A stretch of DNA of 64,000 bases from Paludibacteraceae bacterium (GTDB taxonomy: Bacteria; Bacteroidota; Bacteroidia; Bacteroidales; Paludibacteraceae): the NCBI GenBank assembly GCA_017450685.1, contig JAFSTB010000001.1, positions 78,805 through 142,804 on the forward strand, in the 5' to 3' direction. The translations under genes were made by a program, and so were the position numbers. Shown here piece by piece: positions 1-64,000 of this stretch. The notes under the pieces are model-generated. The model was given only the letters and a program-made list of their open reading frames with translations, made no database searches and was not told the DNA's origin. The stretch's first letter is position 1; each line of letters opens with the position of its first letter.

Positions 1-158
1 GCGGAGGCGCTCTGCTACACGGATTGGCACAACGATTGTCCAACAAGATGACTATCGACTTCCATGTGGCAGAAGACCCCTTGCACTCAGTGGTGAAAGG
101 TACGGGTATAGCACTCAAAAACATCAATAACTTCAGTTTCCTGCTCAAAGGCGGATAA
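1..158 (+). CDS. mreB: Rod shape-determining protein MreB, C-terminal end (partial)
   Basis: Only the last 51 codons are present. The frame opens at base 3 and stops with TAA at 156-158. The visible peptide starts with GGALLHGLAQRLS and contains FHVAEDPLHSVVKGTG and ALKNINNFSFLL. These match the C-terminal part of MreB actin-like proteins, where the GGGALLRGL strand-turn and the VAEDPL..V..GTG segment line the nucleotide pocket. MreB polymerises under the inner membrane and guides elongasome peptidoglycan synthesis. A hairpin follows 22 bases after the stop. The rest of the gene lies upstream of the window. Confidence 0.9.
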   Translation, partial: GGALLHGLAQRLSNKMTIDFHVAEDPLHSVVKGTGIALKNINNFSFLLKGG

Positions 159-179
159 CAAGACAACACCTCATTGACA

Positions 180-211
180 CGCCATCCCTGCCATTTTGGC
201 AGACGATGGCG
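180..211 (+). terminator. Probable mreB terminator hairpin
   Basis: Bases 180-186 pair with 205-211 (CGCCATC/GATGGCG), and inside them 188-193 pair with 197-202 (CTGCCA/TGGCAG) around a TTT loop. The stem is followed by only three T residues, so termination may be incomplete. It sits between mreB and grpE. No good TAnnTTTG promoter was found between here and the grpE start. Confidence 0.5.
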
Positions 212-261
212 TTTGGTGTGAATTTTGTTCACTACCTAACGATTAAAAAGACAAACGCAAT

Positions 262-852
262 ATGAACGAACACAAAAAGGACGAAAAACAGACTAAACAG
301 CAAGTCGAAGAAAAAGTACAAACACCCGACAATGAGACTGTTACACAAGAAAAAGCAACTGATGTGGCAGACGCTGAAGAGGAAAAAGAAGAGCCTTCGG
401 CAGAGGATAAGTTGGCTCAAGCACTGCAACAAGTGCAAGATTTAGAGGACAAAAACCTGCGCATGATGGCAGAGTTTGACAACTATCGCCGGCGCACCAA
501 CAAAGAGAAATTAGACCTTATCTCTACTGCCGGCGAAGGCATCTTCAAAGAGATGTTACCTCTCATTGACGACTTTGAACGCGCTATAGACGCTATGCAA
601 CAAACCGACGACATCAACTCTCTTCGCTCAGGCATAGAGTTGATTTATAGCAAGTTCATCAAGTTCCTCGATAAGCAGAATGTACACCCTATATCAACAG
701 AAGGTGTGGATTTCTCCACCGATGAACATGAAGCAATAACCACTTTTGCCGCAGGAGAAGAGAACAAAGGTAAGATTATTGATTGTACACAAAAAGGCTA
801 TAAATTAGGCGACAAAGTGATACGTTATGCCAAAGTGGTGGTGGGCGAATAA
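262..852 (+). CDS. grpE: Nucleotide exchange factor GrpE
   Basis: 196 residues. GrpE releases ADP from DnaK and so resets the Hsp70 cycle in the cytoplasm. The first 45 residues are a low-complexity acidic and lysine/glutamine-rich tail, as in many GrpE proteins. A long helix follows (about 48-90), with the family segment DNYRRRTNKEK near residues 74-84 and then LPLIDDFERA. The C-terminal beta domain ends with KGYKLGDKVIRYAKVVV. The ATG at 262 has an A-rich upstream region and no strong Shine-Dalgarno. dnaJ follows after 28 bases, so the two are probably co-transcribed. dnaK itself is not in the window. Confidence 0.97.
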   Translation: MNEHKKDEKQTKQQVEEKVQTPDNETVTQEKATDVADAEEEKEEPSAEDKLAQALQQVQDLEDKNLRMMAEFDNYRRRTNKEKLDLISTAGEGIFKEMLPLIDDFERAIDAMQQTDDINSLRSGIELIYSKFIKFLDKQNVHPISTEGVDFSTDEHEAITTFAAGEENKGKIIDCTQKGYKLGDKVIRYAKVVVGE

Positions 853-880
853 TTGTCAAATGCTTAATTGTTAATTTATT

Positions 881-2047
881 ATGGCAGAGAAAAGAGACTA
901 CTATGAAGTGCTGGGTGTGTCGAAGACAGCCACAGCCGATGAGATAAAGAAAGCCTACAAGAAGATGGCTCTCCAATACCATCCCGACCGTCATGTTAAT
1001 GACAGTGAGCAGGAGAAGAAAGCCGCCGAGGAGAAGTTCAAGGAGGCAGCGGAGGCATACGAGGTACTGAGCGACCCGCAGAAGCGTCAGCGTTACGACC
1101 AGTTTGGTCACGCCGGTGTAGGCGGTGCAGCAGGAGGCGGATTCTCCAGTATGGAAGATGTCTTCTCACAGTTTGGCGACCTGTTCGAGAGTTGGGGTAT
1201 GGGCGGTTCATTCTCATCCTTCTTCGGTGGCGGCAGAGGCGGCGGACAACGCGTGCGCCGTGGCAGCGACCTCAGAGTGAGAGTGAAACTGACGCTGGAA
1301 GAGATAGCCACAGGTGTGGATAAGAAAATCAAAGTTCGCAAACTGGTGCCATGTAAGAGTTGCAACGGTACAGGTAGTGCCGACGGCAAAAGTGGAGAGA
1401 CGTGTCCCACCTGTCACGGCACCGGACGAGTGATGCGCGCACAAAGAGGTATTTTCGGGATGATGCAGATGCAGACCGACTGCCCTAACTGCCACGGAGA
1501 AGGTAAAGTGATAGTGAATAAATGTACTCATTGTGGCGGCGAAGGAGTGGTTCGCGACGAAGAGATAATTACCATTCATATCCCTGCCGGCGTAAGCGGC
1601 GGTATGCAGATACCTATTGAAGGCAAAGGTAATGCTGCACCCCACGGCGGTATCAATGGCGACCTGCTCGTGCTCATTGAAGAAGAGGAACACAAGGACC
1701 TGCAACGCGAAGACAGCGACCTTATATATAACCTGCTGCTCGATATGCCGACGGCTGTGCTCGGCGGACAAGTGAAGATACCTACACTGACAGGCGAAGT
1801 GAAAATAACCGTCACCCCAGGTACTCAACCGGGCAAAGTGCTGAGAATGAGAGGTAAAGGACTGCCCATCATCGACCAATACGCAAGGCAATACGGCACG
1901 GGCGACTTGCTAATCAATGTGGGTGTCTATATACCCGAACACCTCAACAAAGAGGAAAAAGCATTGATAGAGAAACTGCAAAAGTCCGACAACATACGTC
2001 CCGGAGGGGCTGACAAAAAGAACTTCTTCAAAAACCTGTTCGGATAA
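881..2047 (+). CDS. dnaJ: Molecular chaperone DnaJ (Hsp40, type I)
   Basis: 388 residues, the usual length. It stimulates DnaK ATPase and delivers unfolded clients. Domains in order: J domain with HPD at 34-36; Gly/Phe-rich linker at about 75-125; zinc-finger domain with four CxxCxGxG repeats (C158/C161, C175/C178, C201/C204, C215/C218); then the C-terminal substrate-binding beta domains. All eight zinc cysteines are present, so this is a full type I DnaJ. It follows grpE closely and is probably one transcript with it. The last ten bases of the gene, including the stop, are repeated just downstream (see the repeat at 2039-2104). Confidence 0.98.
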
Positions 2048-2104
2048 CAACCACAAATGATTCGGATAACCTCTGAATAAATCGGGTAACCGCAATACAA
2101 ATGA
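2039..2104. repeat. Short duplications of the dnaJ 3' end
   Basis: TTCGGATAAC, which contains the dnaJ stop codon, occurs at 2039-2048 and again at 2061-2070. A variant, TCGGGTAAC, lies at 2082-2090. ACAAATGA after the first copy (2053-2060) also recurs at 2097-2104 before the next gene. The spacer therefore looks built from imperfect copies of the end of dnaJ. Confidence 0.6.
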
Positions 2105-2117
2105 ACGCTATTGACCG

Positions 2118-3191
2118 ATGAAATATATTCGACATATATTATCCATCATTCTTCTTTTGGGTGCTGAGTGTGTCAGTGCCCAAAAACTTTTATATGATGC
2201 CGACTTTCTTCTTAACTTCGACAACCGCGAGATCAACCACCAATATGAGCCATCCGGCACGGTGTTCGGTTTTCGTCTCACCCCTTCAATAGGTGTTCTT
2301 ATCAACGATTCGTCGGATGGTACACATCGTCTGATGGCAGGTGTCAGTTACCTGCAACCGTGTGGTGCCGACTGGCGGCATGTGAAGGTTTATCCGATGG
2401 TTTACTACCATTACCAATGGCGTGGATTTGAGATGCACACCGGCTTTGTGCCGTATGCCGAACTGCGTCAGCCCTTGCCAGAATACCTGCGTAGCGACTC
2501 ATTGGCTTTTGCCTATCCTAATGTGCAAGGTGCTCTGTTTCAGTACTCTTCCAAACACGGTTATGTTATGGCTCTCTGCGACTGGCGCGGGATGATGAGC
2601 CGCGACACACGCGAAGCCTTCCGTATCGTGGGTGGCGGACGATACCAATACCAATGGTTCTACACAGGCGGTTACCTTCAGATGAATCACCTCAGTCATA
2701 ATGCCGACACCATAACAGGCGTGTGCGACGACATAGTGCTTAACCCGCTCGTAGGTGCCAACATAGGGCAATATACACCTTTGGACAGTCTGTCGGTGCA
2801 AGTGGGGTATATAAGTGGTTTACAGAGAGACAGAAAAGCCCGCAATACTTATTGGTGTCACGGTATGCAAGCCGACATAGCACTCGTGTGGCGGTTCATA
2901 GGTTTTCGCAACCTGACATACTTCGGACAAAACCAAATGCCGCTCTACAAAGAATATGGTCAGTTGCTCAACCAAGGTGAACCGCGCTATCAATCCACTT
3001 TCATCAACCGCAGCGACCTGTATTTCTACATCGTTCGCCGCAGTTTCGTCACCTGCTTTGCCGGTTGGAGTCTTATCGTAACCGACCACGGCAAGATAAG
3101 TAATCAGCAACAAGTGGTGTGCCGCTTCAACCTCCACTCCGCACTGCATAACAGACGCAAAGAGACAATAAAAACACTCAACTGGAGATAA
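2118..3191 (+). CDS. Exported protein of unknown function, probable outer-membrane beta-barrel
   Basis: 357 residues; not recognised as a named family. Residues 1-22 form a signal peptide (hydrophobic SIILLLGAECVSA followed by Q). The mature part is rich in Tyr, Trp and Gly with alternating polar/aromatic stretches such as YQYQWFYTGGYLQMNHL and YFYIVRRSFVTCFAGWSLIV, which suggests amphipathic beta strands of an outer-membrane barrel. It starts the + strand run that leads 13 bases later into another exported protein and then two LtaS-type enzymes, so an envelope role is likely. The function is not known, and the barrel call rests on composition only. Confidence 0.75.
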   Translation: MKYIRHILSIILLLGAECVSAQKLLYDADFLLNFDNREINHQYEPSGTVFGFRLTPSIGVLINDSSDGTHRLMAGVSYLQPCGADWRHVKVYPMVYYHYQWRGFEMHTGFVPYAELRQPLPEYLRSDSLAFAYPNVQGALFQYSSKHGYVMALCDWRGMMSRDTREAFRIVGGGRYQYQWFYTGGYLQMNHLSHNADTITGVCDDIVLNPLVGANIGQYTPLDSLSVQVGYISGLQRDRKARNTYWCHGMQADIALVWRFIGFRNLTYFGQNQMPLYKEYGQLLNQGEPRYQSTFINRSDLYFYIVRRSFVTCFAGWSLIVTDHGKISNQQQVVCRFNLHSALHNRRKETIKTLNWR

Positions 3192-3204
3192 TTAGTACCT
3201 ACCT

Positions 3205-4131
3205 ATGGCACTTGCTAACACTCACATACGCATAATAGCGACCTGCCTGCTTCTTAGCGTTAGTATGCTTCTTCTCTCGCAGAAGCGCGATGAGTTTATC
3301 TCCACTCGTTACAACGGTCCGAACGCTTTTCCCGTACCCGATATGCTCGATGGTCGCGTCTCACCAACGATGAAGATAGAGTTGGCAGGCGACTACTATC
3401 ACGGTTTCTCGTCCGACCGAACCGCCGACCTCTTTGCTCGCGCTTATATCCCTCTTTTCACTCGCCGCGTCAATCTCACCGTTTGGATGCCTGTTATGGA
3501 GTGGTACTCAACACCCGTTAAGCGGTTGCAAGAGTGTCAGTTGCAGGACACAGCCTCTATCAGCGGTCACGGTATGGGCGATGTGTATTTGTCCACCGAT
3601 ATACAGGTTCTCTATGCACGGCGTTGGTGGCCTGACATAACGGTACGCGCAGCCATAAAGACTGCCAGCGGCGGACAATGGCGACAAGCACGGCACTATG
3701 ATGACCCAGGCTATTTCTTCGATGCCGCCATCGGCAAATCGCTGTATATAAGTGCCGACGGCAAACCTTCAGCCGAACGACTCTCGGACAACGACTGGGA
3801 AATAAGGTTAGCCGCGAGTGCCGGTTTTCTATGCTGGCAAACAACGACAGCCAATCAAAACGACGCAGTGCAATATGGTGTGCAACTACTTGTAAGACAG
3901 AAGTATGTCAGTCTTCGCACCACCTTCAACGGCTATTCAGGATGGCGCAAGAATGGCGATAAACCGATGGTGGTAAAAGCCGAACTGAGAGGCTATGCCA
4001 AAGGCTTCGAACCGTTTGCAGTCTATCAATACGGCATTCAAGACTTCCCTTTCCACCTGCTCAGAATAGGGTTGGCATATAATATTGATATTCTGAAAAA
4101 ACGTTCTCACAGAACAACCTCACCACAATAA
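3205..4131 (+). CDS. Exported protein of unknown function
   Basis: 308 residues; no family recognised. The N-terminus (about 1-25, with the core IIATCLLLSVSMLLL) looks like a signal peptide or signal anchor. The rest alternates polar and aromatic residues (AGDYYHGFSSDRTADLFARA, LRGYAKGFEPFAVYQYGIQD) and ends in a lysine/arginine-rich tail, compatible with a beta-rich envelope protein. It lies 13 bases after the preceding exported protein and 11 bases before the first LtaS-type gene, so the four are probably one operon. It may be a partner or distant relative of the preceding protein. That is inference from position and composition, not seen homology. Confidence 0.7.
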   Translation: MALANTHIRIIATCLLLSVSMLLLSQKRDEFISTRYNGPNAFPVPDMLDGRVSPTMKIELAGDYYHGFSSDRTADLFARAYIPLFTRRVNLTVWMPVMEWYSTPVKRLQECQLQDTASISGHGMGDVYLSTDIQVLYARRWWPDITVRAAIKTASGGQWRQARHYDDPGYFFDAAIGKSLYISADGKPSAERLSDNDWEIRLAASAGFLCWQTTTANQNDAVQYGVQLLVRQKYVSLRTTFNGYSGWRKNGDKPMVVKAELRGYAKGFEPFAVYQYGIQDFPFHLLRIGLAYNIDILKKRSHRTTSPQ

Positions 4132-4142
4132 GACCCTTCACG

Positions 4143-6002
4143 ATGAAAACACGCATACTCTTTTTGCTCAAATACTACCTGTACTGGATACTGTTCTTTG
4201 TTTTGCAAAAGCCGCTCTTTATGGTGTGGCAATATGGTCAGTTAGGTGAAGTGGGTTGGCGCGATTGGTGGCTTGTACCGTGGCACGGTCTGCCCTTGGA
4301 TATGAGTGTGGCAGCCTATATAGCCATGGCTGCAGGTGTACTGCTCACCATCAGCGTGTGGGTGCGATGGGAATATATGCGCCGCTCCATCAACACTCTG
4401 ACAGGTATTGTCCTTTTCGTCGCACTATGGGTGATGCTCGGCGACAATGGTTGCTTTCCGCATTGGGGCTACCACTTGGATAAAAGTATCCTGCTCGTTT
4501 TCACCTCTCCGCAAGAGGTGCTGGCTAATGCCGAATGGTGGGTATGGTTGGCAGCACTCACGGGGTTCGTAATGCTCTTCACCGTGTGGTGGCTTATCTA
4601 CAAAGAGACCATCGTCCATTCTGCCAATAAACATATATACACACAGATGGCACATACTCTAACTTGGAAAAGCAATGTTGCATCCACTATGGTATTGCTC
4701 TTGCTCACCGCATTGCTTTTTCTGCCATTGCGCGGCAGTGTAACGGTCAGTACCATGAACACCGGAAGAGTATATTTTTCCGACAACCCGATGCTCAATC
4801 AAGCAGCCGTCAATCCGCTTTTCAACCTCATCGAGACACTGACAACAAGTGAGTTTGACACCGACAAATACACCTATATGTCGAGCCTTGAAGCGCAAGA
4901 AGAAGTGAGTGAACTATTACCTAAGCATAATGTGGAGCAGTCTGACACCATCTCTTTATCCCACACCCCTGCTCTTCTCACCACCTCGCGCCCTGACATT
5001 ATCCTTTTCATCTTAGAGAGTTTTTCTTATAATGCATGGAAGGCTATGCCTTGCGTCCGACAATTAGCGTGCGAAGAGGGTGTTCTGTTCGATAATGTCT
5101 ATGCTTCGTCCTATCGCACCGATAGAGGTATAGTGGCTGTGCTAAGCGGTTTTCCGGGACAACCCACCAGTTCGCTTATGCTACACCCTGCCAAAGCACA
5201 AAGACTGCCGAACATAGGGTTAGACCTCAAAAAAGCAGGTTACGACTTGCATTTCTGGTATGGCGGAGATGAAGACTTCACCTCTATGCGATCATACTTG
5301 GTCAGTGGCGGATTTGATAAAAGAGTAAGCGACAAAGATTTTTCTCTTTATGAGCGTATGTCCAAATGGGGTGTGCCCGACCATATCCTATTCTCCCATG
5401 TAGCCGACTCCATCGCTTCTCGACTTTCTCCTGTATCACCTACCTTCGATGTGGTGCTTTCACTTTCGAGCCACGAACCGTTTGATGTACCTACACGCCG
5501 GTTTGCCGAACCCTATCTCAACTCCATTGCCTACACCGACAGTTGTCTTGGCGTTTTTGCCAACCAGCTGAAACAAAGCCACAAATGGGATAACACCCTC
5601 GTTGTTATGGTGGCTGACCACGGCTTCCCCTACCCCGAAGGCATCAGTAGGTTTGACACTCTCAGATACAAGATACCTATCGTGCTGACCGGTGGCGCGG
5701 TGAAAGAGCCTGTGACCGTACATACCCTCTGCTCACAGATAGACCTTGTGCCTACCCTGCTCACACAACTACATCTGCCAACGGATGCCTACCGTTTTGG
5801 TAAAGATATCCTGTGCCCGACAATAGTGCCTTTTGCTTTCTATTCGTTCAACGACGGCTTTGCACTTATCACCGATGATGGTGCAACCGTTATTGACGCA
5901 GCAGTGGACAAACCTGTTATGGAACGCAACCCTAAGCCCGAACGCGAAAGACAAGCACGCGCTTTTATTCAACGGATAATGGAAACAATAGAACAACTAT
6001 AA
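4143..6002 (+). CDS. LtaS-family membrane sulfatase-fold transferase (copy 1)
   Basis: 619 residues. About five membrane helices lie in residues 7-200, followed by a periplasmic alkaline-phosphatase-fold domain from about residue 280. Expected metal and catalytic residues are visible: E292 (LESFS), T326 (RTDRG, the covalent nucleophile position), H444 and D492-H493 (ADHG). In the LtaS/phosphoglycerol transferase family such enzymes move a phosphoglycerol or phosphoethanolamine head group from a phospholipid to a glycan or lipid acceptor outside the inner membrane. In a Gram-negative cell beside LPS genes, modification of LPS, a periplasmic glucan or a surface glycan is more likely than lipoteichoic acid synthesis. 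The substrate cannot be told from sequence. Confidence 0.9.
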   Translation: MKTRILFLLKYYLYWILFFVLQKPLFMVWQYGQLGEVGWRDWWLVPWHGLPLDMSVAAYIAMAAGVLLTISVWVRWEYMRRSINTLTGIVLFVALWVMLGDNGCFPHWGYHLDKSILLVFTSPQEVLANAEWWVWLAALTGFVMLFTVWWLIYKETIVHSANKHIYTQMAHTLTWKSNVASTMVLLLLTALLFLPLRGSVTVSTMNTGRVYFSDNPMLNQAAVNPLFNLIETLTTSEFDTDKYTYMSSLEAQEEVSELLPKHNVEQSDTISLSHTPALLTTSRPDIILFILESFSYNAWKAMPCVRQLACEEGVLFDNVYASSYRTDRGIVAVLSGFPGQPTSSLMLHPAKAQRLPNIGLDLKKAGYDLHFWYGGDEDFTSMRSYLVSGGFDKRVSDKDFSLYERMSKWGVPDHILFSHVADSIASRLSPVSPTFDVVLSLSSHEPFDVPTRRFAEPYLNSIAYTDSCLGVFANQLKQSHKWDNTLVVMVADHGFPYPEGISRFDTLRYKIPIVLTGGAVKEPVTVHTLCSQIDLVPTLLTQLHLPTDAYRFGKDILCPTIVPFAFYSFNDGFALITDDGATVIDAAVDKPVMERNPKPERERQARAFIQRIMETIEQL

Positions 6003-6017
6003 ACTAATCCACCGACC

Positions 6018-7982
6018 ATGAGACATCTCACTCACCCTTTCCTACGTAGCATCGTATATGTCGTATCACTGCATTTGATATGTCTTCTATTCCTCACCTT
6101 ATGCCGTATAGTACTGGCATTGAGCAATATACCGATAGATGGATTGGATATGGGACTGCTCATACATTCATTGGCTATCGGCGTTAAGTTCGACAACTTG
6201 ATAGCATCCTATATCAGCACTCTGCCATGGTTGGTGCTTCCGCTCACTGCACTGATTCTCAATGCCCGCACATCTGTCGCACAGGTAATGCCGTATATGG
6301 TAAAAAGTGCGGCATGGTACTACGGAATCATTTATACCCCGCTGATCTTCCTACACATCGCCAATGCCAGATACTTTCACTTCTTCGATAACCATTTCAA
6401 TATAGGTATCATCGAATGGTTCGGCTTCGTAAACGAAACGGCAGGACTGGTCTTTGACGACAAAACCAACCATATCTTCCTTTTTATCGCACTGATTTTT
6501 ATCGCTTTATTTCTATTTACCATCTCTTTTTTATCTCGCCGTTTCTCCCGTGATTGGCAACCTGTACCCAGCCATTTCAAACACTACGCAACGATGAGTG
6601 CTGTGTCTTTGCTCTTATGGGGTGTATGTTTCTGTGGTATGAGGGGCAGTTTTCAGCGTTATCCTTTACGCGTCAGTTTTGCATATTTCGGCAATCATCC
6701 GTTCTATAACAAACTGGGAGTCAATCCGCTATTCAATATCATCAAGAGTGCCGAATATGGTCGTGTAGGTATTCCTAAAGTCTTGCAAGCCATCGACGAG
6801 AAAGATGCCATCGCCTATGTTCAACGCACATTGGATATTGAGCCTATCGACTCGCTACGTCCCTTAGTAAGGGAAGGTGTTGTCCATCAGCAAGTTACAG
6901 GCAAACCCAACGTTGTGCTTATCTTCATGGAGTCGATGACCTCGTATAACCTTGAAAGACAGGGTAATGGCGAATGGCTGACACCTTACTTGCGACAACT
7001 AAGAGAGAAAAGCATCTATTTCTCCAATGCCTACTCCACCTCCATTCATACCAACAACGGCATTGTAGGTGTACACTACGGTTTCCTGCCCAATTTTGCC
7101 AAGCCTTCGATGAATGTTAATGCCGAACGCTATACCGGTCTGCCTTACTATATGCAAAAAGCAGGGTATCGCACTCTCTGTTTCGTGACCGGCAATCCGC
7201 AATACGACAATATGAATTCCTTCTGGCGGGATAACAGCATAGAAGAGATATACTCGCTCTACGACTATCCCGCCGACAAAGCCGTCAATCGCTTTGGCGT
7301 GCAAGACGACTATATGTTTGAATGGGGTTTGAACAAACTTAACGAGATAAGTGACAGCGGACAACCTTTCTTTGCTTCTTTCCTCACCGTTAGTAACCAC
7401 GCACCCTTAGTCGTTCCCGAAGCCTACGTTCAGCGTGCTCCTACACAAGACGAACAGATCATCGCCTATGCCGACGATGCTATAAGGCAGTTTATGGAAG
7501 CGGCTGAACAGACTGCTTGGGGCAAGAACACCGTCTTCGTCTTAGTGGCTGACCACGGCACACCATTACCCTCGCCTTACGACATGTGCCTGCCGTATAA
7601 CTCTATTCCTATCTATATCTGCTCACCACAACTGACACCACAAGAGATAATCACTCCCATATCGCAAATAGATATATGGGAGACGGTATTGAGTCTGTTA
7701 GGCATACCTTATAGCAACAACTGCTTAGGCATAGATGCACTCAATCAGACACGCGAGTATGCTTTCTTTGTCAGCGACACTCACCTCGGTGCTTCCGACG
7801 GAGAATACTTCTACTGCTTTAATATGCAGAGTCAGACCGACTTCCTTTACCGTATAGGTAGCGGTGATAACCTTATTGACTCTTATCCCGACCGCGCTGC
7901 CCGTATGCGCGAGTATGCGCAGAAGATGCAACGTGTCAACCTTCTCATCATTGATAACCATTGGACCGAACCATGCGAATAG
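6018..7982 (+). CDS. LtaS-family membrane sulfatase-fold transferase (copy 2)
   Basis: 654 residues, a paralogue of the preceding gene with the same plan: N-terminal membrane helices to about residue 208, then the catalytic domain. Key residues are E305 (FMESMTSYN), T345 (IHTNNG), H461 (SNHAPL) and D512-H513 (VADHG). The nucleophile context differs between copies (HTNNG here, RTDRG in copy 1), so the two may use different donors or acceptors. The stop at 7980-7982 overlaps the start of the glycosyltransferase gene, which suggests translational coupling. Two adjacent LtaS-like genes followed by a GT4 form a compact glycan-decorating cassette. Confidence 0.9.
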   Translation: MRHLTHPFLRSIVYVVSLHLICLLFLTLCRIVLALSNIPIDGLDMGLLIHSLAIGVKFDNLIASYISTLPWLVLPLTALILNARTSVAQVMPYMVKSAAWYYGIIYTPLIFLHIANARYFHFFDNHFNIGIIEWFGFVNETAGLVFDDKTNHIFLFIALIFIALFLFTISFLSRRFSRDWQPVPSHFKHYATMSAVSLLLWGVCFCGMRGSFQRYPLRVSFAYFGNHPFYNKLGVNPLFNIIKSAEYGRVGIPKVLQAIDEKDAIAYVQRTLDIEPIDSLRPLVREGVVHQQVTGKPNVVLIFMESMTSYNLERQGNGEWLTPYLRQLREKSIYFSNAYSTSIHTNNGIVGVHYGFLPNFAKPSMNVNAERYTGLPYYMQKAGYRTLCFVTGNPQYDNMNSFWRDNSIEEIYSLYDYPADKAVNRFGVQDDYMFEWGLNKLNEISDSGQPFFASFLTVSNHAPLVVPEAYVQRAPTQDEQIIAYADDAIRQFMEAAEQTAWGKNTVFVLVADHGTPLPSPYDMCLPYNSIPIYICSPQLTPQEIITPISQIDIWETVLSLLGIPYSNNCLGIDALNQTREYAFFVSDTHLGASDGEYFYCFNMQSQTDFLYRIGSGDNLIDSYPDRAARMREYAQKMQRVNLLIIDNHWTEPCE

Positions 7983-9067
7983 CCTTTGATGCCAAAAGAG
8001 CCTTCCACAACCGACGTGGGTTAGGCAACTACAGTCGCGATGTCATCCGACTACTCACCACCTTCTCTCCGAAGAACGACTACTTGCTCTTTGGTGTGCC
8101 CAACCCCGACTACACTTTTCCCAATACGCAAACTATCTCTCCCGATGGTTGTTGGCGACTGCTACCTTCACTATGGCGCAGCCACGGATGTCTGAAGCAG
8201 ATGCAGACAGTGGATGTCTATCACGGTCTGTCAGGCGAACTGCCTTTCGGCATACACCGTTTGCCATTGAGAAAAGTGGTAACCATACACGATGCTATCT
8301 TCATCCGCTACCCGGAGTTGTATAGTTGGACCTACCGACACCTGTTCGCACATAAGGTGCAGTACGCTTGCAATGCCGCTGACACTATCATAGCAATATC
8401 CGAGCAGACCAAACGGGACATAATAGAGTTTTTTCACGCCGACGAAAAAAAGATAGAAGTGGTCTATCAAGGTTGTAGCCATATCTTCCGCGAATCGGTG
8501 AGCGACGAACAAATAGCAGAAGTGAAGAGCCTGTATGGCTTACCCTCGGAATATCTCTTGCAAGTGGGAGCCATCGAACCACGCAAGAACTTGCACAACC
8601 TCATCAGCGCCGTAGCCTTGGCTCATATCGACCTACCTATAGTGTCGGTAGGCGGCAGAACACGCTATGCCGACGAGGCTGAACGGTTGGCTTCACAATT
8701 AGGTGTACGCCTGCTATGCATATCCGGTGCCAATTTTCGACATTTCCCCGCTATCTATAAAGGTGCTACCGTCTTTTGTTACCCCAGTCTGTTTGAAGGT
8801 TTCGGTATTCCTATCTTAGAGGCTATGTGCGTTGGTGTTCCCGTACTGACATCCACAGGCAGTTGCTTTAGTGAGACAGGAGGCAATGCAGCACTCTATG
8901 CCAACCCCTTAGATACGGAAGAGATAGCCGACCAACTGTCACTAATAGTCAGTGATGGTGAACTGCAAGAACAGATGCGAAGAAAAGGCAAACAGCAAGC
9001 GGCACTCTTCACCGACGAACGAGTGGCACTTGCTCTTCGGCGCGTTGTTCTAAAAGAAGAAGTGTGA
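7973..9067 (+). CDS. Glycosyltransferase family 4 (GT-B fold)
   Basis: 364 residues. The start is taken at ATG 7973, which gives MRIAFDAKRAFHNRRGLGNYSR, a typical GT4 N-terminus. An upstream in-frame TTG at 7961 exists but would only lengthen the overlap with the previous gene. The N-terminal half has the glycine loop (RGLGNY). The C-terminal half holds the donor-binding segments VGAIEPRKNLHNLI and YPSLFEGFGIPILEAM with the E-x7-E motif. Such enzymes transfer a sugar from a nucleotide-sugar to a lipid- or glycan-linked acceptor at the cytoplasmic membrane face. The start overlaps the stop of the second LtaS-type gene. The 3' end overlaps the converging O-antigen ligase gene by 59 bases. Confidence 0.92.
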   Translation: MRIAFDAKRAFHNRRGLGNYSRDVIRLLTTFSPKNDYLLFGVPNPDYTFPNTQTISPDGCWRLLPSLWRSHGCLKQMQTVDVYHGLSGELPFGIHRLPLRKVVTIHDAIFIRYPELYSWTYRHLFAHKVQYACNAADTIIAISEQTKRDIIEFFHADEKKIEVVYQGCSHIFRESVSDEQIAEVKSLYGLPSEYLLQVGAIEPRKNLHNLISAVALAHIDLPIVSVGGRTRYADEAERLASQLGVRLLCISGANFRHFPAIYKGATVFCYPSLFEGFGIPILEAMCVGVPVLTSTGSCFSETGGNAALYANPLDTEEIADQLSLIVSDGELQEQMRRKGKQQAALFTDERVALALRRVVLKEEV

Positions 9068-10292
9068 GAAAAGCATAGAAGATATATAGTCCGCTCATTC
9101 TCAGCAATGCCGTTTCCAACATCAAGCCCACGCCGAACAACAGACATACCACTGTTGCGTCACGCCGTGCCTGACCTGTGTGACAATAAACGGACGAAAA
9201 GAGAATAAGAACCATCAGCAACACCGCCAACGGACCTAAATCCATCCAAGTATTAAGATACTGATTATGAGTACCCCAACGCTTGGCAGCATAATCGGTT
9301 ATACCGTCTTTCTCATATTCGGCTACCAACAAATCGGTGGCTGACCCCATTCCTAAACCGCATATACCGTACTGCTTGGCATTGTCCAACACTTTATGCC
9401 ATATATATATGCGTGGTTCGATATGCCTGTTGTTGATACTTTGCCCTACCTCATAGTTGGTTTTCAATCTTTCTATTGTCAGCACAAAGCGCGTTTGATA
9501 GCGCATACACCACCCCACAAACAGCACTGAAGCTATGATAACCGCAACGGCAAAGATACGTTTATACTTACCTTTGTAATGTTGGAAAAAGAGCAGTATA
9601 GCCATAATAGGCAGCAGAAGCATCATTATCCGTGAACCGGTAAGAATAATGCTTGCCACCAATATCATATCCACGACAGCGATGGTTAATGCCGCAGCCA
9701 CAGGGTTGTACTTGTCTCGGTAATGTTTGAACACATCCACCGAAAAGGCGAGAGAGAGCATCAGACACATAGCCAAATAGAAACGGTGCTTGATTTTTCC
9801 TATCAAACCATCCCCTAAGCACGACCACCAGAAATACTGTGTATCTCGGCGCAGATGTCCTATGCTATAATACCAATAGATAGTCATCAGATAGCACGCC
9901 ACAGCCACGAGACAACCTATTATCAGTGCTTGTTTGATGTTGATTGCCTTATAGTTGTCATTAACTCCGAATAGTCCGATGAGCGCCATTGCCAACACCG
10001 GCAGATGCATAGTGAGGTCTTGCGCACCTTGTTTGGGGTTGAGCGACCATAGCAGTGAGAGAGCCTCCCACCCCACGAACAGCACAAGCAAGAGCATAGG
10101 TATAAGCCCTTTGCTTAAACGAAAGTTGGAGCGTTGCAACCAACGTCCTTCCAATACCCAAGCAATAAGCCAGATAACAGTGACAGGCTGAACAAAATGC
10201 CAAGGGAAAGGTAAGAGAAACATCAGAAGCATAAACAGTGCATAATTGAGTGCACCGATATATCGCTGATAAGTATGTACGATAGCAGGCAT
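9009..10292 (-). CDS. O-antigen ligase/polymerase family membrane protein
   Basis: 427 residues from the chosen ATG at 10292 (MPAIVHTYQRYIG), 13 bases after the stop of the upstream gene; a longer reading would run into that gene. It has 10-12 hydrophobic helices, a large loop in the C-terminal half, and the family signature THNQYLNTWMDLG containing the conserved His of WaaL/Wzy-type proteins. WaaL joins undecaprenyl-linked O-polysaccharide to lipid A-core in the periplasm, and Wzy polymerises repeat units; sequence alone does not separate them. Last gene of the leftward LPS block, converging on the GT4 gene with a 59-base overlap of coding ends. Confidence 0.88.
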   Translation of the reverse strand: MPAIVHTYQRYIGALNYALFMLLMFLLPFPWHFVQPVTVIWLIAWVLEGRWLQRSNFRLSKGLIPMLLLVLFVGWEALSLLWSLNPKQGAQDLTMHLPVLAMALIGLFGVNDNYKAINIKQALIIGCLVAVACYLMTIYWYYSIGHLRRDTQYFWWSCLGDGLIGKIKHRFYLAMCLMLSLAFSVDVFKHYRDKYNPVAAALTIAVVDMILVASIILTGSRIMMLLLPIMAILLFFQHYKGKYKRIFAVAVIIASVLFVGWCMRYQTRFVLTIERLKTNYEVGQSINNRHIEPRIYIWHKVLDNAKQYGICGLGMGSATDLLVAEYEKDGITDYAAKRWGTHNQYLNTWMDLGPLAVLLMVLILFSSVYCHTGQARRDATVVCLLFGVGLMLETALLRMSGLYIFYAFLTLLLLEQRAEEQVPLVRR

Positions 10293-10305
10293 TATGTATT
10301 GTACC

Positions 10306-11019
10306 TTATTGTTCGTTTTGTCGCGCCACTTGTCTCTGTTGAAAATGTTGCCATTTGACGCGGTTCTGCTCGAAGTTTTTAATATGCAGAATGGCATAAT
10401 CGTCGTTTTTAGGCAAATACGTGTAAGACTTGTGCCCTTTTATACGTTCATGCAGTGGTCTATGCCATGCTATTCGGTCAGGCAGGTTACGATAAATGCG
10501 CCCTTGATAGTCGGGCCAGGCTTCACGGTTTTTCTCCACTATGCCGTTCCTCTCAAAGAGGTTGATACGCGGCACTTTCATCAGTTCCACGCCGTTAGCA
10601 ACGAGCAGGTCGGAGAGATGCTGCAAGAGATATGGTTGTGGCAATTCGTCGGCATCCAACTGGAAGATATAACTGCCTTTACAAAGCGAGTTCAAGTGGT
10701 TCTTTGCCTTGCCGAAATCAAAATTCAACGAATACTCATCGTAAGTAGTAATGGCGGAGCGATATTGTTTCACCACCTGCTTAACCTCTTCCGTCACATT
10801 ATCTTTATCAGCCTGTATCACTATCTCGTCGCCGCTTTTGAGCGCAGGTATAAGAGTATCTAACAAGTGTCGTAGTGCCTGTGCTTCGTTGAAGACGGTG
10901 ATAGCATAACTGATGCTCAGCGGCGTTGAAGTCGGTATATCATGCGGCTCTATGAAGCAACGACGCTTGATATGAATGAGACTCAAACAGCGATTATATA
11001 TGGAACGAAAAGCGGTCAT
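10306..11019 (-). CDS. Glycosyltransferase family 2
   Basis: 237 residues from ATG 11019 (MTAFRSIYNR). A longer in-frame reading exists but would overlap the previous gene. After about 35 residues comes the GT2 core: ISYAITVFNEAQALRHLL (nucleotide-binding strand), then QLDADELPQPYLL carrying the DXD-like metal site (DAD). The C-terminal part includes WPDYQGRIYRNLPDRIAWH, as in the WaaE/KdtX-like GT2 group that adds a glucose or similar sugar to the LPS inner core. It lies between the second GT2 gene (32 bases) and the O-antigen ligase (13 bases) in the LPS operon. Acceptor and sugar are unknown. Confidence 0.88.
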   Translation of the reverse strand: MTAFRSIYNRCLSLIHIKRRCFIEPHDIPTSTPLSISYAITVFNEAQALRHLLDTLIPALKSGDEIVIQADKDNVTEEVKQVVKQYRSAITTYDEYSLNFDFGKAKNHLNSLCKGSYIFQLDADELPQPYLLQHLSDLLVANGVELMKVPRINLFERNGIVEKNREAWPDYQGRIYRNLPDRIAWHRPLHERIKGHKSYTYLPKNDDYAILHIKNFEQNRVKWQHFQQRQVARQNEQ

Positions 11020-11051
11020 AACTAATCTTATCTCTCTTTTGTGTACGTTAT

Positions 11052-11843
11052 TTATAGTTTTTGTATGCCGTTTTTGCACACTATTTGATTGGCGGCTTTT
11101 ATTTGGTTGAAGTACTGCATATTGATGCTATCGTCCACCCAATTCTCTTTATGATAAAGGTGATATTGTACGGCTAAGTTCCTCACCGACACAATCTTAC
11201 ATCCGTTAGCCGGGAGTCGCCACTCTATATCGAAGTCCTCGCCGATAGCAGGTAGGATATAGTTTTCGTCAAAGCCGTTGATAGCCTTTATATCTTTCTT
11301 TGACATCGACATATTGCTGCCTGTGAGGTGTCTTACATGTCGTCGCCAGTAGTGTGCCAAGGGCAGATAGAAACCTTCTTCCACCAGTGTGCAACCACGC
11401 TTGCAAAAGAGGTATGGCAACAGGTGCAGAGTCTCTCCGTTCATCAGTCGTTCAGACAGTTGCGGATTGAGTTTGACGCGCTTGCCTGCCAAAACAACAC
11501 CCTCGGCACTGTAGCGTATATGTGTTTCCACGAACTTGGGGTGCAGCACACAATCGCCGTCGATAAAGATGAGCCAATCGGTGTCAGCCGCCTCTATGGC
11601 ACAGTTGAGTGCGCGGTTCTTGCGCCAACATATATCTTCTTGCGTAAGGTGCAACATATCCCACTTGCTCTGCCTTGATGACATATATTGTTCCACAAAC
11701 TGCTTCATCTCCGTGCTTTCGCCATCTTCGGAGATGATGACCTCAAAGCATTGCTCTGTCTGCTTTTCCAGACTGCGCAACACCGCAGCCAAGGCTCGGG
11801 TGTTCTTATAGACGGAGATGATGACCGTGGCTTTTTTATTCAT
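11052..11843 (-). CDS. Glycosyltransferase family 2
   Basis: 263 residues from ATG 11843 (MNKKATVIISVYKNTRALAA), a standard GT2 opening. The start overlaps the stop of the upstream kinase gene by 8 bases, so translational coupling is likely. Motifs: IISEDGES, DWLIFIDGDCVLHP with the DGD metal site, and the C-terminal INGFDENY...GEDFDIEWR segment (acceptor-binding ED). Cytoplasmic, acting on the LPS core or a related glycan by context. It is distinct in sequence from the adjacent GT2 gene, so the two probably add different sugars. Confidence 0.9.
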   Translation of the reverse strand: MNKKATVIISVYKNTRALAAVLRSLEKQTEQCFEVIISEDGESTEMKQFVEQYMSSRQSKWDMLHLTQEDICWRKNRALNCAIEAADTDWLIFIDGDCVLHPKFVETHIRYSAEGVVLAGKRVKLNPQLSERLMNGETLHLLPYLFCKRGCTLVEEGFYLPLAHYWRRHVRHLTGSNMSMSKKDIKAINGFDENYILPAIGEDFDIEWRLPANGCKIVSVRNLAVQYHLYHKENWVDDSINMQYFNQIKAANQIVCKNGIQKL

Positions 11844-12609
11844 ACTCATACTGTGCTTTAGTGCCATTGTGCCAAAAGAGGTTACGATAGTGGTGTATCC
11901 AATAGCGACACTCGTCATTATTCATTCCGCGTGCCTTGGCATACTCATCGGCAAAAGTGTCGAAAAAAGAGGTTCTGGCACATATCCGACGAAGACTCTT
12001 ACACCCTTCTTTCATACTCACCTCACCTATACGCATACGATTGATGTCGATAATCTCGAAAGCATAGTCACCATAACGGGAAAGGAAAGTGCCGTTAGGT
12101 ATGTCATCTACCTTATCCCACAATATATTCCCGGGCGAGAAATCCAAGTGCAGTATGCCTTCGTTGTGCATGTGTGCCGTGAACTGCGCCAAGGGTCGTA
12201 TGGTGAGGTCTAATGCCGGCGTATAGGCAAGGGTGAACTCACGGTTCAGACGCGTCAGTTGTGACTGCAAAGTAACTAAATAGGAGTAGCCTAAGCACGG
12301 TCCGCTCTTTTCCTCTATAAAAGCCACCGGTTCGGGTGTAGCCACTTGATGTTCAATGCAATAGAGTGCGTTCTTATACGAGCGTTCGGCTTTGCTGACA
12401 CGCAGAGTGCCGTAGATGAAAGCGTTGAGGAAACGCGGACGATGAAAGCGTTTGACGCATAGGGTAAGCGATGGATAAGCGTCAGAATGAAACACACGTA
12501 TCTGATTACGAGCGTTGTAGATAATATCACCCGAGAGGTCAAAAGTGCCGGGCAGGTGTTTAACCCACTCACTTAAATATTGATATTTAGGGTTTATCTC
12601 TATCCGCAT
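11836..12609 (-). CDS. WaaP/InaA-like lipopolysaccharide kinase family protein
   Basis: 257 residues. Protein-kinase-like fold with the residues expected of LPS core kinases: K53 (CVKRF), the catalytic loop HLDFSPGNIL with H154, D156 and N161, and the metal-binding D188 (IIDINR). WaaP-type enzymes phosphorylate heptose or Kdo of the LPS inner core, which stabilises the outer membrane through divalent cations. It lies 3 bases after the GT9 heptosyltransferase-type gene and overlaps the next GT2 gene, so it belongs to the same core-building operon. Which sugar is phosphorylated cannot be told. Confidence 0.88.
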   Translation of the reverse strand: MRIEINPKYQYLSEWVKHLPGTFDLSGDIIYNARNQIRVFHSDAYPSLTLCVKRFHRPRFLNAFIYGTLRVSKAERSYKNALYCIEHQVATPEPVAFIEEKSGPCLGYSYLVTLQSQLTRLNREFTLAYTPALDLTIRPLAQFTAHMHNEGILHLDFSPGNILWDKVDDIPNGTFLSRYGDYAFEIIDINRMRIGEVSMKEGCKSLRRICARTSFFDTFADEYAKARGMNNDECRYWIHHYRNLFWHNGTKAQYEYE

Positions 12610-12612
12610 TGC

Positions 12613-13635
12613 TTATTGTTGTTCAACCACTTGCATCACGCGTTGTACTATTGTGTCGGGCGATATGTTGAGGCATCTGTAGTCGCGGAACTTACAAGCA
12701 CGGTTGCCATAGACTGAACATGGTCGGCATTTGAGTTCTCGTTGCAAACAGTCGTCTTCCTTCTGTCCGAACCCCAAGAAACCTAATGCCGGATGTGTGG
12801 CGCCCCATATAGAGAGTACACGCGTTCCTGCCAACGAGGCTAAATGCATATTGGCGGAGTCCATAGTGAGCATCAGCCTTAGTCCGCTCATTATCTCTAT
12901 CTCGGCTGCCATCGTCTGTTTGCCGGCTAATGAGGTGACACCCTTGTACTGCTTTTCCCAATTTTCCAAGACGGCTTTCTCTTTGTCGCCCGCACCAAAC
13001 AGATAGATAGGTTCATCCTTGTCCTGTAACAGTTCTGCCAATCGTCTCACCACCTCTTCCATTTTTTCAACAGGATAAATCTTTCCTTTGTGCGCGGCGA
13101 AGGGTGCTATACCTATACCCTTTTTTATCTTTTCGCTCACAGGCAACGTAAGAGCATTAGTATCAAGAGGCAGTCCTAATCTGGCAAAGACATTAGTATA
13201 TCGTTGAATGGTTGTTTGAATGGGCAGCAGTAGAGCGTGCTCGGATGGGTGCAACCGTGTTATATGATTCACTGTCAGCCATTTGCGCAGTCTGCCTTTG
13301 CGTATTGTTGCCACCTTTTTGCCGGCAAAGAGGAAGGCTCGGTCAATCCAATTGGAGCGTAGCACATCGTGCAGGTCGGCTACAGCGTCGAAGCGACGGT
13401 AGTCGATATCTCGTAGCAGTTGTTGCAGACCACTGATACCTTTATGCTTACCTTTGAGGTCGGCACCTATAAAATGGATATTTTGCGGCATTGACTGCCA
13501 TAGCGAGGTTGTATGCTGAGCGGAAAGCACAGAAAACTGAATATGAGGATATTGCAGTGCCACGCACCTTACCACAGGCACAGCCATTGCCACATCGCCG
13601 AGGGCAGAGAAACGGATGACAAGAACATTAGTCAT
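12613..13635 (-). CDS. Glycosyltransferase family 9 (ADP-heptose:LPS heptosyltransferase type)
   Basis: 340 residues. N-terminus NVLVIRFSALGDVAMAVPVV is the GT9 acceptor-side signature. The C-terminal half carries the donor-site segments GIAPFAAHKGKIYPVEKM, MSGLRLMLTMDSANMHLAS and LSIWGATHP. Heptosyltransferases add L-glycero-D-manno-heptose to Kdo2-lipid A on the cytoplasmic face. A Cys cluster near the C-terminus (RELKCRPCSVYGNRACKF...RCL) is common in Bacteroidota members and may bind a metal. The gene lies between DUF4254 (13 bases upstream) and the LPS kinase (3 bases downstream). Confidence 0.93.
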   Translation of the reverse strand: MTNVLVIRFSALGDVAMAVPVVRCVALQYPHIQFSVLSAQHTTSLWQSMPQNIHFIGADLKGKHKGISGLQQLLRDIDYRRFDAVADLHDVLRSNWIDRAFLFAGKKVATIRKGRLRKWLTVNHITRLHPSEHALLLPIQTTIQRYTNVFARLGLPLDTNALTLPVSEKIKKGIGIAPFAAHKGKIYPVEKMEEVVRRLAELLQDKDEPIYLFGAGDKEKAVLENWEKQYKGVTSLAGKQTMAAEIEIMSGLRLMLTMDSANMHLASLAGTRVLSIWGATHPALGFLGFGQKEDDCLQRELKCRPCSVYGNRACKFRDYRCLNISPDTIVQRVMQVVEQQ

Positions 13636-13648
13636 GGACAGAGGATAA

Positions 13649-14254
13649 TTATTTTTTGCCGTAAAGGACAGGGTTGAGCGACGGGTCGTTATACATCTTC
13701 ATCTGTTTGTACACTTTCATCACTCGGCGACCTGCCTGATAGTCTTCCAACAGTTGTGAAATAGAGGTGGTCATATCTGTGAGTTGCTCTTTGAGCACCG
13801 ACAGTTTGTCCACACATTTCTTATGTTGTTCTTCGCTCACATCTTTTCTATCCACTTGTTCTTGCATGTGGTATATTTTGACGTGCAGTATGCTGAGTCT
13901 GTCAATAGCCCAAGCAGGTGATTCGGTGTTGATACGTGCACCTTCCAGGGGTTGTACATCGCGATATTTCTCATAGAAATAAGAGTCGATACGTTCCACG
14001 AGGTCTGTACGGTCTTGGTTACTACGGTCAATGCGTCTTTTCAGAGCGAGTGCATCAACGGGGTCTATTTGCGGGTCGCGAATGATGTCCTCCAAGTGCC
14101 ATTGCACCACGTCTATCCAGTTCTTTTTGTATAGGTCATACTCGATGGTGCCTTCCTTATATGGGTTAGGCATAGGGGCATCCACATTATCGGTACGGTG
14201 GTAATCAACGACCGACTGCGGGAAGATCTGATTGCACAGTTCAGCAAAGTTCAT
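13649..14254 (-). CDS. DUF4254 domain-containing protein
   Basis: 201 residues, almost wholly alpha-helical and charged, matching the DUF4254 family (start MNFAELCNQIFPQSVVDYH; NWIDVVQWHLEDIIRDP; RIDRSNQDRTDLVERID). No signal peptide or membrane helix, so cytoplasmic. From general knowledge the family is common in Bacteroidota and Chlorobi next to GT9 heptosyltransferase genes, as here, but no biochemical function is established to my knowledge. A role as an accessory factor of LPS core synthesis is inference from position. It lies 13 bases after lptB. Confidence 0.88.
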   Translation of the reverse strand: MNFAELCNQIFPQSVVDYHRTDNVDAPMPNPYKEGTIEYDLYKKNWIDVVQWHLEDIIRDPQIDPVDALALKRRIDRSNQDRTDLVERIDSYFYEKYRDVQPLEGARINTESPAWAIDRLSILHVKIYHMQEQVDRKDVSEEQHKKCVDKLSVLKEQLTDMTTSISQLLEDYQAGRRVMKVYKQMKMYNDPSLNPVLYGKK

Positions 14255-14267
14255 AGTTGTATGATTT

Positions 14268-15026
14268 TTATTGATTAGTTTGTTCTGTTGGTCGGCTTTT
14301 CTTTTTCAGTTCGAAGTCACGTCCGAGGTAGCTTTTTCTCACTGTTGGGTTGGCAGCCAACTCTTCGGGTGTACCGTGGAAGAGTATTCGTCCTTCAAAG
14401 AGCAGATATGCTCGGTCGGTTATCATCAGCGTCTCGTCCACATTATGGTCGGTGATGAGTATGCCGATGTTCTTATCTTTGAGTTTCCACACCACATCCT
14501 GTATTTCTTGTACGGCTATTGGGTCCACGCCTGCAAAGGGTTCGTCCAGCATCACAAATTTGGGTTCTATAGCGAGGCAACGTGCTATCTCCGTGCGGCG
14601 TCTCTCACCGCCGGATAGCCGGTCACCGAGGTTATGACGGACGTGGTTAAGGTTGAATTCGGAGATGAGTTGTTCCAGTTTCTCTTTCTGATATTCGTTG
14701 GTGAAGGATGTCATTTCGAGTACGGAACGTATATTATCCTCTACGCTCATTTTGCGGAACACGCTGGCTTCCTGCGGCAGATAGCCTATTCCTAATTTGG
14801 CGCGTTTGTACATCGGGAAGTCGGTAATATCGATGTCGTTGAGGTATATATGTCCGCTGTTGGCAACCACCAGACCGGTGGTCATATAGAACGTTGTCGT
14901 TTTGCCGGCACCATTTGGGCCAAGCAATCCTACTATCTCACCTTGCTGAAGGTGGATGCTCACATCGTTAACAACCGTGCGTTTGCCGTAACGCTTAATC
15001 AAATGCTCTGTACGAAGAGTATCCAT
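14268..15026 (-). CDS. lptB: LPS export ABC transporter ATP-binding protein LptB
   Basis: 252 residues. LptB powers extraction of LPS from the inner membrane together with LptF and LptG. Walker A GPNGAGKT at 36-43, signature LSGGE at 137-141, Walker B MLDEP with D161-E162, and the switch His in ITDHN near 194. The long match to the LptB subgroup ([18 protein letters not shown], then EMT) separates it from other ABC ATPases. It starts 2 bases after the stop of the unknown membrane protein, so the two are probably coupled. The core glycosylation genes follow on the same strand. lptF and lptG are not in the window. Confidence 0.96.
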
Positions 15027-15028
15027 GG

Positions 15029-15940
15029 TTATTTAGTCAGTACAAATTTATATATTTCTTCACGGTAGGAGTCTTTAGGTCGAATCAACACACTATCGGC
15101 TTTAAGCAATTCGCTTTTCAGTTTGCCGCTGAAAGTGTAGTGATAGGTGTATTTATATTCCTTGTCGAAAAGGGTCATTGCTATTTTGGCATTGTCGGAC
15201 ATATCATAATGGATATTATTATCCATTGTGCCATCTATGACGCTACTTTTGCCGTTGCGATAGACCTTAAAAGTGGTAGTACCGTAGGTTGACAACGAGC
15301 CTAATTGCGTTGTATAGAGTGACAGTCCGTTTTCATTGACAAAGACCATCTCCGTGTATAGTTTATTTTCTTTGACGGGATAGACATAATCGAATGTGCG
15401 TTGGCTTTGTGTCTCGCTGAACTCATCTGTGTAGGTAATGGTGTAGGTATTCCATTGAGTGAGTTGTTCCTGTTGTTGCATTTTTTCTACTCTGTTAGCA
15501 CTTACATGGTTCATAATCAACACAAACAGAAAGCATTTGAGAGCGAACCCCGCAAGAGTGACAAAGAAGTAAAATATATTGCGTTGCTTATATGTAGCCA
15601 CATCTTGAGGCGGACATTCGTCTTTTTCAAATTTCAGGGTGTCTAATTCGGCAGTTACATATCTTACTTTGGAATTGAACAAGCGGAATATGCCATTGAA
15701 AAATGAAAAAGTGGAGTATAAAGGGATGGGCAACACATTGCAAACGAAGTGTGCAGTCAGTCCGCCCCAGGTGAACACTTTCAGCCAATATTTATTTTTA
15801 TTTCCCGTTCCTTTGACATAAGAACTTAATACTATAAACCGCGACAACACCGATATCAGATTACCTCTATAAGCATCGTGTGCTGCTTCTCTTACTATCT
15901 GTCGGGCAAAAACATTGCCCATTTGTGAAAAAAGACCCAT
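15029..15940 (-). CDS. Membrane protein of unknown function next to lptB
   Basis: 303 residues; no family recognised. Two hydrophobic segments are visible, about 54-80 ([19 protein letters not shown]) and 122-146 ([20 protein letters not shown]), then a soluble C-terminal domain of about 150 residues rich in Thr, Tyr and charged residues. The N-terminus is basic and amphipathic without a cleavable signal. The gene stops 2 bases before lptB starts. That spacing suggests co-expression, but gives no proof of a role in LPS export. It is separated from exonuclease III by a spacer with a 9-base tandem repeat. Confidence 0.75.
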
Positions 15941-15951
15941 ATTAAGTAAAT

Positions 15952-15978
15952 GTTATTAGTGTTGTTGGTGTTGTTAGT
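15952..15978. repeat. Three tandem 9-base units between xth and the membrane-protein gene
   Basis: GTTATTAGT, GTTGTTGGT and GTTGTTAGT follow each other without gaps at 15952-15960, 15961-15969 and 15970-15978. They fill most of the 44-base spacer between the two genes. On the coding (minus) strand the unit reads as an AC-rich 9-mer. No gene function is apparent. Confidence 0.7.
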
Positions 15979-15984
15979 GTTTGC

Positions 15985-16746
15985 TTATTCTATCACCACT
16001 TCCACGGGGCAGTGGTCGGAATGAACGGCATCTGTCAGTATGCGTGCATTTTTCAGGTGTTCTTTGAGTGGTTCACTCACCCAATGGTAGTCGATACGCC
16101 ATCCGGCGTTTCTCTCTCTTGCTCCGAAGCGATATGACCACCACGAATATTTCTGCGGCGATGGGTCAAACTCCCTAAACGAGTCCACCATTCCGCTTTG
16201 CTGCCAACGGTCCATCCATTCTCTCTCTTCCGGCAAAAAACCGCTGACACCCACTTGACGCTCAGGATGATTGATATCGATAGGCTTATGACATATATTA
16301 TAGTCGCCGCATACAACGATATTCGGTCTTTCTTTTTTGAGGCTGTTCACCCACTGAAGGAACGTCTCCAAGAAGTCCATTTTGAATTCCTGCCTCACAT
16401 CGCCTGTTGTGCCTGAGGGTATATAGACGCACACGATGGTCAGTTCGCCAAAGTCGGCACGCAACACCCTACCCTCACTGTCATAACGCTGATTATCCAT
16501 ACCAGCCACCACACGGTCAGGCTCTTGCTTGGAGAAGATACAAACACCTGAATAGCCTTTCTTCTGAGCCGAATGAATATAACTATGATATCCCAACCGC
16601 GCAAAAGCCTCTGTATCTATCTGTTCGGGCTGAGCCTTACTCTCTTGAATACAAAAGACATCGGGTTGTTCCGCTTCAAGCCATTGCATCAGACCTTTGC
16701 CAATTGCCGAACGGATACCATTCACATTATAAGAGATAATCTTCAT
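15985..16746 (-). CDS. xth: Exodeoxyribonuclease III / AP endonuclease
   Basis: 253 residues, the usual length. It cleaves DNA 5' of abasic sites and degrades 3' ends in base-excision repair. Motifs of the exonuclease III/APE1 fold: NVNGIRSAIGKG, the metal-binding Glu in CIQESKAQPEQ, GDYNICH, and the C-terminal SDHCPVEV with the catalytic Asp-His. The start ATG (16744-16746) overlaps the TGA stop of the upstream M6 peptidase gene (ATGA), so it is probably translated from the same mRNA. Confidence 0.95.
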   Translation of the reverse strand: MKIISYNVNGIRSAIGKGLMQWLEAEQPDVFCIQESKAQPEQIDTEAFARLGYHSYIHSAQKKGYSGVCIFSKQEPDRVVAGMDNQRYDSEGRVLRADFGELTIVCVYIPSGTTGDVRQEFKMDFLETFLQWVNSLKKERPNIVVCGDYNICHKPIDINHPERQVGVSGFLPEEREWMDRWQQSGMVDSFREFDPSPQKYSWWSYRFGARERNAGWRIDYHWVSEPLKEHLKNARILTDAVHSDHCPVEVVIE

Positions 16747-18341
16747 TGGGTTATGATGGTGCCTAATAAGTTATATTTATATCCGTTGCGATAGATAAAC
16801 ACTTGTCCGTTCTCTATCTTTTTCTCTGTCACTTCCGGTTGTTGTACGTCATTTATATCAGTCACTGTACCACCTTTGAAGCGGAAAGAGATGATGCCAT
16901 TGGTCTCTTTGATGTCGGTCAGCGGACTCCCTGTCACTTGTCTGAACTCGGTTGCTCCGGCAGGAAAAGCGTCGGTGGCTTTGCCGTACCAGTCATAGTC
17001 GGGATAAGAGGGTGCCAAACCGTCGGCTTCCATAATGTCTATTCCAAGATTGGTGGACGAAGTATTGACCACATTACCACGCCAACGGTTATAGTCATAA
17101 CTGATGCGTGTAATAAGCAGCCCGTGACCCGGACAATAAGTGTACCAACCTGTCTGCTGACGATTTTCCAAGGTATAGAATGTGAGAGGGAAAGGGTTAT
17201 TACCTATCAGGTTGTGCGTTCCGTCTTCGGTTAACAGCAGTACCTCATTGCTGCTACCCAACTCGTTAAGCACCACATTCTCAGGGTCGGTAAGCACACG
17301 AGGCGTGGTCCAACCACAGAAGAAACGCTCGTATGCGGAATAGGCGGGAGGGGTGTTACCGTCGTTGCTGTACGGACCATAATCCATTATATCCCACTCA
17401 CCTAAGGTCTTGTAATTGCCGCTGGAAGTGGAATAGATATCCGGCAAACCAAGCACATGTCCGAACTCGTGAACAAACTGACCTATGCCGAAATATAGTT
17501 TGCTATAGAAATTCATCTCATTGCCACAAGCATACATATAGATGGCTTTTCCATTGAGAGTAATAGTCTTACTTTTGGAAATCTCATGTTTATGAGGCCA
17601 TATAGTGTTGGCAGGACCGCCATCGGCTTCACCAAAACCGGCATAGATGACATACACAAAATCCACATTGCCGTCGTTGTCGTTGTCATATAGACTGAAA
17701 TCAACACCTTTGGCATTGGCAAGCACACAAGCCTCCTTTATCAGTTCTATAACGTTCTTATCTCTGCCACCTTCGTTCGAACCGTAATACTCCATGTTCT
17801 GACTCACCGTCACAGGACCGATAATATCGAACTGCGGTTCGTACTGTCCGTTGCTGCACGCAAGGAAATATTGTCGTGCCGAACCGCTACTATGCACATT
17901 ATATTCACGGTTATTATAGGTGAAAGCATAGTCGCGAGTAAAATTATATCCGATAAGCATTGTATCTACGGTGTCACGCGGTGTGGTGAACTTCACATCC
18001 GGGAACTCTGCCAAAATAACTAATCCTCTCGGTGCTAAGTTGAGCGGGATGGCAGTGGCTACGGCTTCCGGTGAACGGTACGGACTTGCCTTACGGCGTG
18101 ACGCAATCTGTTCTTGTGTCAAGGCAGGTACCTCACGAAAATAGCCGTCAGAGCCTTCTTCCAACCACCTGCCGTCACTATCGGTAAGCCAATGGAAATG
18201 CTCGTCACCGTGTGCATAGACGGTTATCACACTGCCGTCAGGCTGAGTCACCAAACGGGCATCACGGCGTGCAGGCATCGAACATACTGCCATAGTGAAG
18301 AAAGAGAAGAGAAGAGAGGATATGAACAAACGTCGAGTCAT
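16743..18341 (-). CDS. Secreted M6-family metallopeptidase (copy 2 of the tandem pair)
   Basis: 532 residues. Signal peptide about 1-20, a propeptide-like segment with the motif VYAHGDEHFHWLTDSDG, and the catalytic domain with zinc motif HEFGHVLGLPD (H291, E292, H295, D301). A DNDNDGNVD stretch (219-227) may bind calcium. Immune inhibitor A-type M6 peptidases are secreted proteases. The protein ends with NGQVFIYRNGYKYNLLG, a tail shared with the neighbouring M6 protein. It has about 42% shorter C-terminal extension than its paralogue, stopping soon after the catalytic domain. Overlaps xth by ATGA. Confidence 0.93.
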   Translation of the reverse strand: MTRRLFISSLLFSFFTMAVCSMPARRDARLVTQPDGSVITVYAHGDEHFHWLTDSDGRWLEEGSDGYFREVPALTQEQIASRRKASPYRSPEAVATAIPLNLAPRGLVILAEFPDVKFTTPRDTVDTMLIGYNFTRDYAFTYNNREYNVHSSGSARQYFLACSNGQYEPQFDIIGPVTVSQNMEYYGSNEGGRDKNVIELIKEACVLANAKGVDFSLYDNDNDGNVDFVYVIYAGFGEADGGPANTIWPHKHEISKSKTITLNGKAIYMYACGNEMNFYSKLYFGIGQFVHEFGHVLGLPDIYSTSSGNYKTLGEWDIMDYGPYSNDGNTPPAYSAYERFFCGWTTPRVLTDPENVVLNELGSSNEVLLLTEDGTHNLIGNNPFPLTFYTLENRQQTGWYTYCPGHGLLITRISYDYNRWRGNVVNTSSTNLGIDIMEADGLAPSYPDYDWYGKATDAFPAGATEFRQVTGSPLTDIKETNGIISFRFKGGTVTDINDVQQPEVTEKKIENGQVFIYRNGYKYNLLGTIITQ

Positions 18342-18383
18342 AAAAGCAGGGGATTCAATGTGTTTTTCTAACTAACAAAATCT

Positions 18384-20471
18384 TTATCTATTACTTTTTA
18401 TCAACTGTCCTTGCGCGTCATACTCATTGCCGTTGATACGGATGATGAGTTGTCCGTTGCGCAGCAGTTTGTCGGCTTTACGTTTCTGAGTATTATCCAC
18501 TGTTGAGATATCGGTGGCTGAGGCATTGAATGTCACGTCAATCGACTTGATATACATTGCTTTCAGTGTATTGGTAAAGCGCAACTCCAAACTACCCGTC
18601 AGGTTGGATGTGTTGCTGAAAATATAATCGGTGGCAGTGGTGGTCAGCGACCTGTTGTCACCCAGTTGTTCGCCACCTATATACACCGACAGTTGACCGT
18701 CGCCTTTGGCAGCCATAGCGGCATTAACGTTGACTCTACTGATGGTGCAACCTACAACATCATTTGTGGTCATCACCACTGATTGGGCAGGTTTCTTGCT
18801 TGAGCCTAACTGCCATCCGCGCTCTGCCTCATAGCCGACAAAAGACTCATCCTCAGCCGACATATTCCACGTATAGTCGTCCAAAACCACGCTGCTGCCA
18901 TATTCCGCTTTTTTCTCAAAGACATAACTATATGCGCTGCAGCTGCCTTCACCCGACGGATCAACACTGCCTTGACCGCTGTCGTCGTCCATAAATTGGA
19001 AAGTGATAACACCGCCTGTCTCTTTGATATTGCGGATAGGATAACCGCTTATCTTGGTATAAGAGGTAGCACCTGCGGGGAAGAGGTCGGTGGCTTTGCC
19101 GAAATAGCCGTTTTCAGGATTATCCTCATTATACGAAGGTGCTTTGCCATCGGCTTCCACTATATCCATACCCAACTGACTCTTGGTGTTATTCACCGTG
19201 TTATTGTACCATTTATTGTCACTGTACTGCACCTTAGTGAGCATCATACCGTGACCGGGGAGATAGGCATCCCAACCGGTGCGCTGACGGTTCTCCAAAA
19301 CATAGTAAGAAGCAGGATTGGGATCCAGTCCGTTAAGGTTATGCTTACCGGTGGAAGAGATAAGCAAGATCTCACCGTCTTCATTGCTTGGGTTAAGCGT
19401 CACTTGCTCATAACTGTTAAGCACACGAGGCGTTACCCAACCCATAAAGAACAACTCATAGCCCGAATATAAAGGAGGGGTGTTACCATCGTTATTGTAA
19501 GGACCATAGTCCATTATGTCCCACTGACCCATCGTCTTCCATGTGGCTTCATCGGTCGTCGCATAGAAGTCGGGCAGACCTAACACATGGCTGAACTCAT
19601 GACAGAAAGTGCCGATACCATCGTGCTTCTTGCTCACAAAACTCAACTCACTGCCACAGGCATAGAGGTCAATAATCTTGCCGTCCAAAGTTATTTGAGC
19701 ATTACCCTCGGTCAGATTCCAACTATGCGGCCATATAGTGTTGGAACTGCCACCGTCAGCCTCTCCGTAACCGGCATAAAAGACATAGACAAAATCAACA
19801 TAACCGTCGTTGTTGTTATCGTAGTCGGCAAAATTGATATTATACTGTTGATTAGCCAACTTGCAAGCCTCTTGTATCATCTTTTCCGGGTACTGGTCCT
19901 CGTCGCCCACGTTCTTGCCGTAATACGACATCTTCTGACTGACCGTCACCGGTCCCACCACATCGAACTGAGGGTTATATTGTCCGCGACTGGTGTCATA
20001 GAAATAGCGGCGAGCCGAACCTTCCGACTTGACGCTTACTCTTTCACCTTCATAAGTGAAACTGTACTGGCGGGTATAGTTGTCGCCCGTAAGCATATTC
20101 ACCATCTCTTCGGTGGAAGTGGTGAAACTTAAATCGCTGAAATTGACCAATATAATCAGTCCACGCGGTGCTATATTCCTTTCTACACCCACCGCACGCC
20201 GTCTGTTGCTTATGCGACGAGCAGACTGCCTACGCTGCATGATAGCCTCGTCAGTCAGAGGTTCAACCACACGCCACAATCCGTCTTCACCTTCCTTAAC
20301 CCACTCTCCGTCGGTGTTGGTGTACCAGTGAAAATGTTCATCACCGTGAGCATATACCTTCATTTCACTGCCATCCGCTTGCAATACCGTGCGAACATTG
20401 CGGCGTACAGGTACTGCCCACATCATCAGACTCATACTAAGAGCCGCTACCACAAAAAAAATCTTCTTCAT
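18384..20471 (-). CDS. Secreted M6-family metallopeptidase with C-terminal accessory domain (copy 1)
   Basis: 695 residues. Signal peptide about 1-19; propeptide segment VYAHGDEHFHWYTNTDGEW; catalytic zinc motif HEFSHVLGLPDFY at H291/E292/H295/D301, the same positions as in the downstream paralogue; possible Ca-site YDNNNDGYVD near 217-226. After about residue 500 comes a domain of about 150 residues (starts near SAYSYVFEKKAEYGSS) that looks beta-rich and may be a binding or anchoring module. The tail NGQLIIRINGNEYDAQGQ matches the tail motif of the paralogue. The two genes lie 42 bases apart and arose by tandem duplication. Likely exported protease; substrate unknown. Confidence 0.93.
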   Translation of the reverse strand: MKKIFFVVAALSMSLMMWAVPVRRNVRTVLQADGSEMKVYAHGDEHFHWYTNTDGEWVKEGEDGLWRVVEPLTDEAIMQRRQSARRISNRRRAVGVERNIAPRGLIILVNFSDLSFTTSTEEMVNMLTGDNYTRQYSFTYEGERVSVKSEGSARRYFYDTSRGQYNPQFDVVGPVTVSQKMSYYGKNVGDEDQYPEKMIQEACKLANQQYNINFADYDNNNDGYVDFVYVFYAGYGEADGGSSNTIWPHSWNLTEGNAQITLDGKIIDLYACGSELSFVSKKHDGIGTFCHEFSHVLGLPDFYATTDEATWKTMGQWDIMDYGPYNNDGNTPPLYSGYELFFMGWVTPRVLNSYEQVTLNPSNEDGEILLISSTGKHNLNGLDPNPASYYVLENRQRTGWDAYLPGHGMMLTKVQYSDNKWYNNTVNNTKSQLGMDIVEADGKAPSYNEDNPENGYFGKATDLFPAGATSYTKISGYPIRNIKETGGVITFQFMDDDSGQGSVDPSGEGSCSAYSYVFEKKAEYGSSVVLDDYTWNMSAEDESFVGYEAERGWQLGSSKKPAQSVVMTTNDVVGCTISRVNVNAAMAAKGDGQLSVYIGGEQLGDNRSLTTTATDYIFSNTSNLTGSLELRFTNTLKAMYIKSIDVTFNASATDISTVDNTQKRKADKLLRNGQLIIRINGNEYDAQGQLIKSNR

Positions 20472-20576
20472 TATGTTGTTATTTCTTTTTTCGTTCTAAG
20501 TTTGTTCCTGATTTCAGCATTTATGTCAAACCTCATTCAATGCTGCGTAAGGTTGTTTTTCTCCTTACTTATGCTT

Positions 20577-20927
20577 TTATTCAGGCTGTTCGGTTGTTTT
20601 CTTTATGCCTTTTCTTTTCAGCCACCACCTCTCACACCAACGGCGTTGGTCGGTATCGTGAGCCACACGTTTGGAAGCCACAACCTCTCCTTTTTTCAGG
20701 GTGGCATAATAAAACACACCTTCGTCGTCTTCTATCACCTGCCAACCGTCTATCGTCATTGAGAAATGCGACCATTCATCGCCGCGAAGATAGATATGCA
20801 GAGTGTCGGAAGTAGGCATAACACGCTCTATCACACCACGATAGGCAGGCACACGACGCTGCGAATACACTCCCGTACAAATAAGCGTCATCAACACCAA
20901 CAAGGCTATAACCTTCTTCATAACCAT
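20577..20927 (-). CDS. Stand-alone exported M6-propeptide-like protein
   Basis: 116 residues from ATG 20927; an ATG at 20921 (MKKVIALLV) is equally possible. The signal peptide ends near TGVYSQ. The mature part (YLRGDEWSHFSMTIDGWQVI, then EDDEGVFYYATLKKGEVV) corresponds to the propeptide region of M6 peptidases: compare HGDEHFHWLTDSDG and HGDEHFHWYTNTDG in the two M6 proteins downstream. It then stops at a basic tail with no catalytic domain. It may be a trans-acting inhibitor or chaperone of the M6 proteases, or a truncated relative that kept its frame. It begins 2 bases after the mlaF stop. Confidence 0.8.
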   Translation of the reverse strand: MVMKKVIALLVLMTLICTGVYSQRRVPAYRGVIERVMPTSDTLHIYLRGDEWSHFSMTIDGWQVIEDDEGVFYYATLKKGEVVASKRVAHDTDQRRWCERWWLKRKGIKKTTEQPE

Positions 20928-20929
20928 AG

Positions 20930-21703
20930 TCAATTTTTCTGTTTGCTATTCTCTGCTTCCTTCACTTTCTTATATAGTTCGCTGGCGAAGACAAAATCGT
21001 CAAGCGCCTCATTCTCTGCGTGGAAGATAGTATCCTTACTACCCTGCCACTCTTTCTTGCCGTTTTTGAGGAAAATGATGTTATCACCTATCTCCATAAT
21101 GGAGTTCATATCGTGACTATTGACAATAGTGCAGATATTCAGTTCTTTGGTTATGTCATATATCAGTCGGTCGATAACCAGACTCGTTCTTGGATCCAGA
21201 CCGGAGTTAGGCTCGTCGCAGAACAAGTATTTAGGTTCCATCACAATGGCTCTGGCTATAGCGACACGCTTTTGCATACCGCCGCTTATCTCACCCGGCA
21301 TCAGGTCATAAGCGCGCTCGGCTATCTGAACATGCTCCAAACAATATTTGGCGCGAGCAAGCATCTCTGTTGCAGACAATTGCGAAAACATCTCAAGAGG
21401 ATACATCACATTCTCCAACACCGTCATACTGTCAAACAGAGCCGAACCCTGGAACAACATACCCACCTCACGGTGCAAATGGCGCATACCCGACTCATTC
21501 ATCTTCGAGATGTCTCTGTCATCATATAGGATAGCTCCGCTGTCAGGGCGATGCAAGCCTATCAACGACTTCATTAACACCGTCTTACCACTGCCAGACT
21601 GACCAATAATCATGTTCACCTTGCCGTCGTAGAAATCGGCACTGACATGATCCAGCACCAACAAATCGTCAAAGCGTTTAACTATATCTTTTACCTCAAT
21701 CAT
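20930..21703 (-). CDS. mlaF: Phospholipid-transport ABC ATPase MlaF
   Basis: 257 residues. ATPase of the MlaFEDB-type lipid transporter that moves phospholipids between the membranes. Walker A GQSGSGKT, a Q-loop in MLFQGSALFDSMTVLENV, signature ISGGMQKRVAIARA and Walker B LFCDEPNSGLDP. The MlaF-specific ALFDSMTVLEN segment separates it from other ABC ATPases. The start overlaps the stop of mlaE (ATGA), as in other Bacteroidota mlaEF pairs. The MCE protein MlaD is not within the window. Confidence 0.95.
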   Translation of the reverse strand: MIEVKDIVKRFDDLLVLDHVSADFYDGKVNMIIGQSGSGKTVLMKSLIGLHRPDSGAILYDDRDISKMNESGMRHLHREVGMLFQGSALFDSMTVLENVMYPLEMFSQLSATEMLARAKYCLEHVQIAERAYDLMPGEISGGMQKRVAIARAIVMEPKYLFCDEPNSGLDPRTSLVIDRLIYDITKELNICTIVNSHDMNSIMEIGDNIIFLKNGKKEWQGSKDTIFHAENEALDDFVFASELYKKVKEAENSKQKN

Positions 21704-22440
21704 AACAGCAATTTAGTTAAGAGTAAGTCAGCGAATAAGATCACCACACTCGAGTTGACCACAGCGTTAGTACTGGCACGACCCACATCCAAAGCACCAC
21801 CGTAAGCATAATAGCCGTAGTAACTGCTCATACTCGTAATGATAAAAGCAAAGACAAGCGACTTGATGATGCCGTACCATACAAAGTAAGGATTGAAAGC
21901 ATACTGAATACCGACCAAATAGTCAGCCACCGTTATTATGTCGGTGAACTCACCTACACCCCATCCGCCTACCAAACCGACGGCAATGGAGATGATAACC
22001 AAGAAAGGCATCATCGTCACAAAAGCCAAAATCTTAGGCAGGATGAGGTAATTGGCAGAATTGACACCCATAATATCCAAGGCATCAATCTGTTCCGTAA
22101 TACGCATTGTGCCTATCTCAGAGGCTATATTACTGCCAACCTTACCTGCCAAAATAAGACAAAGGATAGTGCTGGAGAACTCTAAGAGCAATGTCTCACG
22201 AGTCAAAAGACCGGTGGTATAAGTAGGTAATAAAGGATTTTCGGTGTTGGTCTTCGCCTGAATGGTCAAAATAGCACCGATAAAAATAGAGATGATAATC
22301 ACTATAGGCAGCGATTGTAAACCTTGCTTCTCTAATTCACGCGAATACTGCCGCCAAAACATACGCTGACGATCAGGCATACGAAATACCTTAAACATCA
22401 ACAAAAAATATTCGCCTACATGTTGCAAACTTTTCAACAT
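21700..22440 (-). CDS. mlaE: Phospholipid-transport permease MlaE
   Basis: 246 residues from ATG 22440 (MLKSLQHVGEYFLL). A longer in-frame reading would extend past the promoter and is rejected. Five or six membrane helices; family segments FIGAILTIQ, the EIGTMRITEQIDALDIMGVN loop (the EQIDAL element that contacts the ATPase) and VGGWGVGEF. Inner-membrane channel subunit partner of MlaF, which follows with a 4-base overlap. A Bacteroidota-type promoter lies 23-54 bases upstream, so mlaEF has its own start of transcription. Confidence 0.95.
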   Translation of the reverse strand: MLKSLQHVGEYFLLMFKVFRMPDRQRMFWRQYSRELEKQGLQSLPIVIIISIFIGAILTIQAKTNTENPLLPTYTTGLLTRETLLLEFSSTILCLILAGKVGSNIASEIGTMRITEQIDALDIMGVNSANYLILPKILAFVTMMPFLVIISIAVGLVGGWGVGEFTDIITVADYLVGIQYAFNPYFVWYGIIKSLVFAFIITSMSSYYGYYAYGGALDVGRASTNAVVNSSVVILFADLLLTKLLL

Positions 22441-22462
22441 ACCTTTTTTGCATAAAACCGCG

Positions 22463-22494
22463 CAAAGGTAGGAAAAATGAAACACATAGCCAAA
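22463..22494 (-). promoter_or_regulatory. Bacteroidota-type promoter of mlaEF
   Basis: On the minus strand: TTTG (22491-22494), 20 bases, TACCTTTG (22463-22470). This fits the Bacteroides consensus of -33 TTTG and -7 TAnnTTTG with about 20 bases between. The mlaE ATG at 22440 is 23 bases past the -7 box. Confidence 0.75.
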
Positions 22495-22549
22495 TTTATT
22501 GCGCACAATTTTGCACAATCACCTTAATAGTAGTGATATTTATGGAAAA

Positions 22550-23557
22550 TTATTGTTGCTGACGAATACTTTCCTCATGCAAAGCGTTCATCATAACATT
22601 GATGGTGTTATCGCTCAGCCCTTTCTCTTTAGCCCATTCAAGACGCTGCCTTAGAATAAAGTCGAAGCGTGTTGGCTGCACCACTTCCATTCCTGTCTGC
22701 CGCTTATACTCACCTATCCGTCTGCTCACTTCCATTCGTTTCAGCACCGTCTGCCACAACTCTTCGTCCACCTCGTCTATCTCCGCACGCAGCCACGACA
22801 AGGTATCCGGCTCTTTAGGTTGCACTATACACCGACATAACTCACGAGGCAGTATCTGCTGTTGAGCGTCGCTCATTGCTTTTTCGGGCATGTTGTGCGT
22901 CTCTATCATCCAGCCGTCATAACCCAACTCTGCCGCCTTCCTGCTCAACACCGACACTCGTTGAGCCATACCGCTCATGTGACTGGGGTCGATAAGCAAC
23001 GGCACGTCAGGATAAGAGCGACGCAACTCATACGCCATACGCCAACACGAACGATGGTTGCAACCACGATGAACAGCCCACACCGGCACACCTAACGACA
23101 TCATTCTTTCTATGTTGCCTTGCCATAAACCCACATCTTCGTGCATCGGGTTCTTCACCGCCACCGCTTTAAGCGTACCGCCGTTATCTCTCAACGCCGA
23201 GACTATCTCTTGCACTTGCAACGGATTGGCACAGGTGCGCGAACCAATCCATACGATATCCACACCTGCTTCCACTGCCTTCTGTGCCTGAATAGCAGTA
23301 CCCGCTTCAGTGGCTACCGACAGTCCCTTTCGCTGCACCGCTTGAAGCCATTCCAATCCCGTATCACCCACTCCTTGAAACGAATGCGGCGAGGTACGCG
23401 GCTTCCATATACCGGCACGAAAGACAAATTGCAAGGGCTGTTCCACTGCCTGTTGCAACTGCGGCTGAAGCGACAACAACTCTGAGGCAATTGTAAGCAT
23501 CTGCTCGCGTGTCTCCGCAGCACAAGGTCCGGCTACAAGTATGAGCGGTTGGGACAT
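22550..23557 (-). CDS. Bifunctional DAHP synthase / chorismate mutase
   Basis: 335 residues. The N-terminal about 240 residues are a DAHP synthase (LILVAGPCAAETREQ, FRAGIWKPRTSPHSF, VAVKNPMHEDVG, LLIDPSHMSG), which condenses PEP and erythrose-4-phosphate in the first shikimate step. The last about 90 residues are an AroQ-type helical chorismate mutase (LRAEIDEVDEELWQTVLKR, RRIGEYKRQTG). The DAHP-synthase-first, mutase-last fusion is usual in Bacteroidota. The mutase may supply prephenate or act as a feedback domain. It starts 42 bases after valS stops, across a duplicated spacer. Confidence 0.93.
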   Translation of the reverse strand: MSQPLILVAGPCAAETREQMLTIASELLSLQPQLQQAVEQPLQFVFRAGIWKPRTSPHSFQGVGDTGLEWLQAVQRKGLSVATEAGTAIQAQKAVEAGVDIVWIGSRTCANPLQVQEIVSALRDNGGTLKAVAVKNPMHEDVGLWQGNIERMMSLGVPVWAVHRGCNHRSCWRMAYELRRSYPDVPLLIDPSHMSGMAQRVSVLSRKAAELGYDGWMIETHNMPEKAMSDAQQQILPRELCRCIVQPKEPDTLSWLRAEIDEVDEELWQTVLKRMEVSRRIGEYKRQTGMEVVQPTRFDFILRQRLEWAKEKGLSDNTINVMMNALHEESIRQQQ

Positions 23558-23570
23558 ATCGACTGACTCT

Positions 23571-23603
23571 TTTACAGTGCGTTACGAGTTTACAATGCGT
23601 TAC
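23571..23603. repeat. Imperfect 15-base direct repeat spanning the end of valS
   Basis: TTTACAGTGCGTTAC (23571-23585) and TTTACAATGCGTTAC (23589-23603) differ at one position and are 3 bases apart. The second copy includes the valS stop and its last codon. The spacer before the DAHP synthase gene thus contains a near-copy of the end of valS. Confidence 0.75.
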
Positions 23604-26368
23604 GCGTTCTTCAATGTCTCTATACTCTTTTTCAGGGCTTCAATGCGCGCTTCGGCATCGTGCTGTTTCTTGCGTTCCATTGCCACCACTTCGGGCTTGG
23701 CATTGGCAACAAAACGCTCGTTGTTCAACTTAGCCATCACACCTTTGAGGAATCCTTCCTGATGCTGCAAGTCAGCCTCTAATTTTTTGAGTTCGTCTGC
23801 CACGTTAACGTACTTATCCAAAGGCACACTATACTCTGTCGTACCTACGATGAACGAGGCTGAGGTGGACGATGAACTGCCACCCACTTGCACCTCACAA
23901 CCCGCAAGTTTGTTTACAATCTCGCTCACAGCCACCGGACTGACAAGAGTCATTTTCTCTTTCGGCGGGATATTCTTCTGGGCACGTATATTACGCACAC
24001 CGGTGATAACCTGCTTTATCTCTTCCATCTGCTGCAACAGAGCGTCGGCATCGGCTTCCTGTTTTATCTCACCCAACCTATCCACCATTATGCTCTTTGG
24101 CTTAGCCTCTTTGCCTTCCATTATATTCTGCCACAACTCTTCCGTGATAAACGGCATAAAGGGATGCAACAGACGAAGCATACGCTCAAAGAACAGCAGA
24201 GTGCTATCATACGTCTCTTGGGTTATCGGCTCACCATATTTGGGCTTAATCATCTCTAAATACCACGATGAGAACTCATCCGTAAAGAGTTTATATACAG
24301 CCATCAGAGCCTCGCTCAAACGATATTTTTTCATCAGGTCGCCCACTTCCCATTCCGTCTTTGAGAGCATAGCCTCAAACCAACGAGTGGCAACTTGCAT
24401 TATCTCTGATTCCTCTTTCTTGATTTCGGGTACCACTTCCCAACCTTTAATCAGACGGAAGCAGTTCCAAATCTTATTGCAGAAATTGCGTCCTTGCTCG
24501 CACAAAGAATCATCGTAAAGTATATCATTACCTGCCGGAGCAGAGAGCAGGATACCCATACGCACTCCGTCGGCACCATAACGCTCTATAAGGTCAAGCG
24601 GATCGGGCGAATTGCCAAGCGATTTGGACATCTTCCTGCCCAACTTATCACGCACTATACCTGTAAAATAGACGTGTCGGAACGGCATCTTGCCGGTATA
24701 TTCATAGCCTGCCATTATCATACGCGCCACCCAGAAGAAAATAATATCCGGACCTGTCACCAAGTCTGCCGTAGGATAATAGTATTGTATCTCCTTATTA
24801 TTAGGATGGGCTATGCCGTCAAACAGACTCACTGGCCATAACCATGAGGAGAACCAAGTGTCAAGAGCACCTTCGTCCTGAATCAACCGATCGGATACGG
24901 CATAACCCAAACGAGCCACAGCCTCACTGCTCAACATCGCCTTAGCCTGATTCTGCGCTTCTTCAAGAGTGGATGCCACGATAATCATATTCTCAGGATA
25001 TGCCTCAGCCCCCGTATGGTCAATGATATCCTTGAAATAGTATGCGGGTATGCGATGCCCCCACCATAACTGACGAGAGATACACCAGTCCTTGATGTTC
25101 TCAAGCCAATTGCGATAAGTATTCTTGTATTTAGTGGGATAGAACTGTATCTCATCGTTCATCACCGGTGCCAATGCAATGTCGGCAAAGTGTTGCATAC
25201 GCACAAACCATTGCAGACTCAAACGCGGCTCAATAGGCACATTAGTGCGCTCCGAATAACCCACTTTATTGTCATAGTCCTCTATCTTCTCCACCAAACC
25301 CAATGTCTGCAAGTCGCTTATAATCTGTTTGCGACATTCGAAGCGATCCATACCGTGATATGAACTTACATTGTTTTGCAACTCCGCTTCCAAGGTGTCC
25401 ATATTAAGGTGAGCATCGGCAGTGAAGATATCTATAGTCTTCAGGTTGTATTTCTGTCCGAGCGCATAGTCGTTCACATCGTGTGCGGGAGTCACTTTCA
25501 AACAACCGGTACCGAAACCTATCTCCACATATCTATCCTCAATGATAGGGATGATGCGTCCTACTTTCGGCACACGCACATACCTGCCTTTGAGCCACTG
25601 ATTAGCAGGGTCTTTGGGATTGATACAAACGGCTATATCACCCATTATCGTCTCCGGACGAGTGGTGGCAACAACGGCATAATAGCCGTCCGCATCGCGG
25701 TGAAGGACATTACCTTCAGCTTGCTCACCTATATCCGTCACGGCTTGACCATCGGCTGTCACCACCCTATATTTAAGGTAGAAGAGATGACTGTGTTCGT
25801 CGTGATAAATGACCTCTTCGTCCGAGAGCGCTGTTTGCCGTTCAGGGTCCCAGTTCACCATACGCAGTCCGCGATAGATATAGCCTTTTTTATATAGGTC
25901 GCAGAACACTTGTATGACAGCCTCCGAGCGTTTCTCGTCCATAGTGAACGCCGTTCTATCCCAATCGCATGAGCAACCTAAGGTACGCAGTTGCTTTAGG
26001 ATAATGCCTCCGTGCTCTTCCGTCCAAGCCCAAGCGTGCTTGAGAAACTCTTCGCGGGTCAGGTCTTGTTTATTGATACCTTGCTCTTTAAGACGCTTGA
26101 TAACCTTTGCTTCGGTGGCAATAGAAGCGTGGTCCGTACCCGGTACCCAACAAGCGTTCTTACCCTCAAGGCGCGCACGGCGTACCAACACATCTTGTAT
26201 CGTCTCGTTCAGCACGTGCCCCATGTGAAGCACACCTGTCACATTAGGAGGGGGAATAACTACGGTAAAAGGTTCTCTGCCATCAGGCTCACTGTGAAAC
26301 AAACCATTCTCTTGCCAGTATTGATACCAGCGTTGCTCAATGTCTTTCGGACTGTATTTTGATTCCAT
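23600..26368 (-). CDS. valS: Valyl-tRNA synthetase
   Basis: 922 residues. Class I synthetase that charges tRNA-Val and edits misacylated threonine. HMGH at 48-51 and KMSKS in the segment [17 protein letters not shown] form the ATP site. The central editing domain includes [12 protein letters not shown]. The anticodon-binding helical domain and a C-terminal coiled-coil arm (about the last 70 residues) complete the usual plan. Start ATG at 26368, with a good promoter just upstream (26391-26422) that diverges from the rpsF promoter. The aroG/chorismate mutase gene follows and may be co-transcribed. Confidence 0.98.
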
Positions 26369-26390
26369 AAAATAAAGTGATTAACGGGCG

Positions 26391-26422
26391 CAAAGGTACG
26401 CCGTTTTGCTTAATTGTGCAAA
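26391..26422 (-). promoter_or_regulatory. Bacteroidota-type promoter of valS
   Basis: Minus strand: TTTG (26419-26422), 20 bases, TACCTTTG (26391-26398). The valS ATG lies 23 bases past the -7 box. It faces away from the rpsF promoter, whose -33 element is only 16 bases further along. Confidence 0.75.
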
Positions 26423-26437
26423 AAAATGAGCAAAAGA

Positions 26438-26469
26438 TTTGCGTAATAGAAAGAAAGTCCGTACCTTTG
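26438..26469 (+). promoter_or_regulatory. Bacteroidota-type promoter of the rpsF operon
   Basis: TTTG (26438-26441), 20 bases, TACCTTTG (26462-26469). Transcription would start near 26476 and give a leader of about 60 bases before rpsF. The leader has a short stem TTGCC/GGCAA (26478-26482 with 26490-26494) that competes with CTTTTTGC/GCAAAAAG (26474-26481 with 26483-26490). Confidence 0.75.
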
Positions 26470-26536
26470 CACGCTTTTTGCCGCAAAAAGGCAAGAAGAT
26501 AAACAACTAATTACAAATCTTAAATCTTAAAAACTT

Positions 26537-26884
26537 ATGTTAAACCATTACGAAGCCGCTTTCGTTTTAACGCCCGTTTTGTCTGAGCCACAGATGAAGG
26601 AAGCGGTTGACAAATTCGAGAACGTTCTCACACAGAATGGCGGTTCCATTCTGAATCGTGAGGAATGGGGGCTGAAGAAATTAGCCTATCCTATCCAAGG
26701 CAAGACTACCGGTTTCTACGCATTGCTTCAATTTGATGTTGAGCCTGCCGTTATTGCCACTCTCGAAACTGAGTTCCGCCGCGATGAGCGCGTTATCCGT
26801 TTCCTTACCACTCGCTTGGATAAATATGCCTTCGAGTATGCTGAAAAACGTCGTCAAAACCACAAAAAACAAGAGGAGGCATAA
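26537..26884 (+). CDS. rpsF: 30S ribosomal protein S6
   Basis: 115 residues. S6 forms a dimer with S18 on the central domain of 16S rRNA. Family segments: [37 protein letters not shown] and the C-terminal [16 protein letters not shown]. First gene of the operon rpsF-rpsR-rplI-rpmE. rpsR starts 2 bases after the stop, consistent with coupled, equimolar synthesis of the two partner proteins. Confidence 0.97.
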
Positions 26885-26886
26885 CT

Positions 26887-27153
26887 ATGGCACAGAATGA
26901 AGAAATCCGCTATCTGACCCCGCAAACCAAAGATCAGAGAAAAAAGAAGTACTGCCGTTTCTTGAAAGCAGGTATCAAATACGTTGACTACAAAGATCCT
27001 GAGTTCCTTAAGAAATTCCTCAACGAACAAGGCAAGATTCTGCCCCGTCGTATCACCGGCACCAGCCTCAAGTTCCAACGCAAAGTGGCTCAAGCCGTGA
27101 AGAAAGCACGCCATCTGGCTCTGCTGCCATACGTAACCGATATGATGAAGTAA
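26887..27153 (+). CDS. rpsR: 30S ribosomal protein S18
   Basis: 88 residues. Contains [39 protein letters not shown] and [20 protein letters not shown], the S18 signature that binds 16S rRNA next to S6. The single Cys near residue 22 (KKYCRF) is the remnant usually found in this family. The gene is tightly spaced after rpsF and 33 bases before rplI. Confidence 0.97.
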
Positions 27154-27186
27154 TAAGCGTCTAACCTTTTTAATTGTAACAACGTT

Positions 27187-27636
27187 ATGGAAATCATACT
27201 AACGCAAGATGTGGCTAACTTAGGCTACAAGAACGACATTGTGAAGGTGAAAGACGGTTATGCACGTAACTTCCTTATGCCTCGCAAAATGGCTATCATC
27301 GCTAACGATAGCAATCGCAAACAATTAGCAGAGAACCTTCGCCAACAAGCCAAGAAGATGGCTGAAGCACTGGCTGCTGCTCAACGCCTTGCTGAGCAAC
27401 TGGCTGCCGCTCCCGTCACCGTGGCTGTCAAAGCAAACGAAGATGGTAAGATCTTCGGTACAGTGACCACTCAAAACATCGCCGACGCTCTCGACAAACT
27501 GGGCTACAACGTGGACAAGAAAGTAATCACCGTTGAGCAAGTCAAAGAGTTGGGCGAACACGTGGCATACGCTCGTCTGCACCGTGAAGTAAAAGCTGAA
27601 ATTAAGTTGAACGTAGTGGCTGAAAAGGCTGAATAA
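27187..27636 (+). CDS. rplI: 50S ribosomal protein L9
   Basis: 149 residues. N-terminal domain [19 protein letters not shown] (first) then [16 protein letters not shown] is the L9 signature. A long connecting helix (about 45-78) leads to the C-terminal domain with [21 protein letters not shown]9 binds domain V of 23S rRNA and reaches out from the 50S surface. Usual order after rpsR. Confidence 0.97.
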
Positions 27637-27650
27637 AAAGAAAAAGTGTT

Positions 27651-27905
27651 ATGAAACAAGGTATTCATCCCGACAACTACCGTGTGGTAGTGTTCAAAGA
27701 TATGTCCGACGGGACACAGTTCTTCAGCCGCTCCACCGCTGCTACGAAGGACAGCATCGAGATTGACGGTACTACCTACCCTCTTATCAAACTCGAAATA
27801 TCCAACACCTCTCACCCCTTCTATACCGGTAAATCCAAACTCGTGGATACTGCTGGTCGCGTTGATAAGTTTATGTCACGCTACGGCAACCGCAAAAAGA
27901 AATAA
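27651..27905 (+). CDS. rpmE: 50S ribosomal protein L31, type B
   Basis: 84 residues. [37 protein letters not shown] and the end [20 protein letters not shown] identify L31. The zinc-binding CxxC cysteines of type A are missing, so this is the zinc-independent type B (C-minus) form. It lies 14 bases after rplI and ends the ribosomal operon just before a strong hairpin. Its position in the S6-S18-L9 operon is worth noting, as L31 is often encoded alone. Confidence 0.96.
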
Positions 27906-27927
27906 CTAATGAACACCCTTTGAGAGA

Positions 27928-27981
27928 GGATATAAACAAAATCACGCTCACCTATGATGAGCGTGATTTTTGTTTATATCC
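27928..27981. terminator. Strong long-stem hairpin after rpmE
   Basis: A 23-base arm (27928-27950) pairs with 27958-27981 with a single bulged T, around a 7-base loop. The core is ATCACGCTCA / TGAGCGTGAT, flanked by AAACAAA/TTTGTTT. The T-rich outer arm can act in both directions, for the rpmE operon on + and for any minus-strand transcript coming from the nuclease operon. It also contains the stop of the gltS remnant. Confidence 0.8.
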
Positions 27982-28167
27982 TTCGTCGTGCCCCAGCATA
28001 GGGAAGGCAACGAAATATACGAACAGAGCCATCAGCACCACCTGCGATAACAGGATGATAATCAGCGGCAGAGCGAGGCTTTGCAGTTCCCATAGTCTAA
28101 GCGAGATCATCGCCATTCCCAAGAACAGAGACAAGCATATATTGCCCACACTGACAATACGTTCCAT
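27952..28167 (-). pseudogene. Remnant of a sodium/glutamate symporter gene (gltS)
   Basis: 71 codons. The peptide has GNICLSLFLGMAMISLRLWE, SLALPLIIILLSQ, and ALFVYFVAFPMLGHD. This corresponds to an internal stretch of GltS (about residues 260-320 of a roughly 400-residue carrier), where intact proteins continue with DYDAAV. Here the frame runs instead into the terminator hairpin (EGYKQKSRSS) and stops. Both ends of the carrier are missing, so it cannot work as a transporter. Family assignment is from memory of GltS sequences. The rest of gltS is not visible nearby. Confidence 0.65.
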
Positions 28168-28169
28168 AT

Positions 28170-28415
28170 CTAACAGGCTTCCCTTCTTCTCTTGTACAGC
28201 AACCGAGCAATAGTAGCTATACTTACCTTGGGTTCGGCAAACTCTATACCAAATTCAGGCTTCCCAAATGCATCAAAGGTCATTTTAGGACGAATACTTT
28301 TTAAGGCAGTTATCAATTGAATAAGGCGTTCCTTATTTGATAATTTGCTATAGAGTGCCTGCAAATATAACTCAGCAAATGACTCCAAAGAACAGATTGC
28401 ATTACAAGCATACAA
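28170..28415 (-). CDS. Small hypothetical protein or gene remnant
   Basis: Up to 81 residues if the TTG at 28415 is used; no ATG start fits well. The peptide is mostly helical (SFAELYLQALYSKLSNKER, LIQLITALKSIRP) and ends KVSIATIARLLYKRRREAC. Not recognised. The DNA is more A/T-rich than its neighbours, and the frame is open only from about 28439, between a gltS remnant and the nuclease gene. It may be the decayed C-terminal end of a larger gene rather than a working one. Confidence 0.3.
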   Translation of the reverse strand: MYACNAICSLESFAELYLQALYSKLSNKERLIQLITALKSIRPKMTFDAFGKPEFGIEFAEPKVSIATIARLLYKRRREAC

Positions 28416-28455
28416 GCCTGCTGTGGCGATGAAGAACGATGATATTCATATCTTT

Positions 28456-29361
28456 CTAAATAGTCCAGTCGGCGGGATTGAAGTCTGCTTCTACGGTTTG
28501 TTGTATGCTATCAGGCAGTTGGAAGAAGAAGTCGATGTCTGTTATTGTCTCCACTTCATCTACCGACAGCATATATGTCATCAGGGGTTGATTACCTGGT
28601 TTATTAGGCATAACAAAGCCTATGGCAGTCCATGAGCCGTCGTTTTTTTGTCGGAGCAGCATTTTGAAGAAGGCTGTCGGCACCACTATTTTTCTTACTG
28701 TACCGATGGTTGTATTGGTGTCCTCTACTACGACAGGTCCGGCGGCGATATAGATCTTGTCGTATTTATATGCTAAGTCTCTCACCAATTCTTCGAGGTC
28801 TTTCCAGTCGCCGGCGTTGTTATTATGGTTTTGTGGGCAGATATTAGTCATATAGAACGACTCTTTCATAGCCTGTTGCGACCATCTCATATCAGCAGCC
28901 GGAGCCATGTGTCCACGGTCGTAGCCGGAGCCTGAATAGTCTTTTGATACGACGGGATCGCCCTTCACCAGCGGGTCGGGCAAGAACTTGTCGGTTCGGC
29001 TATACTCACCTTGCACTTCCGTCTTTTCCAAGCAATAAGCCACCCAATTGGGGATGTTATAGTCGGGGTTGAAACTAACGGTATAGGCGAGGTGCTCTAT
29101 ATATTGTTCGCTTTGGTTGCCGGTCAGTTGCGGTATTTCGAGGTTGTCAGGCAACAGGGTAGTGGCGGTTGGTTGAGGAGCGATGGGTAGTTGCTGTGTC
29201 GGTTCAGTAGTAATTGGTTGTTGTGTCGGTTGGTCTTCAAAAAGAGAATTGACAATGTCGGAAACATTATCTCTTGATATTTTTGTTTGTTGGATCATCA
29301 GTTCTGCACAAAGGAGCAGAAAGATGAGCAGAGCAAGGATGAGTGTAACTACCTTTTTCAT
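28456..29361 (-). CDS. DNA/RNA non-specific endonuclease (NucA type), exported
   Basis: 301 residues. One hydrophobic N-terminal segment (about 4-20) acts as signal anchor or signal peptide; then a Pro/Thr/Gln-rich linker (about 44-70), then the beta-beta-alpha-metal nuclease domain. Catalytic motif DRGHMAPAADM has H151 as general base. The Mg site lies in MTNICPQNHNNNAGDW. The final part FFFQLPDSIQQTVEADF is typical of the family. Such enzymes cut DNA and RNA without sequence preference outside the cytoplasm. It starts 10 bases after the stop of the transglutaminase-like gene and is therefore the last gene of the tubulin-like operon. Confidence 0.93.
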   Translation of the reverse strand: MKKVVTLILALLIFLLLCAELMIQQTKISRDNVSDIVNSLFEDQPTQQPITTEPTQQLPIAPQPTATTLLPDNLEIPQLTGNQSEQYIEHLAYTVSFNPDYNIPNWVAYCLEKTEVQGEYSRTDKFLPDPLVKGDPVVSKDYSGSGYDRGHMAPAADMRWSQQAMKESFYMTNICPQNHNNNAGDWKDLEELVRDLAYKYDKIYIAAGPVVVEDTNTTIGTVRKIVVPTAFFKMLLRQKNDGSWTAIGFVMPNKPGNQPLMTYMLSVDEVETITDIDFFFQLPDSIQQTVEADFNPADWTI

Positions 29362-29371
29362 TGTTGTTCGT

Positions 29372-31168
29372 TTATGCGGGGAGTAGTACTTTATCTTCGA
29401 AGGCTTCTATTTTCATTCCGTGAGCCATACCACCGATAAGGAAGTTGTCGCCTGTTGTTTCGCAGAAGATATATTGTTTATTATCAATGGTTACAGTTAT
29501 GTTTTGCAGTTTTTGTCGGTTGAGAGAGTCGAGTACGTTTTTTGTTACTTCGACAGCGATAGCAGCGTGTTGTTGTGTTCTTGAATACATAAATACTACA
29601 TTGTGTCCCATAAGGTGGAAGAGCATAGCAGCGAGCAGTGCTTTGGAGTTGCAGTCGGCTTCTTTGTCGTAGAGTGTTTCATCGGGGAAGCGTATATAAC
29701 TCTCGTTTTTGAGTATGCTTTGGCTATTGCGATTGGGGATGAAAGTGATGTTTGGTTCTTGCACGAAGTCTAAGGTGAACTGCAATTTATCTTCTTGGAG
29801 CAGGTTATTTTCTATTGCTTGTCGGTTGATATAGTGTACTATATACCTGAGTCGAGCATTGAGTGCCGTATGTTCGTTCAAGTAGTTGAACATCTCTAAA
29901 ATGGAGTGTTTGATATCTTTTCCGTCTCTTTGTGAGTAGAAGGGGTTGTTGCGTCGCAGTTCTTTTATGTCTTTGAGTGAGAAATAGAGAGAGAGGTTAC
30001 CATGGGTGGTATTGTCGGCGCGCTGGAAGCCTAAGTCCCAATCGTAGGTGCGTATGATGTCTCCCGGCGGGTTGATGTTGTCGTCTGTATCTTCTTTGTT
30101 GTCTTCATAGAGTGAGGTGGCTATTTCCCATGGTTGTGCATTGCGTTTGATGGTCATATTGACTATGATGCCGATGAGAATGGCGATAGCCATAGGGTTA
30201 TAGTTGAAGTCGTAGAGGATAGGCAGCAGATAGATAGCGGCGAGGGAGACGAAGATGATTATTCTGTCGGTTGTCTTGTGTCCTAAAGATTTGTTGAGCA
30301 GGTCTAAGACTGGTTGTATGGATTGCGATTTTTCTATGGAGTCGATTTTGACTTGTCTGACGAGAGCCCAAACCATCAAATAGAAGGCGACGAGCAGTTC
30401 GTAGGTGAGCGTATTGGTTTGAATAAGGTGTTGGTCAGCGAGTTTGAATGTTATGAGGTCGGCGAGTGAGAGGATGAGATAGAGTACACAATAGACCATA
30501 GAAGAGAGCAGTGCCGTATCTGACCAACTGTATGGTTGTGTTTTGTAGTTTTCGCAGTATTTGTTTTTGCTGAATTGTTGGTAGAAAGCGGCAAAGGCGC
30601 ATGCTCTGGCTTGGGGGGTATAGGTGGTGTTGGTGAAGTTTTTCAATCCTTTGTAGTATGCTAAAGCGATGGGTACGTGCTTGGTGTCGTCAGGATTACC
30701 GAGGTAAGCACATAGAACGGCATGCAGTTTGAATAGTCCTACTCTTTCGGGTTGTAGTGTTGGTTGTTCGGGTTGTGACGGTCGTGCTATATATCCGATG
30801 CGTTCAGGTTGCGAAGAGGGTGAGAACTGCTTATATACCCACCCTTCGGGAGTGATATATCCGTAAGATATATATATAGGTTTGTCGGTTTCTTCTTCGA
30901 AGTCGGAAGTTAGTAGTTCGACATGTGCGTTATCGTCTTGTTCTGTCATCCCAACTCTACCGATGGCTTTATCGGAGCCGGCACCGGCGAGGTATGCTTC
31001 GGTCCATTGGTTGCGGGCTGTGAAGTCCATATATGCCATTTCGCCGGCATCTGACTTACGTTGGATAGTAATCCAAACCCTCGTGTGCAAGGCTCTCCAC
31101 AGCACTTTGGCGAGCCAGATGGTGAAGAGAGCGGTGAGTATATAGATGAGTGTGGTGGTGGTAAGCAT
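29372..31168 (-). CDS. Multi-pass membrane protein with transglutaminase-like domain
   Basis: 598 residues. Hydrophobic segments: about 7-25, a group of four between about 228 and 358, and soluble parts between. The C-terminal part has a transglutaminase-like (papain-fold) site: EADCNSKALLAAML with the Cys nucleophile, QHAAIAVEV with the His, and YIFCETTG with the acidic residue. Such domains act as peptidases, amidases or cross-linking enzymes. The start shares one base with the stop of the 922-residue gene (TAATG), and the nuclease follows after 10 bases. It belongs to the tubulin-like operon. Target unknown. Confidence 0.85.
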   Translation of the reverse strand: MLTTTTLIYILTALFTIWLAKVLWRALHTRVWITIQRKSDAGEMAYMDFTARNQWTEAYLAGAGSDKAIGRVGMTEQDDNAHVELLTSDFEEETDKPIYISYGYITPEGWVYKQFSPSSQPERIGYIARPSQPEQPTLQPERVGLFKLHAVLCAYLGNPDDTKHVPIALAYYKGLKNFTNTTYTPQARACAFAAFYQQFSKNKYCENYKTQPYSWSDTALLSSMVYCVLYLILSLADLITFKLADQHLIQTNTLTYELLVAFYLMVWALVRQVKIDSIEKSQSIQPVLDLLNKSLGHKTTDRIIIFVSLAAIYLLPILYDFNYNPMAIAILIGIIVNMTIKRNAQPWEIATSLYEDNKEDTDDNINPPGDIIRTYDWDLGFQRADNTTHGNLSLYFSLKDIKELRRNNPFYSQRDGKDIKHSILEMFNYLNEHTALNARLRYIVHYINRQAIENNLLQEDKLQFTLDFVQEPNITFIPNRNSQSILKNESYIRFPDETLYDKEADCNSKALLAAMLFHLMGHNVVFMYSRTQQHAAIAVEVTKNVLDSLNRQKLQNITVTIDNKQYIFCETTGDNFLIGGMAHGMKIEAFEDKVLLPA

Positions 31169-33936
31169 TAGTCGTCTTGGTTAAGTATTTCGCGATATTT
31201 ATTTCTATCGTTGTATGCCTGAGCGAAGTGTTCTGCATCGAATAGTCGCAGCCAAACGGAAGAGGTATCGTTAGGGCATAAAGCCCAAAGCAGGAGCGAG
31301 GAAAGCGGTGGTTTTTCTGCCGACTTTTCGTTGTGTTGATAGACGCGTTGTTGTCGTATGGCGGTGTCGAAGTCTTCGGTGGGGAGGATACGGTTATAGG
31401 GCAGGTGTTCAAAACTGCGCCAGCGTGTGACGAAGATATATTTTTGGTAGATGATGTCGTAGGGTTCGATTTGGTATTTGGTATTAACCACAGGCAGGTA
31501 TGGTGCAGCGAGGTGACTTATTTCTTTTTGGTTGGTTTTGATGTCGGCATATTCGGTGTCGGCGGTGGAGGATATCTCTCCGTTGGGTGCCGCCATTTCG
31601 AGTATTGGTTTGAGCAGGTTTTTGCGTCCTGTCATACGGCTGTTCTCGCATAGTTTTTCGCCTACTGAACTATACTCACGCGGCACCATAACGTAAGCCA
31701 TATCTTCTGTCAGTCGTGCTTTGAAGAGTTCGATGTTTTTGTGCCATTGTTGTGCTTTTATCTCTTCTTGTTGTGTTTTTGAGAGCAGGATGGTATCGCC
31801 GGATGCAGTGTCGAAGGTTTTGATGAGGTTTTCAGTGAGATAGACATCGTTGAAGAGTATCATTATATCGCGGTGGAACTGATTGATAAGCATATAGTAG
31901 TCTTTTCTGCTCAGTTCGTTGAATGGTCGAGGTATATAATTGACTCTGACGAAGCAGTCGCGCATATCGTCGGCATGTAGTATCGGTTTTCCGGCGAACC
32001 GTCCTCCGTGCAGTGGTTGGTTGAACATTGTTTTTGGGCATTCAGTATCTCCTGTGTCGTTAAGAGTAGGGATGACTACATCTGCTGATATCTGTTCTGC
32101 TCGGTGTCGGTATTCTCCGGCGAGAGCGATTAGTTTGTCGTAGAAACCGTTTATTTCATTATCGATACGGTTGGCTATACGTGCGTATGCTTCGTGTAGG
32201 TAGTAAGCGTGCAGTCGGCGCACACACTGTTTTGTTTTGCGTTTCCAGAAGAGCCATCCTGTGAGTTGTATCATCATAGGCATAAGCATGATGAGCGCGG
32301 TCCATAGGATGGGATGCGAGGTGATGAGTTGCAGTATAGGTACAAAGATGAGCAGCATAAGCAGGCTCAGGAAGAAGGTGCGTGCTATATGGCTGAGCAG
32401 TGTATGTGTCTGACTCAGAGAGAGTCGGAGGTTATTGAGTGCTTCCTGTTTGAGTGCGTTTTGGTTGCGTGCCGACTTATTTCTCAGATCTTCGCGATAG
32501 GCATCGTGGTAGAACATAAAGTCTTCTTGTAGGCTGTCGGCGATGAGGTTATTGTAGAGTGGTGTCCAGAACCGTCGTTCGAGTGCGTTGTTTATCTGTT
32601 GGCGATTGCCTGCCAGTTTCTCTTGCATATTGCGGAAGAGGTATTTGATGATAGGCAGTCCTCCGTCGTTGGCTGATAGTTGTGATATTGTTCTGTCGAG
32701 GTTATCTTTGATATGGTGTTGTGCATCTTTGTAAGCACGTTGGCTGTCGGCTGCAATATGCGAGAGCATCGGGTTGGTTTTTTCTTCCACGAAGGCCACT
32801 ATCTCTTGCAGAAATCGTGCCGGGAAAAAGCGCAAGTAGTTGCGATAGAAGTCGCGTTTGAGTCTTCTGGAAGCCATATCGTTGATAGGGTGCGGCGATG
32901 GTTGTTCTCTTTCAGGTTCAACGATGGTTTGAGTGAAGAAAGGTGCTATATTGTTGAGTATATGCAGTTGTTCAGGGGCGTACTCATCTTTGGTGATGAG
33001 TTCCAAATGTTCGTTGTATTTTTCTTCCAGTCCTTCGCTTTTGAGGGAGTTGAGCAGTGAGCGTTCCAGTTCGTTACCGAGCATTCGGTCTTCGTGTTGC
33101 AGATCGAAGAAGACGGAAGCCATCCCAAGGCTGAGGTAGAAAGTGTCGGCGGCGCCTGTGCCTGATATGACGGGGTGAGTGATGTCGCAAGCCAGGTAGA
33201 GGTGTACGAGGCATTGGAGTATATATTCAGCCTGTCCTTTGCTATCGAGCAAGGGATAGACGTTTTCCGTTCTGTTCTGCACGTCTTGCCACAGGATGAC
33301 GTGGTCGTAACCTCTTATGGAAGAGATAGTGTGTTGCACATCTATCTCTTCGAGCATACGCCGGATACGGTGTCGTTCGCTTACTTTGCGTGAGTTGGTG
33401 TCGGATGGGAGGAAGAGCATTCCCATTATCTCCATTCCCTGATGTATATGGTTGGGTAGGATACGCTCTTTCTCTTTTTGTAGCACAGCCGCCATAGAGG
33501 CGAAGATATGTTGTGTGAGTTGTTCGGTGGCATCGCCTAAGACGATGATATTGATAGTCTGATATGGTTTGACATTACTTTGCCTGAGGTGTTTGAGGAA
33601 GCGTTGTCCTTCCTCCACCAGGTCGCTTTGCATCTCATATAGTCGGGTAGCGGTGAGTTGTGCATCGTCTTCGTTGATATCTTTCAGATAGTCTTTTACT
33701 TGCGAATACCACCAATAGTCGCCTTCGATGATGTTTCTTTGCAGTGCTTCTTCTTTTTCTATGTCTCTGATGAAGGACGAGGACGGATGTGTAACAGTCT
33801 CTTTTTCTATTGTTTGTTCATCTGTTGATGATTGTTGTTTGGATAGTCGCACGTGCTTAATCTGAGCGAGGAGATGTTGGAAATGAACTCTTCGCTCAGA
33901 TTGTGCAGTTATATCGATTATCCAAAGAGGCAGCAT
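31168..33936 (-). CDS. 922-residue membrane protein of unknown function in the tubulin-like operon
   Basis: No known family recognised. The N-terminus MLPLWIIDITAQ is strand-like. INIIVLGDATEQLTQHIFAS (129-148) and MEIMGMLFLPSD (168-179) resemble the strand-helix pattern of the tubulin-like protein upstream (where LVLTMYMPKVYID follows a similar helix), but without the glycine-rich nucleotide loops. Residues about 350-510 are helical and charged. Two membrane helices lie at about 518-540 and 544-565. A soluble C-terminal part of about 350 residues follows. TAATG overlaps join it to the genes on both sides, so stoichiometric expression is likely. It may link a cytoplasmic filament to the membrane; this is inference. 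Confidence 0.8.
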   Translation of the reverse strand: MLPLWIIDITAQSERRVHFQHLLAQIKHVRLSKQQSSTDEQTIEKETVTHPSSSFIRDIEKEEALQRNIIEGDYWWYSQVKDYLKDINEDDAQLTATRLYEMQSDLVEEGQRFLKHLRQSNVKPYQTINIIVLGDATEQLTQHIFASMAAVLQKEKERILPNHIHQGMEIMGMLFLPSDTNSRKVSERHRIRRMLEEIDVQHTISSIRGYDHVILWQDVQNRTENVYPLLDSKGQAEYILQCLVHLYLACDITHPVISGTGAADTFYLSLGMASVFFDLQHEDRMLGNELERSLLNSLKSEGLEEKYNEHLELITKDEYAPEQLHILNNIAPFFTQTIVEPEREQPSPHPINDMASRRLKRDFYRNYLRFFPARFLQEIVAFVEEKTNPMLSHIAADSQRAYKDAQHHIKDNLDRTISQLSANDGGLPIIKYLFRNMQEKLAGNRQQINNALERRFWTPLYNNLIADSLQEDFMFYHDAYREDLRNKSARNQNALKQEALNNLRLSLSQTHTLLSHIARTFFLSLLMLLIFVPILQLITSHPILWTALIMLMPMMIQLTGWLFWKRKTKQCVRRLHAYYLHEAYARIANRIDNEINGFYDKLIALAGEYRHRAEQISADVVIPTLNDTGDTECPKTMFNQPLHGGRFAGKPILHADDMRDCFVRVNYIPRPFNELSRKDYYMLINQFHRDIMILFNDVYLTENLIKTFDTASGDTILLSKTQQEEIKAQQWHKNIELFKARLTEDMAYVMVPREYSSVGEKLCENSRMTGRKNLLKPILEMAAPNGEISSTADTEYADIKTNQKEISHLAAPYLPVVNTKYQIEPYDIIYQKYIFVTRWRSFEHLPYNRILPTEDFDTAIRQQRVYQHNEKSAEKPPLSSLLLWALCPNDTSSVWLRLFDAEHFAQAYNDRNKYREILNQDD

Positions 33937-36900
33937 TAGCGGATGAACTTATGCACGGTGTCTAAGTCTTGTCGGAGGATATTGAAGAAGATGCTATACA
34001 GTCGTTTTTCTTCGTTTTGTGTAGTGTTCTTTTTCTTTTCGCTGAACTCTTTGAGCAGTGCTTCGTGCTTGGCTGTATAGCCTTGTTTGAGAACCGTTTC
34101 GCCTGTTGTCTGTCGTCCTTTGATGGTGACGCTATGACGCAGGATAGCCTGAATGAGGTTTTCGGTTGTCTCACCAAACCCGTAGTTATAGTACAGGTCG
34201 CAATACTTATTGAATCGTGTGGCGAAGTCGTTACCTTCTATTTCGAGGTACAGACTTCTGCCATCGGCTTCTGCTCGGAGCATTATCTTACCTGTCTGCG
34301 GATGTATTTGGAAGGCTTCTGGCAGGGCAATCTTAAAGGACTTGTCGTAGTCGCTGTAATACATTGTCTGCATATAAGCATTGGGGTCGTACTCATCGGA
34401 ATAGAAGAAGGGTTGCAATTCTGCGCTGAAGGCATTGAGAATCATCATCTTCACGAAAGAGTAGTGTTGCGGAAGAATATCGTAAGGCAGGTTGTCGAGA
34501 GTTATCTTATCGAGGAACTGTGCAAAGTCGTGGTGGAAGTGATATTTCTCACGGAAGGTGGCTTTGTCATAGACCATCTTTATAGAGTCGTAGATACGAT
34601 AGTCTTGCAGCGAGAGTCCGTATTTGGATTTGAGAACTAGTGCTGTGTCTTCGCTATCGGCTTTTTCGAAGCGGTGTTTGGGGTTACCTTTTTGGAAGCC
34701 GAGCATCTCTTCAGCCAAGTCTTCACTACCTGCGACAAACACTATATGTTCCTCTTTCTTCATCACGTCTATTCGGTTGGCGTTGTAACTGAAGAAGAGA
34801 GCGGGATTGAGACTGCGTCGCACCTCATCTTTCTCGTCGTTGGTGAGGTCGGCAAAGAAAGAGGATATTTTTTTGTTGTCCCACATCTCTTGTATGGTAC
34901 TGTCCTCGTGCATTTTCTTGTCTAAAATACGCACAGCCATAGCGAGGAAGTCCTCCACTATCTTTTCCGTACTGATATTGTTCTCCACCAGTTTGGGGTT
35001 GGCAAAGAAGCGCACATCTTCCGTTTTTTTCTGTTCGTCGGAGTTATTGTCTTTGGCATCGAGGAACATCACATACTGCCCTTTATACAATTCTTCGCGA
35101 GTGGTCTCATCGCCGGTGAGGTAGATATTTTTCTCTATGAATTTTCTGAGGTCCTCTCTGCGTGGTGTCTCTTCTTTATCTTCGTCGGCAGAGATAAGTT
35201 GTGTATACATTTTGGAGAAGATGTTGGCTGCTATCCATCCGTTGCCGTCGCATATACGCTTGAGTTGTGGCAGATAGACGGTAGTTACATCCATTGATGC
35301 TTCGCCAAACTCATTTGCCAGTTTGTGGTAGTGCGACACCATGTTTCTCGACATCTCGGCGGCTTTATCCATCATATTGGACACTTGTTTGAGCAGTTTA
35401 GCCATCTCGTCGTTTTTCTCGTCGGTGCAGAAGTCGCGTTTGAGGTCGTGTGCCCACTTGGCTATTTGCAGCGACACGAACTTTTCCACATATTCCGAAA
35501 GTGTCTGCAAGTAATCTTCAATCTGCTTTTTATTGTTTTTGGCTATTTTTTCTATTGTTGTGATGGTGGCTGCTTTTTCGCTCAGTTCTTGCAGTTCTGA
35601 GCGCATCTCTATAAGTGCTCTTTCTCTTGCGGCGATGGACTGTTCACCTTGTTCTTCACGTTTATACTCATCATACATAAAGCGTCTCACTTCGGTCAGT
35701 GCGTTCTGTGTATAAGCCAAACCGTGTTCACGGATAAGCACTTCCGTCTTTTTCCATATACCTTCGATGATGTTTTTTTTGTATTTATCTCGTTTCTCTT
35801 CAGCCCCTTCGGCAATGAATGTCTTTTCCACTTTGCCCAGGTCGGTACTGATGGTGCCAAACTCCAGCATATCGTCCATCTGTTCACTCTCGGTGTCGGC
35901 TTCCATTATGCGGTTCTGCACATTGCGTGCACTGCTGACAAAGCCGTGTGCAATAGAGGTGGAGACGTTAGGGTCTAACTCCTCGAAGAGGTTCATATAG
36001 AGCGTTTTAGTGCCTGACTTCTCAAACTTCGCCATTTTCTCGTCCTCGCACAGGAGCCAACTGCGCAACAGGTCACGTTTGAAGCGTGTACGTATGTATT
36101 TGGCATACTGTTCTTGCGGTTTTTGTAGCGACACGTATCCCATTGGCACAAGGAAATTGCTATGGTCACGTTCCATTATATCGTTCATATAGTTGTCTAT
36201 ATCAGAGCGGAAGGTGGCACCTGCTTTGCCGTTATGCAGGTGGTAGAGCATCTCTGCCGTATTGCGGTACATAGTGCGTGTAGTGCCTAAGGATGTACCT
36301 TTATCGGTCTGTATATCAACGGGTATGAGATAATAGAAGGGGCAATAACGCAGGTTGGAGTTAATGAGGTTATAGTCGTTTTGGAAGGCGAGGCGATGCA
36401 TCACCGTCATCTGTTTGGGCTCATAACTCATCTTCTTGAAGGCTTCCAGTTCGGCGAACACGCCAAAGGCGTTGAGTGTATATTTCTCTTCTGTGGAATT
36501 GCTATCGATATACACTTTAGGCATATACATAGTGAGTACGAGTTGCGGGTCGCCGTTGCCCACCACTTGGTGATGTATCTGATTGACGTGATAGAGTACG
36601 TCGTTGAAGATGCCTGAACCTGTACCGCCGAGTGTACTGCCCACTACCCAGTAGTAGATGATGCAGTCTTCACCGCCCACTGTTTTTACGTCGTTCAGAC
36701 CGGAGATAGCGGCTTGCAGTTTGCTTTGGAAGTCGGTGAGTGAGTGTGCGAAGGCGATACGCGATTTCATACGGAAAGCACCTGCACCGAAAGCCAACGG
36801 TTGGTCGGGTATCTTTACGGCGAGTTCGGGTGAGCAAGCCTCAAGGATACGCTTGTTGATAAGCGTATTAGGATCTTTCTTTGCCTCATAATAAATAGCT

Positions 36901-37181
36901 TGGGGGTTAGCGCGACCGAGGTTGATGAGGTCGGTTTGGGGGTTGATGAAAGGCACTTTACCCTGCTCAAAACTCTCGCGGTTGCGTTTGTTAGCCTCAT
37001 CTATATCGCGTTGGTCGGTATCGATAAAGAGGAAACGGTAACTGTCGTTCATTGCTTGCAAGCGGGTCTTGGAAGCCGTTGCCTCGGCAAAACGTTTCTC
37101 ATAGACCTTGGCTTTAATCTGTGACACGGTCTGACAACCACTACCACCGATACCAATAAAAATGTGTTTCTCGTTAGCCAT
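33936..37181 (-). CDS. Tubulin/FtsZ-like domain protein (large, bacterial)
   Basis: 1081 residues. The N-terminal about 250 residues carry the tubulin/FtsZ nucleotide-binding signature: FIGIGGSG at 8-15 (T1 loop), FIDTD at 52-56, FGAGAFR at 131-137 and GSTLGGTGSG at 181-190 (the tubulin GGTGSG T4 loop). This fits the Tubulin_2-type domain proteins. The remaining 800 residues are helical with coiled-coil-like stretches (about 480-620) and unknown function. No signal peptide or membrane helix, so cytoplasmic. GTP binding is likely; polymerisation is not proven by sequence. Second gene of the operon, 31 bases after the VWA gene. FtsZ proper is smaller, so this is not the cell-division FtsZ. Confidence 0.9.
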   Translation of the reverse strand: MANEKHIFIGIGGSGCQTVSQIKAKVYEKRFAEATASKTRLQAMNDSYRFLFIDTDQRDIDEANKRNRESFEQGKVPFINPQTDLINLGRANPQAIYYEAKKDPNTLINKRILEACSPELAVKIPDQPLAFGAGAFRMKSRIAFAHSLTDFQSKLQAAISGLNDVKTVGGEDCIIYYWVVGSTLGGTGSGIFNDVLYHVNQIHHQVVGNGDPQLVLTMYMPKVYIDSNSTEEKYTLNAFGVFAELEAFKKMSYEPKQMTVMHRLAFQNDYNLINSNLRYCPFYYLIPVDIQTDKGTSLGTTRTMYRNTAEMLYHLHNGKAGATFRSDIDNYMNDIMERDHSNFLVPMGYVSLQKPQEQYAKYIRTRFKRDLLRSWLLCEDEKMAKFEKSGTKTLYMNLFEELDPNVSTSIAHGFVSSARNVQNRIMEADTESEQMDDMLEFGTISTDLGKVEKTFIAEGAEEKRDKYKKNIIEGIWKKTEVLIREHGLAYTQNALTEVRRFMYDEYKREEQGEQSIAARERALIEMRSELQELSEKAATITTIEKIAKNNKKQIEDYLQTLSEYVEKFVSLQIAKWAHDLKRDFCTDEKNDEMAKLLKQVSNMMDKAAEMSRNMVSHYHKLANEFGEASMDVTTVYLPQLKRICDGNGWIAANIFSKMYTQLISADEDKEETPRREDLRKFIEKNIYLTGDETTREELYKGQYVMFLDAKDNNSDEQKKTEDVRFFANPKLVENNISTEKIVEDFLAMAVRILDKKMHEDSTIQEMWDNKKISSFFADLTNDEKDEVRRSLNPALFFSYNANRIDVMKKEEHIVFVAGSEDLAEEMLGFQKGNPKHRFEKADSEDTALVLKSKYGLSLQDYRIYDSIKMVYDKATFREKYHFHHDFAQFLDKITLDNLPYDILPQHYSFVKMMILNAFSAELQPFFYSDEYDPNAYMQTMYYSDYDKSFKIALPEAFQIHPQTGKIMLRAEADGRSLYLEIEGNDFATRFNKYCDLYYNYGFGETTENLIQAILRHSVTIKGRQTTGETVLKQGYTAKHEALLKEFSEKKKNTTQNEEKRLYSIFFNILRQDLDTVHKFIR

Positions 37182-37212
37182 AACTATTTATTATTTAGTG
37201 ATTTATTCTGTT

Positions 37213-38820
37213 TTATTTGCGTATTCGCAGTGTTACTATATGTGTTATAGCATCCACCCCGCTCCCACATTCGATGTCGAATCCTTTTTTCATTTGTCCG
37301 CCGTAGCGACCTATCAGTCCCTGTTTTTTGCTACCTGAGCGTGCGAATCCTTTTCTGGCTTTCCAGCGGAAGGCAGGTTTGCGTGTGAAGAGCAAAGGTG
37401 AGTGGGTCTCTTTCTCCACCGTTATAGCCCACGCCACGTCGGCTACATCGCAGCCGTTGGTACCTGTCTCACCTATGACAAGAGGTTTATTGCTGCTTAA
37501 CTTGAGGTTGACGGTGTCGCCAATCTGGTGCCCCAACGCATCATATATCTCCACTGTTCCGCGAAAGCGTTCGGTGGCGTTGGTCTTGGCAGCGCGCAGC
37601 ACCATAAGGATATACCAAAGGATAATGGCCACTATGATTGCCATTAGCCAGAAGGGCAGGATGAAAGTGAAGATCCACTTATCCACCGGTGCTTCCACTT
37701 CCGTCACGGGTTTAGCGATCCCCAACGCCGACAGTTCGTTGTCATAGTCAGTGGGTTGCTCTATGTGGAAGCGAATGGCAGACTTATAATGGTGGAAACC
37801 CCAATGGCGGTTTTTCAGTTGTCCGATGGTATTGGTGTTTTCTATTTCGTCTTTTAGTTGATAGGTTTTGTGGTACTCTTTGCCGATGATATAGAAGTCT
37901 TGGTCCACACATTCAGCCAGTGTTCGGATGTTAGGACAGAGTCGTGTCGGGTGCCAATTGGAGCGTCCTTTGATATTTCCGTCTATTGACACATGGAGGT
38001 CGGTATTCCAATCGGTGCTTTTGTTTTCCATTGTAACGATAGCACGCAGTTTGGTGGTCATGATATCGTTTTTGAGTCGTTCGAACCAATCCTTAATGGC
38101 TGATTGTGAGGTGTTCATCGACACTATCTCCAGTCCTTTATTCGGTTCTTCGCCTATCTGTCGGAACACGTGTTCTTGCAGTTGGTCGAGGCAATAGCCT
38201 TTGGCATGTCGGTCAACGGGCAGTTCCAATGCCACCACGCGTGTGTATAAGCCGTCTGTAACACCTAAGAAAGCGTCTTGCAGTTGCTTCTGTTCCTGTT
38301 CTGTCAGTTTTTTCTCGCCTTGTACGTCGTTGCGAAAATCGCCTACTTGGATGATAACGACCACAGGATAGTCTTTTCTGTTAGCCCGTATAACATCCAC
38401 TATAGCCTCTTCGGCGGCGTAGATATTGGTATAAGCCTTAAACTGTTTGGTATAGTTGGGGCTGGTATATAGTTTGTCTATGTCTTTATTGAGACTGTTC
38501 TTAAAGTCGGTGTTGATGATACCCAGGAATCCGGGCATTGTTGATTTGGCTTCGGTGCCGTAAGGAATGACCGTCACGCGGTCGCCTGTCGGCAGAGCCT
38601 GAAAGAAAGGTTTGAGTGCCGGTATGACTTGATTGGCGTACTTGTTCATTGTGCCGGACACATCGATAGCGAAGATATAGTGAGCGGCATACTTGCCTAA
38701 CTCGTCACGGTAGAGGTTAGTGAGCAGGGGATAGTTATTTTCGAGGTTAGCCAAGGGGTCATCGGCTCTTAACATTATCCCTGTAAGCAGAAAAAGGAGT
38801 ATGGCGGCGAGTTTTTTCAT
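37213..38820 (-). CDS. VWA-domain membrane protein
   Basis: 535 residues from ATG 38820 (MKKLAAILLFLLTG), preferred over a longer reading because it starts with a clear signal peptide. The exported N-terminal part has a von Willebrand A domain with complete MIDAS: D53-S55-T57 (IDVSGTM), T131 and D161 (QVGDFRND). One membrane helix (about 387-411, FILPFWLMAIIVAIILWYIL) then places a basic C-terminal domain of about 120 residues in the cytoplasm. VWA domains bind protein ligands through a metal ion. It could sense or recruit a periplasmic partner for the tubulin-like protein, which it precedes in the operon. First gene of that operon. Confidence 0.88.
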   Translation of the reverse strand: MKKLAAILLFLLTGIMLRADDPLANLENNYPLLTNLYRDELGKYAAHYIFAIDVSGTMNKYANQVIPALKPFFQALPTGDRVTVIPYGTEAKSTMPGFLGIINTDFKNSLNKDIDKLYTSPNYTKQFKAYTNIYAAEEAIVDVIRANRKDYPVVVIIQVGDFRNDVQGEKKLTEQEQKQLQDAFLGVTDGLYTRVVALELPVDRHAKGYCLDQLQEHVFRQIGEEPNKGLEIVSMNTSQSAIKDWFERLKNDIMTTKLRAIVTMENKSTDWNTDLHVSIDGNIKGRSNWHPTRLCPNIRTLAECVDQDFYIIGKEYHKTYQLKDEIENTNTIGQLKNRHWGFHHYKSAIRFHIEQPTDYDNELSALGIAKPVTEVEAPVDKWIFTFILPFWLMAIIVAIILWYILMVLRAAKTNATERFRGTVEIYDALGHQIGDTVNLKLSSNKPLVIGETGTNGCDVADVAWAITVEKETHSPLLFTRKPAFRWKARKGFARSGSKKQGLIGRYGGQMKKGFDIECGSGVDAITHIVTLRIRK

Positions 38821-38866
38821 AGAGTTGGAGTAAAGGAAGGAAAGAAAGAAGAGTATTATTAAAAGA

Positions 38867-38894
38867 TAGAGACAGCCACGCAAGGCTGTCTCTA
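38867..38894 (-). terminator. Terminator hairpin of the transhydrogenase operon
   Basis: AGAGACAGCC (38868-38877) pairs perfectly with GGCTGTCTCT (38884-38893) around a 6-base loop, with one more A-T pair outside. On the minus strand the stem is followed by ATCTTTTAATAAT. It lies 14 bases beyond the pntB stop and 47 bases before the VWA gene start. It therefore separates the transhydrogenase transcript from the tubulin-like operon. Confidence 0.75.
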
Positions 38895-38907
38895 CCGTTG
38901 TATCTTA

Positions 38908-40497
38908 TCATATCTCGTTCGTGAGTTTCATCAGTGTCTCTTTGGCATCTCCGAGGCACAGATAAACGCCTTTCTCGCGTGTATAGAGAGGGTTCTCCAC
39001 ACCTGCATAACCTGGTTTGAGGTCGTAGTTGCAGACGATCACCTCTTTGGCATCAGCCACTGCCAGAACGGGCATACCGTAGATAGGAGTGCCTTCGGCG
39101 GTGTTAGCGGCGGGGTTGAGCACATCATTGGCACCGATAACGACCACGGCATCTACAGTCTTAAAGTCGTCGTTGATAGCCTGCATCTCGTACAGTTTCT
39201 CGTAAGGGATGTCTGCCTCAGCGAGCAGCACGTTCATGTGTCCGGGCATACGTCCTGCCACGGGGTGGATAGCGAAACGCACTCTCGCTCCTTTGTATTC
39301 TAACTTGTCGGCGAGTTGCTTAACGGCATGTTGTGCTTGTGCAAGAGCCATACCGTAACCGGGAACGATGATCACATCCTTAGCGTCACGCAGCACGGAT
39401 GCCGGTGTTTTCTCGGCTTTCTCTTGAGCGGCAACGGGGGCAGCCTGACCGGCGAGTTGCGCACGAAGACCTGCCACTTCTTTGGTTAATGCCTCAATGG
39501 CATCTAAAAGTTGTTTTACTTCCATATCATTAAGTTGTTGTAAGAGTTGTTCAAAATCAGCGTTTTCCGGGAAGACGGTCTTGCCGTTCCTTTGTGTTGC
39601 GACGGTGGGTGTTGCAACAGAAGAAGGTTGTGTAGCAGTTGCGGCTGTTGTTTTTTTCTTCACTGCACCGCCGAGCAGGATAGACATCAGACTGCGGTTC
39701 ATAGCTCGGCACATTATCTGTGTGAGCAGCAGTCCGGAAGCGCCCACTATACCGCCTACAGCCACGAGGAAGATATCACTTATAGCCATACCGGCAATAG
39801 AGCCTGCCACACCGGAAAGGGAGTTGAGCAAAGAGATAGTGATAGGCATATCCGCACCACCGACACGGATGGCAAACATATATCCGAAGGCGGCAGTGAG
39901 CAAGACAGAGGCAAGAGCTATCCACAGGTTGCCGCTGTAGATAGTACCCAACACTATCATCACCACCGACAAGAGGAGCAGACACATCGTAATCAACGAG
40001 TGAGCCGCATACACTTTGGGTCTGCCGTCAATGAGGCGTGCCAACTTGGCTGCTGCCACAAGTGAGCCGACCAAGGTGATCATACCTACGGCTATAGCGA
40101 GCATAGCGGTGAAATTGACAAAGAGAGGATATTCGGGTACTACGGTCAGACCGTCAGGTCCGACTGCTTTACCCCACCCCATATATGTCATTACACCGAC
40201 CAGTGCGGAAGCGCCGCCGCCCAGCCCATTGAAGAGTGCCACCAGTTGCGGCATCTGTATCATCTGTGCGCGTTGAGCCATCAGACTGCCAATGAGCGCA
40301 CCTATGATAACGGCAACATAGATAGTCCAAACAGTCATCACACCGCTGAACCACACTGTTGCCACCACACCCACAAGCATAGCAAGAGCCGAAAGCATAT
40401 TACCTGCCACGGCTGTTTTGACCTTGCTCATCATGGATATGCCGCCGAGTACTGCCAATGACAGCAGTACGCTTAAAATAATCTGTACAGTTGTCAT
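38908..40497 (-). CDS. pntB: NAD(P) transhydrogenase subunit beta
   Basis: 529 residues. N-terminal two thirds: membrane domain with about 8-9 helices; a linker rich in Ala/Thr/Lys (about 275-350); then the NADP-binding domain III with VIIVPGYGMALAQAQHAV and VVIGANDVLNPAA. Couples proton movement to hydride transfer between NADH and NADP+. The start overlaps the stop of the small alpha-type membrane subunit (4 bases). The three-subunit layout (separate alpha-1, alpha-2, beta) is usual in Bacteroidota. A terminator follows. Confidence 0.95.
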   Translation of the reverse strand: MTTVQIILSVLLSLAVLGGISMMSKVKTAVAGNMLSALAMLVGVVATVWFSGVMTVWTIYVAVIIGALIGSLMAQRAQMIQMPQLVALFNGLGGGASALVGVMTYMGWGKAVGPDGLTVVPEYPLFVNFTAMLAIAVGMITLVGSLVAAAKLARLIDGRPKVYAAHSLITMCLLLLSVVMIVLGTIYSGNLWIALASVLLTAAFGYMFAIRVGGADMPITISLLNSLSGVAGSIAGMAISDIFLVAVGGIVGASGLLLTQIMCRAMNRSLMSILLGGAVKKKTTAATATQPSSVATPTVATQRNGKTVFPENADFEQLLQQLNDMEVKQLLDAIEALTKEVAGLRAQLAGQAAPVAAQEKAEKTPASVLRDAKDVIIVPGYGMALAQAQHAVKQLADKLEYKGARVRFAIHPVAGRMPGHMNVLLAEADIPYEKLYEMQAINDDFKTVDAVVVIGANDVLNPAANTAEGTPIYGMPVLAVADAKEVIVCNYDLKPGYAGVENPLYTREKGVYLCLGDAKETLMKLTNEI

Positions 40498-40790
40498 GAG
40501 CGCGGTTTTTTCTTATTGAACATACGAAGCATACGGTGTGTTATACCGAATCCGCCGAACACATTGATGGTGGCAAGCAGTATAGCCAACATTCCGAACA
40601 CCTGTGCCCATATACCGTCGGCGGCGTAGGCCAACCCGGTTGCAGAAAGAGCACCCACCAGAGTAACGCCTGAGAGTGCGTTCATACCCGACATAAGAGG
40701 CGTGTGCAACAGACTGGGTACATTGCTGATAATGAAGTAGCCGACAATAGTGCAAACTAAAAAGACGGCAACAAGTATTAAAGGATGCAT
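40494..40790 (-). CDS. NAD(P) transhydrogenase small membrane subunit (alpha-2)
   Basis: 98 residues with three to four membrane helices (MHPLILVAVFLVCTIVGYF, TLVGALSATGLAYA, VFGMLAILLATINVFGGFG), matching the C-terminal part of PntA that is a separate protein in many bacteria. The conserved segment FGGFGITHRMLRMF ends it. It contributes helices to the proton channel with PntB. It overlaps pntB by 4 bases and is separated from the NAD-binding subunit gene by a repetitive hairpin-forming spacer. Confidence 0.93.
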   Translation of the reverse strand: MHPLILVAVFLVCTIVGYFIISNVPSLLHTPLMSGMNALSGVTLVGALSATGLAYAADGIWAQVFGMLAILLATINVFGGFGITHRMLRMFNKKKPRS

Positions 40791-40798
40791 ACTAATTC

Positions 40799-40880
40799 AA
40801 TTAGGAATTAGGAGTTAGGAATTGGGAGTTAGGAATTGGGAGTTAGCTTCATTCCTCATTCCTAACTCCCAATTCCTAAT
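40799..40880. repeat. AATTAGGAGTTAGGAATTGGGA repeat with long inverted copy between pntA subunits
   Basis: Tandem units based on TTAGGAATTGGGAG lie at 40815-40828 and 40829-40842, with shorter variants before them. The reverse complement follows: CTAACTCCCAATTCCTAA at 40863-40880 pairs perfectly with 40829-40846 over 18 bases around a 15-base loop. It could form a strong RNA hairpin within the pnt transcript, stabilising one part or reducing expression of the next, or it may be a copy of a dispersed short repeat. Confidence 0.85.
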
Positions 40881-40884
40881 TAAC

Positions 40885-42042
40885 TCACATTCCCATTGCT
40901 TTGCGAGCACCTGCGTGGAGCAGTTTGCCGTCGGTGCAAACCAGACTCTTAGCAATCACTTCGTCTTGCATGTTCAGTTCAATCTTACCGTCTTTGACGA
41001 GATAAGAAACGAGGTTGTACATGTTGTTGGAGAACATCCAAGTGGAAGAAGTGGGTAACTCACCCGGGATATTCTTCACGCCGATAAGAGTAACGCCGTG
41101 TTTCATTTCGATAGTACCCTTCGGTGTGATATCACAGTTACCACCTTGGTCGATGGCGATATCCACTATGACTGCACCTTTTTTCATGCCTTTAACGGTA
41201 TCTTCGGTGATGATAACGGGAGCCAACTCACCGGGAACGAGTACTGAGCAGAAGACGATATCCATCTGTTGGATAGTCTCTTTGAGCAGTTCGCGCTCTT
41301 TGGCGAGTACATCAGCGGGCAGTGCTTTGGCATAACCACCCTCACCTACTGCCAGTTCGGCAGGAACGCCGGTGTCGATGATCTTAGCGCCGAGCGATTG
41401 AGCGCTTTCGGCAGCCATCGGACGTATATCAGCGGCATAGGTGGTAGCGCCAAGACGTTTGGCTGTTGCGAGGGCTTGCAGACCGGCAACACCAACACCG
41501 ATAACCATCACTTTGGCTTGCTCTATCTTACCAACAGCGGTGAACATCTGCGGGATGAAAGAGGTCATGTGGTCGGCTGCCATAATGATACCTTTGTAGC
41601 CGGCGCAGGTTGACATAGAGGTGAGAGCGTCCATCGACTGTGCGCGTGAGATACGTGGGATGCAGTCGAGAGTGAAAGCGGTAACACCTTGTGCTGTCAG
41701 TTTCTTCACCATCTCGTGGTTAACGGGTGAAGCGGGGTGAATGAAGGTGATGAGGTACTGACCTTTGTGCATCAACTCCACTTCATGTTTGCCCAGTTGT
41801 TCGTTGAACAGAGGCTCTTTCACTTTGAGGATGAGTTCGGCTTGAGCGTAGATGTCTTCGGCTTTAGCCATCATCTTAGCACCTGCTGCCGCATACTCTT
41901 CGTCGTGATAGAGTGCACCGTCACCGGCGTGATTCTCAACGAGTACGGTGTAACCGTCTTTAACAAATTTGCCGACTGTTTCGGGTGAGCATGCCACGCG
42001 GTTTTCGCCGTGCATGATCTCTTTTGGGATACCGATAATCAT
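40885..42042 (-). CDS. pntA: NAD(P) transhydrogenase NAD-binding subunit (alpha-1)
   Basis: 385 residues from ATG 42042 (MIIGIPKEIMHGENRVACSP), the usual start; an upstream in-frame start is rejected. NAD-binding core with VMVIGVGVAGLQALATAKRLG (a Rossmann loop of the alanine dehydrogenase/PntA type), the conserved HPASPVNHEMV loop and SVLVPGELAPVI. It hands hydride from NADH to the beta subunit. It lies 139 bases after ntpK, with a structured spacer between, and the other two subunits follow. Confidence 0.95.
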   Translation of the reverse strand: MIIGIPKEIMHGENRVACSPETVGKFVKDGYTVLVENHAGDGALYHDEEYAAAGAKMMAKAEDIYAQAELILKVKEPLFNEQLGKHEVELMHKGQYLITFIHPASPVNHEMVKKLTAQGVTAFTLDCIPRISRAQSMDALTSMSTCAGYKGIIMAADHMTSFIPQMFTAVGKIEQAKVMVIGVGVAGLQALATAKRLGATTYAADIRPMAAESAQSLGAKIIDTGVPAELAVGEGGYAKALPADVLAKERELLKETIQQMDIVFCSVLVPGELAPVIITEDTVKGMKKGAVIVDIAIDQGGNCDITPKGTIEMKHGVTLIGVKNIPGELPTSSTWMFSNNMYNLVSYLVKDGKIELNMQDEVIAKSLVCTDGKLLHAGARKAMGM

Positions 42043-42069
42043 AGCGGATTGTAAGTATTGAAAAGGGTT

Positions 42070-42160
42070 AGAGTCCAATTGTTGTCTCATTGGCGGCGTG
42101 GGCGGACTCTGTTGTCCAAGCGGTCAAAAAGTTTGTGTGTGAGCCGTAAATGGCTTACAC
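42070..42160 (-). promoter_or_regulatory. Structured spacer between V-ATPase K and pntA
   Basis: Two stems are visible in the 139-base gap. GTGTGAGCC (42137-42145) pairs with GGCTTACAC (42152-42160) with one G-T wobble and, on the minus strand, has TTTTT five bases after it, so it may be a weak terminator for the V-ATPase transcript. AGAGTCC (42070-42076) pairs with GGACTCT (42104-42110). No consensus promoter was identified here. Confidence 0.4.
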
Positions 42161-42181
42161 CAATGGTTGTTACTCAGCGTG

Positions 42182-42616
<435 letters not shown>

Positions 42617-42664
42617 TTATGTGTTAATGATTCATTTGAGTAACCCGACGACTGTTGGTCGGAA

Positions 42665-44422
42665 TTATTTCTTAAAGGGGCTGTACATAGCACCTGAACC
42701 TTCGTAGCCGGAGTTCTTGAAATACTCCACAAAAGTAAGACGCAAGGGGTGAACAAAAGCACCTAAACAAGCCATCAGCAGGTTGAGCACATGACCGAAG
42801 GTGACGATAAGCAGGAAGCCTATCCACGAGCCTACGCTCGGCGTATCGCCCAGCACCATTGTACCTAACTGATTGAAAGCCATTCCGAGCATACCGCCTG
42901 CCAGACCTAAGGCATACAGACGTATATACGACAGAACATCACCCATAATGCCGGTAGCCATATTATAGGTATCCCATAAACCTGCACCTACATTGATAAG
43001 CGGATTGCGTCCGGGAGTATTAAACACGTAGATTGCCAAAGCGGAAACGACTGCTATACAGATAAGTACCCATTTGGTGGTCTCTTGACTGAGCGTGTGT
43101 GTCATAGCCAGCACGCCTGTCACTATACCGCCTATGATAAGCAACAACCACCCCCACAGTGAGACTGCTTGTTTGAAGCCGAAACGCCGTGTATAGACTA
43201 TACCTTTGATGATCATGGCCAAGCATATATGGAACACGCCTATGACGAGCGATAGAACCATCATCACATCATAGCCTGCTATCCTGCCTGTCTCGTCGCC
43301 TAACTGCTTGAACATACAAGCCTTTGACCATTCGGGCATCCAAGAGGCGGCATAGAGGTCAATGCCGAAGAAGCCGCCCATCATATAGCCCACGACGGTT
43401 GAACCGACACCCAACGCCATAATGATAGGACCTAAGCCCTCGAACATCTCTACCTTAACGATGTTCTTATAGGTGAGATAACCGAAGAGGAGCAGTATCA
43501 GTCCGTAGCCGGCATCGCCTATACATAAGGCGAAGAAGAGCAGGAAGAAAGGACCGAGGATAGGTGTGGGGTCAAACTCATTGTAGTTAGGCCAGCCATA
43601 CATACCCGTCAGCGGTTCGAACAGTTTGGTGAACCAGTTGTTACGCAGTTTGATAGGCGTATTGTCTTCTTCTGTGGGCTCTTGAGCCACATAATAGCAG
43701 TTTTCTTTTTCGAGCAGTGCATTGAGTGTCTCTGTCTGGTCGGTAGGGCAGAAGCCTTCGAGCAGTGTCAGTCGTCCTTGCGCTGCCGAGTCACCTGAGA
43801 GTAAGACGCGCTGCCAATTGATGGTGGCTTCCACTTCGCGCAACTCTTGTCGCAACGGTGCTTCGTTCTGTTGCCACCATACATTGATACGAGTGACAGC
43901 AGCTGCCAAGAGCGCATTAAGTGCTTGTGCGTCAAGCAACAAAGCATCGTATGACTTCTCACAGAGCGTATGCTCGGTCACCAAAGGACTATCAACAACC
44001 TCATTGACAGAAACAAAATAGGTGGTTGTCTTGTCCTCATTGACGGCTATACCCCATTGCGGCTCAAACTGTTTGGTAAGGCACGAATAATAGCGGAGGG
44101 TGTAACCTGCGGCTTTCAGTTGTTGGATTCGTTCGGTGGAGAAACCGCCCCACACTCTCATCCTTTCTGCCTCTTTTTGTGTGGCAGCCAGACGTGCTTC
44201 CACTTCGGCTTTCTCTTGCAGTAGTTGGTCGGGAGCACCTTGACGCAGGATATGATTGATCTGCTCGGCACGACTAAGTGCTTTTTGCAGGGTCTCGTCT
44301 TCGGCTTGCCCCTCACCTTTGATAGTGATATGCACCACTCCCGCTTCGCGCAAACGACTAAGGAACTGTTCGTAAGCCGAAGTCATTATAAGGAAGGTGT
44401 ATTTAGTCATTCGCGTAATCAT
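42665..44422 (-). CDS. V/A-type ATPase membrane stator subunit I
   Basis: 585 residues. N-terminal cytoplasmic arm of about 300 residues with helical stretches, then a membrane domain of seven or eight helices (from about FFLLFFALCIGDAGYGLILLL). The segment IRLYALGLAGGMLG contains the essential Arg-bearing helix facing the c ring. It is the half-channel and peripheral-stalk anchor of the V/A ATPase. The start overlaps the stop of subunit D by 4 bases (ATGA type). Confidence 0.95.
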   Translation of the reverse strand: MITRMTKYTFLIMTSAYEQFLSRLREAGVVHITIKGEGQAEDETLQKALSRAEQINHILRQGAPDQLLQEKAEVEARLAATQKEAERMRVWGGFSTERIQQLKAAGYTLRYYSCLTKQFEPQWGIAVNEDKTTTYFVSVNEVVDSPLVTEHTLCEKSYDALLLDAQALNALLAAAVTRINVWWQQNEAPLRQELREVEATINWQRVLLSGDSAAQGRLTLLEGFCPTDQTETLNALLEKENCYYVAQEPTEEDNTPIKLRNNWFTKLFEPLTGMYGWPNYNEFDPTPILGPFFLLFFALCIGDAGYGLILLLFGYLTYKNIVKVEMFEGLGPIIMALGVGSTVVGYMMGGFFGIDLYAASWMPEWSKACMFKQLGDETGRIAGYDVMMVLSLVIGVFHICLAMIIKGIVYTRRFGFKQAVSLWGWLLLIIGGIVTGVLAMTHTLSQETTKWVLICIAVVSALAIYVFNTPGRNPLINVGAGLWDTYNMATGIMGDVLSYIRLYALGLAGGMLGMAFNQLGTMVLGDTPSVGSWIGFLLIVTFGHVLNLLMACLGAFVHPLRLTFVEYFKNSGYEGSGAMYSPFKK

Positions 44423-45048
44423 ACGGCTACCTCCTTTCTCTCTTTCTCAGCTTGCTGAGCCTCACGCTCACGCTTACCTTTAACAATCTTTTGCGATGAC
44501 TTACTGAGGTTCTCCTCGTCTTCCATGAACCGTTTGATTTTACGTATGGCATCCTGATACCCGGGTATCTGCACTTTCTCAAAGAGGTTCACTTTCTGCG
44601 TCGTTTTCTTTCTCGCGTACTCGAGCAAATCCACTTTTCGGCGCACAAACTCCTGTCGGATACCTACATCGGCTATGGCTTTGACTTGTTCGAAGCCGTC
44701 AGCGAACCATTTAGGAGCGGAAAAGAGGCTGAAGGGTTTGGTGGAATAGACCACCTCGTCCAGTACCGGCACTCGCACACCTGCTATCTTGCGTATGCTC
44801 ATCTTCACGTCGTCCACGTGTATGAGTTGAGTGTCGAACTCACCCCATAGAGCCAACATCTGGTCGTAGTCGCGAATGCGTCTGTTCACTTCATCGTCCA
44901 AGGCTTTAAGTTCGTCTTTGGCACGCTTGACTTCCAGACGAAGAGCAGTCTCTTTGCTCTGCAAGGTAGGCAGAGTACGCTGGCGCATCTTCAAGTCTTT
45001 CTCCAGCCCTTGTAACGATGTTTTATTAAATTGATAAGTTATTGCCAT
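44419..45048 (-). CDS. V/A-type ATPase central-stalk subunit D
   Basis: 209 residues. Long antiparallel helices at both ends (LEKDLKMRQRTLPTLQSKET; ENLSKSSQKIVKGKREREA), the expected coiled-coil rotor shaft fitting inside the A3B3 head. The DQMLALWGEFDTQLIHVDDV segment is typical. It lies 118 bases after subunit B and overlaps subunit I. Co-transcription with B is likely. Confidence 0.93.
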   Translation of the reverse strand: MAITYQFNKTSLQGLEKDLKMRQRTLPTLQSKETALRLEVKRAKDELKALDDEVNRRIRDYDQMLALWGEFDTQLIHVDDVKMSIRKIAGVRVPVLDEVVYSTKPFSLFSAPKWFADGFEQVKAIADVGIRQEFVRRKVDLLEYARKKTTQKVNLFEKVQIPGYQDAIRKIKRFMEDEENLSKSSQKIVKGKREREAQQAEKERKEVAV

Positions 45049-45166
45049 AATTGCTTCGTTTTCGAGAACTTATTCCCATGACAAGAAGTAATCATAATCT
45101 GTTCCATCCCAATCACATCCATCAAGTACTTTTGACGGTTATGACGGGATTGTTCATTATGAAAAT

Positions 45167-46492
45167 TTATTTAGCCCAATACTTATCCACGAGTGCTTGC
45201 TTGATATTCACCTCTTCGGGTTTGAAGTTCTTAGCAAACAGTTGCCAAGTGATGTCAAGCATCTGTGTGGTATTGATATTGACATCGATAGCCAATATCT
45301 CACGGCTGTATTCGCGTGCGAAGTCAAGGCAGCGGTTGTCGTAGTCGGTGAGGTCGAAACCGTTCTCCAACTTCGTCTTGGCGTTAGCAGCGTCGGCATA
45401 CAAACGCACGGCGGCGTTCATCACCTGCGGATGGTCTTCACGCGTCTTCTTTCCTGCCACCAACTGTTTCAGACGAGAGAGCGAACGGAACGGGTCAACG
45501 ATGACCTTACCTATATCACTGTCACGACGCAGGTACAACTGACCTTCGGTGATATAACCGGTGTTATCGGGGATGGCGTGAGTGATGTCACCGCCTGACA
45601 GAGTGGTCACGGCAATGATGGTGATAGAGCCGCCGCCTGCCTCTTCGGGGAACTGAACAGCCTTCTCATAAATCTTTGCCAAGTCGGAATAGAGAGAACC
45701 TGGCATAGAATCTTTCGACGGAATCTGATCCATACGGTTGGACACGATAGCCAAAGCGTCGGCATAGAGGGTCATATCAGTCAAGAGCACAAGCACTTTT
45801 TGGTGTTTCTCCACCGCAAAATACTCGGCTGCCGCAAGAGCCATATCCGGAATAAGCAGACGCTCAACGGCAGGGTTCTCAGTCGTATTGACAAAAGAGA
45901 CGATACGGTCAAGCACACCGGCATTGGCGAACACGTTGCGGAAATAGAGATAGTCGTCATTAGTAAGACCCATACCGCCGAGGATAATCTTATCCACCTG
46001 AGCGCGCAGAGCCACGTTAGCCATCACCTGATTGTAAGGCTGGTCAGGGTCGGCAAAGAAAGGGATCTTCTGACCGGAGACGAGGGTGTTATTCAAGTCG
46101 ATACCCGCAATACCTGTGGCTATCAACTCGGATGGCTGCTTACGGCGTACGGGATTGACCGACGGACCGCCTATCTCCACCTCTTTACCTTCAACGGCAG
46201 GACCACCATCGATAGGATCGCCGTATGCGTTGAAGAAACGACCTGCCAATTGGTCGCTCACCTTCAACGTAGGAGACTTACCCAAGAAGACCACCTCTGC
46301 ATCGGTGGGGATACCTTCCGTTCCTTGGAACACTTGCAGGGTAATCTCATCACCCATAATCTTCACAACCTGAGCGAGCTTGCCATTAACCAATGCCAAC
46401 TCGTCGTTACCCACACCCTCAGCCTTCAACGAACAAGTAGCCTTCGTGATGGCGGTGATTTGAGTGTAGATCTTTTGAAATGCTTTTGCCAT
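45167..46492 (-). CDS. V/A-type ATPase regulatory subunit B
   Basis: 441 residues. Non-catalytic nucleotide-binding subunit of the A3B3 head. Family segments: TGIAGIDLNNTLVSGQKIPF, GGMGLTNDDYLYFRN, VLVLLTDMTLYADALA and GSITIIAVTTLSGGDITHAI. As expected for B, there is no true P-loop (SGQKIPFF takes its place). In most Bacteroidota operons A precedes B; here B comes first after its own promoter, and neither A nor E is in the window, so the operon appears split. A needs to exist elsewhere for a working enzyme. Confidence 0.95.
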   Translation of the reverse strand: MAKAFQKIYTQITAITKATCSLKAEGVGNDELALVNGKLAQVVKIMGDEITLQVFQGTEGIPTDAEVVFLGKSPTLKVSDQLAGRFFNAYGDPIDGGPAVEGKEVEIGGPSVNPVRRKQPSELIATGIAGIDLNNTLVSGQKIPFFADPDQPYNQVMANVALRAQVDKIILGGMGLTNDDYLYFRNVFANAGVLDRIVSFVNTTENPAVERLLIPDMALAAAEYFAVEKHQKVLVLLTDMTLYADALAIVSNRMDQIPSKDSMPGSLYSDLAKIYEKAVQFPEEAGGGSITIIAVTTLSGGDITHAIPDNTGYITEGQLYLRRDSDIGKVIVDPFRSLSRLKQLVAGKKTREDHPQVMNAAVRLYADAANAKTKLENGFDLTDYDNRCLDFAREYSREILAIDVNINTTQMLDITWQLFAKNFKPEEVNIKQALVDKYWAK

Positions 46493-46558
46493 AATATAGA
46501 ATGTGATTTATAAGCACTTAACATAAATATGCGCACAAATGGCACACATAACACGCCG

Positions 46559-46589
46559 CAAATTTACGGCTTTTTATCGTGTGAGCAAA
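46559..46589 (-). promoter_or_regulatory. Bacteroidota-type promoter of the V-ATPase B-D-I-K operon
   Basis: Minus strand: TTTG (46586-46589), 19 bases, TAAATTTG (46559-46566). It gives a leader of about 60 bases before the subunit B ATG at 46492. It shows that transcription of this part of the V-ATPase starts at subunit B. Confidence 0.65.
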
Positions 46590-46660
46590 ATTTTGCACAC
46601 ATTTTTATCGTATTGATATTACTTTTTTTTCGCAACCACAAAACAATTTTGCCACAACTC

Positions 46661-46691
46661 TTGCACAATCAGCCGAATTGCTTTATCTTTG
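46661..46691 (+). promoter_or_regulatory. Bacteroidota-type promoter of the lipid-kinase gene
   Basis: TTG (46661-46663), 20 bases, TATCTTTG (46684-46691), followed by the ATG of the lipid kinase at 46724. It diverges from the V-ATPase promoter. Confidence 0.7.
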
Positions 46692-46723
46692 CACGCTTAA
46701 TGAATAGACCTCGTTGATAACTT

Positions 46724-47608
46724 ATGAAAAACATCGCTTTCATTATCAACCCTATTTCGGGTACTCAAAATAAGAAGAAACTGCCGAAGTTGATTGACCA
46801 GTTGCTGGACAAAGAGCAGTGGTTGCCCAATATCATCTATACTGAGCGTGCCGGTCACGCCACCGAACTTGCCCGCCAATATGCCAATATGGGTTTTGAA
46901 GCCGTGGTGGCAGTAGGCGGTGACGGCACGGTGAACGAAGTGGCACAAGGCTTGAGAGACACCGAGACAGCCTTAGGCGTTCTGCCAATGGGCAGCGGCA
47001 ACGGTTTTGCCAGACATATAGGCATACCTATGCGGCCGGCACAAGCCATAGCGTGGCTCAACAGAACAGAAACAGTCAAAGCCGACTACGGCTTAGCCCA
47101 GGATCGACTCTTCGTCACTACCTGCGGCACAGGTTTCGACGCTCTCATCGCTTATCACTTCGCCAAAGCAGGAAGCAGAGGGTTTATGACATACCTGAAA
47201 ACAATAATGCAAGACGTGCTCACCTACTCCTCACAAACCTATCATATAGTGGGCGACAACGGCTTGGACTTCCGGCACAAAGCCTTCCTGCTCACCTTCG
47301 CCAATGCCAACCAATGGGGCAACGACGCATACATAGCGCCCAAAGCCAGCATTCAAGACGGACTGATGGACATATCCATTATGAGCAGCAACGCTATTCT
47401 CGGTGCACCCTCACTCGCACTCAGACTATTCACCAAAACAATAGACAACAGTCTGTTTATGGACTCCTTCAAAGCAAAAGAGATAACTCTCTATCGCGAA
47501 GAAGAAGCACCCTTCCACGTGGATGGCGACCCTGTCAAAATGCCCAAAGACATACATATACGTATGGTGCAGGACGGACTGAGAGTACTCGCTCAAAAAA
47601 GACTGTAA
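46724..47608 (+). CDS. Diacylglycerol/lipid kinase family protein
   Basis: 294 residues. DAGK catalytic domain: INPISGTQNKKK, VAVGGDGTVNEVAQGL (the GGDGT ATP-binding loop), LPMGSGNGFARH, then a C-terminal beta domain with FHVDGDPVKMP. Enzymes of this YegS/DgkB group phosphorylate diacylglycerol or related lipids, recycling them to phosphatidate. The exact lipid cannot be told. It starts a + strand run of envelope genes; dut follows after 56 bases. Confidence 0.93.
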   Translation: MKNIAFIINPISGTQNKKKLPKLIDQLLDKEQWLPNIIYTERAGHATELARQYANMGFEAVVAVGGDGTVNEVAQGLRDTETALGVLPMGSGNGFARHIGIPMRPAQAIAWLNRTETVKADYGLAQDRLFVTTCGTGFDALIAYHFAKAGSRGFMTYLKTIMQDVLTYSSQTYHIVGDNGLDFRHKAFLLTFANANQWGNDAYIAPKASIQDGLMDISIMSSNAILGAPSLALRLFTKTIDNSLFMDSFKAKEITLYREEEAPFHVDGDPVKMPKDIHIRMVQDGLRVLAQKRL

Positions 47609-47664
47609 ACAACCAATAGACCATAGTAAAACCGAATCTGACAACTTGCAAATCAGACATATTT

Positions 47665-48102
47665 ATGGTGGAAGTGAAGATCATCAACAAGAGCAACAAC
47701 CCTTTGCCTCACTATGAGTCGGCAATGGCTGCCGGTATGGACATACGCTGCAACATACCTCACCCCCTTACCCTGCAACCCTTTGAACGACGGCTGATTC
47801 CCACCGGACTGTTTATGCAACTGCCCGAAGGATACGAAGCACAGATACGGCCAAGAAGCGGACTCGCTCTGAAAAGAGGTCTGACCGTACTCAACACACC
47901 CGGTACTATCGACGCTGACTATAGAGGCGAAATAGGCGTGATAATAATCAACCTCAGTCAAGAAGAACAAACGATAGAACCTGCCGAACGAATATGCCAA
48001 ATGGTCATTCAACCCGTCACACACGCCACACTGACCGAAGTGACGGAACTGAACGACACCGAAAGAGGTACAGGCGGATTCGGACACAGCGGAACAAAAT
48101 AA
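47665..48102 (+). CDS. dut: dUTP diphosphatase
   Basis: 145 residues. Trimeric dUTPase that keeps uracil out of DNA and provides dUMP for dTMP synthesis. Motifs in order: [49 protein letters not shown] and the C-terminal arm [10 protein letters not shown]. All five conserved motifs are present. The next gene begins 7 bases after the stop at a TTG. Confidence 0.97.
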
Positions 48103-48109
48103 CTACACT

Positions 48110-49075
48110 TTGAAAAAAACTCTTTACATATTGCTATTGCTCCTTACCATTGCTCCCACCTACGGAAATGCGTGCAAAAAGAAAAAACAGCAGTTCACAG
48201 TGCAACACTCAATGACCGTGGAAGAAGAACAACGCTTCCTCTACTACTTCTATGAGATGGTGCGGCTACACGAGAAAGGCGACTATTTCAACACTTTCAA
48301 TATGCTCACCTTCTGCCGTGACCTCAACCCTTACGACCCTATCGTCAACCAATATTTAGGCGATATAATGCTTAACCTCAAAAAGACAGAAGAAGCAATC
48401 CGCTTCTACGAGGTGTCACTGCAAGCCGACTCCACCAATACCGAACTCTTCCCTGCTATGAAATATGCCTACTGGATGGCAGGAGACCTGAAAAACTGCC
48501 TCCGCATACACCAAATGGAAGAACGTCAATCAGGCTTGACAGAAGAAAACACATTAGGCAAATACAGAATATACCTCGACTTGGATGACTATAAAAATGC
48601 ACTCAAAACATTAGACCAATACCTGCAGTTCGATCCTTACAACATCAATATCATCCTCACACGCGTTGAACTGCTCGAGAAATCAGGCTTCGACTTCAAC
48701 ACGATGTCAGAAGCCTACGAACAAGCACTCAAACTGCTGCCCGACAACCCTACACTGCTCAACAACTACGCCTACCTGCTCGCCAAAAACAAAAAAGACT
48801 TGCAACGAGCCGAACAAATGAGCAGCAAAGCCATGCAAGCCTATCCCGACAATGTCAGTTTTATCGATACCTACGCTTGGATACTCTTCCTCAAAGGAGA
48901 ACACCAACTGGCTAAAATGATACTGCAACGCCGCGTCATCGACCAACTCGAGAAAAACAACATAGCAATACCTGATGAAATAGCAGAACACTACAACAAA
49001 ATAGTCAATACCATTAACAAAGAGAATGGCAAGACCTCACCAACCAAAGAAAAGAAAAGAAAGAAGACAACATAA
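48110..49075 (+). CDS. Exported TPR-repeat protein
   Basis: 321 residues. Start is a TTG at 48110, 7 bases after dut, giving MKKTLYILLLLLTIAPTYG, a good signal peptide; no ATG would preserve it. The mature part has about four or five TPR units (for example DPIVNQYLGDIMLNLKKTEE, PDNPTLLNNYAYLLAKNKK), so it is a helical scaffold, probably periplasmic. A Lys-rich tail ends it. The stop shares a base with the start of the DUF4292 gene (TAATG). Proteins of this kind precede DUF4292 and EnvC in Bacteroidota; precise role unknown. Confidence 0.88.
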   Translation: MKKTLYILLLLLTIAPTYGNACKKKKQQFTVQHSMTVEEEQRFLYYFYEMVRLHEKGDYFNTFNMLTFCRDLNPYDPIVNQYLGDIMLNLKKTEEAIRFYEVSLQADSTNTELFPAMKYAYWMAGDLKNCLRIHQMEERQSGLTEENTLGKYRIYLDLDDYKNALKTLDQYLQFDPYNINIILTRVELLEKSGFDFNTMSEAYEQALKLLPDNPTLLNNYAYLLAKNKKDLQRAEQMSSKAMQAYPDNVSFIDTYAWILFLKGEHQLAKMILQRRVIDQLEKNNIAIPDEIAEHYNKIVNTINKENGKTSPTKEKKRKKTT

Positions 49076-49620
49076 TGCGCCCTCTGCTACTCTACATATC
49101 CGTCATTGCCATCCTCACTTCCTGCGCCACACAACGGACAACAACGGCACGACAAAACGCTAACCATACAGCCGAAGTCAAACGTGCCACTCTGACCGTC
49201 ATTGCCAACGGCACACGACATTCAGCTGGTGCCACACTTCAAGCAGTACACGACTCCATAGTGATCGTCAGTCTGCAACCGCTCGCAGGTATAGAAATGA
49301 TACATATAAAAGCAACACCCGACAGTATCTACGTGGCTGACCGACTAAACAGACAACGCACTGAGGCAACATTCAACGACCTGAATAAATATATCCTGCC
49401 ACACCTCAACTTCAACGACTTGGAACAGATGGTAATGGGACATTGGCTAAAAAAAGGAACAGTCACCGGCGAAAAAAAATACAGAGCCGGCAAACATCAT
49501 ATAACACTGCAAATAACACAACCCGACATCATCTACAACCAACCGCTCAGAATAAGAGAAAGTCGCTCCGACAAATATCAACTTATCGACTGGCGTAACC
49601 TTATCAAACTCATACAATAA
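49075..49620 (+). CDS. DUF4292 lipoprotein
   Basis: 181 residues. Signal peptide with lipobox LTSC (Cys 17), then a domain matching DUF4292 (VIANGTRHSAGATLQAV, DSIVIVSLQPLAGIEMIHI, YVADRLNRQ), which resembles the LolA/LolB-like beta fold of lipid-binding lipoproteins. A part in lipoprotein or lipid handling at the outer membrane is inference from that likeness. It sits between the TPR protein (one-base overlap) and the EnvC-like gene (3 bases), so all three are one operon. Confidence 0.85.
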   Translation: MRPLLLYISVIAILTSCATQRTTTARQNANHTAEVKRATLTVIANGTRHSAGATLQAVHDSIVIVSLQPLAGIEMIHIKATPDSIYVADRLNRQRTEATFNDLNKYILPHLNFNDLEQMVMGHWLKKGTVTGEKKYRAGKHHITLQITQPDIIYNQPLRIRESRSDKYQLIDWRNLIKLIQ

Positions 49621-49623
49621 AGG

Positions 49624-50787
49624 ATGAAACACCTACTAATCATATTCACTCTCACACTCTCTCTTGCACTCTTTGCCGACAATGTGAAAGACCTGCAAAA
49701 GCAGCAACAACGCATTCAAGAACAAATGCAACAGACACAAAAACTGCTCGACGAAACACAACGCAGCGAGAAAGCCACAGTGAATAAACTGAACCTGCTC
49801 AATAACAACATCAAAGAACGCAAAAAACTCATAGGCTCCATCAATAAAGAAATATCGGCACTCGATAATAATATCAACAGTCTGCAAAAACGACAACAGA
49901 CATTGCAACAAGACCTCGTTCGGCTCAAAGAAGAGTATGCCCGTATGGTGCAAGCCACTCACTATGCCGACATACACCAAACACCACTGCTCTTCCTGCT
50001 CTCCGCCAAAGACTTCCAACAAATGGCAAGACGACTGAGATATATGCAGACATTTATGCTCTACCGACGAGAACAAGCCAAACAAATAACACAGACACAA
50101 GACGAGATAGCCATTCAACATAACCTCTTAGGCGAACAACGACAAGAAAAATCCTCCGCCCTGAAAAAACAACAAAGAGAACAAGACAACCTCAAACGCG
50201 ACGAACGTAAGCAGAAAAATATGCTTAACGAACTGAAAAAGAAAGAGAAAAAACTTGCCAACGACCAAAAGAAACAACAGCAGAAAATAGACGAACTCAA
50301 CCGCAAGATAGAAGACCTCGTCAGACAACAAGCCGCCTCCACCACTACCCTCACCAAAGAACAACAACTGCTCTCCGGCGGCTTCGAAGCCAATAAAGGA
50401 CGACTGCCTTGGCCCGTGGAAAAAGGCTTCATCAGCGGCTTCTTCGGTAAACATCAACACCCCGTCTATGAACAGGTAACTATCAACAACAAAGGTATTT
50501 ATATTCAAACGAGCAGCGGCTCGGCAGCCCGAGCAGTATTCGAAGGTGAAGTAACCAGTTGCATCGTGCTGGGACAGACATACGCCGTCATTGTGCAACA
50601 CGGTAACTATAGAACAGTATATAGCAACCTCAAATCACTCAACGTCAAACAAGGCGACAAAGTGAAAGCCAAACAGACATTAGGCAAAATACTGACACAA
50701 GCAGACGAAGACAACAAAACAGAACTGTACTTCCAAATATACAAAGACCGCACACTGCTCAACCCCACTCCGTGGTTGGCACAATAA
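49624..50787 (+). CDS. EnvC-like murein hydrolase activator (degenerate M23 domain)
   Basis: 387 residues. Signal peptide about 1-18; a long coiled coil rich in Gln/Lys from about 20 to 250; then a LytM/M23 domain (WPVEKGFISGFFGKHQHP, AVIVQHGNYRTVYSNL). Catalytic residues of active M23 peptidases are partly lost: the usual G-x-D is GIYI, and the second His of the HxH motif is replaced in YSNL. Thus it is probably an EnvC-type activator of amidases in cell separation and not itself a hydrolase. Last of three tightly packed genes. Confidence 0.92.
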   Translation: MKHLLIIFTLTLSLALFADNVKDLQKQQQRIQEQMQQTQKLLDETQRSEKATVNKLNLLNNNIKERKKLIGSINKEISALDNNINSLQKRQQTLQQDLVRLKEEYARMVQATHYADIHQTPLLFLLSAKDFQQMARRLRYMQTFMLYRREQAKQITQTQDEIAIQHNLLGEQRQEKSSALKKQQREQDNLKRDERKQKNMLNELKKKEKKLANDQKKQQQKIDELNRKIEDLVRQQAASTTTLTKEQQLLSGGFEANKGRLPWPVEKGFISGFFGKHQHPVYEQVTINNKGIYIQTSSGSAARAVFEGEVTSCIVLGQTYAVIVQHGNYRTVYSNLKSLNVKQGDKVKAKQTLGKILTQADEDNKTELYFQIYKDRTLLNPTPWLAQ

Positions 50788-50822
50788 ACAAACACTCACA
50801 CTAATAACCGACAAAGAAAGTT

Positions 50823-51293
50823 ATGAAACAGACCTGCTTATATACCCTTCTCATTGCACTTCTCGTTCTCTTCGGCGGGTGCAAAAAGAATAAATGGATC
50901 GACTGGAAGACACAAAACGCCGTTTGGCTCGCCGTCAATAAACAAAAAGAAGGCGTGATAACCACTCCGACAGGCTTGCAGTACAAAGTGCTGCACCAAG
51001 GCATCAAAGGCACTAAACCCGATATGCTCAAAAACGTGCGCATACGCTATTCGGGTACACTGATAACAGGCAATGTGTATGAACCGATGACTGAAAGTTC
51101 GTTCGCTGTAAGCGACGTGGTGGAAGGGCTGGCTGAAGGACTGAAAAAAATGACACAGTCAGGACACTATATCTTCTATATCCCCCAAGAGTTGGGCTAC
51201 GGCTCCAACGCACAAGGCACCGAAGGCTACGACTCGTTTATTCCACCCTACTCCACTCTTATCATCGATGTGGAACTGCTCGAAGTATATTAG
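50823..51293 (+). CDS. FKBP-type peptidyl-prolyl isomerase lipoprotein
   Basis: 156 residues. Signal peptide with lipobox FGGC (Cys 20), then a FKBP domain of about 100 residues: TGLQYKVLHQGIKG, VRIRYSGTLITGNVYE, VVEGLAEGLKKM, YIFYIPQELGYG and IDVELLEVY. Probably anchored to a membrane facing the periplasm and assisting folding of exported proteins. The pocket residues are mostly kept, though AEGLKKM replaces the usual W-containing segment, so activity could be reduced. It precedes the Rieske-like lipoprotein by one base. Confidence 0.93.
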   Translation: MKQTCLYTLLIALLVLFGGCKKNKWIDWKTQNAVWLAVNKQKEGVITTPTGLQYKVLHQGIKGTKPDMLKNVRIRYSGTLITGNVYEPMTESSFAVSDVVEGLAEGLKKMTQSGHYIFYIPQELGYGSNAQGTEGYDSFIPPYSTLIIDVELLEVY

Positions 51294-51294
51294 T

Positions 51295-51750
51295 ATGAGA
51301 CTGACACAACTAACCTTCAGACTTGGTCTCACCTTACTCGTGTTCATCATTGCAGGCTGCAAACGAGATAACCAATGCGACGTGCCATCCTATCCAGTCT
51401 ATTTCGAGATGAACATAGTGAGTATGTACCCGCATTTCGTACCCGACAACGGCTTTCAGATCCTGACCTTCACTCACAAACGCTATGAACGCGACCTGAT
51501 AGGTTATGCCGGACTGCTGGTGGAAGTGGGAATGGATGGTCACTACCACGCTTTCGACCTCTGCTGCCCGCACTGCTTAGACCCTAAACAACCGGTACAA
51601 ATAGACGGATTCTATGCCGTCTGTCCCACTTGCCAAGAGGCCTTCGACCTCAGTTACGGTCTCGCCTACCCCACCAAAGGTGTCACCCGACAAGCACTGC
51701 GACGCTTCGGCACTATCTATCAATACGGCATCCTCACCATTCGCAACTAA
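51295..51750 (+). CDS. Rieske-like lipoprotein with altered cluster ligands
   Basis: 151 residues from ATG 51295, one base after the FKBP stop. Lipobox IAGC (Cys 22). The C-terminal part has the Rieske-type arrangement around CCPHC (90-94) and CPTC (110-113), followed by the FDLSYGLAYPTKG strand. In a standard Rieske protein the second motif is CxxH; here it is C110-x-x-C113. Possible ligand sets are C91, H93, C110, C113 (three Cys and one His) or C91, C94, C110, C113 (zinc or rubredoxin-like). It is thus a redox or metal lipoprotein of the envelope of uncertain cofactor. Confidence 0.75.
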   Translation: MRLTQLTFRLGLTLLVFIIAGCKRDNQCDVPSYPVYFEMNIVSMYPHFVPDNGFQILTFTHKRYERDLIGYAGLLVEVGMDGHYHAFDLCCPHCLDPKQPVQIDGFYAVCPTCQEAFDLSYGLAYPTKGVTRQALRRFGTIYQYGILTIRN

Positions 51751-51754
51751 CGCT

Positions 51755-54622
51755 ATGCTGGACATCTACAAAGCATCCGCCGGTTCGGGCAAGACCTTCA
51801 CCTTAGCCCTCAACTACATACGTATGCTGCTAAGCGACTTCCGGACGACCACCGACGAAACCGCACAACACACTATGCCTCACCGACATATACTTGCCGT
51901 CACCTTCACCAAAAAAGCCACGGCAGAGATGAAAGAGCGCATACTAACCGAACTCTTCCACCTGGCAAGCGGCGAAGAAAGCGGCTACCTGACACTGCTC
52001 ACACAAGACAAAGACCTAAACCTCACCCCGGAACAGATACGACAACGAGCACACATACTGCTAACCGACATACTACAAGACTATTCCAATTTCTCAGTCT
52101 CCACTATCGACGGCTTCTTCGGACAAGTCATCCGTCGCTTCGCACGTGAGTTGGGACTGCCCGCAACCTACGAACTGACCTTAGACGGCGATGAAGTGGT
52201 GCAAATGGCAATCGACAACCTGCTTCAACGACTGCGCAATACACCTCCCAACGAACAAAACGAATGGCTCAAAGACTTCGCTCTGCAAAACGTGGCTGAC
52301 GACCGCAAATGGAACCCAAAAGACGAGATAGTGGTATTCTCCAAACAACTGCTGCAAGAACAGTTAGGCAAACAACTGCCCGAACTCAAAGCCTTCTTCA
52401 ATAATAAAAAACAACTGAACGAATACAGAGAACAGTTGCAATCCATTCAAGACCAATACCTTGCCACACATAAAGAGCCGTCACCATATATGCGCAAAAA
52501 GAAAAATGCCGATGACGAACTCAAACAATACCTCACAGCCGAAGTTATACTTGATAACCTCTACCCCTTAGGTCTTATACAAGATGTGGCGCAAGAGATA
52601 GAACAGACCAACAAAGACCTTAACCGTCTGCCTATCAGCGATATCAACCTGATGCTCACTTGGCTTATCGACCACTCCGACACTCCTTTCATCTACGAGA
52701 AATTGGGACAATGGCTTCACCATTATATGATTGACGAGTTTCAGGATACCAGCACCTTGCAATGGGCTAACTTCCGTCCTCTCGTTCAAGAAGCCGAAGC
52801 CGCCGATAGTCATAACCTCATAGTGGGCGATGTCAAACAGAGTATCTATCGCTGGCGAAACAGCAACTGGCATCTCTTGGAACAAGTGCCAAACCAGTTC
52901 CTCAACAGCCGACAACCGGTGATGAAAAAGAACTTCCGCAGCAGTCCTACCTTAGTCAACCTCAACAACGACCTCTTCAAACACTATCGCGACTATGTGG
53001 CCGACCGTTTAGACCGTGACTTCGGTGACAATCCTAAGTTAGCAGAGACCGTCCGCACTATCTATGCCGACGAACGGTTGGTGCAAGAGCCCGTCAAGAC
53101 CTTTGAGGGCTATGTCCGATGGCAATTCTTTGAGGGAGGAACCGACGAAGTGACCGAACATAGTCTGAACGCTCTGCCACCACTCTTAAACGATATACGT
53201 TCGCGCGGAGGCAAACTGCGAGACGTGGCAATCATAGTACGCAAACGCGTACAAGCCGCACAGGTTTCCGCCTTCCTCACCAAACAAGGCTTCAACGTGC
53301 AGTCGGCTGACGGACTGAAGATAGCCAACCATGAAGCCATACAGATCATCATAGGTGTGCTCACCGGCATAGTGCAACCCTCAGCCATCACACCAGACAC
53401 CATAATAGGCGCACAGATGCAACAACTGCTTGCGCGACCACTGACAGACAACGACCTCGAACAATGGCAACAATGGCGCGAACTAACTGTCTATGACCAA
53501 GTAAATGCCATCATCGGGCATTACCAACTCTCTTCCCTACCCGCTGCAACAGCCTACCTCACCACTTTCCTCGATGCCGTCTTCCGCTTCACACTCAAAC
53601 GCTCAGCCGACACACAAGCCTTCCTCGACTATTGGACACTGCACGGAAACAAGATATCCATACCCTCAGCACTCAACGACGACACCGTACAAGTGCTCAC
53701 TATTCATTCCTCCAAAGGACTGGAGTTTGACGTGGTCATTATGCCGTTCCTCAACTGGCATTTAGCCAAAGCAGGACAGGACAGTCTGCTATGGTGCCGC
53801 CCTTCCACACCGCCGTTCAACCAACTGCCCTTAGTGCCGGTCAAAGTGACACAACACTTGGATAACACCTTCTTCCAAGCCGAATACCGGCAAGAGATAC
53901 TCAACCTCTATATCGACAGTTTGAATATGACCTATGTGGCTTTCACCCGTGCCAAACGCGAGTTCTATGCCTTCGGGCAACAGACACCCATACTCAAAGA
54001 CGGCAAACCCTCTGTCAGCCTCATCTCCCACTTGCTACACGTCATCTACACCGACCATATAACCAATGGCATCTTTACTATCGGCGAACAGCACCAATGG
54101 CAGCAGCAAAAACCGTCTTCGCCGACAAACACCGCGCTCAACGAATATGTCTTCTCACCCATACGCTCACGACTCAGACGCAAAGCCAAACCGACAGAAA
54201 CGACCGACTTGGGCAACCGTATGCACGAATGGTTAAGCCGTATCAACACGTGGAGCGACAAAGAGAAAGGGTGGCAACAGATAGTGAGCGAAGGTATAGC
54301 ACGTGAGGCACAAAGAGAAGAGATGGAACAATGGTTCCAACAGTTTGAAGAGTTGGTGAAAGAGACCGACTGGTTCGACAACAACGCCACCGTGATAAGA
54401 GAAAAGGACATACTCACCACCTTAGGCAACACCTACCGACCGGACAGAGTAGTCATCAACGGCAACAACGCCACCGTCATCGACTATAAGTTCGGCGACG
54501 AGCATAAACGCTCCTACCACGAACAAGTGAGAGGCTATATGTCACTGCTCCGACAAATGGGTTACCATACGCAAGGATGGCTCGTCTATGTACAACTCAA
54601 AAAATTAGAGAAAGTGGAATGA
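51755..54622 (+). CDS. UvrD/AddA-type helicase-nuclease
   Basis: 955 residues from ATG 51755 (MLDIYKASAGSGKT); longer readings overlap the previous gene and are rejected. Walker A ASAGSGKT (7-14), motif Ia VTFTKKATAEMKERI, motif II with MIDEFQDTSTLQW, motif III GDVKQSIYRWRN, motif V VLTIHSSKGLEFDVVIMP and motif VI YVAFTRAKREFY. The C-terminal part carries a RecB-type nuclease: PDRVVINGN, then VIDYKFGDE and QVRGYMSLL. This is the AddA-like subunit of a double-strand-break resection complex. An AddB-like partner is not adjacent. rimM follows 30 bases later. Confidence 0.93.
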   Translation: MLDIYKASAGSGKTFTLALNYIRMLLSDFRTTTDETAQHTMPHRHILAVTFTKKATAEMKERILTELFHLASGEESGYLTLLTQDKDLNLTPEQIRQRAHILLTDILQDYSNFSVSTIDGFFGQVIRRFARELGLPATYELTLDGDEVVQMAIDNLLQRLRNTPPNEQNEWLKDFALQNVADDRKWNPKDEIVVFSKQLLQEQLGKQLPELKAFFNNKKQLNEYREQLQSIQDQYLATHKEPSPYMRKKKNADDELKQYLTAEVILDNLYPLGLIQDVAQEIEQTNKDLNRLPISDINLMLTWLIDHSDTPFIYEKLGQWLHHYMIDEFQDTSTLQWANFRPLVQEAEAADSHNLIVGDVKQSIYRWRNSNWHLLEQVPNQFLNSRQPVMKKNFRSSPTLVNLNNDLFKHYRDYVADRLDRDFGDNPKLAETVRTIYADERLVQEPVKTFEGYVRWQFFEGGTDEVTEHSLNALPPLLNDIRSRGGKLRDVAIIVRKRVQAAQVSAFLTKQGFNVQSADGLKIANHEAIQIIIGVLTGIVQPSAITPDTIIGAQMQQLLARPLTDNDLEQWQQWRELTVYDQVNAIIGHYQLSSLPAATAYLTTFLDAVFRFTLKRSADTQAFLDYWTLHGNKISIPSALNDDTVQVLTIHSSKGLEFDVVIMPFLNWHLAKAGQDSLLWCRPSTPPFNQLPLVPVKVTQHLDNTFFQAEYRQEILNLYIDSLNMTYVAFTRAKREFYAFGQQTPILKDGKPSVSLISHLLHVIYTDHITNGIFTIGEQHQWQQQKPSSPTNTALNEYVFSPIRSRLRRKAKPTETTDLGNRMHEWLSRINTWSDKEKGWQQIVSEGIAREAQREEMEQWFQQFEELVKETDWFDNNATVIREKDILTTLGNTYRPDRVVINGNNATVIDYKFGDEHKRSYHEQVRGYMSLLRQMGYHTQGWLVYVQLKKLEKVE

Positions 54623-54652
54623 CCTAACCCTTATCAATCATCCGATACCTAT

Positions 54653-55207
54653 ATGATAGACCAAACTAACATACTGTCAATAGGCTATGTCAGTCGCACC
54701 CACGGCACTAAAGGTGAACTGCAAATACTGATGAGCCGCACACCCGAACTGCTTGACCTGTGGGATATGATAGATCCGACCTTCATCGTTCTTAACCTCG
54801 ACAGCCTGCCCGTACCTTTTCGTCTTACCGATTGGCGCACGAAAGGTGCTGACAGTCTGATTATTGCTTTGAAAGGCGTAGACGATGAGAGCGCGGCACA
54901 GAGGTTGGTGGGTGCAACGGTGTCTATCTTCCGTCAAGACTGCCGGAAGTGGATTAACGGCGGTTCAACCGACTCATACGACATAGACGATGAACCTTTG
55001 CTCATTTGGCAAGACTTAGTAGGCTACAAGGCTTACACCGCTCAGGGCAAAGCATTAGGCGAGATAGTGAAAGTGGACGATAACACTGCCAATATCTTTG
55101 CTGAAACTACCGAAGGCATACTCTTTCCTCTCCACGAAGACCTTATCACCTCGCTTGACACCAACAAAAAAGCGATAGTACTGGTAGATACTATCGCCTT
55201 GTTGTAA
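54653..55207 (+). CDS. rimM: 16S rRNA processing protein RimM
   Basis: 184 residues. N-terminal RimM beta-barrel (LSIGYVSRTHGTKGELQI, LTDWRTKGADSLIIALKG) and C-terminal PRC-barrel (WQDLVGYKAYTAQGKALGEI, FPLHEDLI). It assists late maturation of the 30S head around S19. The 3' end of the gene includes the hairpin GCGATAGTA/TACTATCGC used by the convergent pgi gene. It converges on pgi with only 22 bases between stops. Confidence 0.95.
   Translation: MIDQTNILSIGYVSRTHGTKGELQILMSRTPELLDLWDMIDPTFIVLNLDSLPVPFRLTDWRTKGADSLIIALKGVDDESAAQRLVGATVSIFRQDCRKWINGGSTDSYDIDDEPLLIWQDLVGYKAYTAQGKALGEIVKVDDNTANIFAETTEGILFPLHEDLITSLDTNKKAIVLVDTIALL
55166..55197 (-). terminator. pgi terminator within the 3' end of rimM
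   Basis: GCGATAGTA (55172-55180) pairs with TACTATCGC (55189-55197) around an 8-base loop. On the minus strand it is followed at once by TTTTTT (complement of 55166-55171), a textbook intrinsic terminator for pgi, while these same bases encode part of the RimM C-terminus (IVLVDTIA). On the + strand the T-run is weak. Confidence 0.75.
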
Positions 55208-55229
55208 AAGAGATAAGGTGCTGCGAAAG

Positions 55230-56561
55230 TTAAGCCAATCGGGCTTTGATGGCAGCCGTCTCTTTCTCATAACCGGGTTTGCCCAGCAAAGCAAACATAT
55301 TCTTCTTATAGGCTTCCACGCCGGGTTGGTTGAAAGGATTGACATCCAGCACATAACCCGATATACCGCAGGCACGCTCAAAGAAATAGATGAGTTCGCC
55401 AAGATAATATTCATTAAGGCAGGGCATCTCAATCTTGAGGTTAGGTACGCCGCCGTCAACGTGTGCAAGCATAGTGCCTAACTCTGCCATCTTGTTCACC
55501 TCATCCACACGTTTGCCGGCAAGGAAATTGAGTCCGTCAAGGTTCATTTCATCGTGTGGGAAGATGACGGTATGATTAGGTGCGAGAACAGAGATAACCG
55601 TCTCAAACAAATGACGCTCACCCTCTTGGATATATTGTCCCATGGAGTGCAGGTCGGTGGTGAAATCAACGCTTGCGGGGAAGATACCCTTACCCTCTTT
55701 GCCTTCACTCTCACCATATAGTTGTTTCCACCATTCACTGACATAGTGCAACTTAGGATGGAAATTGACGAGCATTTCCACTTTCTTGCCCTCTTCACGA
55801 TACAAGATGTTTCTTGCGGCGGCATAGAGCATCGCGGGGTTTTGGTCGAAGGGTGTGTTCTCACCACATACGTCCATCATCTTCTCGGCTCCGTCAATCA
55901 GTGCTTTGATGTCGAATCCGGCACAAGCGATAGGCAGTAAGCCTACGGGTGAGAGAACGGAAAAGCGACCGCCTATGTTGTCTTCAATAACAAAGGTCTT
56001 GTAGCCCTCTTGTGTGGCAAGTGTACGCAATGCACCTTTCTTGGCATCGGTGATGCACACGATACGCTCACAAGCCTTCTGCTTACCATCTTGCTCTTCC
56101 AACTGCGTTTTAAGCAGACGGAAAGCCAAAGCAGGCTCGGTGGTAGTACCTGATTTAGAGATACATATAATGCCGAATGAGCGGTTACGCAGCAGGTTCT
56201 GCAACTCATACAGATAGTCCTCACCTATGTTCTGTCCGGCATACACTATTTGCGGACGTTGGTTTTCGAGCGCGGAGAAAGATGATTGCAGTGCGTCAAT
56301 AACGGCTTTGGCACCGAGATATGAACCGCCTATACCGATGCAGACGATGATGTCGCATTGACGGCGAAGACGGTCTGCCGTTGACTGTATATCATCCAGT
56401 TGTGTACGGATATCTGCGGGCAGAGTGCGCCAACCAAGAAAATCATTACCTTTGCCCGTACCTGAAGCCAGTACGGATTGTGCTTTCTCCACCAACGGCT
56501 GAATGACTTGCATCTGCTCGGCGGAAACAGCGTTTGAATATGAAAAACGAATGTCTTGCAT
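55230..56561 (-). CDS. pgi: Glucose-6-phosphate isomerase
   Basis: 443 residues, the short form like Bacillus. Interconverts glucose-6-P and fructose-6-P. Motifs: [32 protein letters not shown], and the C-terminal segment with [11 protein letters not shown]. The catalytic Glu is in [13 protein letters not shown]. Starts 24 bases after gpsA ends, so the leftward run pheS-lysS-gpsA-pgi is probably one transcript that ends at the hairpin in rimM. Confidence 0.96.
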
Positions 56562-56585
56562 AATAAGTTTTTAGAAAATATATAG

Positions 56586-57578
56586 TTATTTAAGTTTTTT
56601 TGTCAGTTCTTGAATGACTATAGTAGGTGATTGGTGTCTGTACAATATATCATACATAGCCTCTACTATAGGCAGTGATACTCGCATATTAAGGTTAGCA
56701 TCGTGAATGCAACGTGTGCCGTAATAGCCTTCGGCTATCATCTGCATCTCCATCTGTGCGGCTTTGACGGAATAGCCCATGCCTAACATCTGACCGAACT
56801 GTCGGTTGCGGGAGAACTTCGAATAGCAGGTAACGAGCACGTCGCCAAGATAGCCGGAAGCGTCTATATTGGACGGCATACCGTTGTTGGCAGTGACAAA
56901 ACGTTGTATCTCTTGCACGGCATTGGAGATAAGCACCGCCTGAAAATTATCGCCATAGCGCAGACTGTAACATATACCTGCTGCTATGGCGTATATATTT
57001 TTCATTACGCTTGAATACTCCAGTCCGTTCACATCGTCAGAGGTGATGGTATGCACATAAGGTGCAGCCAACAGTTCAGCCACTGTCATAGCCGTATCGG
57101 GGTTTTCGCTACCGATGGTGAGATAACTCAGATGTTCGAGTGCTATCTCTTCGGCGTGACACGGACCTGCAATGACGGCGAGGTTATCTTGCGGCACATC
57201 GAAACGGATATGCAGATAGTCGGTGATGGTGATGTTCTCGTCGGGAATCATACCTTTGACGGCAGAGACGACCATTTTGCGGCGAAGTGAGCGACGGATC
57301 TTATTTGTGGCTTGCTTCACGTATGGTGAGGGGATAGCCACAACAAGGATGTCGGAGTTCATTATCACCTCGTTGATGTCGGACGAGAAATGAATGCGGC
57401 TCACATCGAAGGGTACTTGATAGAGGTAGTCGGGGTTCTTGCCTGTCTGCAAAAACTCGTCGATAGCCTCTTGTCGGCGCATGAACCAGTTGATTTGCGG
57501 TTCGTTATGTAAGATTATTTTGGCGAGGGCTGTTGCCCAACTGCCACTACCGAGAACGGCAACTCTACAATGTTCCAC
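56586..57578 (-). CDS. gpsA: Glycerol-3-phosphate dehydrogenase (NAD(P)+)
   Basis: 330 residues. Supplies sn-glycerol-3-phosphate for phospholipids. NAD-binding start VAVLGSGSWATALAKI, then SAVKGMIPDENITITDYL, VIAGPCHAEEIALE and the active-site Lys region SSVMKNIYAIAAGIC. It lies between lysS (60 bases, with a hairpin) and pgi. Confidence 0.95.
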   Translation of the reverse strand: MEHCRVAVLGSGSWATALAKIILHNEPQINWFMRRQEAIDEFLQTGKNPDYLYQVPFDVSRIHFSSDINEVIMNSDILVVAIPSPYVKQATNKIRRSLRRKMVVSAVKGMIPDENITITDYLHIRFDVPQDNLAVIAGPCHAEEIALEHLSYLTIGSENPDTAMTVAELLAAPYVHTITSDDVNGLEYSSVMKNIYAIAAGICYSLRYGDNFQAVLISNAVQEIQRFVTANNGMPSNIDASGYLGDVLVTCYSKFSRNRQFGQMLGMGYSVKAAQMEMQMIAEGYYGTRCIHDANLNMRVSLPIVEAMYDILYRHQSPTIVIQELTKKLK

Positions 57579-57595
57579 TGTGGTAATAGATAAAG

Positions 57596-57625
57596 GATAA
57601 TGGTCAAGGGGTCTCGACCATTATC
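57596..57625 (-). terminator. Perfect 10-base hairpin between lysS and gpsA
   Basis: GATAATGGTC (57596-57605) pairs with GACCATTATC (57616-57625) around a 10-base loop. On the minus strand no T-run follows (CTTTATCTATTACC), so it may be an mRNA stabiliser or an attenuator and not a complete terminator. Confidence 0.5.
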
Positions 57626-57638
57626 AATTGAGCATTTA

Positions 57639-59168
57639 TTATTTTTCGGGTTTCATTGTCGGGAAGAGCAGCACTTCTTGAATGGTAGGTTGCTCGGTTA
57701 GCAGGATAGCGAGTCGGTCGATACCTATACCTATTCCGCTTGTAGGCGGCATACCATATTCGAGTGCGCGCATAAAATCGTGGTCGATAACCATAGCCTC
57801 CTCGTCACCTTTGTCGGCTAACTGCATCTGTTCGACGAAGCGGTTATATTGGTCAATCGGGTCATTGAGTTCGCTATAAGCGTTAGCCAACTCTTTGCCG
57901 TTGACCATCAGTTCGAAGCGTTCGGTCAGTCCGGGTTTGGAGCGGTGCATCTTCGTCAGAGGCGACATCTCAACGGGGTAATCGGTGATGAAAGTGGGTT
58001 GAATGAAAGTGCCCTCGCAAGTCTCTCCGAAGATCTCGTCAATGAGTTTGCCCTTACCCATTTTGTCGGTCTCTTCCACGCCTAACTGCTTGGCTGCTTG
58101 CCTAAGTTCGTCTTCGGTCATGGAAGCCACATCGTAACCTGTCTTCTCTTTTATGGCATCCAAGATAGGCAGTCGGCGATAAGGCGCTTTGAAATCGATG
58201 ACATTATCACCCACTTTCACTGTTGTCTTTCCGTTGACGGCAATGGCAATACGCTCGAGCAGGCGTTCGGTGAACGACATCATCCAGTTGTAGTCTTTGT
58301 AGGGGACATAGAGTTCCATACATGTAAACTCGGGGTTATGACTGCGGTCCATACCTTCGTTGCGGAAGTTGCGACCTATCTCATACACACCTTCAAAGCC
58401 GCCTACTATCAATCGTTTGAGATACAGTTCGGTGGCTATACGCAAGTACATATCTATGTCGAGCGTGTTATGGTGTGTGATGAAAGGTCTTGCTGATGCG
58501 CCGCCTGCAATAGCCTGAAGGATAGGTGTTTCCACCTCTGTATATCCGGCTTCGTCGAACACCTGTCGCATAGTGCGAACAAGGGTGGCACGTTTGAGGA
58601 AAGTGTCTTTCACCCCTTCGTTAACCACGAGATCGATATATCTTTGGCGGTAGCGTTGCTCAGGGTCGTTGAAGCCGTCATAAGCCACTCCGTCTTTGTA
58701 TTTGACTATTGGCAGCGGGCGCAGACTCTTGGCAAGGACTGTCAGGCGCTTGGCGTGAACGCTTATCTCGCCCATCTGGGTGCGGAAGACAAAACCTTCA
58801 ATACCAATGAAATCGCCTATATCAAGCAGTTTTTTGAACACCACGTTATACATCTGCTGTTCAGCGGTGGTAGGCTGTTCGCCTTCAGCCACCGGTGCTT
58901 GTATATCGTCGCGACTGACATATACCTGAATGCGACCTTTGGAGTCTTGCAACTCAATGAAAGAGGCTTTACCCATTATGCGTTTCGACATCAAACGACC
59001 GGCTATACGTACCTCATCGCCTGTGTTCTTATCATCTTGGAAGTTGTTCTTTATGTCTGCCGACCAACCTGTAACTACATACTCATCAGCTGGATAAGGG
59101 TTGATACCCATATCGCGCATCGTTTGCAAACTCTGTCTGCGTACTTGTTCTTGTTCGCTTAGTTCCAT
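57639..59168 (-). CDS. lysS: Lysyl-tRNA synthetase (class II)
   Basis: 509 residues. N-terminal OB-fold anticodon domain (DEVRIAGRLMSKRIMGKASF), then class II catalytic core with motif 2 RNFRNEGMDRSHNPEF and motif 3 GIGIGIDRLAIL. PPTSGIGIGIDR is the ATP-binding end. Charges tRNA-Lys. It lies 33 bases after pheS; the spacer carries a copy of the pheS end. Confidence 0.97.
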   Translation of the reverse strand: MELSEQEQVRRQSLQTMRDMGINPYPADEYVVTGWSADIKNNFQDDKNTGDEVRIAGRLMSKRIMGKASFIELQDSKGRIQVYVSRDDIQAPVAEGEQPTTAEQQMYNVVFKKLLDIGDFIGIEGFVFRTQMGEISVHAKRLTVLAKSLRPLPIVKYKDGVAYDGFNDPEQRYRQRYIDLVVNEGVKDTFLKRATLVRTMRQVFDEAGYTEVETPILQAIAGGASARPFITHHNTLDIDMYLRIATELYLKRLIVGGFEGVYEIGRNFRNEGMDRSHNPEFTCMELYVPYKDYNWMMSFTERLLERIAIAVNGKTTVKVGDNVIDFKAPYRRLPILDAIKEKTGYDVASMTEDELRQAAKQLGVEETDKMGKGKLIDEIFGETCEGTFIQPTFITDYPVEMSPLTKMHRSKPGLTERFELMVNGKELANAYSELNDPIDQYNRFVEQMQLADKGDEEAMVIDHDFMRALEYGMPPTSGIGIGIDRLAILLTEQPTIQEVLLFPTMKPEK

Positions 59169-59177
59169 ACTTATTTT

Positions 59178-59221
59178 AGCAACTTTGGAATTGTCTTATT
59201 TTCAGCAACTTTGGAATTGTC
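59178..59221. repeat. 18-base exact direct repeat copying the pheS end upstream of lysS
   Basis: AGCAACTTTGGAATTGTC occurs at 59178-59195 and 59204-59221, 8 bases apart. The second copy encodes the last PheS residues (QFQSC plus stop, on the minus strand). The first lies in the spacer just upstream of the lysS start at 59168. Confidence 0.9.
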
Positions 59222-60269
59222 CGAGGAATCTGATGTCGTTTTCGGAGAAGAGTCGAAGGTCTTTGACTCTGTATTTGAGGTTGGCAATACGTTCCACACC
59301 CATACCGAAGGCATATCCGGAAAACTGTTTGCTGTCGATGCCGCAAGCGTCTAAGACGTTGGGGTCCACCATACCGCAACCCAATATCTCCACCCAGCCG
59401 GTGTTCTTACAGAAAGCGCAACCTTTGCCTCCGCATATATGGCAGGATATATCCATTTCCGCACTTGGTTCGGTGAAGGGGAAATAGGAAGGTCTGAGTC
59501 TTATGCGTGTTCCTTCGCCGAACATCTCTTGTGCGAAATAGAGCAGTGCTTGCCTTAGGTCTGCAAAACTGACGTTTCGTGCCACATACAGTCCTTCCAC
59601 TTGGTGGAAGAAGCAGTGTGCACGTGCGGAGATGGCTTCGTTGCGATAGACGCGCCCCGGACAGAGAACGCGGATAGAGGCGTTCTTGTCGGTCTTGAAA
59701 CGTTCGGCAGCAGCGGTCATAACACGGGTCTGAACACTGCTCGTATGCGTGCGCAACAGGATGTCCTCAGGCTTCTGCACTCCCTCTTCTTTCTCTATAA
59801 AGAAAGTGTCCTGCATATCGCGTGCCGGATGTTCGGGTGCGAAATTGAGCAGACCGAAAACGTGCTTATCGTCTTCCACTTCCGGACCTTCAGCCACGGT
59901 GAAACCAATGCGTGAGAAGATATTGATTATCTCTTCCCTGACAAGCGAAAGGGGGTGTCTGGTGCCAAGGGATATAGGGTCGGGTGTGCGTGTGAGGTCG
60001 GCTCTCACTTCGGCTTGGTGTGCCACTTGAGCCACCTGCTCGCGCAGACTGTCCATCTTCTGCTCGGCAGCCTGACGGAGTTGGTTAAGAGCCTGACCTA
60101 ACTGTGCTTTTTGCTCTTTGGGAACGGTTCTGAATTCGTTGAAGAGTTCGGTTATCTCACCTTTTTTGCTCAGATAAGTGAGCCGCAGGCGTTCCAGTTC
60201 GTCTTTGTTCTGAGCCTGCATCTGCTCCACTCTCTCACGGAGGGAGTTTATTCGTTCATTAAGCGTCAT
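59202..60269 (-). CDS. pheS: Phenylalanyl-tRNA synthetase alpha subunit
   Basis: 355 residues. N-terminal coiled-coil tRNA-binding arm (about 1-90), then class II catalytic domain: HPLSLVREEIINIFSRIGF, GFTVAEGPEVEDD, RTHTSSVQ and GMVDPNVLDACGID, GYAFGMGVERIANLKY. Forms a heterotetramer with PheT, which is not in the window. A minus-strand promoter lies just upstream (60323-60354). Confidence 0.97.
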   Translation of the reverse strand: MTLNERINSLRERVEQMQAQNKDELERLRLTYLSKKGEITELFNEFRTVPKEQKAQLGQALNQLRQAAEQKMDSLREQVAQVAHQAEVRADLTRTPDPISLGTRHPLSLVREEIINIFSRIGFTVAEGPEVEDDKHVFGLLNFAPEHPARDMQDTFFIEKEEGVQKPEDILLRTHTSSVQTRVMTAAAERFKTDKNASIRVLCPGRVYRNEAISARAHCFFHQVEGLYVARNVSFADLRQALLYFAQEMFGEGTRIRLRPSYFPFTEPSAEMDISCHICGGKGCAFCKNTGWVEILGCGMVDPNVLDACGIDSKQFSGYAFGMGVERIANLKYRVKDLRLFSENDIRFLGQFQSC

Positions 60270-60322
60270 TTGAAAAGATTTTTCTACTTGATAAATGAGT
60301 TATCAACACTCTAAATTCGGCG

Positions 60323-60354
60323 CAAAGGTAGAGCATTTTTTGCAAATACACAAA
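60323..60354 (-). promoter_or_regulatory. Bacteroidota-type promoter of pheS
   Basis: Minus strand: TTTG (60351-60354), 20 bases, TACCTTTG (60323-60330). The pheS ATG at 60269 lies 54 bases past it. It is almost back to back with the promoter for the LptD-like gene. Confidence 0.75.
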
Positions 60355-60359
60355 AAAAA

Positions 60360-60390
60360 TTGTATAACTAAAAAATTTGCCGTACATTTG
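60360..60390 (+). promoter_or_regulatory. Bacteroidota-type promoter of the lptD-like gene
   Basis: TTG (60360-60362), 20 bases, TACATTTG (60383-60390). The assigned start ATG at 60454 lies 64 bases past the -7 box. This supports choosing that start over the longer reading from 60295, which would begin upstream of the promoter. Confidence 0.7.
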
Positions 60391-60453
60391 CGCGCTTTTA
60401 TTGTGCATCAGTATGCGCAAAAAGGGATTGATTGTTGCTCAAAAGAGACACGG

Positions 60454-63270
60454 ATGTTGCACACTTATCAACAGCATATACAACGCTACACTATACTAAC
60501 CCTGCTTTTATGTTGGTTGTTGCACGGCACAACCTATGCTGTTGTTGTAGGCGATAGCGTGCTTACGGCTATGCCTGCTGACAGTGTACCAAAGGTAAAG
60601 GCTGATTCGCTTTTGGCAAATGACAGTGTTGCCGCCGATAGTGTGTCCAAGCCCAAGAAGAAGAAAGATGCGCTCGAATATCCGGTGTCGTACTCTTCGG
60701 AGGATTCGTTGGTGCTCACAGGCAACGGCATTGCTATGTTGCACGGCAACAGCAAAGTTAACTATCAGACTATGGAACTGACCTCCGCTTTTATCCGCGT
60801 TCGTTTGGACAGCAGCCTCGTCTTCGCCTCCGGTGTGAAAGACACGGTGGATGACGAATGGACAGGCAAGCCGGTGTTCAAAGACGGCAAGGATAGTTAT
60901 GAGAGTCAGGAGATCAACTACAACCTCAAGACGCAGAAAGGTTATATCCGCGAGGTGCTGACGGAGCAGGGTGAAGGCTATGTGGTGGCGGATAAGACGA
61001 AGAAGACCAACACCGATGTGCTCACTATGGCAGGCGGACGATACACCACCTGCGACCACCATAACCACCCGCACTTCTACCTGAAGATGACCAAAGCCAA
61101 AGTCAAACCCGGCGATTATATAGCCACCGGTCCGGCATATATGGTGGTGGGCGATGTGCCTTTGCCGTTGGCTATACCTTTCGGCTATTTCCCCTTCACC
61201 AAGACCTATTCGAGCGGACTGGTGATGCCCACATTCGGCGATGACTACTCACGTGGCTTATATCTGAGAGGGTTGGGTTATTACTTCGCCATTAACGACT
61301 ATATGGATTTAGAGGTGACAGGCGATATCTATACCAAAGGCACATGGGCGGTATATGCCCAATCCAACTATGTCAAGCGGTACGGTTTTCGCGGGTCGTT
61401 TAACTTCAACTATCGTTGGGATGTGACCGGCGAGAAAGGTATGCCCGACTATCTTGTGAGCAAGAACATGCGTCTTACGTGGACGCACCAACAAGATGCC
61501 AAAGCCAATCCGTATAGCAACTTCTCGGCGAGCGTCAACTTCTCCACCAGCGGCTACAACCGCAGTAACATCAACAGTTACTACAACAGTGCGCTCAACT
61601 CCGAGAACACCAAATCGAGCAGTATCAGTTACACACAACGCTTTCCCAATAGTCCGTGGAGCATATCGCTCAGTGCACTACTCAGTCAGCGAACACGCGA
61701 CTCCACACTCACAGCCACACTGCCTGACCTGAGCGTTAATATGTCGTCCGTCTATCCCTTCAAACGCAAGACACGGGTGGGAAAAGAGAAATGGTACGAG
61801 AAGATCAAACTGTCATACACGGGTAACGGTAAGATAGCGGTGAACAGCATAAAGGAGAAACGGTTCTTTGAATCCGACTTCCTTCGCGAATGGCAGACGG
61901 GCTTGAAGCACAGCGTACCTATCAGTGCCACTTGGACGGTGCTCAAATACCTGAGTATCACACCTTCCATCTCTATGACCGACCGTATGTACTTCACCCG
62001 TATCAACCAGAGTTGGAACGACGAGACACAGAGCCTGCAAAAAGATACCACCAAAGGGTTCTACAACGTGTTCGATTTCAGTGCCTCGCTACGTTTATCC
62101 ACCAAGTTGTACGGGTTCTACACACCTATAAGAAAACTCTTTGGCGACAAGGTTGACCGTATCCGTCACGTCTTCACACCCGAGGTGAGCGTCAACTACC
62201 ACCCCGACTTCGGCAAGTCGTATTGGGGCTATTACGGCACCTACAACCAAGCTCTTTACTCCGACTCCATCGATGCCGTGACCGGCTTATATACCCCCCG
62301 ATTAGACGAGAACGGCAACCCTATGTTCATACGACAAGAGTACTCGCGCTATAGCAACGGCATATACGGCAACGCAGCCAAAGGACTGAACGCCAACCTG
62401 CACTTCTCGCTGCAAAACAACATCGAGATGAAAGTGCGCAACGACAAAGATACCACCGGCACCAATCCTTATAAGATTTACAGTCTGATAGATAACCTCG
62501 GCATAACAGGCGGATATAACTTCGCAGCCGACTCTATGAACTGGGAGAACTTCGGAGTGCAGTTAAGGCTCAAGATACCTGTGGTGGACTATACCATCAA
62601 CCTCAGCGGACAGTTTGACCCGTATATGTATGAGATCAACGCAGCCGGCACACCGGTGAGAACCAATAAGCAATACTGGCACCACGGTAAGTTCCCGCAT
62701 TTCTTGGGAACGAACATGAGTATCAGTTACACCCTTTCAAGCGACAAGATTTATAAATGGATGCACCCGGAAAAGAAGAAAGGCAATGAAGCCGGCACTG
62801 AGGGAAATATGGATGCTATCACCACTAACGACGACGGTTCGCAAAACAACGCCAAACGCGGAAAGACGGAAGAGGAAGTGGATGACGGATACGTAAAGAC
62901 GAAGATACCTTGGTCTATCACCGTCAACTACGGTATCAACTACACCCAAGTAGGCGGTTTCGACTACAAACGTATGTACCCCAAGATGGGCATTATACAG
63001 ACTATGTCCATATCCGGCACCATCGGTTTGGGCTCAGGCTGGAAAGCGTCTGCCACAACGAACATCGACTTCCAAGCCAAAAAGTTCACCTATACGAACT
63101 TCTCTATCAGTCGCGACCTCCACTGCTGGAATATGTCCGCCAGTTTTGTGCCATTTGGCGTGTATAAGAGTTATACCTTCCACATAGGTGTTAATGCCAG
63201 CATGTTGCGCGACCTCAAGTATGACAAGAGCAGCAACAGCAGCACCAACAGAAAAGTGACATGGTGGTAA
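60454..63270 (+). CDS. LptD-like outer-membrane LPS-assembly protein
   Basis: 938 residues from ATG 60454 (MLHTYQQHIQRYTILT), chosen because the hydrophobic segment that follows is a plausible signal peptide and the longer reading starts upstream of the promoter. The N-terminal part (about 110-230) has an OstA/LptA-like beta-jellyroll with YQTMELTSAFIRVRLD and NYNLKTQKGYIREVLT; the rest (from about 260) is a large beta-barrel rich in Tyr/Ser/Asn (YSRGLYLRGLGYYFAINDY, SNFSASVNFSTSGYN). It would insert LPS at the cell surface. Bacteroidota LptD proteins are divergent, so this is assigned by architecture. Confidence 0.82.
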   Translation: MLHTYQQHIQRYTILTLLLCWLLHGTTYAVVVGDSVLTAMPADSVPKVKADSLLANDSVAADSVSKPKKKKDALEYPVSYSSEDSLVLTGNGIAMLHGNSKVNYQTMELTSAFIRVRLDSSLVFASGVKDTVDDEWTGKPVFKDGKDSYESQEINYNLKTQKGYIREVLTEQGEGYVVADKTKKTNTDVLTMAGGRYTTCDHHNHPHFYLKMTKAKVKPGDYIATGPAYMVVGDVPLPLAIPFGYFPFTKTYSSGLVMPTFGDDYSRGLYLRGLGYYFAINDYMDLEVTGDIYTKGTWAVYAQSNYVKRYGFRGSFNFNYRWDVTGEKGMPDYLVSKNMRLTWTHQQDAKANPYSNFSASVNFSTSGYNRSNINSYYNSALNSENTKSSSISYTQRFPNSPWSISLSALLSQRTRDSTLTATLPDLSVNMSSVYPFKRKTRVGKEKWYEKIKLSYTGNGKIAVNSIKEKRFFESDFLREWQTGLKHSVPISATWTVLKYLSITPSISMTDRMYFTRINQSWNDETQSLQKDTTKGFYNVFDFSASLRLSTKLYGFYTPIRKLFGDKVDRIRHVFTPEVSVNYHPDFGKSYWGYYGTYNQALYSDSIDAVTGLYTPRLDENGNPMFIRQEYSRYSNGIYGNAAKGLNANLHFSLQNNIEMKVRNDKDTTGTNPYKIYSLIDNLGITGGYNFAADSMNWENFGVQLRLKIPVVDYTINLSGQFDPYMYEINAAGTPVRTNKQYWHHGKFPHFLGTNMSISYTLSSDKIYKWMHPEKKKGNEAGTEGNMDAITTNDDGSQNNAKRGKTEEEVDDGYVKTKIPWSITVNYGINYTQVGGFDYKRMYPKMGIIQTMSISGTIGLGSGWKASATTNIDFQAKKFTYTNFSISRDLHCWNMSASFVPFGVYKSYTFHIGVNASMLRDLKYDKSSNSSTNRKVTWW

Positions 63271-63296
63271 AAACAATGAAAACAATGAAAACAAAG
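63270..63296. repeat. Three tandem 9-base units after the lptD-like stop
   Basis: AAAACAATG at 63270-63278 and 63279-63287, then AAAACAAAG at 63288-63296, beginning with the last base of the stop codon. They fill the 27-base spacer up to the next ATG at 63298. Same unit length as the tandem repeat at 15952-15978. Confidence 0.85.
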
Positions 63297-63297
63297 A

Positions 63298-63879
63298 ATG
63301 AATAAAGATATGAAGATTGAAAAAGACAGTGTAGTGAGTCTGCACTACAAGATGTATATGCCGGGCGACAACGGTTCGGAAGAGTTGTGGGAACAGACCC
63401 CTCAGAAGCATCCGCTTATGTATATTCACGGTTGGGGTATGATGCTTCCTGCTTTTGAAGCCGCCTTAGAAGGCAAAGAGGCAGGTGATGAGTTCGATTT
63501 CTCACTCTCACCCGACCAAGCTTACGGCAACTACGACGAGACCGGTGTACGCACCCTCGCCAAAAAACTGTTCTTCAACGGTGACGGTGAGTTCGACAGC
63601 GAACGCGTGACTGAAGGTGCTATCATCCCTATGCGAACGGAAGACGGCACCGTGATTAACGCGCAAGTGATAGAGATAACCGACGAGAGTGTCACCATTG
63701 ACCTCAACCACCCTTACGCCGGCGAGACACTGCATTTCGTGGGAACGATACAGACAGTGCGCCAAGCCACCGAGCAAGAGTTGGACGACTTGCGTCACCC
63801 CAAAGGCTGTTGCGGCGGCGGTTGCAAAGGAAAGAAACATTGCAAGAAAGAGGGAGACTTAACTGACATGTATCAATAG
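63298..63879 (+). CDS. SlyD-like FKBP-type peptidyl-prolyl isomerase
   Basis: 193 residues from ATG 63298; the ATG at 63310 (MKIEKDSVV) would give a more usual SlyD N-terminus. FKBP core split by an inserted chaperone flap: VVSLHYKMYMPGDNGSE, PLMYIHGWGMMLPAFEAALE, FDFSLSPDQAYGNYDE, then the IF domain and LNHPYAGETLHFVGTI. The C-terminus GCCGGGCKGKKHCKKE is a Cys/His metal-binding tail as in SlyD proteins that take part in nickel handling. No signal peptide, so cytoplasmic. It probably shares the lptD-like transcript. Confidence 0.94.
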   Translation: MNKDMKIEKDSVVSLHYKMYMPGDNGSEELWEQTPQKHPLMYIHGWGMMLPAFEAALEGKEAGDEFDFSLSPDQAYGNYDETGVRTLAKKLFFNGDGEFDSERVTEGAIIPMRTEDGTVINAQVIEITDESVTIDLNHPYAGETLHFVGTIQTVRQATEQELDDLRHPKGCCGGGCKGKKHCKKEGDLTDMYQ

Positions 63880-63880
63880 T

Positions 63881-64000
63881 TCGTTTACACTTTTGTATCA
63901 GGACATCGTTTACACATTGTTGTATAGATGAACCGAAAATATATTATTGTATTTGTTCTTTGACATTATTTTTGTACATTGTTTGCCATTAACCAAATCA
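63881..64000. other. Repeat-bearing edge, possible insertion-sequence terminus
   Basis: TCGTTTACAC occurs at 63881-63890 and 63906-63915, 15 bases apart, and starts 2 bases after the slyD-like stop. Multiple short repeats of this kind at an end are typical of IS21-family elements, but no transposase gene is within the window. A weak -7-like box TATTTTTG lies at 63967-63974 without a well-spaced -33 element. The rest is A/T-rich and without a recognisable gene. Confidence 0.3.

What the first reader, a model, noticed from the sequence alone, without database searches (positions are those of the whole stretch)
28456..38820. Five-gene tubulin-like / VWA / membrane transglutaminase / nuclease operon
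Five minus-strand genes: VWA membrane protein, 1081-aa tubulin-like protein, 922-aa membrane protein, transglutaminase-like membrane protein and NucA-type exported nuclease. Two gene junctions are TAATG overlaps and the others are 10 and 31 bases, which indicates one unit; a terminator upstream (38867-38894) isolates it. Seen in the sequence: tubulin loops GIGGSG and GGTGSG, a complete MIDAS, a Cys/His/acidic transglutaminase site and the DRGH nuclease motif. Known: comparative genomics (Makarova and Koonin 2010, as I recall) proposed FtsZ-like families acting with VWA proteins in membrane remodelling. Inferred: a GTP-driven cytoplasmic filament is coupled through the 922-aa and VWA proteins to an envelope-facing protease or cross-linker and a nuclease. 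That might mean remodelling, stress response or defence. I know of no experimental description of this gene set.
Basis: partly seen in the sequence, partly recalled or inferred. Interest (0 to 1): 0.85.

Follow-up and report, generated by a model that had tools for sequence, protein, structure and literature searches.

The report
Mobile tubulin–VWA–protease membrane operon
A gut bacterium carries a four-gene unit in which a tubulin-like GTPase is paired with a von Willebrand-type receptor, a membrane-hairpin protein and a protease-like membrane protein; related units occur in other gut bacteria, it seems to have moved between species, and it looks more like an accessory conflict or sensing device than housekeeping, but what it does is untested.

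Summary
In 42 loci (window plus 41) VWA, tubulin and the 922-aa protein keep order and strand, apart from contig ends and one masked ORF; the transglutaminase-like gene (TGL) follows in 35. This is a conserved core. The nuclease is not: it is adjacent in 2 of 42, while 33 of 41 carrier genomes have such a gene, mostly elsewhere. The usual fifth gene, absent here, is zinc-protease-like (25 of 42; HExxH in 15 of 24). Charge distribution puts TGL's catalytic domain in the cytoplasm (33 of 33 rows), not the envelope. The unit has spread horizontally (AU p 0.0008). TIR genes lie within 10 kb of the tubulin gene in 5 of 41 genomes, 0.49 expected; one relative has an FGE-sulfatase domain inside TGL. 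The tubulin belongs to the known Tubulin_2/FtsZl1 family (Makarova and Koonin 2010); I found no description of this protease-bearing Bacteroidales form. Best reading: a tubulin-scaffolded, membrane-spanning protease relay of conflict-system type.

The parts
37213..38820 (-). VWA protein, 535 aa: N-terminal signal-like segment, VWA domain with MIDAS, one C-terminal TM (383-401) and a tail of about 130 aa; probably a periplasmic receptor
   Evidence: Pfam VWA_2 5.9e-06; metal-site residues in 38 rows; present in 41 of 42 loci. Side of the tail not resolved by charge (12 of 38 rows).
33936..37181 (-). Tubulin_2 / FtsZl1-family protein, 1081 aa, no TM found; nucleotide-binding core
   Evidence: PF13809 5.4e-34, PF00091 2.2e-05 (under cut-off); G10, G12, G13, G15, D54-T55-D56, G185-S189, D194, N228, N237 invariant in 38 rows.
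31168..33936 (-). 922-aa protein (P922): two-TM hairpin (520-538, 543-561), both large halves predicted cytoplasmic; N-terminal domain possibly a degenerate tubulin fold
   Evidence: Homologue in 42 of 42 loci, 33 close and 9 divergent; hairpin charges 32 of 32 rows; weak tubulin-profile match; the divergent type carries a C-terminal VWA with intact metal site in 8 of 8 rows aligned.
29372..31168 (-). TGL: transglutaminase-like membrane protein, 598 aa, five predicted TM, predicted cytoplasmic catalytic domain C506/H534/E570
   Evidence: DUF553 0.0049 here, 20 of 34 members at E<=0.01; topology 33 of 33; Cys in 24 of 34 loci.
28456..29361 (-). NucA-type nuclease with N-terminal hydrophobic segment, 301 aa; co-directional, 10 bases downstream; passenger or locally recruited gene, not core
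   Evidence: PF01223 3.7e-56; adjacent in 2 of 42 loci; its tree pairs it with a host genome where it lies away from the unit.
38865..38896 (-). terminator-like hairpin after pntB, upstream of the unit
27938..27970 (.). two-way terminator-like hairpin between the nuclease and rplI

Best explanation
A horizontally mobile, membrane-anchored tubulin–VWA–protease relay of conflict-system type. SHOWN from sequence: a conserved gene core; intact nucleotide loops in the tubulin; intact VWA metal site; a two-TM coupling protein with both halves in the cytoplasm by charge; a multi-TM transglutaminase-like domain in the cytoplasm by charge; in many relatives a further protein with an HExxH zinc-protease-like site and an N-terminal hydrophobic anchor. 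INFERRED: the periplasmic VWA receptor (with the metalloprotease where present) perceives an envelope event. The signal passes through the P922 hairpin to the GTP-dependent tubulin scaffold, whose assembly or disassembly brings the cytoplasmic transglutaminase-like protease to a target: host proteins (shutdown), invader proteins, or a partner effector such as a neighbouring TIR protein. In this window the metalloprotease is absent and an exported nuclease sits behind the unit.
For: Conserved order and strand. Tubulin divergence tracks P922 (rho 0.92, n = 30) and TGL (0.84, n = 25) but not host valS (0.02, n = 30). Horizontal transfer: AU p 0.0008. Rare and patchy: 12 of 150 relatives match, five of them full-length at 61% or more, own genome included; 1 of 395 phylum genomes, the own one, with the P922 profile. 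VWA diverges fastest (median identity 37%, TGL 39%, P922 41%, tubulin 61%, 20-21 loci). TIR within 10 kb of the tubulin gene in 5 of 41 genomes, 0.49 expected, P 1e-4. In L066 a TIR protein (TIR_2 2.6e-17, ThsB_TIR 2.9e-06) starts 6 bases after TGL. FGE-sulfatase domain in the TM1-TM2 loop of L051 TGL. Same themes in Kaur 2020: tubulin–vWA GTPase systems, peptidase–NucA systems, FGS domains (passages and section 29).
Against: No PADLOC hit for the five proteins. No TIR_2 hit in the window's own 86%-complete genome. Counting from the tubulin start alone, only 3 of 41 genomes have a TIR hit within 10 kb (0.43 expected, P 0.008); the distance was chosen after seeing the loci, and relatedness is ignored. 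No match in plasmids, phages or viral contigs. Ten of 34 loci lack the catalytic Cys, so proteolysis is not always the output. Polymerisation, GTPase and protease activity are untested; no structure could be predicted.
Confidence: 0.42

Rival explanations
1. Envelope or inner-membrane remodelling machine, as Makarova and Koonin proposed for FtsZl1 operons: the tubulin deforms or organises the membrane and the hydrolases trim envelope proteins.
For: Family context and membrane partners; TM segments in VWA, P922 and TGL; a zinc-protease-like protein with N-terminal anchor in many relatives.
Against: Rare and patchy in its genus, horizontally moved, TIR genes nearer than expected. Recurrent GTPase, kinase and OmpA partners were not found by a motif scan of 275 flank ORFs in 40 loci (two weak GTPase-motif, two weak OmpA-motif, no kinase-motif ORFs; window's own flank not in this scan).
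Confidence: 0.25
2. Envelope-stress signal transduction by regulated proteolysis, not defence: VWA and metalloprotease sense damage, TGL cleaves a cytoplasmic regulator.
For: Same topology evidence; two protease-like proteins, none of the 24 loci with both genes having both sites broken, though two loci without the metalloprotease also lack the Cys.
Against: Outside the core only small gene clusters recur (at most 7 loci), none an obvious dedicated regulator; one cluster, in 3 closely related loci on the opposite strand, looks like a primary sigma factor (named by eye, no call). Housekeeping signalling would be expected to be less patchy.
Confidence: 0.2
3. Surface behaviour or motility-related cytoskeleton, by analogy with Synechocystis Sll0445, a Tubulin_2 protein whose mutant is impaired in phototaxis.
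For: Section 9 of PMC9880817. In one locus, L047, the genes upstream on the other strand look like GldK, GldL, GldM and PorP/SprF (named by eye, no family search).
Against: Different partners in Synechocystis (FtsA-domain and DivIC-domain proteins); the gliding-like neighbours were noticed in 1 of 42 loci.
Confidence: 0.07
4. [quoted passage not shown]
For: Same slot, 9-10 base gap and orientation in window and L045, whose tubulins are not sisters; metalloprotease gene absent in one and without HExxH in the other; Kaur peptidase-NucA systems. In G543, host of the window's sister tubulin L026, one of two nuclease genes lies about 4 kb past TGL, but on the opposite strand and only 42% identical.
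Against: Found in 33 of 41 carrier genomes, mostly elsewhere, and its tree follows hosts; in L037 a gene that looks like uracil-DNA glycosylase (named by eye, no call) starts 17 bases behind the unit, so tight spacing is weak evidence.
Confidence: 0.15

Closest known systems
FtsZl1 / Tubulin_2 (PF13809) vWA operons (Makarova and Koonin 2010, PMC2875224)
   Same: Tubulin_2 protein of about 1000 aa next to a vWA gene and TM proteins. Bacteroides caccae is among the species in their Figure 1 alignment (legend seen; which family it stands for is not said there).
   Different: No linked GTPase, kinase or OmpA recurs; has P922, TGL and the metalloprotease-like protein. Their unlabelled families A1-A2 and B1-B9 (Additional File 6, not seen) might include some of these.
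GAP1-N2 GTPase-centric systems with tubulin and vWA (Kaur 2020, PMC7159879)
   Same: Tubulin-domain protein with C-terminal extension, vWA protein with TM and extracellular vWA, sometimes a second vWA protein (as in the divergent P922 type).
   Different: The tubulin theme is described as restricted to Firmicutes and Actinobacteria; no recurrent GTPase seen here; GAP1 and FNIII parts could not be tested directly.
NucA-peptidase systems (Kaur 2020, System 3)
   Same: Endonuclease_NS nuclease beside a membrane peptidase-like protein in this window.
   Different: Peptidase is transglutaminase-like, not trypsin; the nuclease is not conserved with the unit.
DUF553 / Transglut_core peptidase-like proteins
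   Same: C/H/E catalytic pattern.
   Different: Five TM helices and an extra N-terminal region; sometimes two catalytic domains, one degenerate.

Membership tests
Tubulin_2 / FtsZl1 | N-terminal Tubulin_2 domain over cut-off | tested here: met
   118.4 bits, cut-off 27
Tubulin_2 / FtsZl1 | T1 and T4 nucleotide loops intact | tested here: met
   invariant in 38 rows
Tubulin_2 / FtsZl1 | adjacent vWA gene | tested here: met
   41 of 42 loci, the 42nd cut by a contig end
Tubulin_2 / FtsZl1 | coiled coil then helical C-terminal domain | not tested
FtsZl1 membrane-remodelling operon | recurrent linked GTPase, Ser/Thr kinase or OmpA gene | tested here: not met
   motif patterns only, 275 flank ORFs of 40 loci: two weak GTPase-motif, no kinase-motif, two weak OmpA-motif ORFs, none recurrent
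Canonical FtsZ/tubulin | FtsZ_C or Tubulin_C domain | tested here: not met
   absent from Pfam hits up to E 1
GAP1-N2 tubulin system (Kaur 2020) | DO-GTPase, GAP1 and FNIII proteins | tested here: inconclusive
   no recurrent GTPase-motif ORF; no GAP1 profile was available and FNIII was not searched
NucA-peptidase system (Kaur 2020) | NucA nuclease plus trypsin-like peptidase as core | tested here: not met
   no trypsin domain in the five proteins; nuclease in 2 of 42 loci
Transglutaminase-like peptidase (DUF553) | profile match and C/H/acid residues | tested here: met
   window protein is under the cut-off, but 20 of 34 homologues (window counted) match at E<=0.01, best 4.4e-08; residues present
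Known defence systems (PADLOC 2.0.0) | profile hit for any component | tested here: not met
   0 hits for 5 proteins
Any of these | GTP hydrolysis, polymerisation, proteolysis | not testable with these tools
   needs bench work

The most novel reading that the evidence does not exclude
P922 is a membrane-anchored pseudo-tubulin: its N-terminal domain keeps the tubulin strand order but has lost the GGTGSG loop. With the catalytic tubulin it would form a heteromeric filament tied to the inner membrane that gates two proteases on opposite sides of it: a tubulin-based transmembrane immune relay. Basis: the profile match to a diverse Tubulin_2 set scores 31.5 (E 0.0034, 116 columns, T4 strand in register) and 0 of 149 block-shuffled controls reach it (maximum 25.8). 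Against: the score drops to 19.9 (E 0.14) when this family's own tubulins are left out of the set; the narrower comparisons before it were not significant (best E 0.06), nor was the divergent P922 type (E 0.08); whole-profile comparison found nothing.
Probability: 0.2. Interest if true: 0.85.

Novelty: new variant of a known kind. Interest (0 to 1): 0.6.

Why it matters
Makarova and Koonin predicted in 2010 that this tubulin family remodels membranes; in my searches I met one experimental report on a member (Synechocystis). This form offers a compact, testable core with enzyme-like partners whose active sites give a readout, and a five-gene version occurs in a named strain, Phocaeicola barnesiae DSM 18169 (L058: VWA, tubulin, divergent P922 with VWA, TGL, HExxH protein; its first VWA and its TGL score weakly or not at all in Pfam). 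If the relay reading is right, it would link a bacterial tubulin to proteolytic signalling across a membrane and to TIR-type conflict systems.

Tried and rejected
Empty-site test: pntAB and rplI exist in related genomes, but gene order is too shuffled to define an empty site: inconclusive. In G579 the nuclease lies 3.7 kb from pntB but in the opposite orientation and without the unit.

Reciprocal loss of the two proteases (8 loci with HExxH but no TGL Cys, 9 with TGL Cys but no HExxH, 7 with both, none of 24 with both broken) looked striking, but on the tree it rests on about 4 and 2 changes and the pair test cannot reach significance; two loci (L049, L052) lack the metalloprotease and also the Cys. 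Not claimed.

Metalloprotease loss as a recent event here: rejected, because all six members of the window's tubulin clade lack it.

P922 versus VWA by profile, and PDB sequence searches with tubulin, P922, TGL and metalloprotease profiles: nothing significant; the metalloprotease profile met collagenases at E 0.04-0.14. Charge test of the VWA tail: undecided (12 of 38). Divergent-P922 profile in 393 genomes of the order: 10 matches, all partial and over the VWA part. Tubulin_2 in 14 of 295 genomes of the order; their contexts were not studied. Rfam (gathering thresholds) and tRNA: none in the window.

Print searches: (open-licence PubMed Central only, listings read); no experimental description of this gene set was in the listings. 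The name CASTOR/POLLUX that I gave in my notes to channel-like neighbours is recalled; Pfam gave no hit for L032 and a weak Slo-like_RCK hit (0.015) for L043.

Mended on re-check: one search mixed two distance measures (0.40 expected, P 3.5e-5). One search repeats it consistently: gene interval 5 seen, 0.49 expected, P 1e-4; tubulin start only 3 seen, 0.43 expected, P 0.008. One search used 21 loci; one search adds L043, L051 and seven divergent units. I lowered confidence from 0.45 to 0.42 for the weaker TIR figure and raised the motility rival to 0.07 for L047.
Full report
What is there. Five minus-strand genes occupy 28456-38820 of a 1.81-Mb, 37-contig draft genome, 85.6% complete (window = contig 20, 78805-142804). 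Start, stop and junction claims hold: two TAATG overlaps, gaps of 31 and 10 bases, a terminator-like hairpin upstream and a two-way one downstream. The longer TTG start of the VWA frame lies inside the upstream hairpin, so the ATG at 38820 was used. GC of the unit is 0.464 against 0.475 for the window.

Is it a conserved unit? A scan of one genome per species for 84,980 species, with a ten-row tubulin alignment, gave 41 loci. Forty of 41 record titles name Bacteroidota, 39 of them MAGs or 'uncultured' by title; about 25 of 41 name a herbivore host. One is the strain record of Phocaeicola barnesiae DSM 18169 (L058) and one MAG is titled Fibrobacter (L043). The scan relied on two short peptide patterns and leaves out records near the window's own, so it is a lower bound. 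L033 and L035 are two contigs of one MAG. ORF calling and clustering over these 41 plus the window gave: VWA 41 of 42 (in L028 the contig ends just before it; in L031 and L052 it is cut), P922 family 42 of 42 (33 close, 9 divergent), TGL 35 of 42, a metalloprotease-like fifth gene 25 of 42. Core order and strand are kept in 42 of 42. The ORF picker listed the tubulin in 41 of 42; in L051 it was masked by a longer antisense frame, but tblastn places it. The nuclease is adjacent in 2 of 42 (window, L045; 69% identical).

The nuclease. Endonuclease_NS genes occur in 33 of 41 carrier genomes, mostly elsewhere. In a tree of 21 nucleases (the window's and 20 of the 44 other hits) the window copy pairs with that of G579 (97/92), which lies on another contig than that genome's unit. 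So it looks like a host gene standing behind the unit. It stands in the same slot in L045, whose tubulin is in another clade, and in G543 (host of L026) one nuclease gene lies about 4 kb past TGL on the other strand. Recruitment is therefore possible but weakly supported, since L037 has an apparent housekeeping gene 17 bases behind the unit.

The fifth gene usually present. It is a 331-361-aa protein with an N-terminal hydrophobic segment. HExxH is present in 15 of 24 copies (L035 left out). Pfam gives DUF2268 'predicted Zn-dependent protease' in 3 of 24 and Peptidase_MA_2 in 2 of 24 at E<=0.01; the L058 copy is over the DUF2268 cut-off (25.5 against 23.6). The window's tubulin clade (window, L026, L027, L032, L034, L053) lacks it.

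Topology. Mapping the window's five TM segments of TGL onto 33 rows (window counted; L035 and those under 570 aa left out), lysine and arginine total 439 on the predicted inner side and 69 on the outer, with inner above outer in 33 of 33. The C-terminal catalytic domain is then cytoplasmic. The P922 hairpin has both halves inside in 32 of 32 rows of the close type (277 against 84). For the VWA tail the same count is undecided (12 of 38; 82 against 88). TM calls are by hydropathy only.

Active sites. The tubulin keeps its nucleotide loops in the 38 rows aligned. The VWA keeps its metal site (38 rows, L035 and those shorter than 500 aa left out). TGL: a catalytic Cys in at least one domain in 24 of 34 loci (L035 left out, window counted). 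The 10 without it have Ser and lie in one tubulin clade of 11, whose eleventh member, L041, has the Cys. Many relatives have two TGL domains, often one degenerate; the window has one, with C506/H534/E570.

Mobility. Only 12 of 150 relatives match the tubulin (own genome included), 5 of them full length at 61% or more. valS was used as host yardstick over 41 genomes. The hosts of L029, L030, L033, L045 and L050 are closer to the window's host (74-77% in three; L029 and L050 in two partial matches each, 70-84%) than that of L026 (68%). Yet the window's tubulin is 72% identical to L026 and 61-63% to those five. A clade of the window with those five is rejected (AU p = 0.0008, quick tree; group chosen before the tree but after the identities were seen). 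Over the 30 loci with a near full-length valS match (L027, L029, L034, L039, L041, L050, L056, L057, L059, L062 had none or a partial one; L035 left out), tubulin identity to the window follows P922 (rho 0.92, n = 30), TGL (0.84, n = 25) and VWA (0.63, n = 29), not valS (0.02). In the 21 close-type loci first used the figures were 0.84, 0.78, 0.16 and 0.32 (p 0.15); with L043 and L051 added, valS reaches 0.40 (p 0.06). Plasmid, phage and viral-contig searches found no carrier.

Context. TIR_2 hits over cut-off number 76 in 29 of 41 genomes, none in the window's own. Five loci (L032, L053, L063, L065, L066) have one within 10 kb of the tubulin gene; 0.49 were expected, P 1e-4. Measured from the tubulin start only, three do (0.43 expected, P 0.008). 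The cut-off was set after seeing the loci; relatedness and contig ends were ignored. Two of the five (L032, L053) are in the window's own tubulin clade. In L066 the TIR protein starts 6 bases after TGL. RyR-domain genes lie close in L032 and L065. L051 TGL carries an FGE-sulfatase domain (9.4e-29, residues 384-577) between TM1 and TM2, the loop predicted to be cytoplasmic. Against a defence-only picture, L047 has gliding/type IX-secretion-like genes upstream on the other strand (by eye).

Comparison with print. Makarova and Koonin 2010 (abstract and parts 1-3 of 5 read) described FtsZl1 with vWA, GTPase, kinase and OmpA partners and proposed membrane remodelling; a reviewer offered transport or signalling instead. 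Kaur 2020 (passages and section 29 read) described tubulin–vWA GTPase systems restricted to Firmicutes and Actinobacteria, NucA–peptidase systems, and FGS-domain effectors. PMC10907252 (passages) proposes such C-type-lectin domains as antigen sensors. PMC9880817 (passages and section 9) reports impaired phototaxis in a Synechocystis Tubulin_2 mutant. PMC9871819 (passages) notes the sparse distribution of Tubulin_2; PMC8195603 (passages) gave background only. None of what I saw describes this protease-bearing Bacteroidales form; supplementary files could not be read.

Verdict. A real, conserved, mobile gene unit; a new variant of the Tubulin_2–VWA kind. The four-gene core is firm. The protease relay and conflict role are inference at about 0.42. 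The pseudo-tubulin idea for P922 is a lead that a structure must decide.

Noticed in passing
G000:C30:13262-14329, locus L025:3707-11360: A second, different Tubulin_2 operon in the same genome: 1030-aa tubulin with GYF_2 domain, a MORN-repeat protein, and proteins with N-terminal hydrophobic segments, one with a Cds6_C match; its tubulin scores higher with PF13809 than the window's.
   Followed up: partly
L051:8922-12197 and 13243-14505: TGL with an inserted FGE-sulfatase domain, followed (after the metalloprotease) by an LRR protein with a sub-cut-off TerB match.
   Followed up: partly
L063:2815-7563, L065:17016-22520, L066:17604-19671, L032:19416-23217, L053:16011-19073: TIR genes, some with RyR, channel-like or weakly PP2C-like neighbours, beside the units.
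   Followed up: partly
L047:2606-7460: Genes that look like GldK, GldL, GldM and PorP/SprF (type IX secretion/gliding; named by eye) upstream of the unit on the other strand.
   Followed up: no
L028:6721-9346; L060:5226-7969: TGL and P922 each split into two overlapping ORFs, frameshift or assembly error; left as they are.
   Followed up: no
L029, L030, L033, L035, L045, L050, upstream of VWA: A conserved 296-298-aa protein without Pfam match upstream of the unit in one tubulin clade.
   Followed up: no
L028, L029, L030, L044, L047, L053, L055, downstream end of the unit: A small lipoprotein-like protein (141-170 aa) in the slot behind TGL or the metalloprotease; not seen behind any of the 15 HExxH copies, some of which are near contig ends.
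   Followed up: partly
L036, L038, L049, upstream on the other strand: A shared block of housekeeping-like genes, one resembling a primary sigma factor (by eye): three closely related contexts, probably shared descent.
   Followed up: no
L043: Locus titled Fibrobacter sp., with the tubulin nested among Bacteroidales and its best valS match only 39% identical to the window's; transfer between phyla or misnamed MAG.
   Followed up: no
L065:7494-8284 and L066:7484-8275: Three small conserved ORFs directly upstream of VWA in two divergent units.
   Followed up: no
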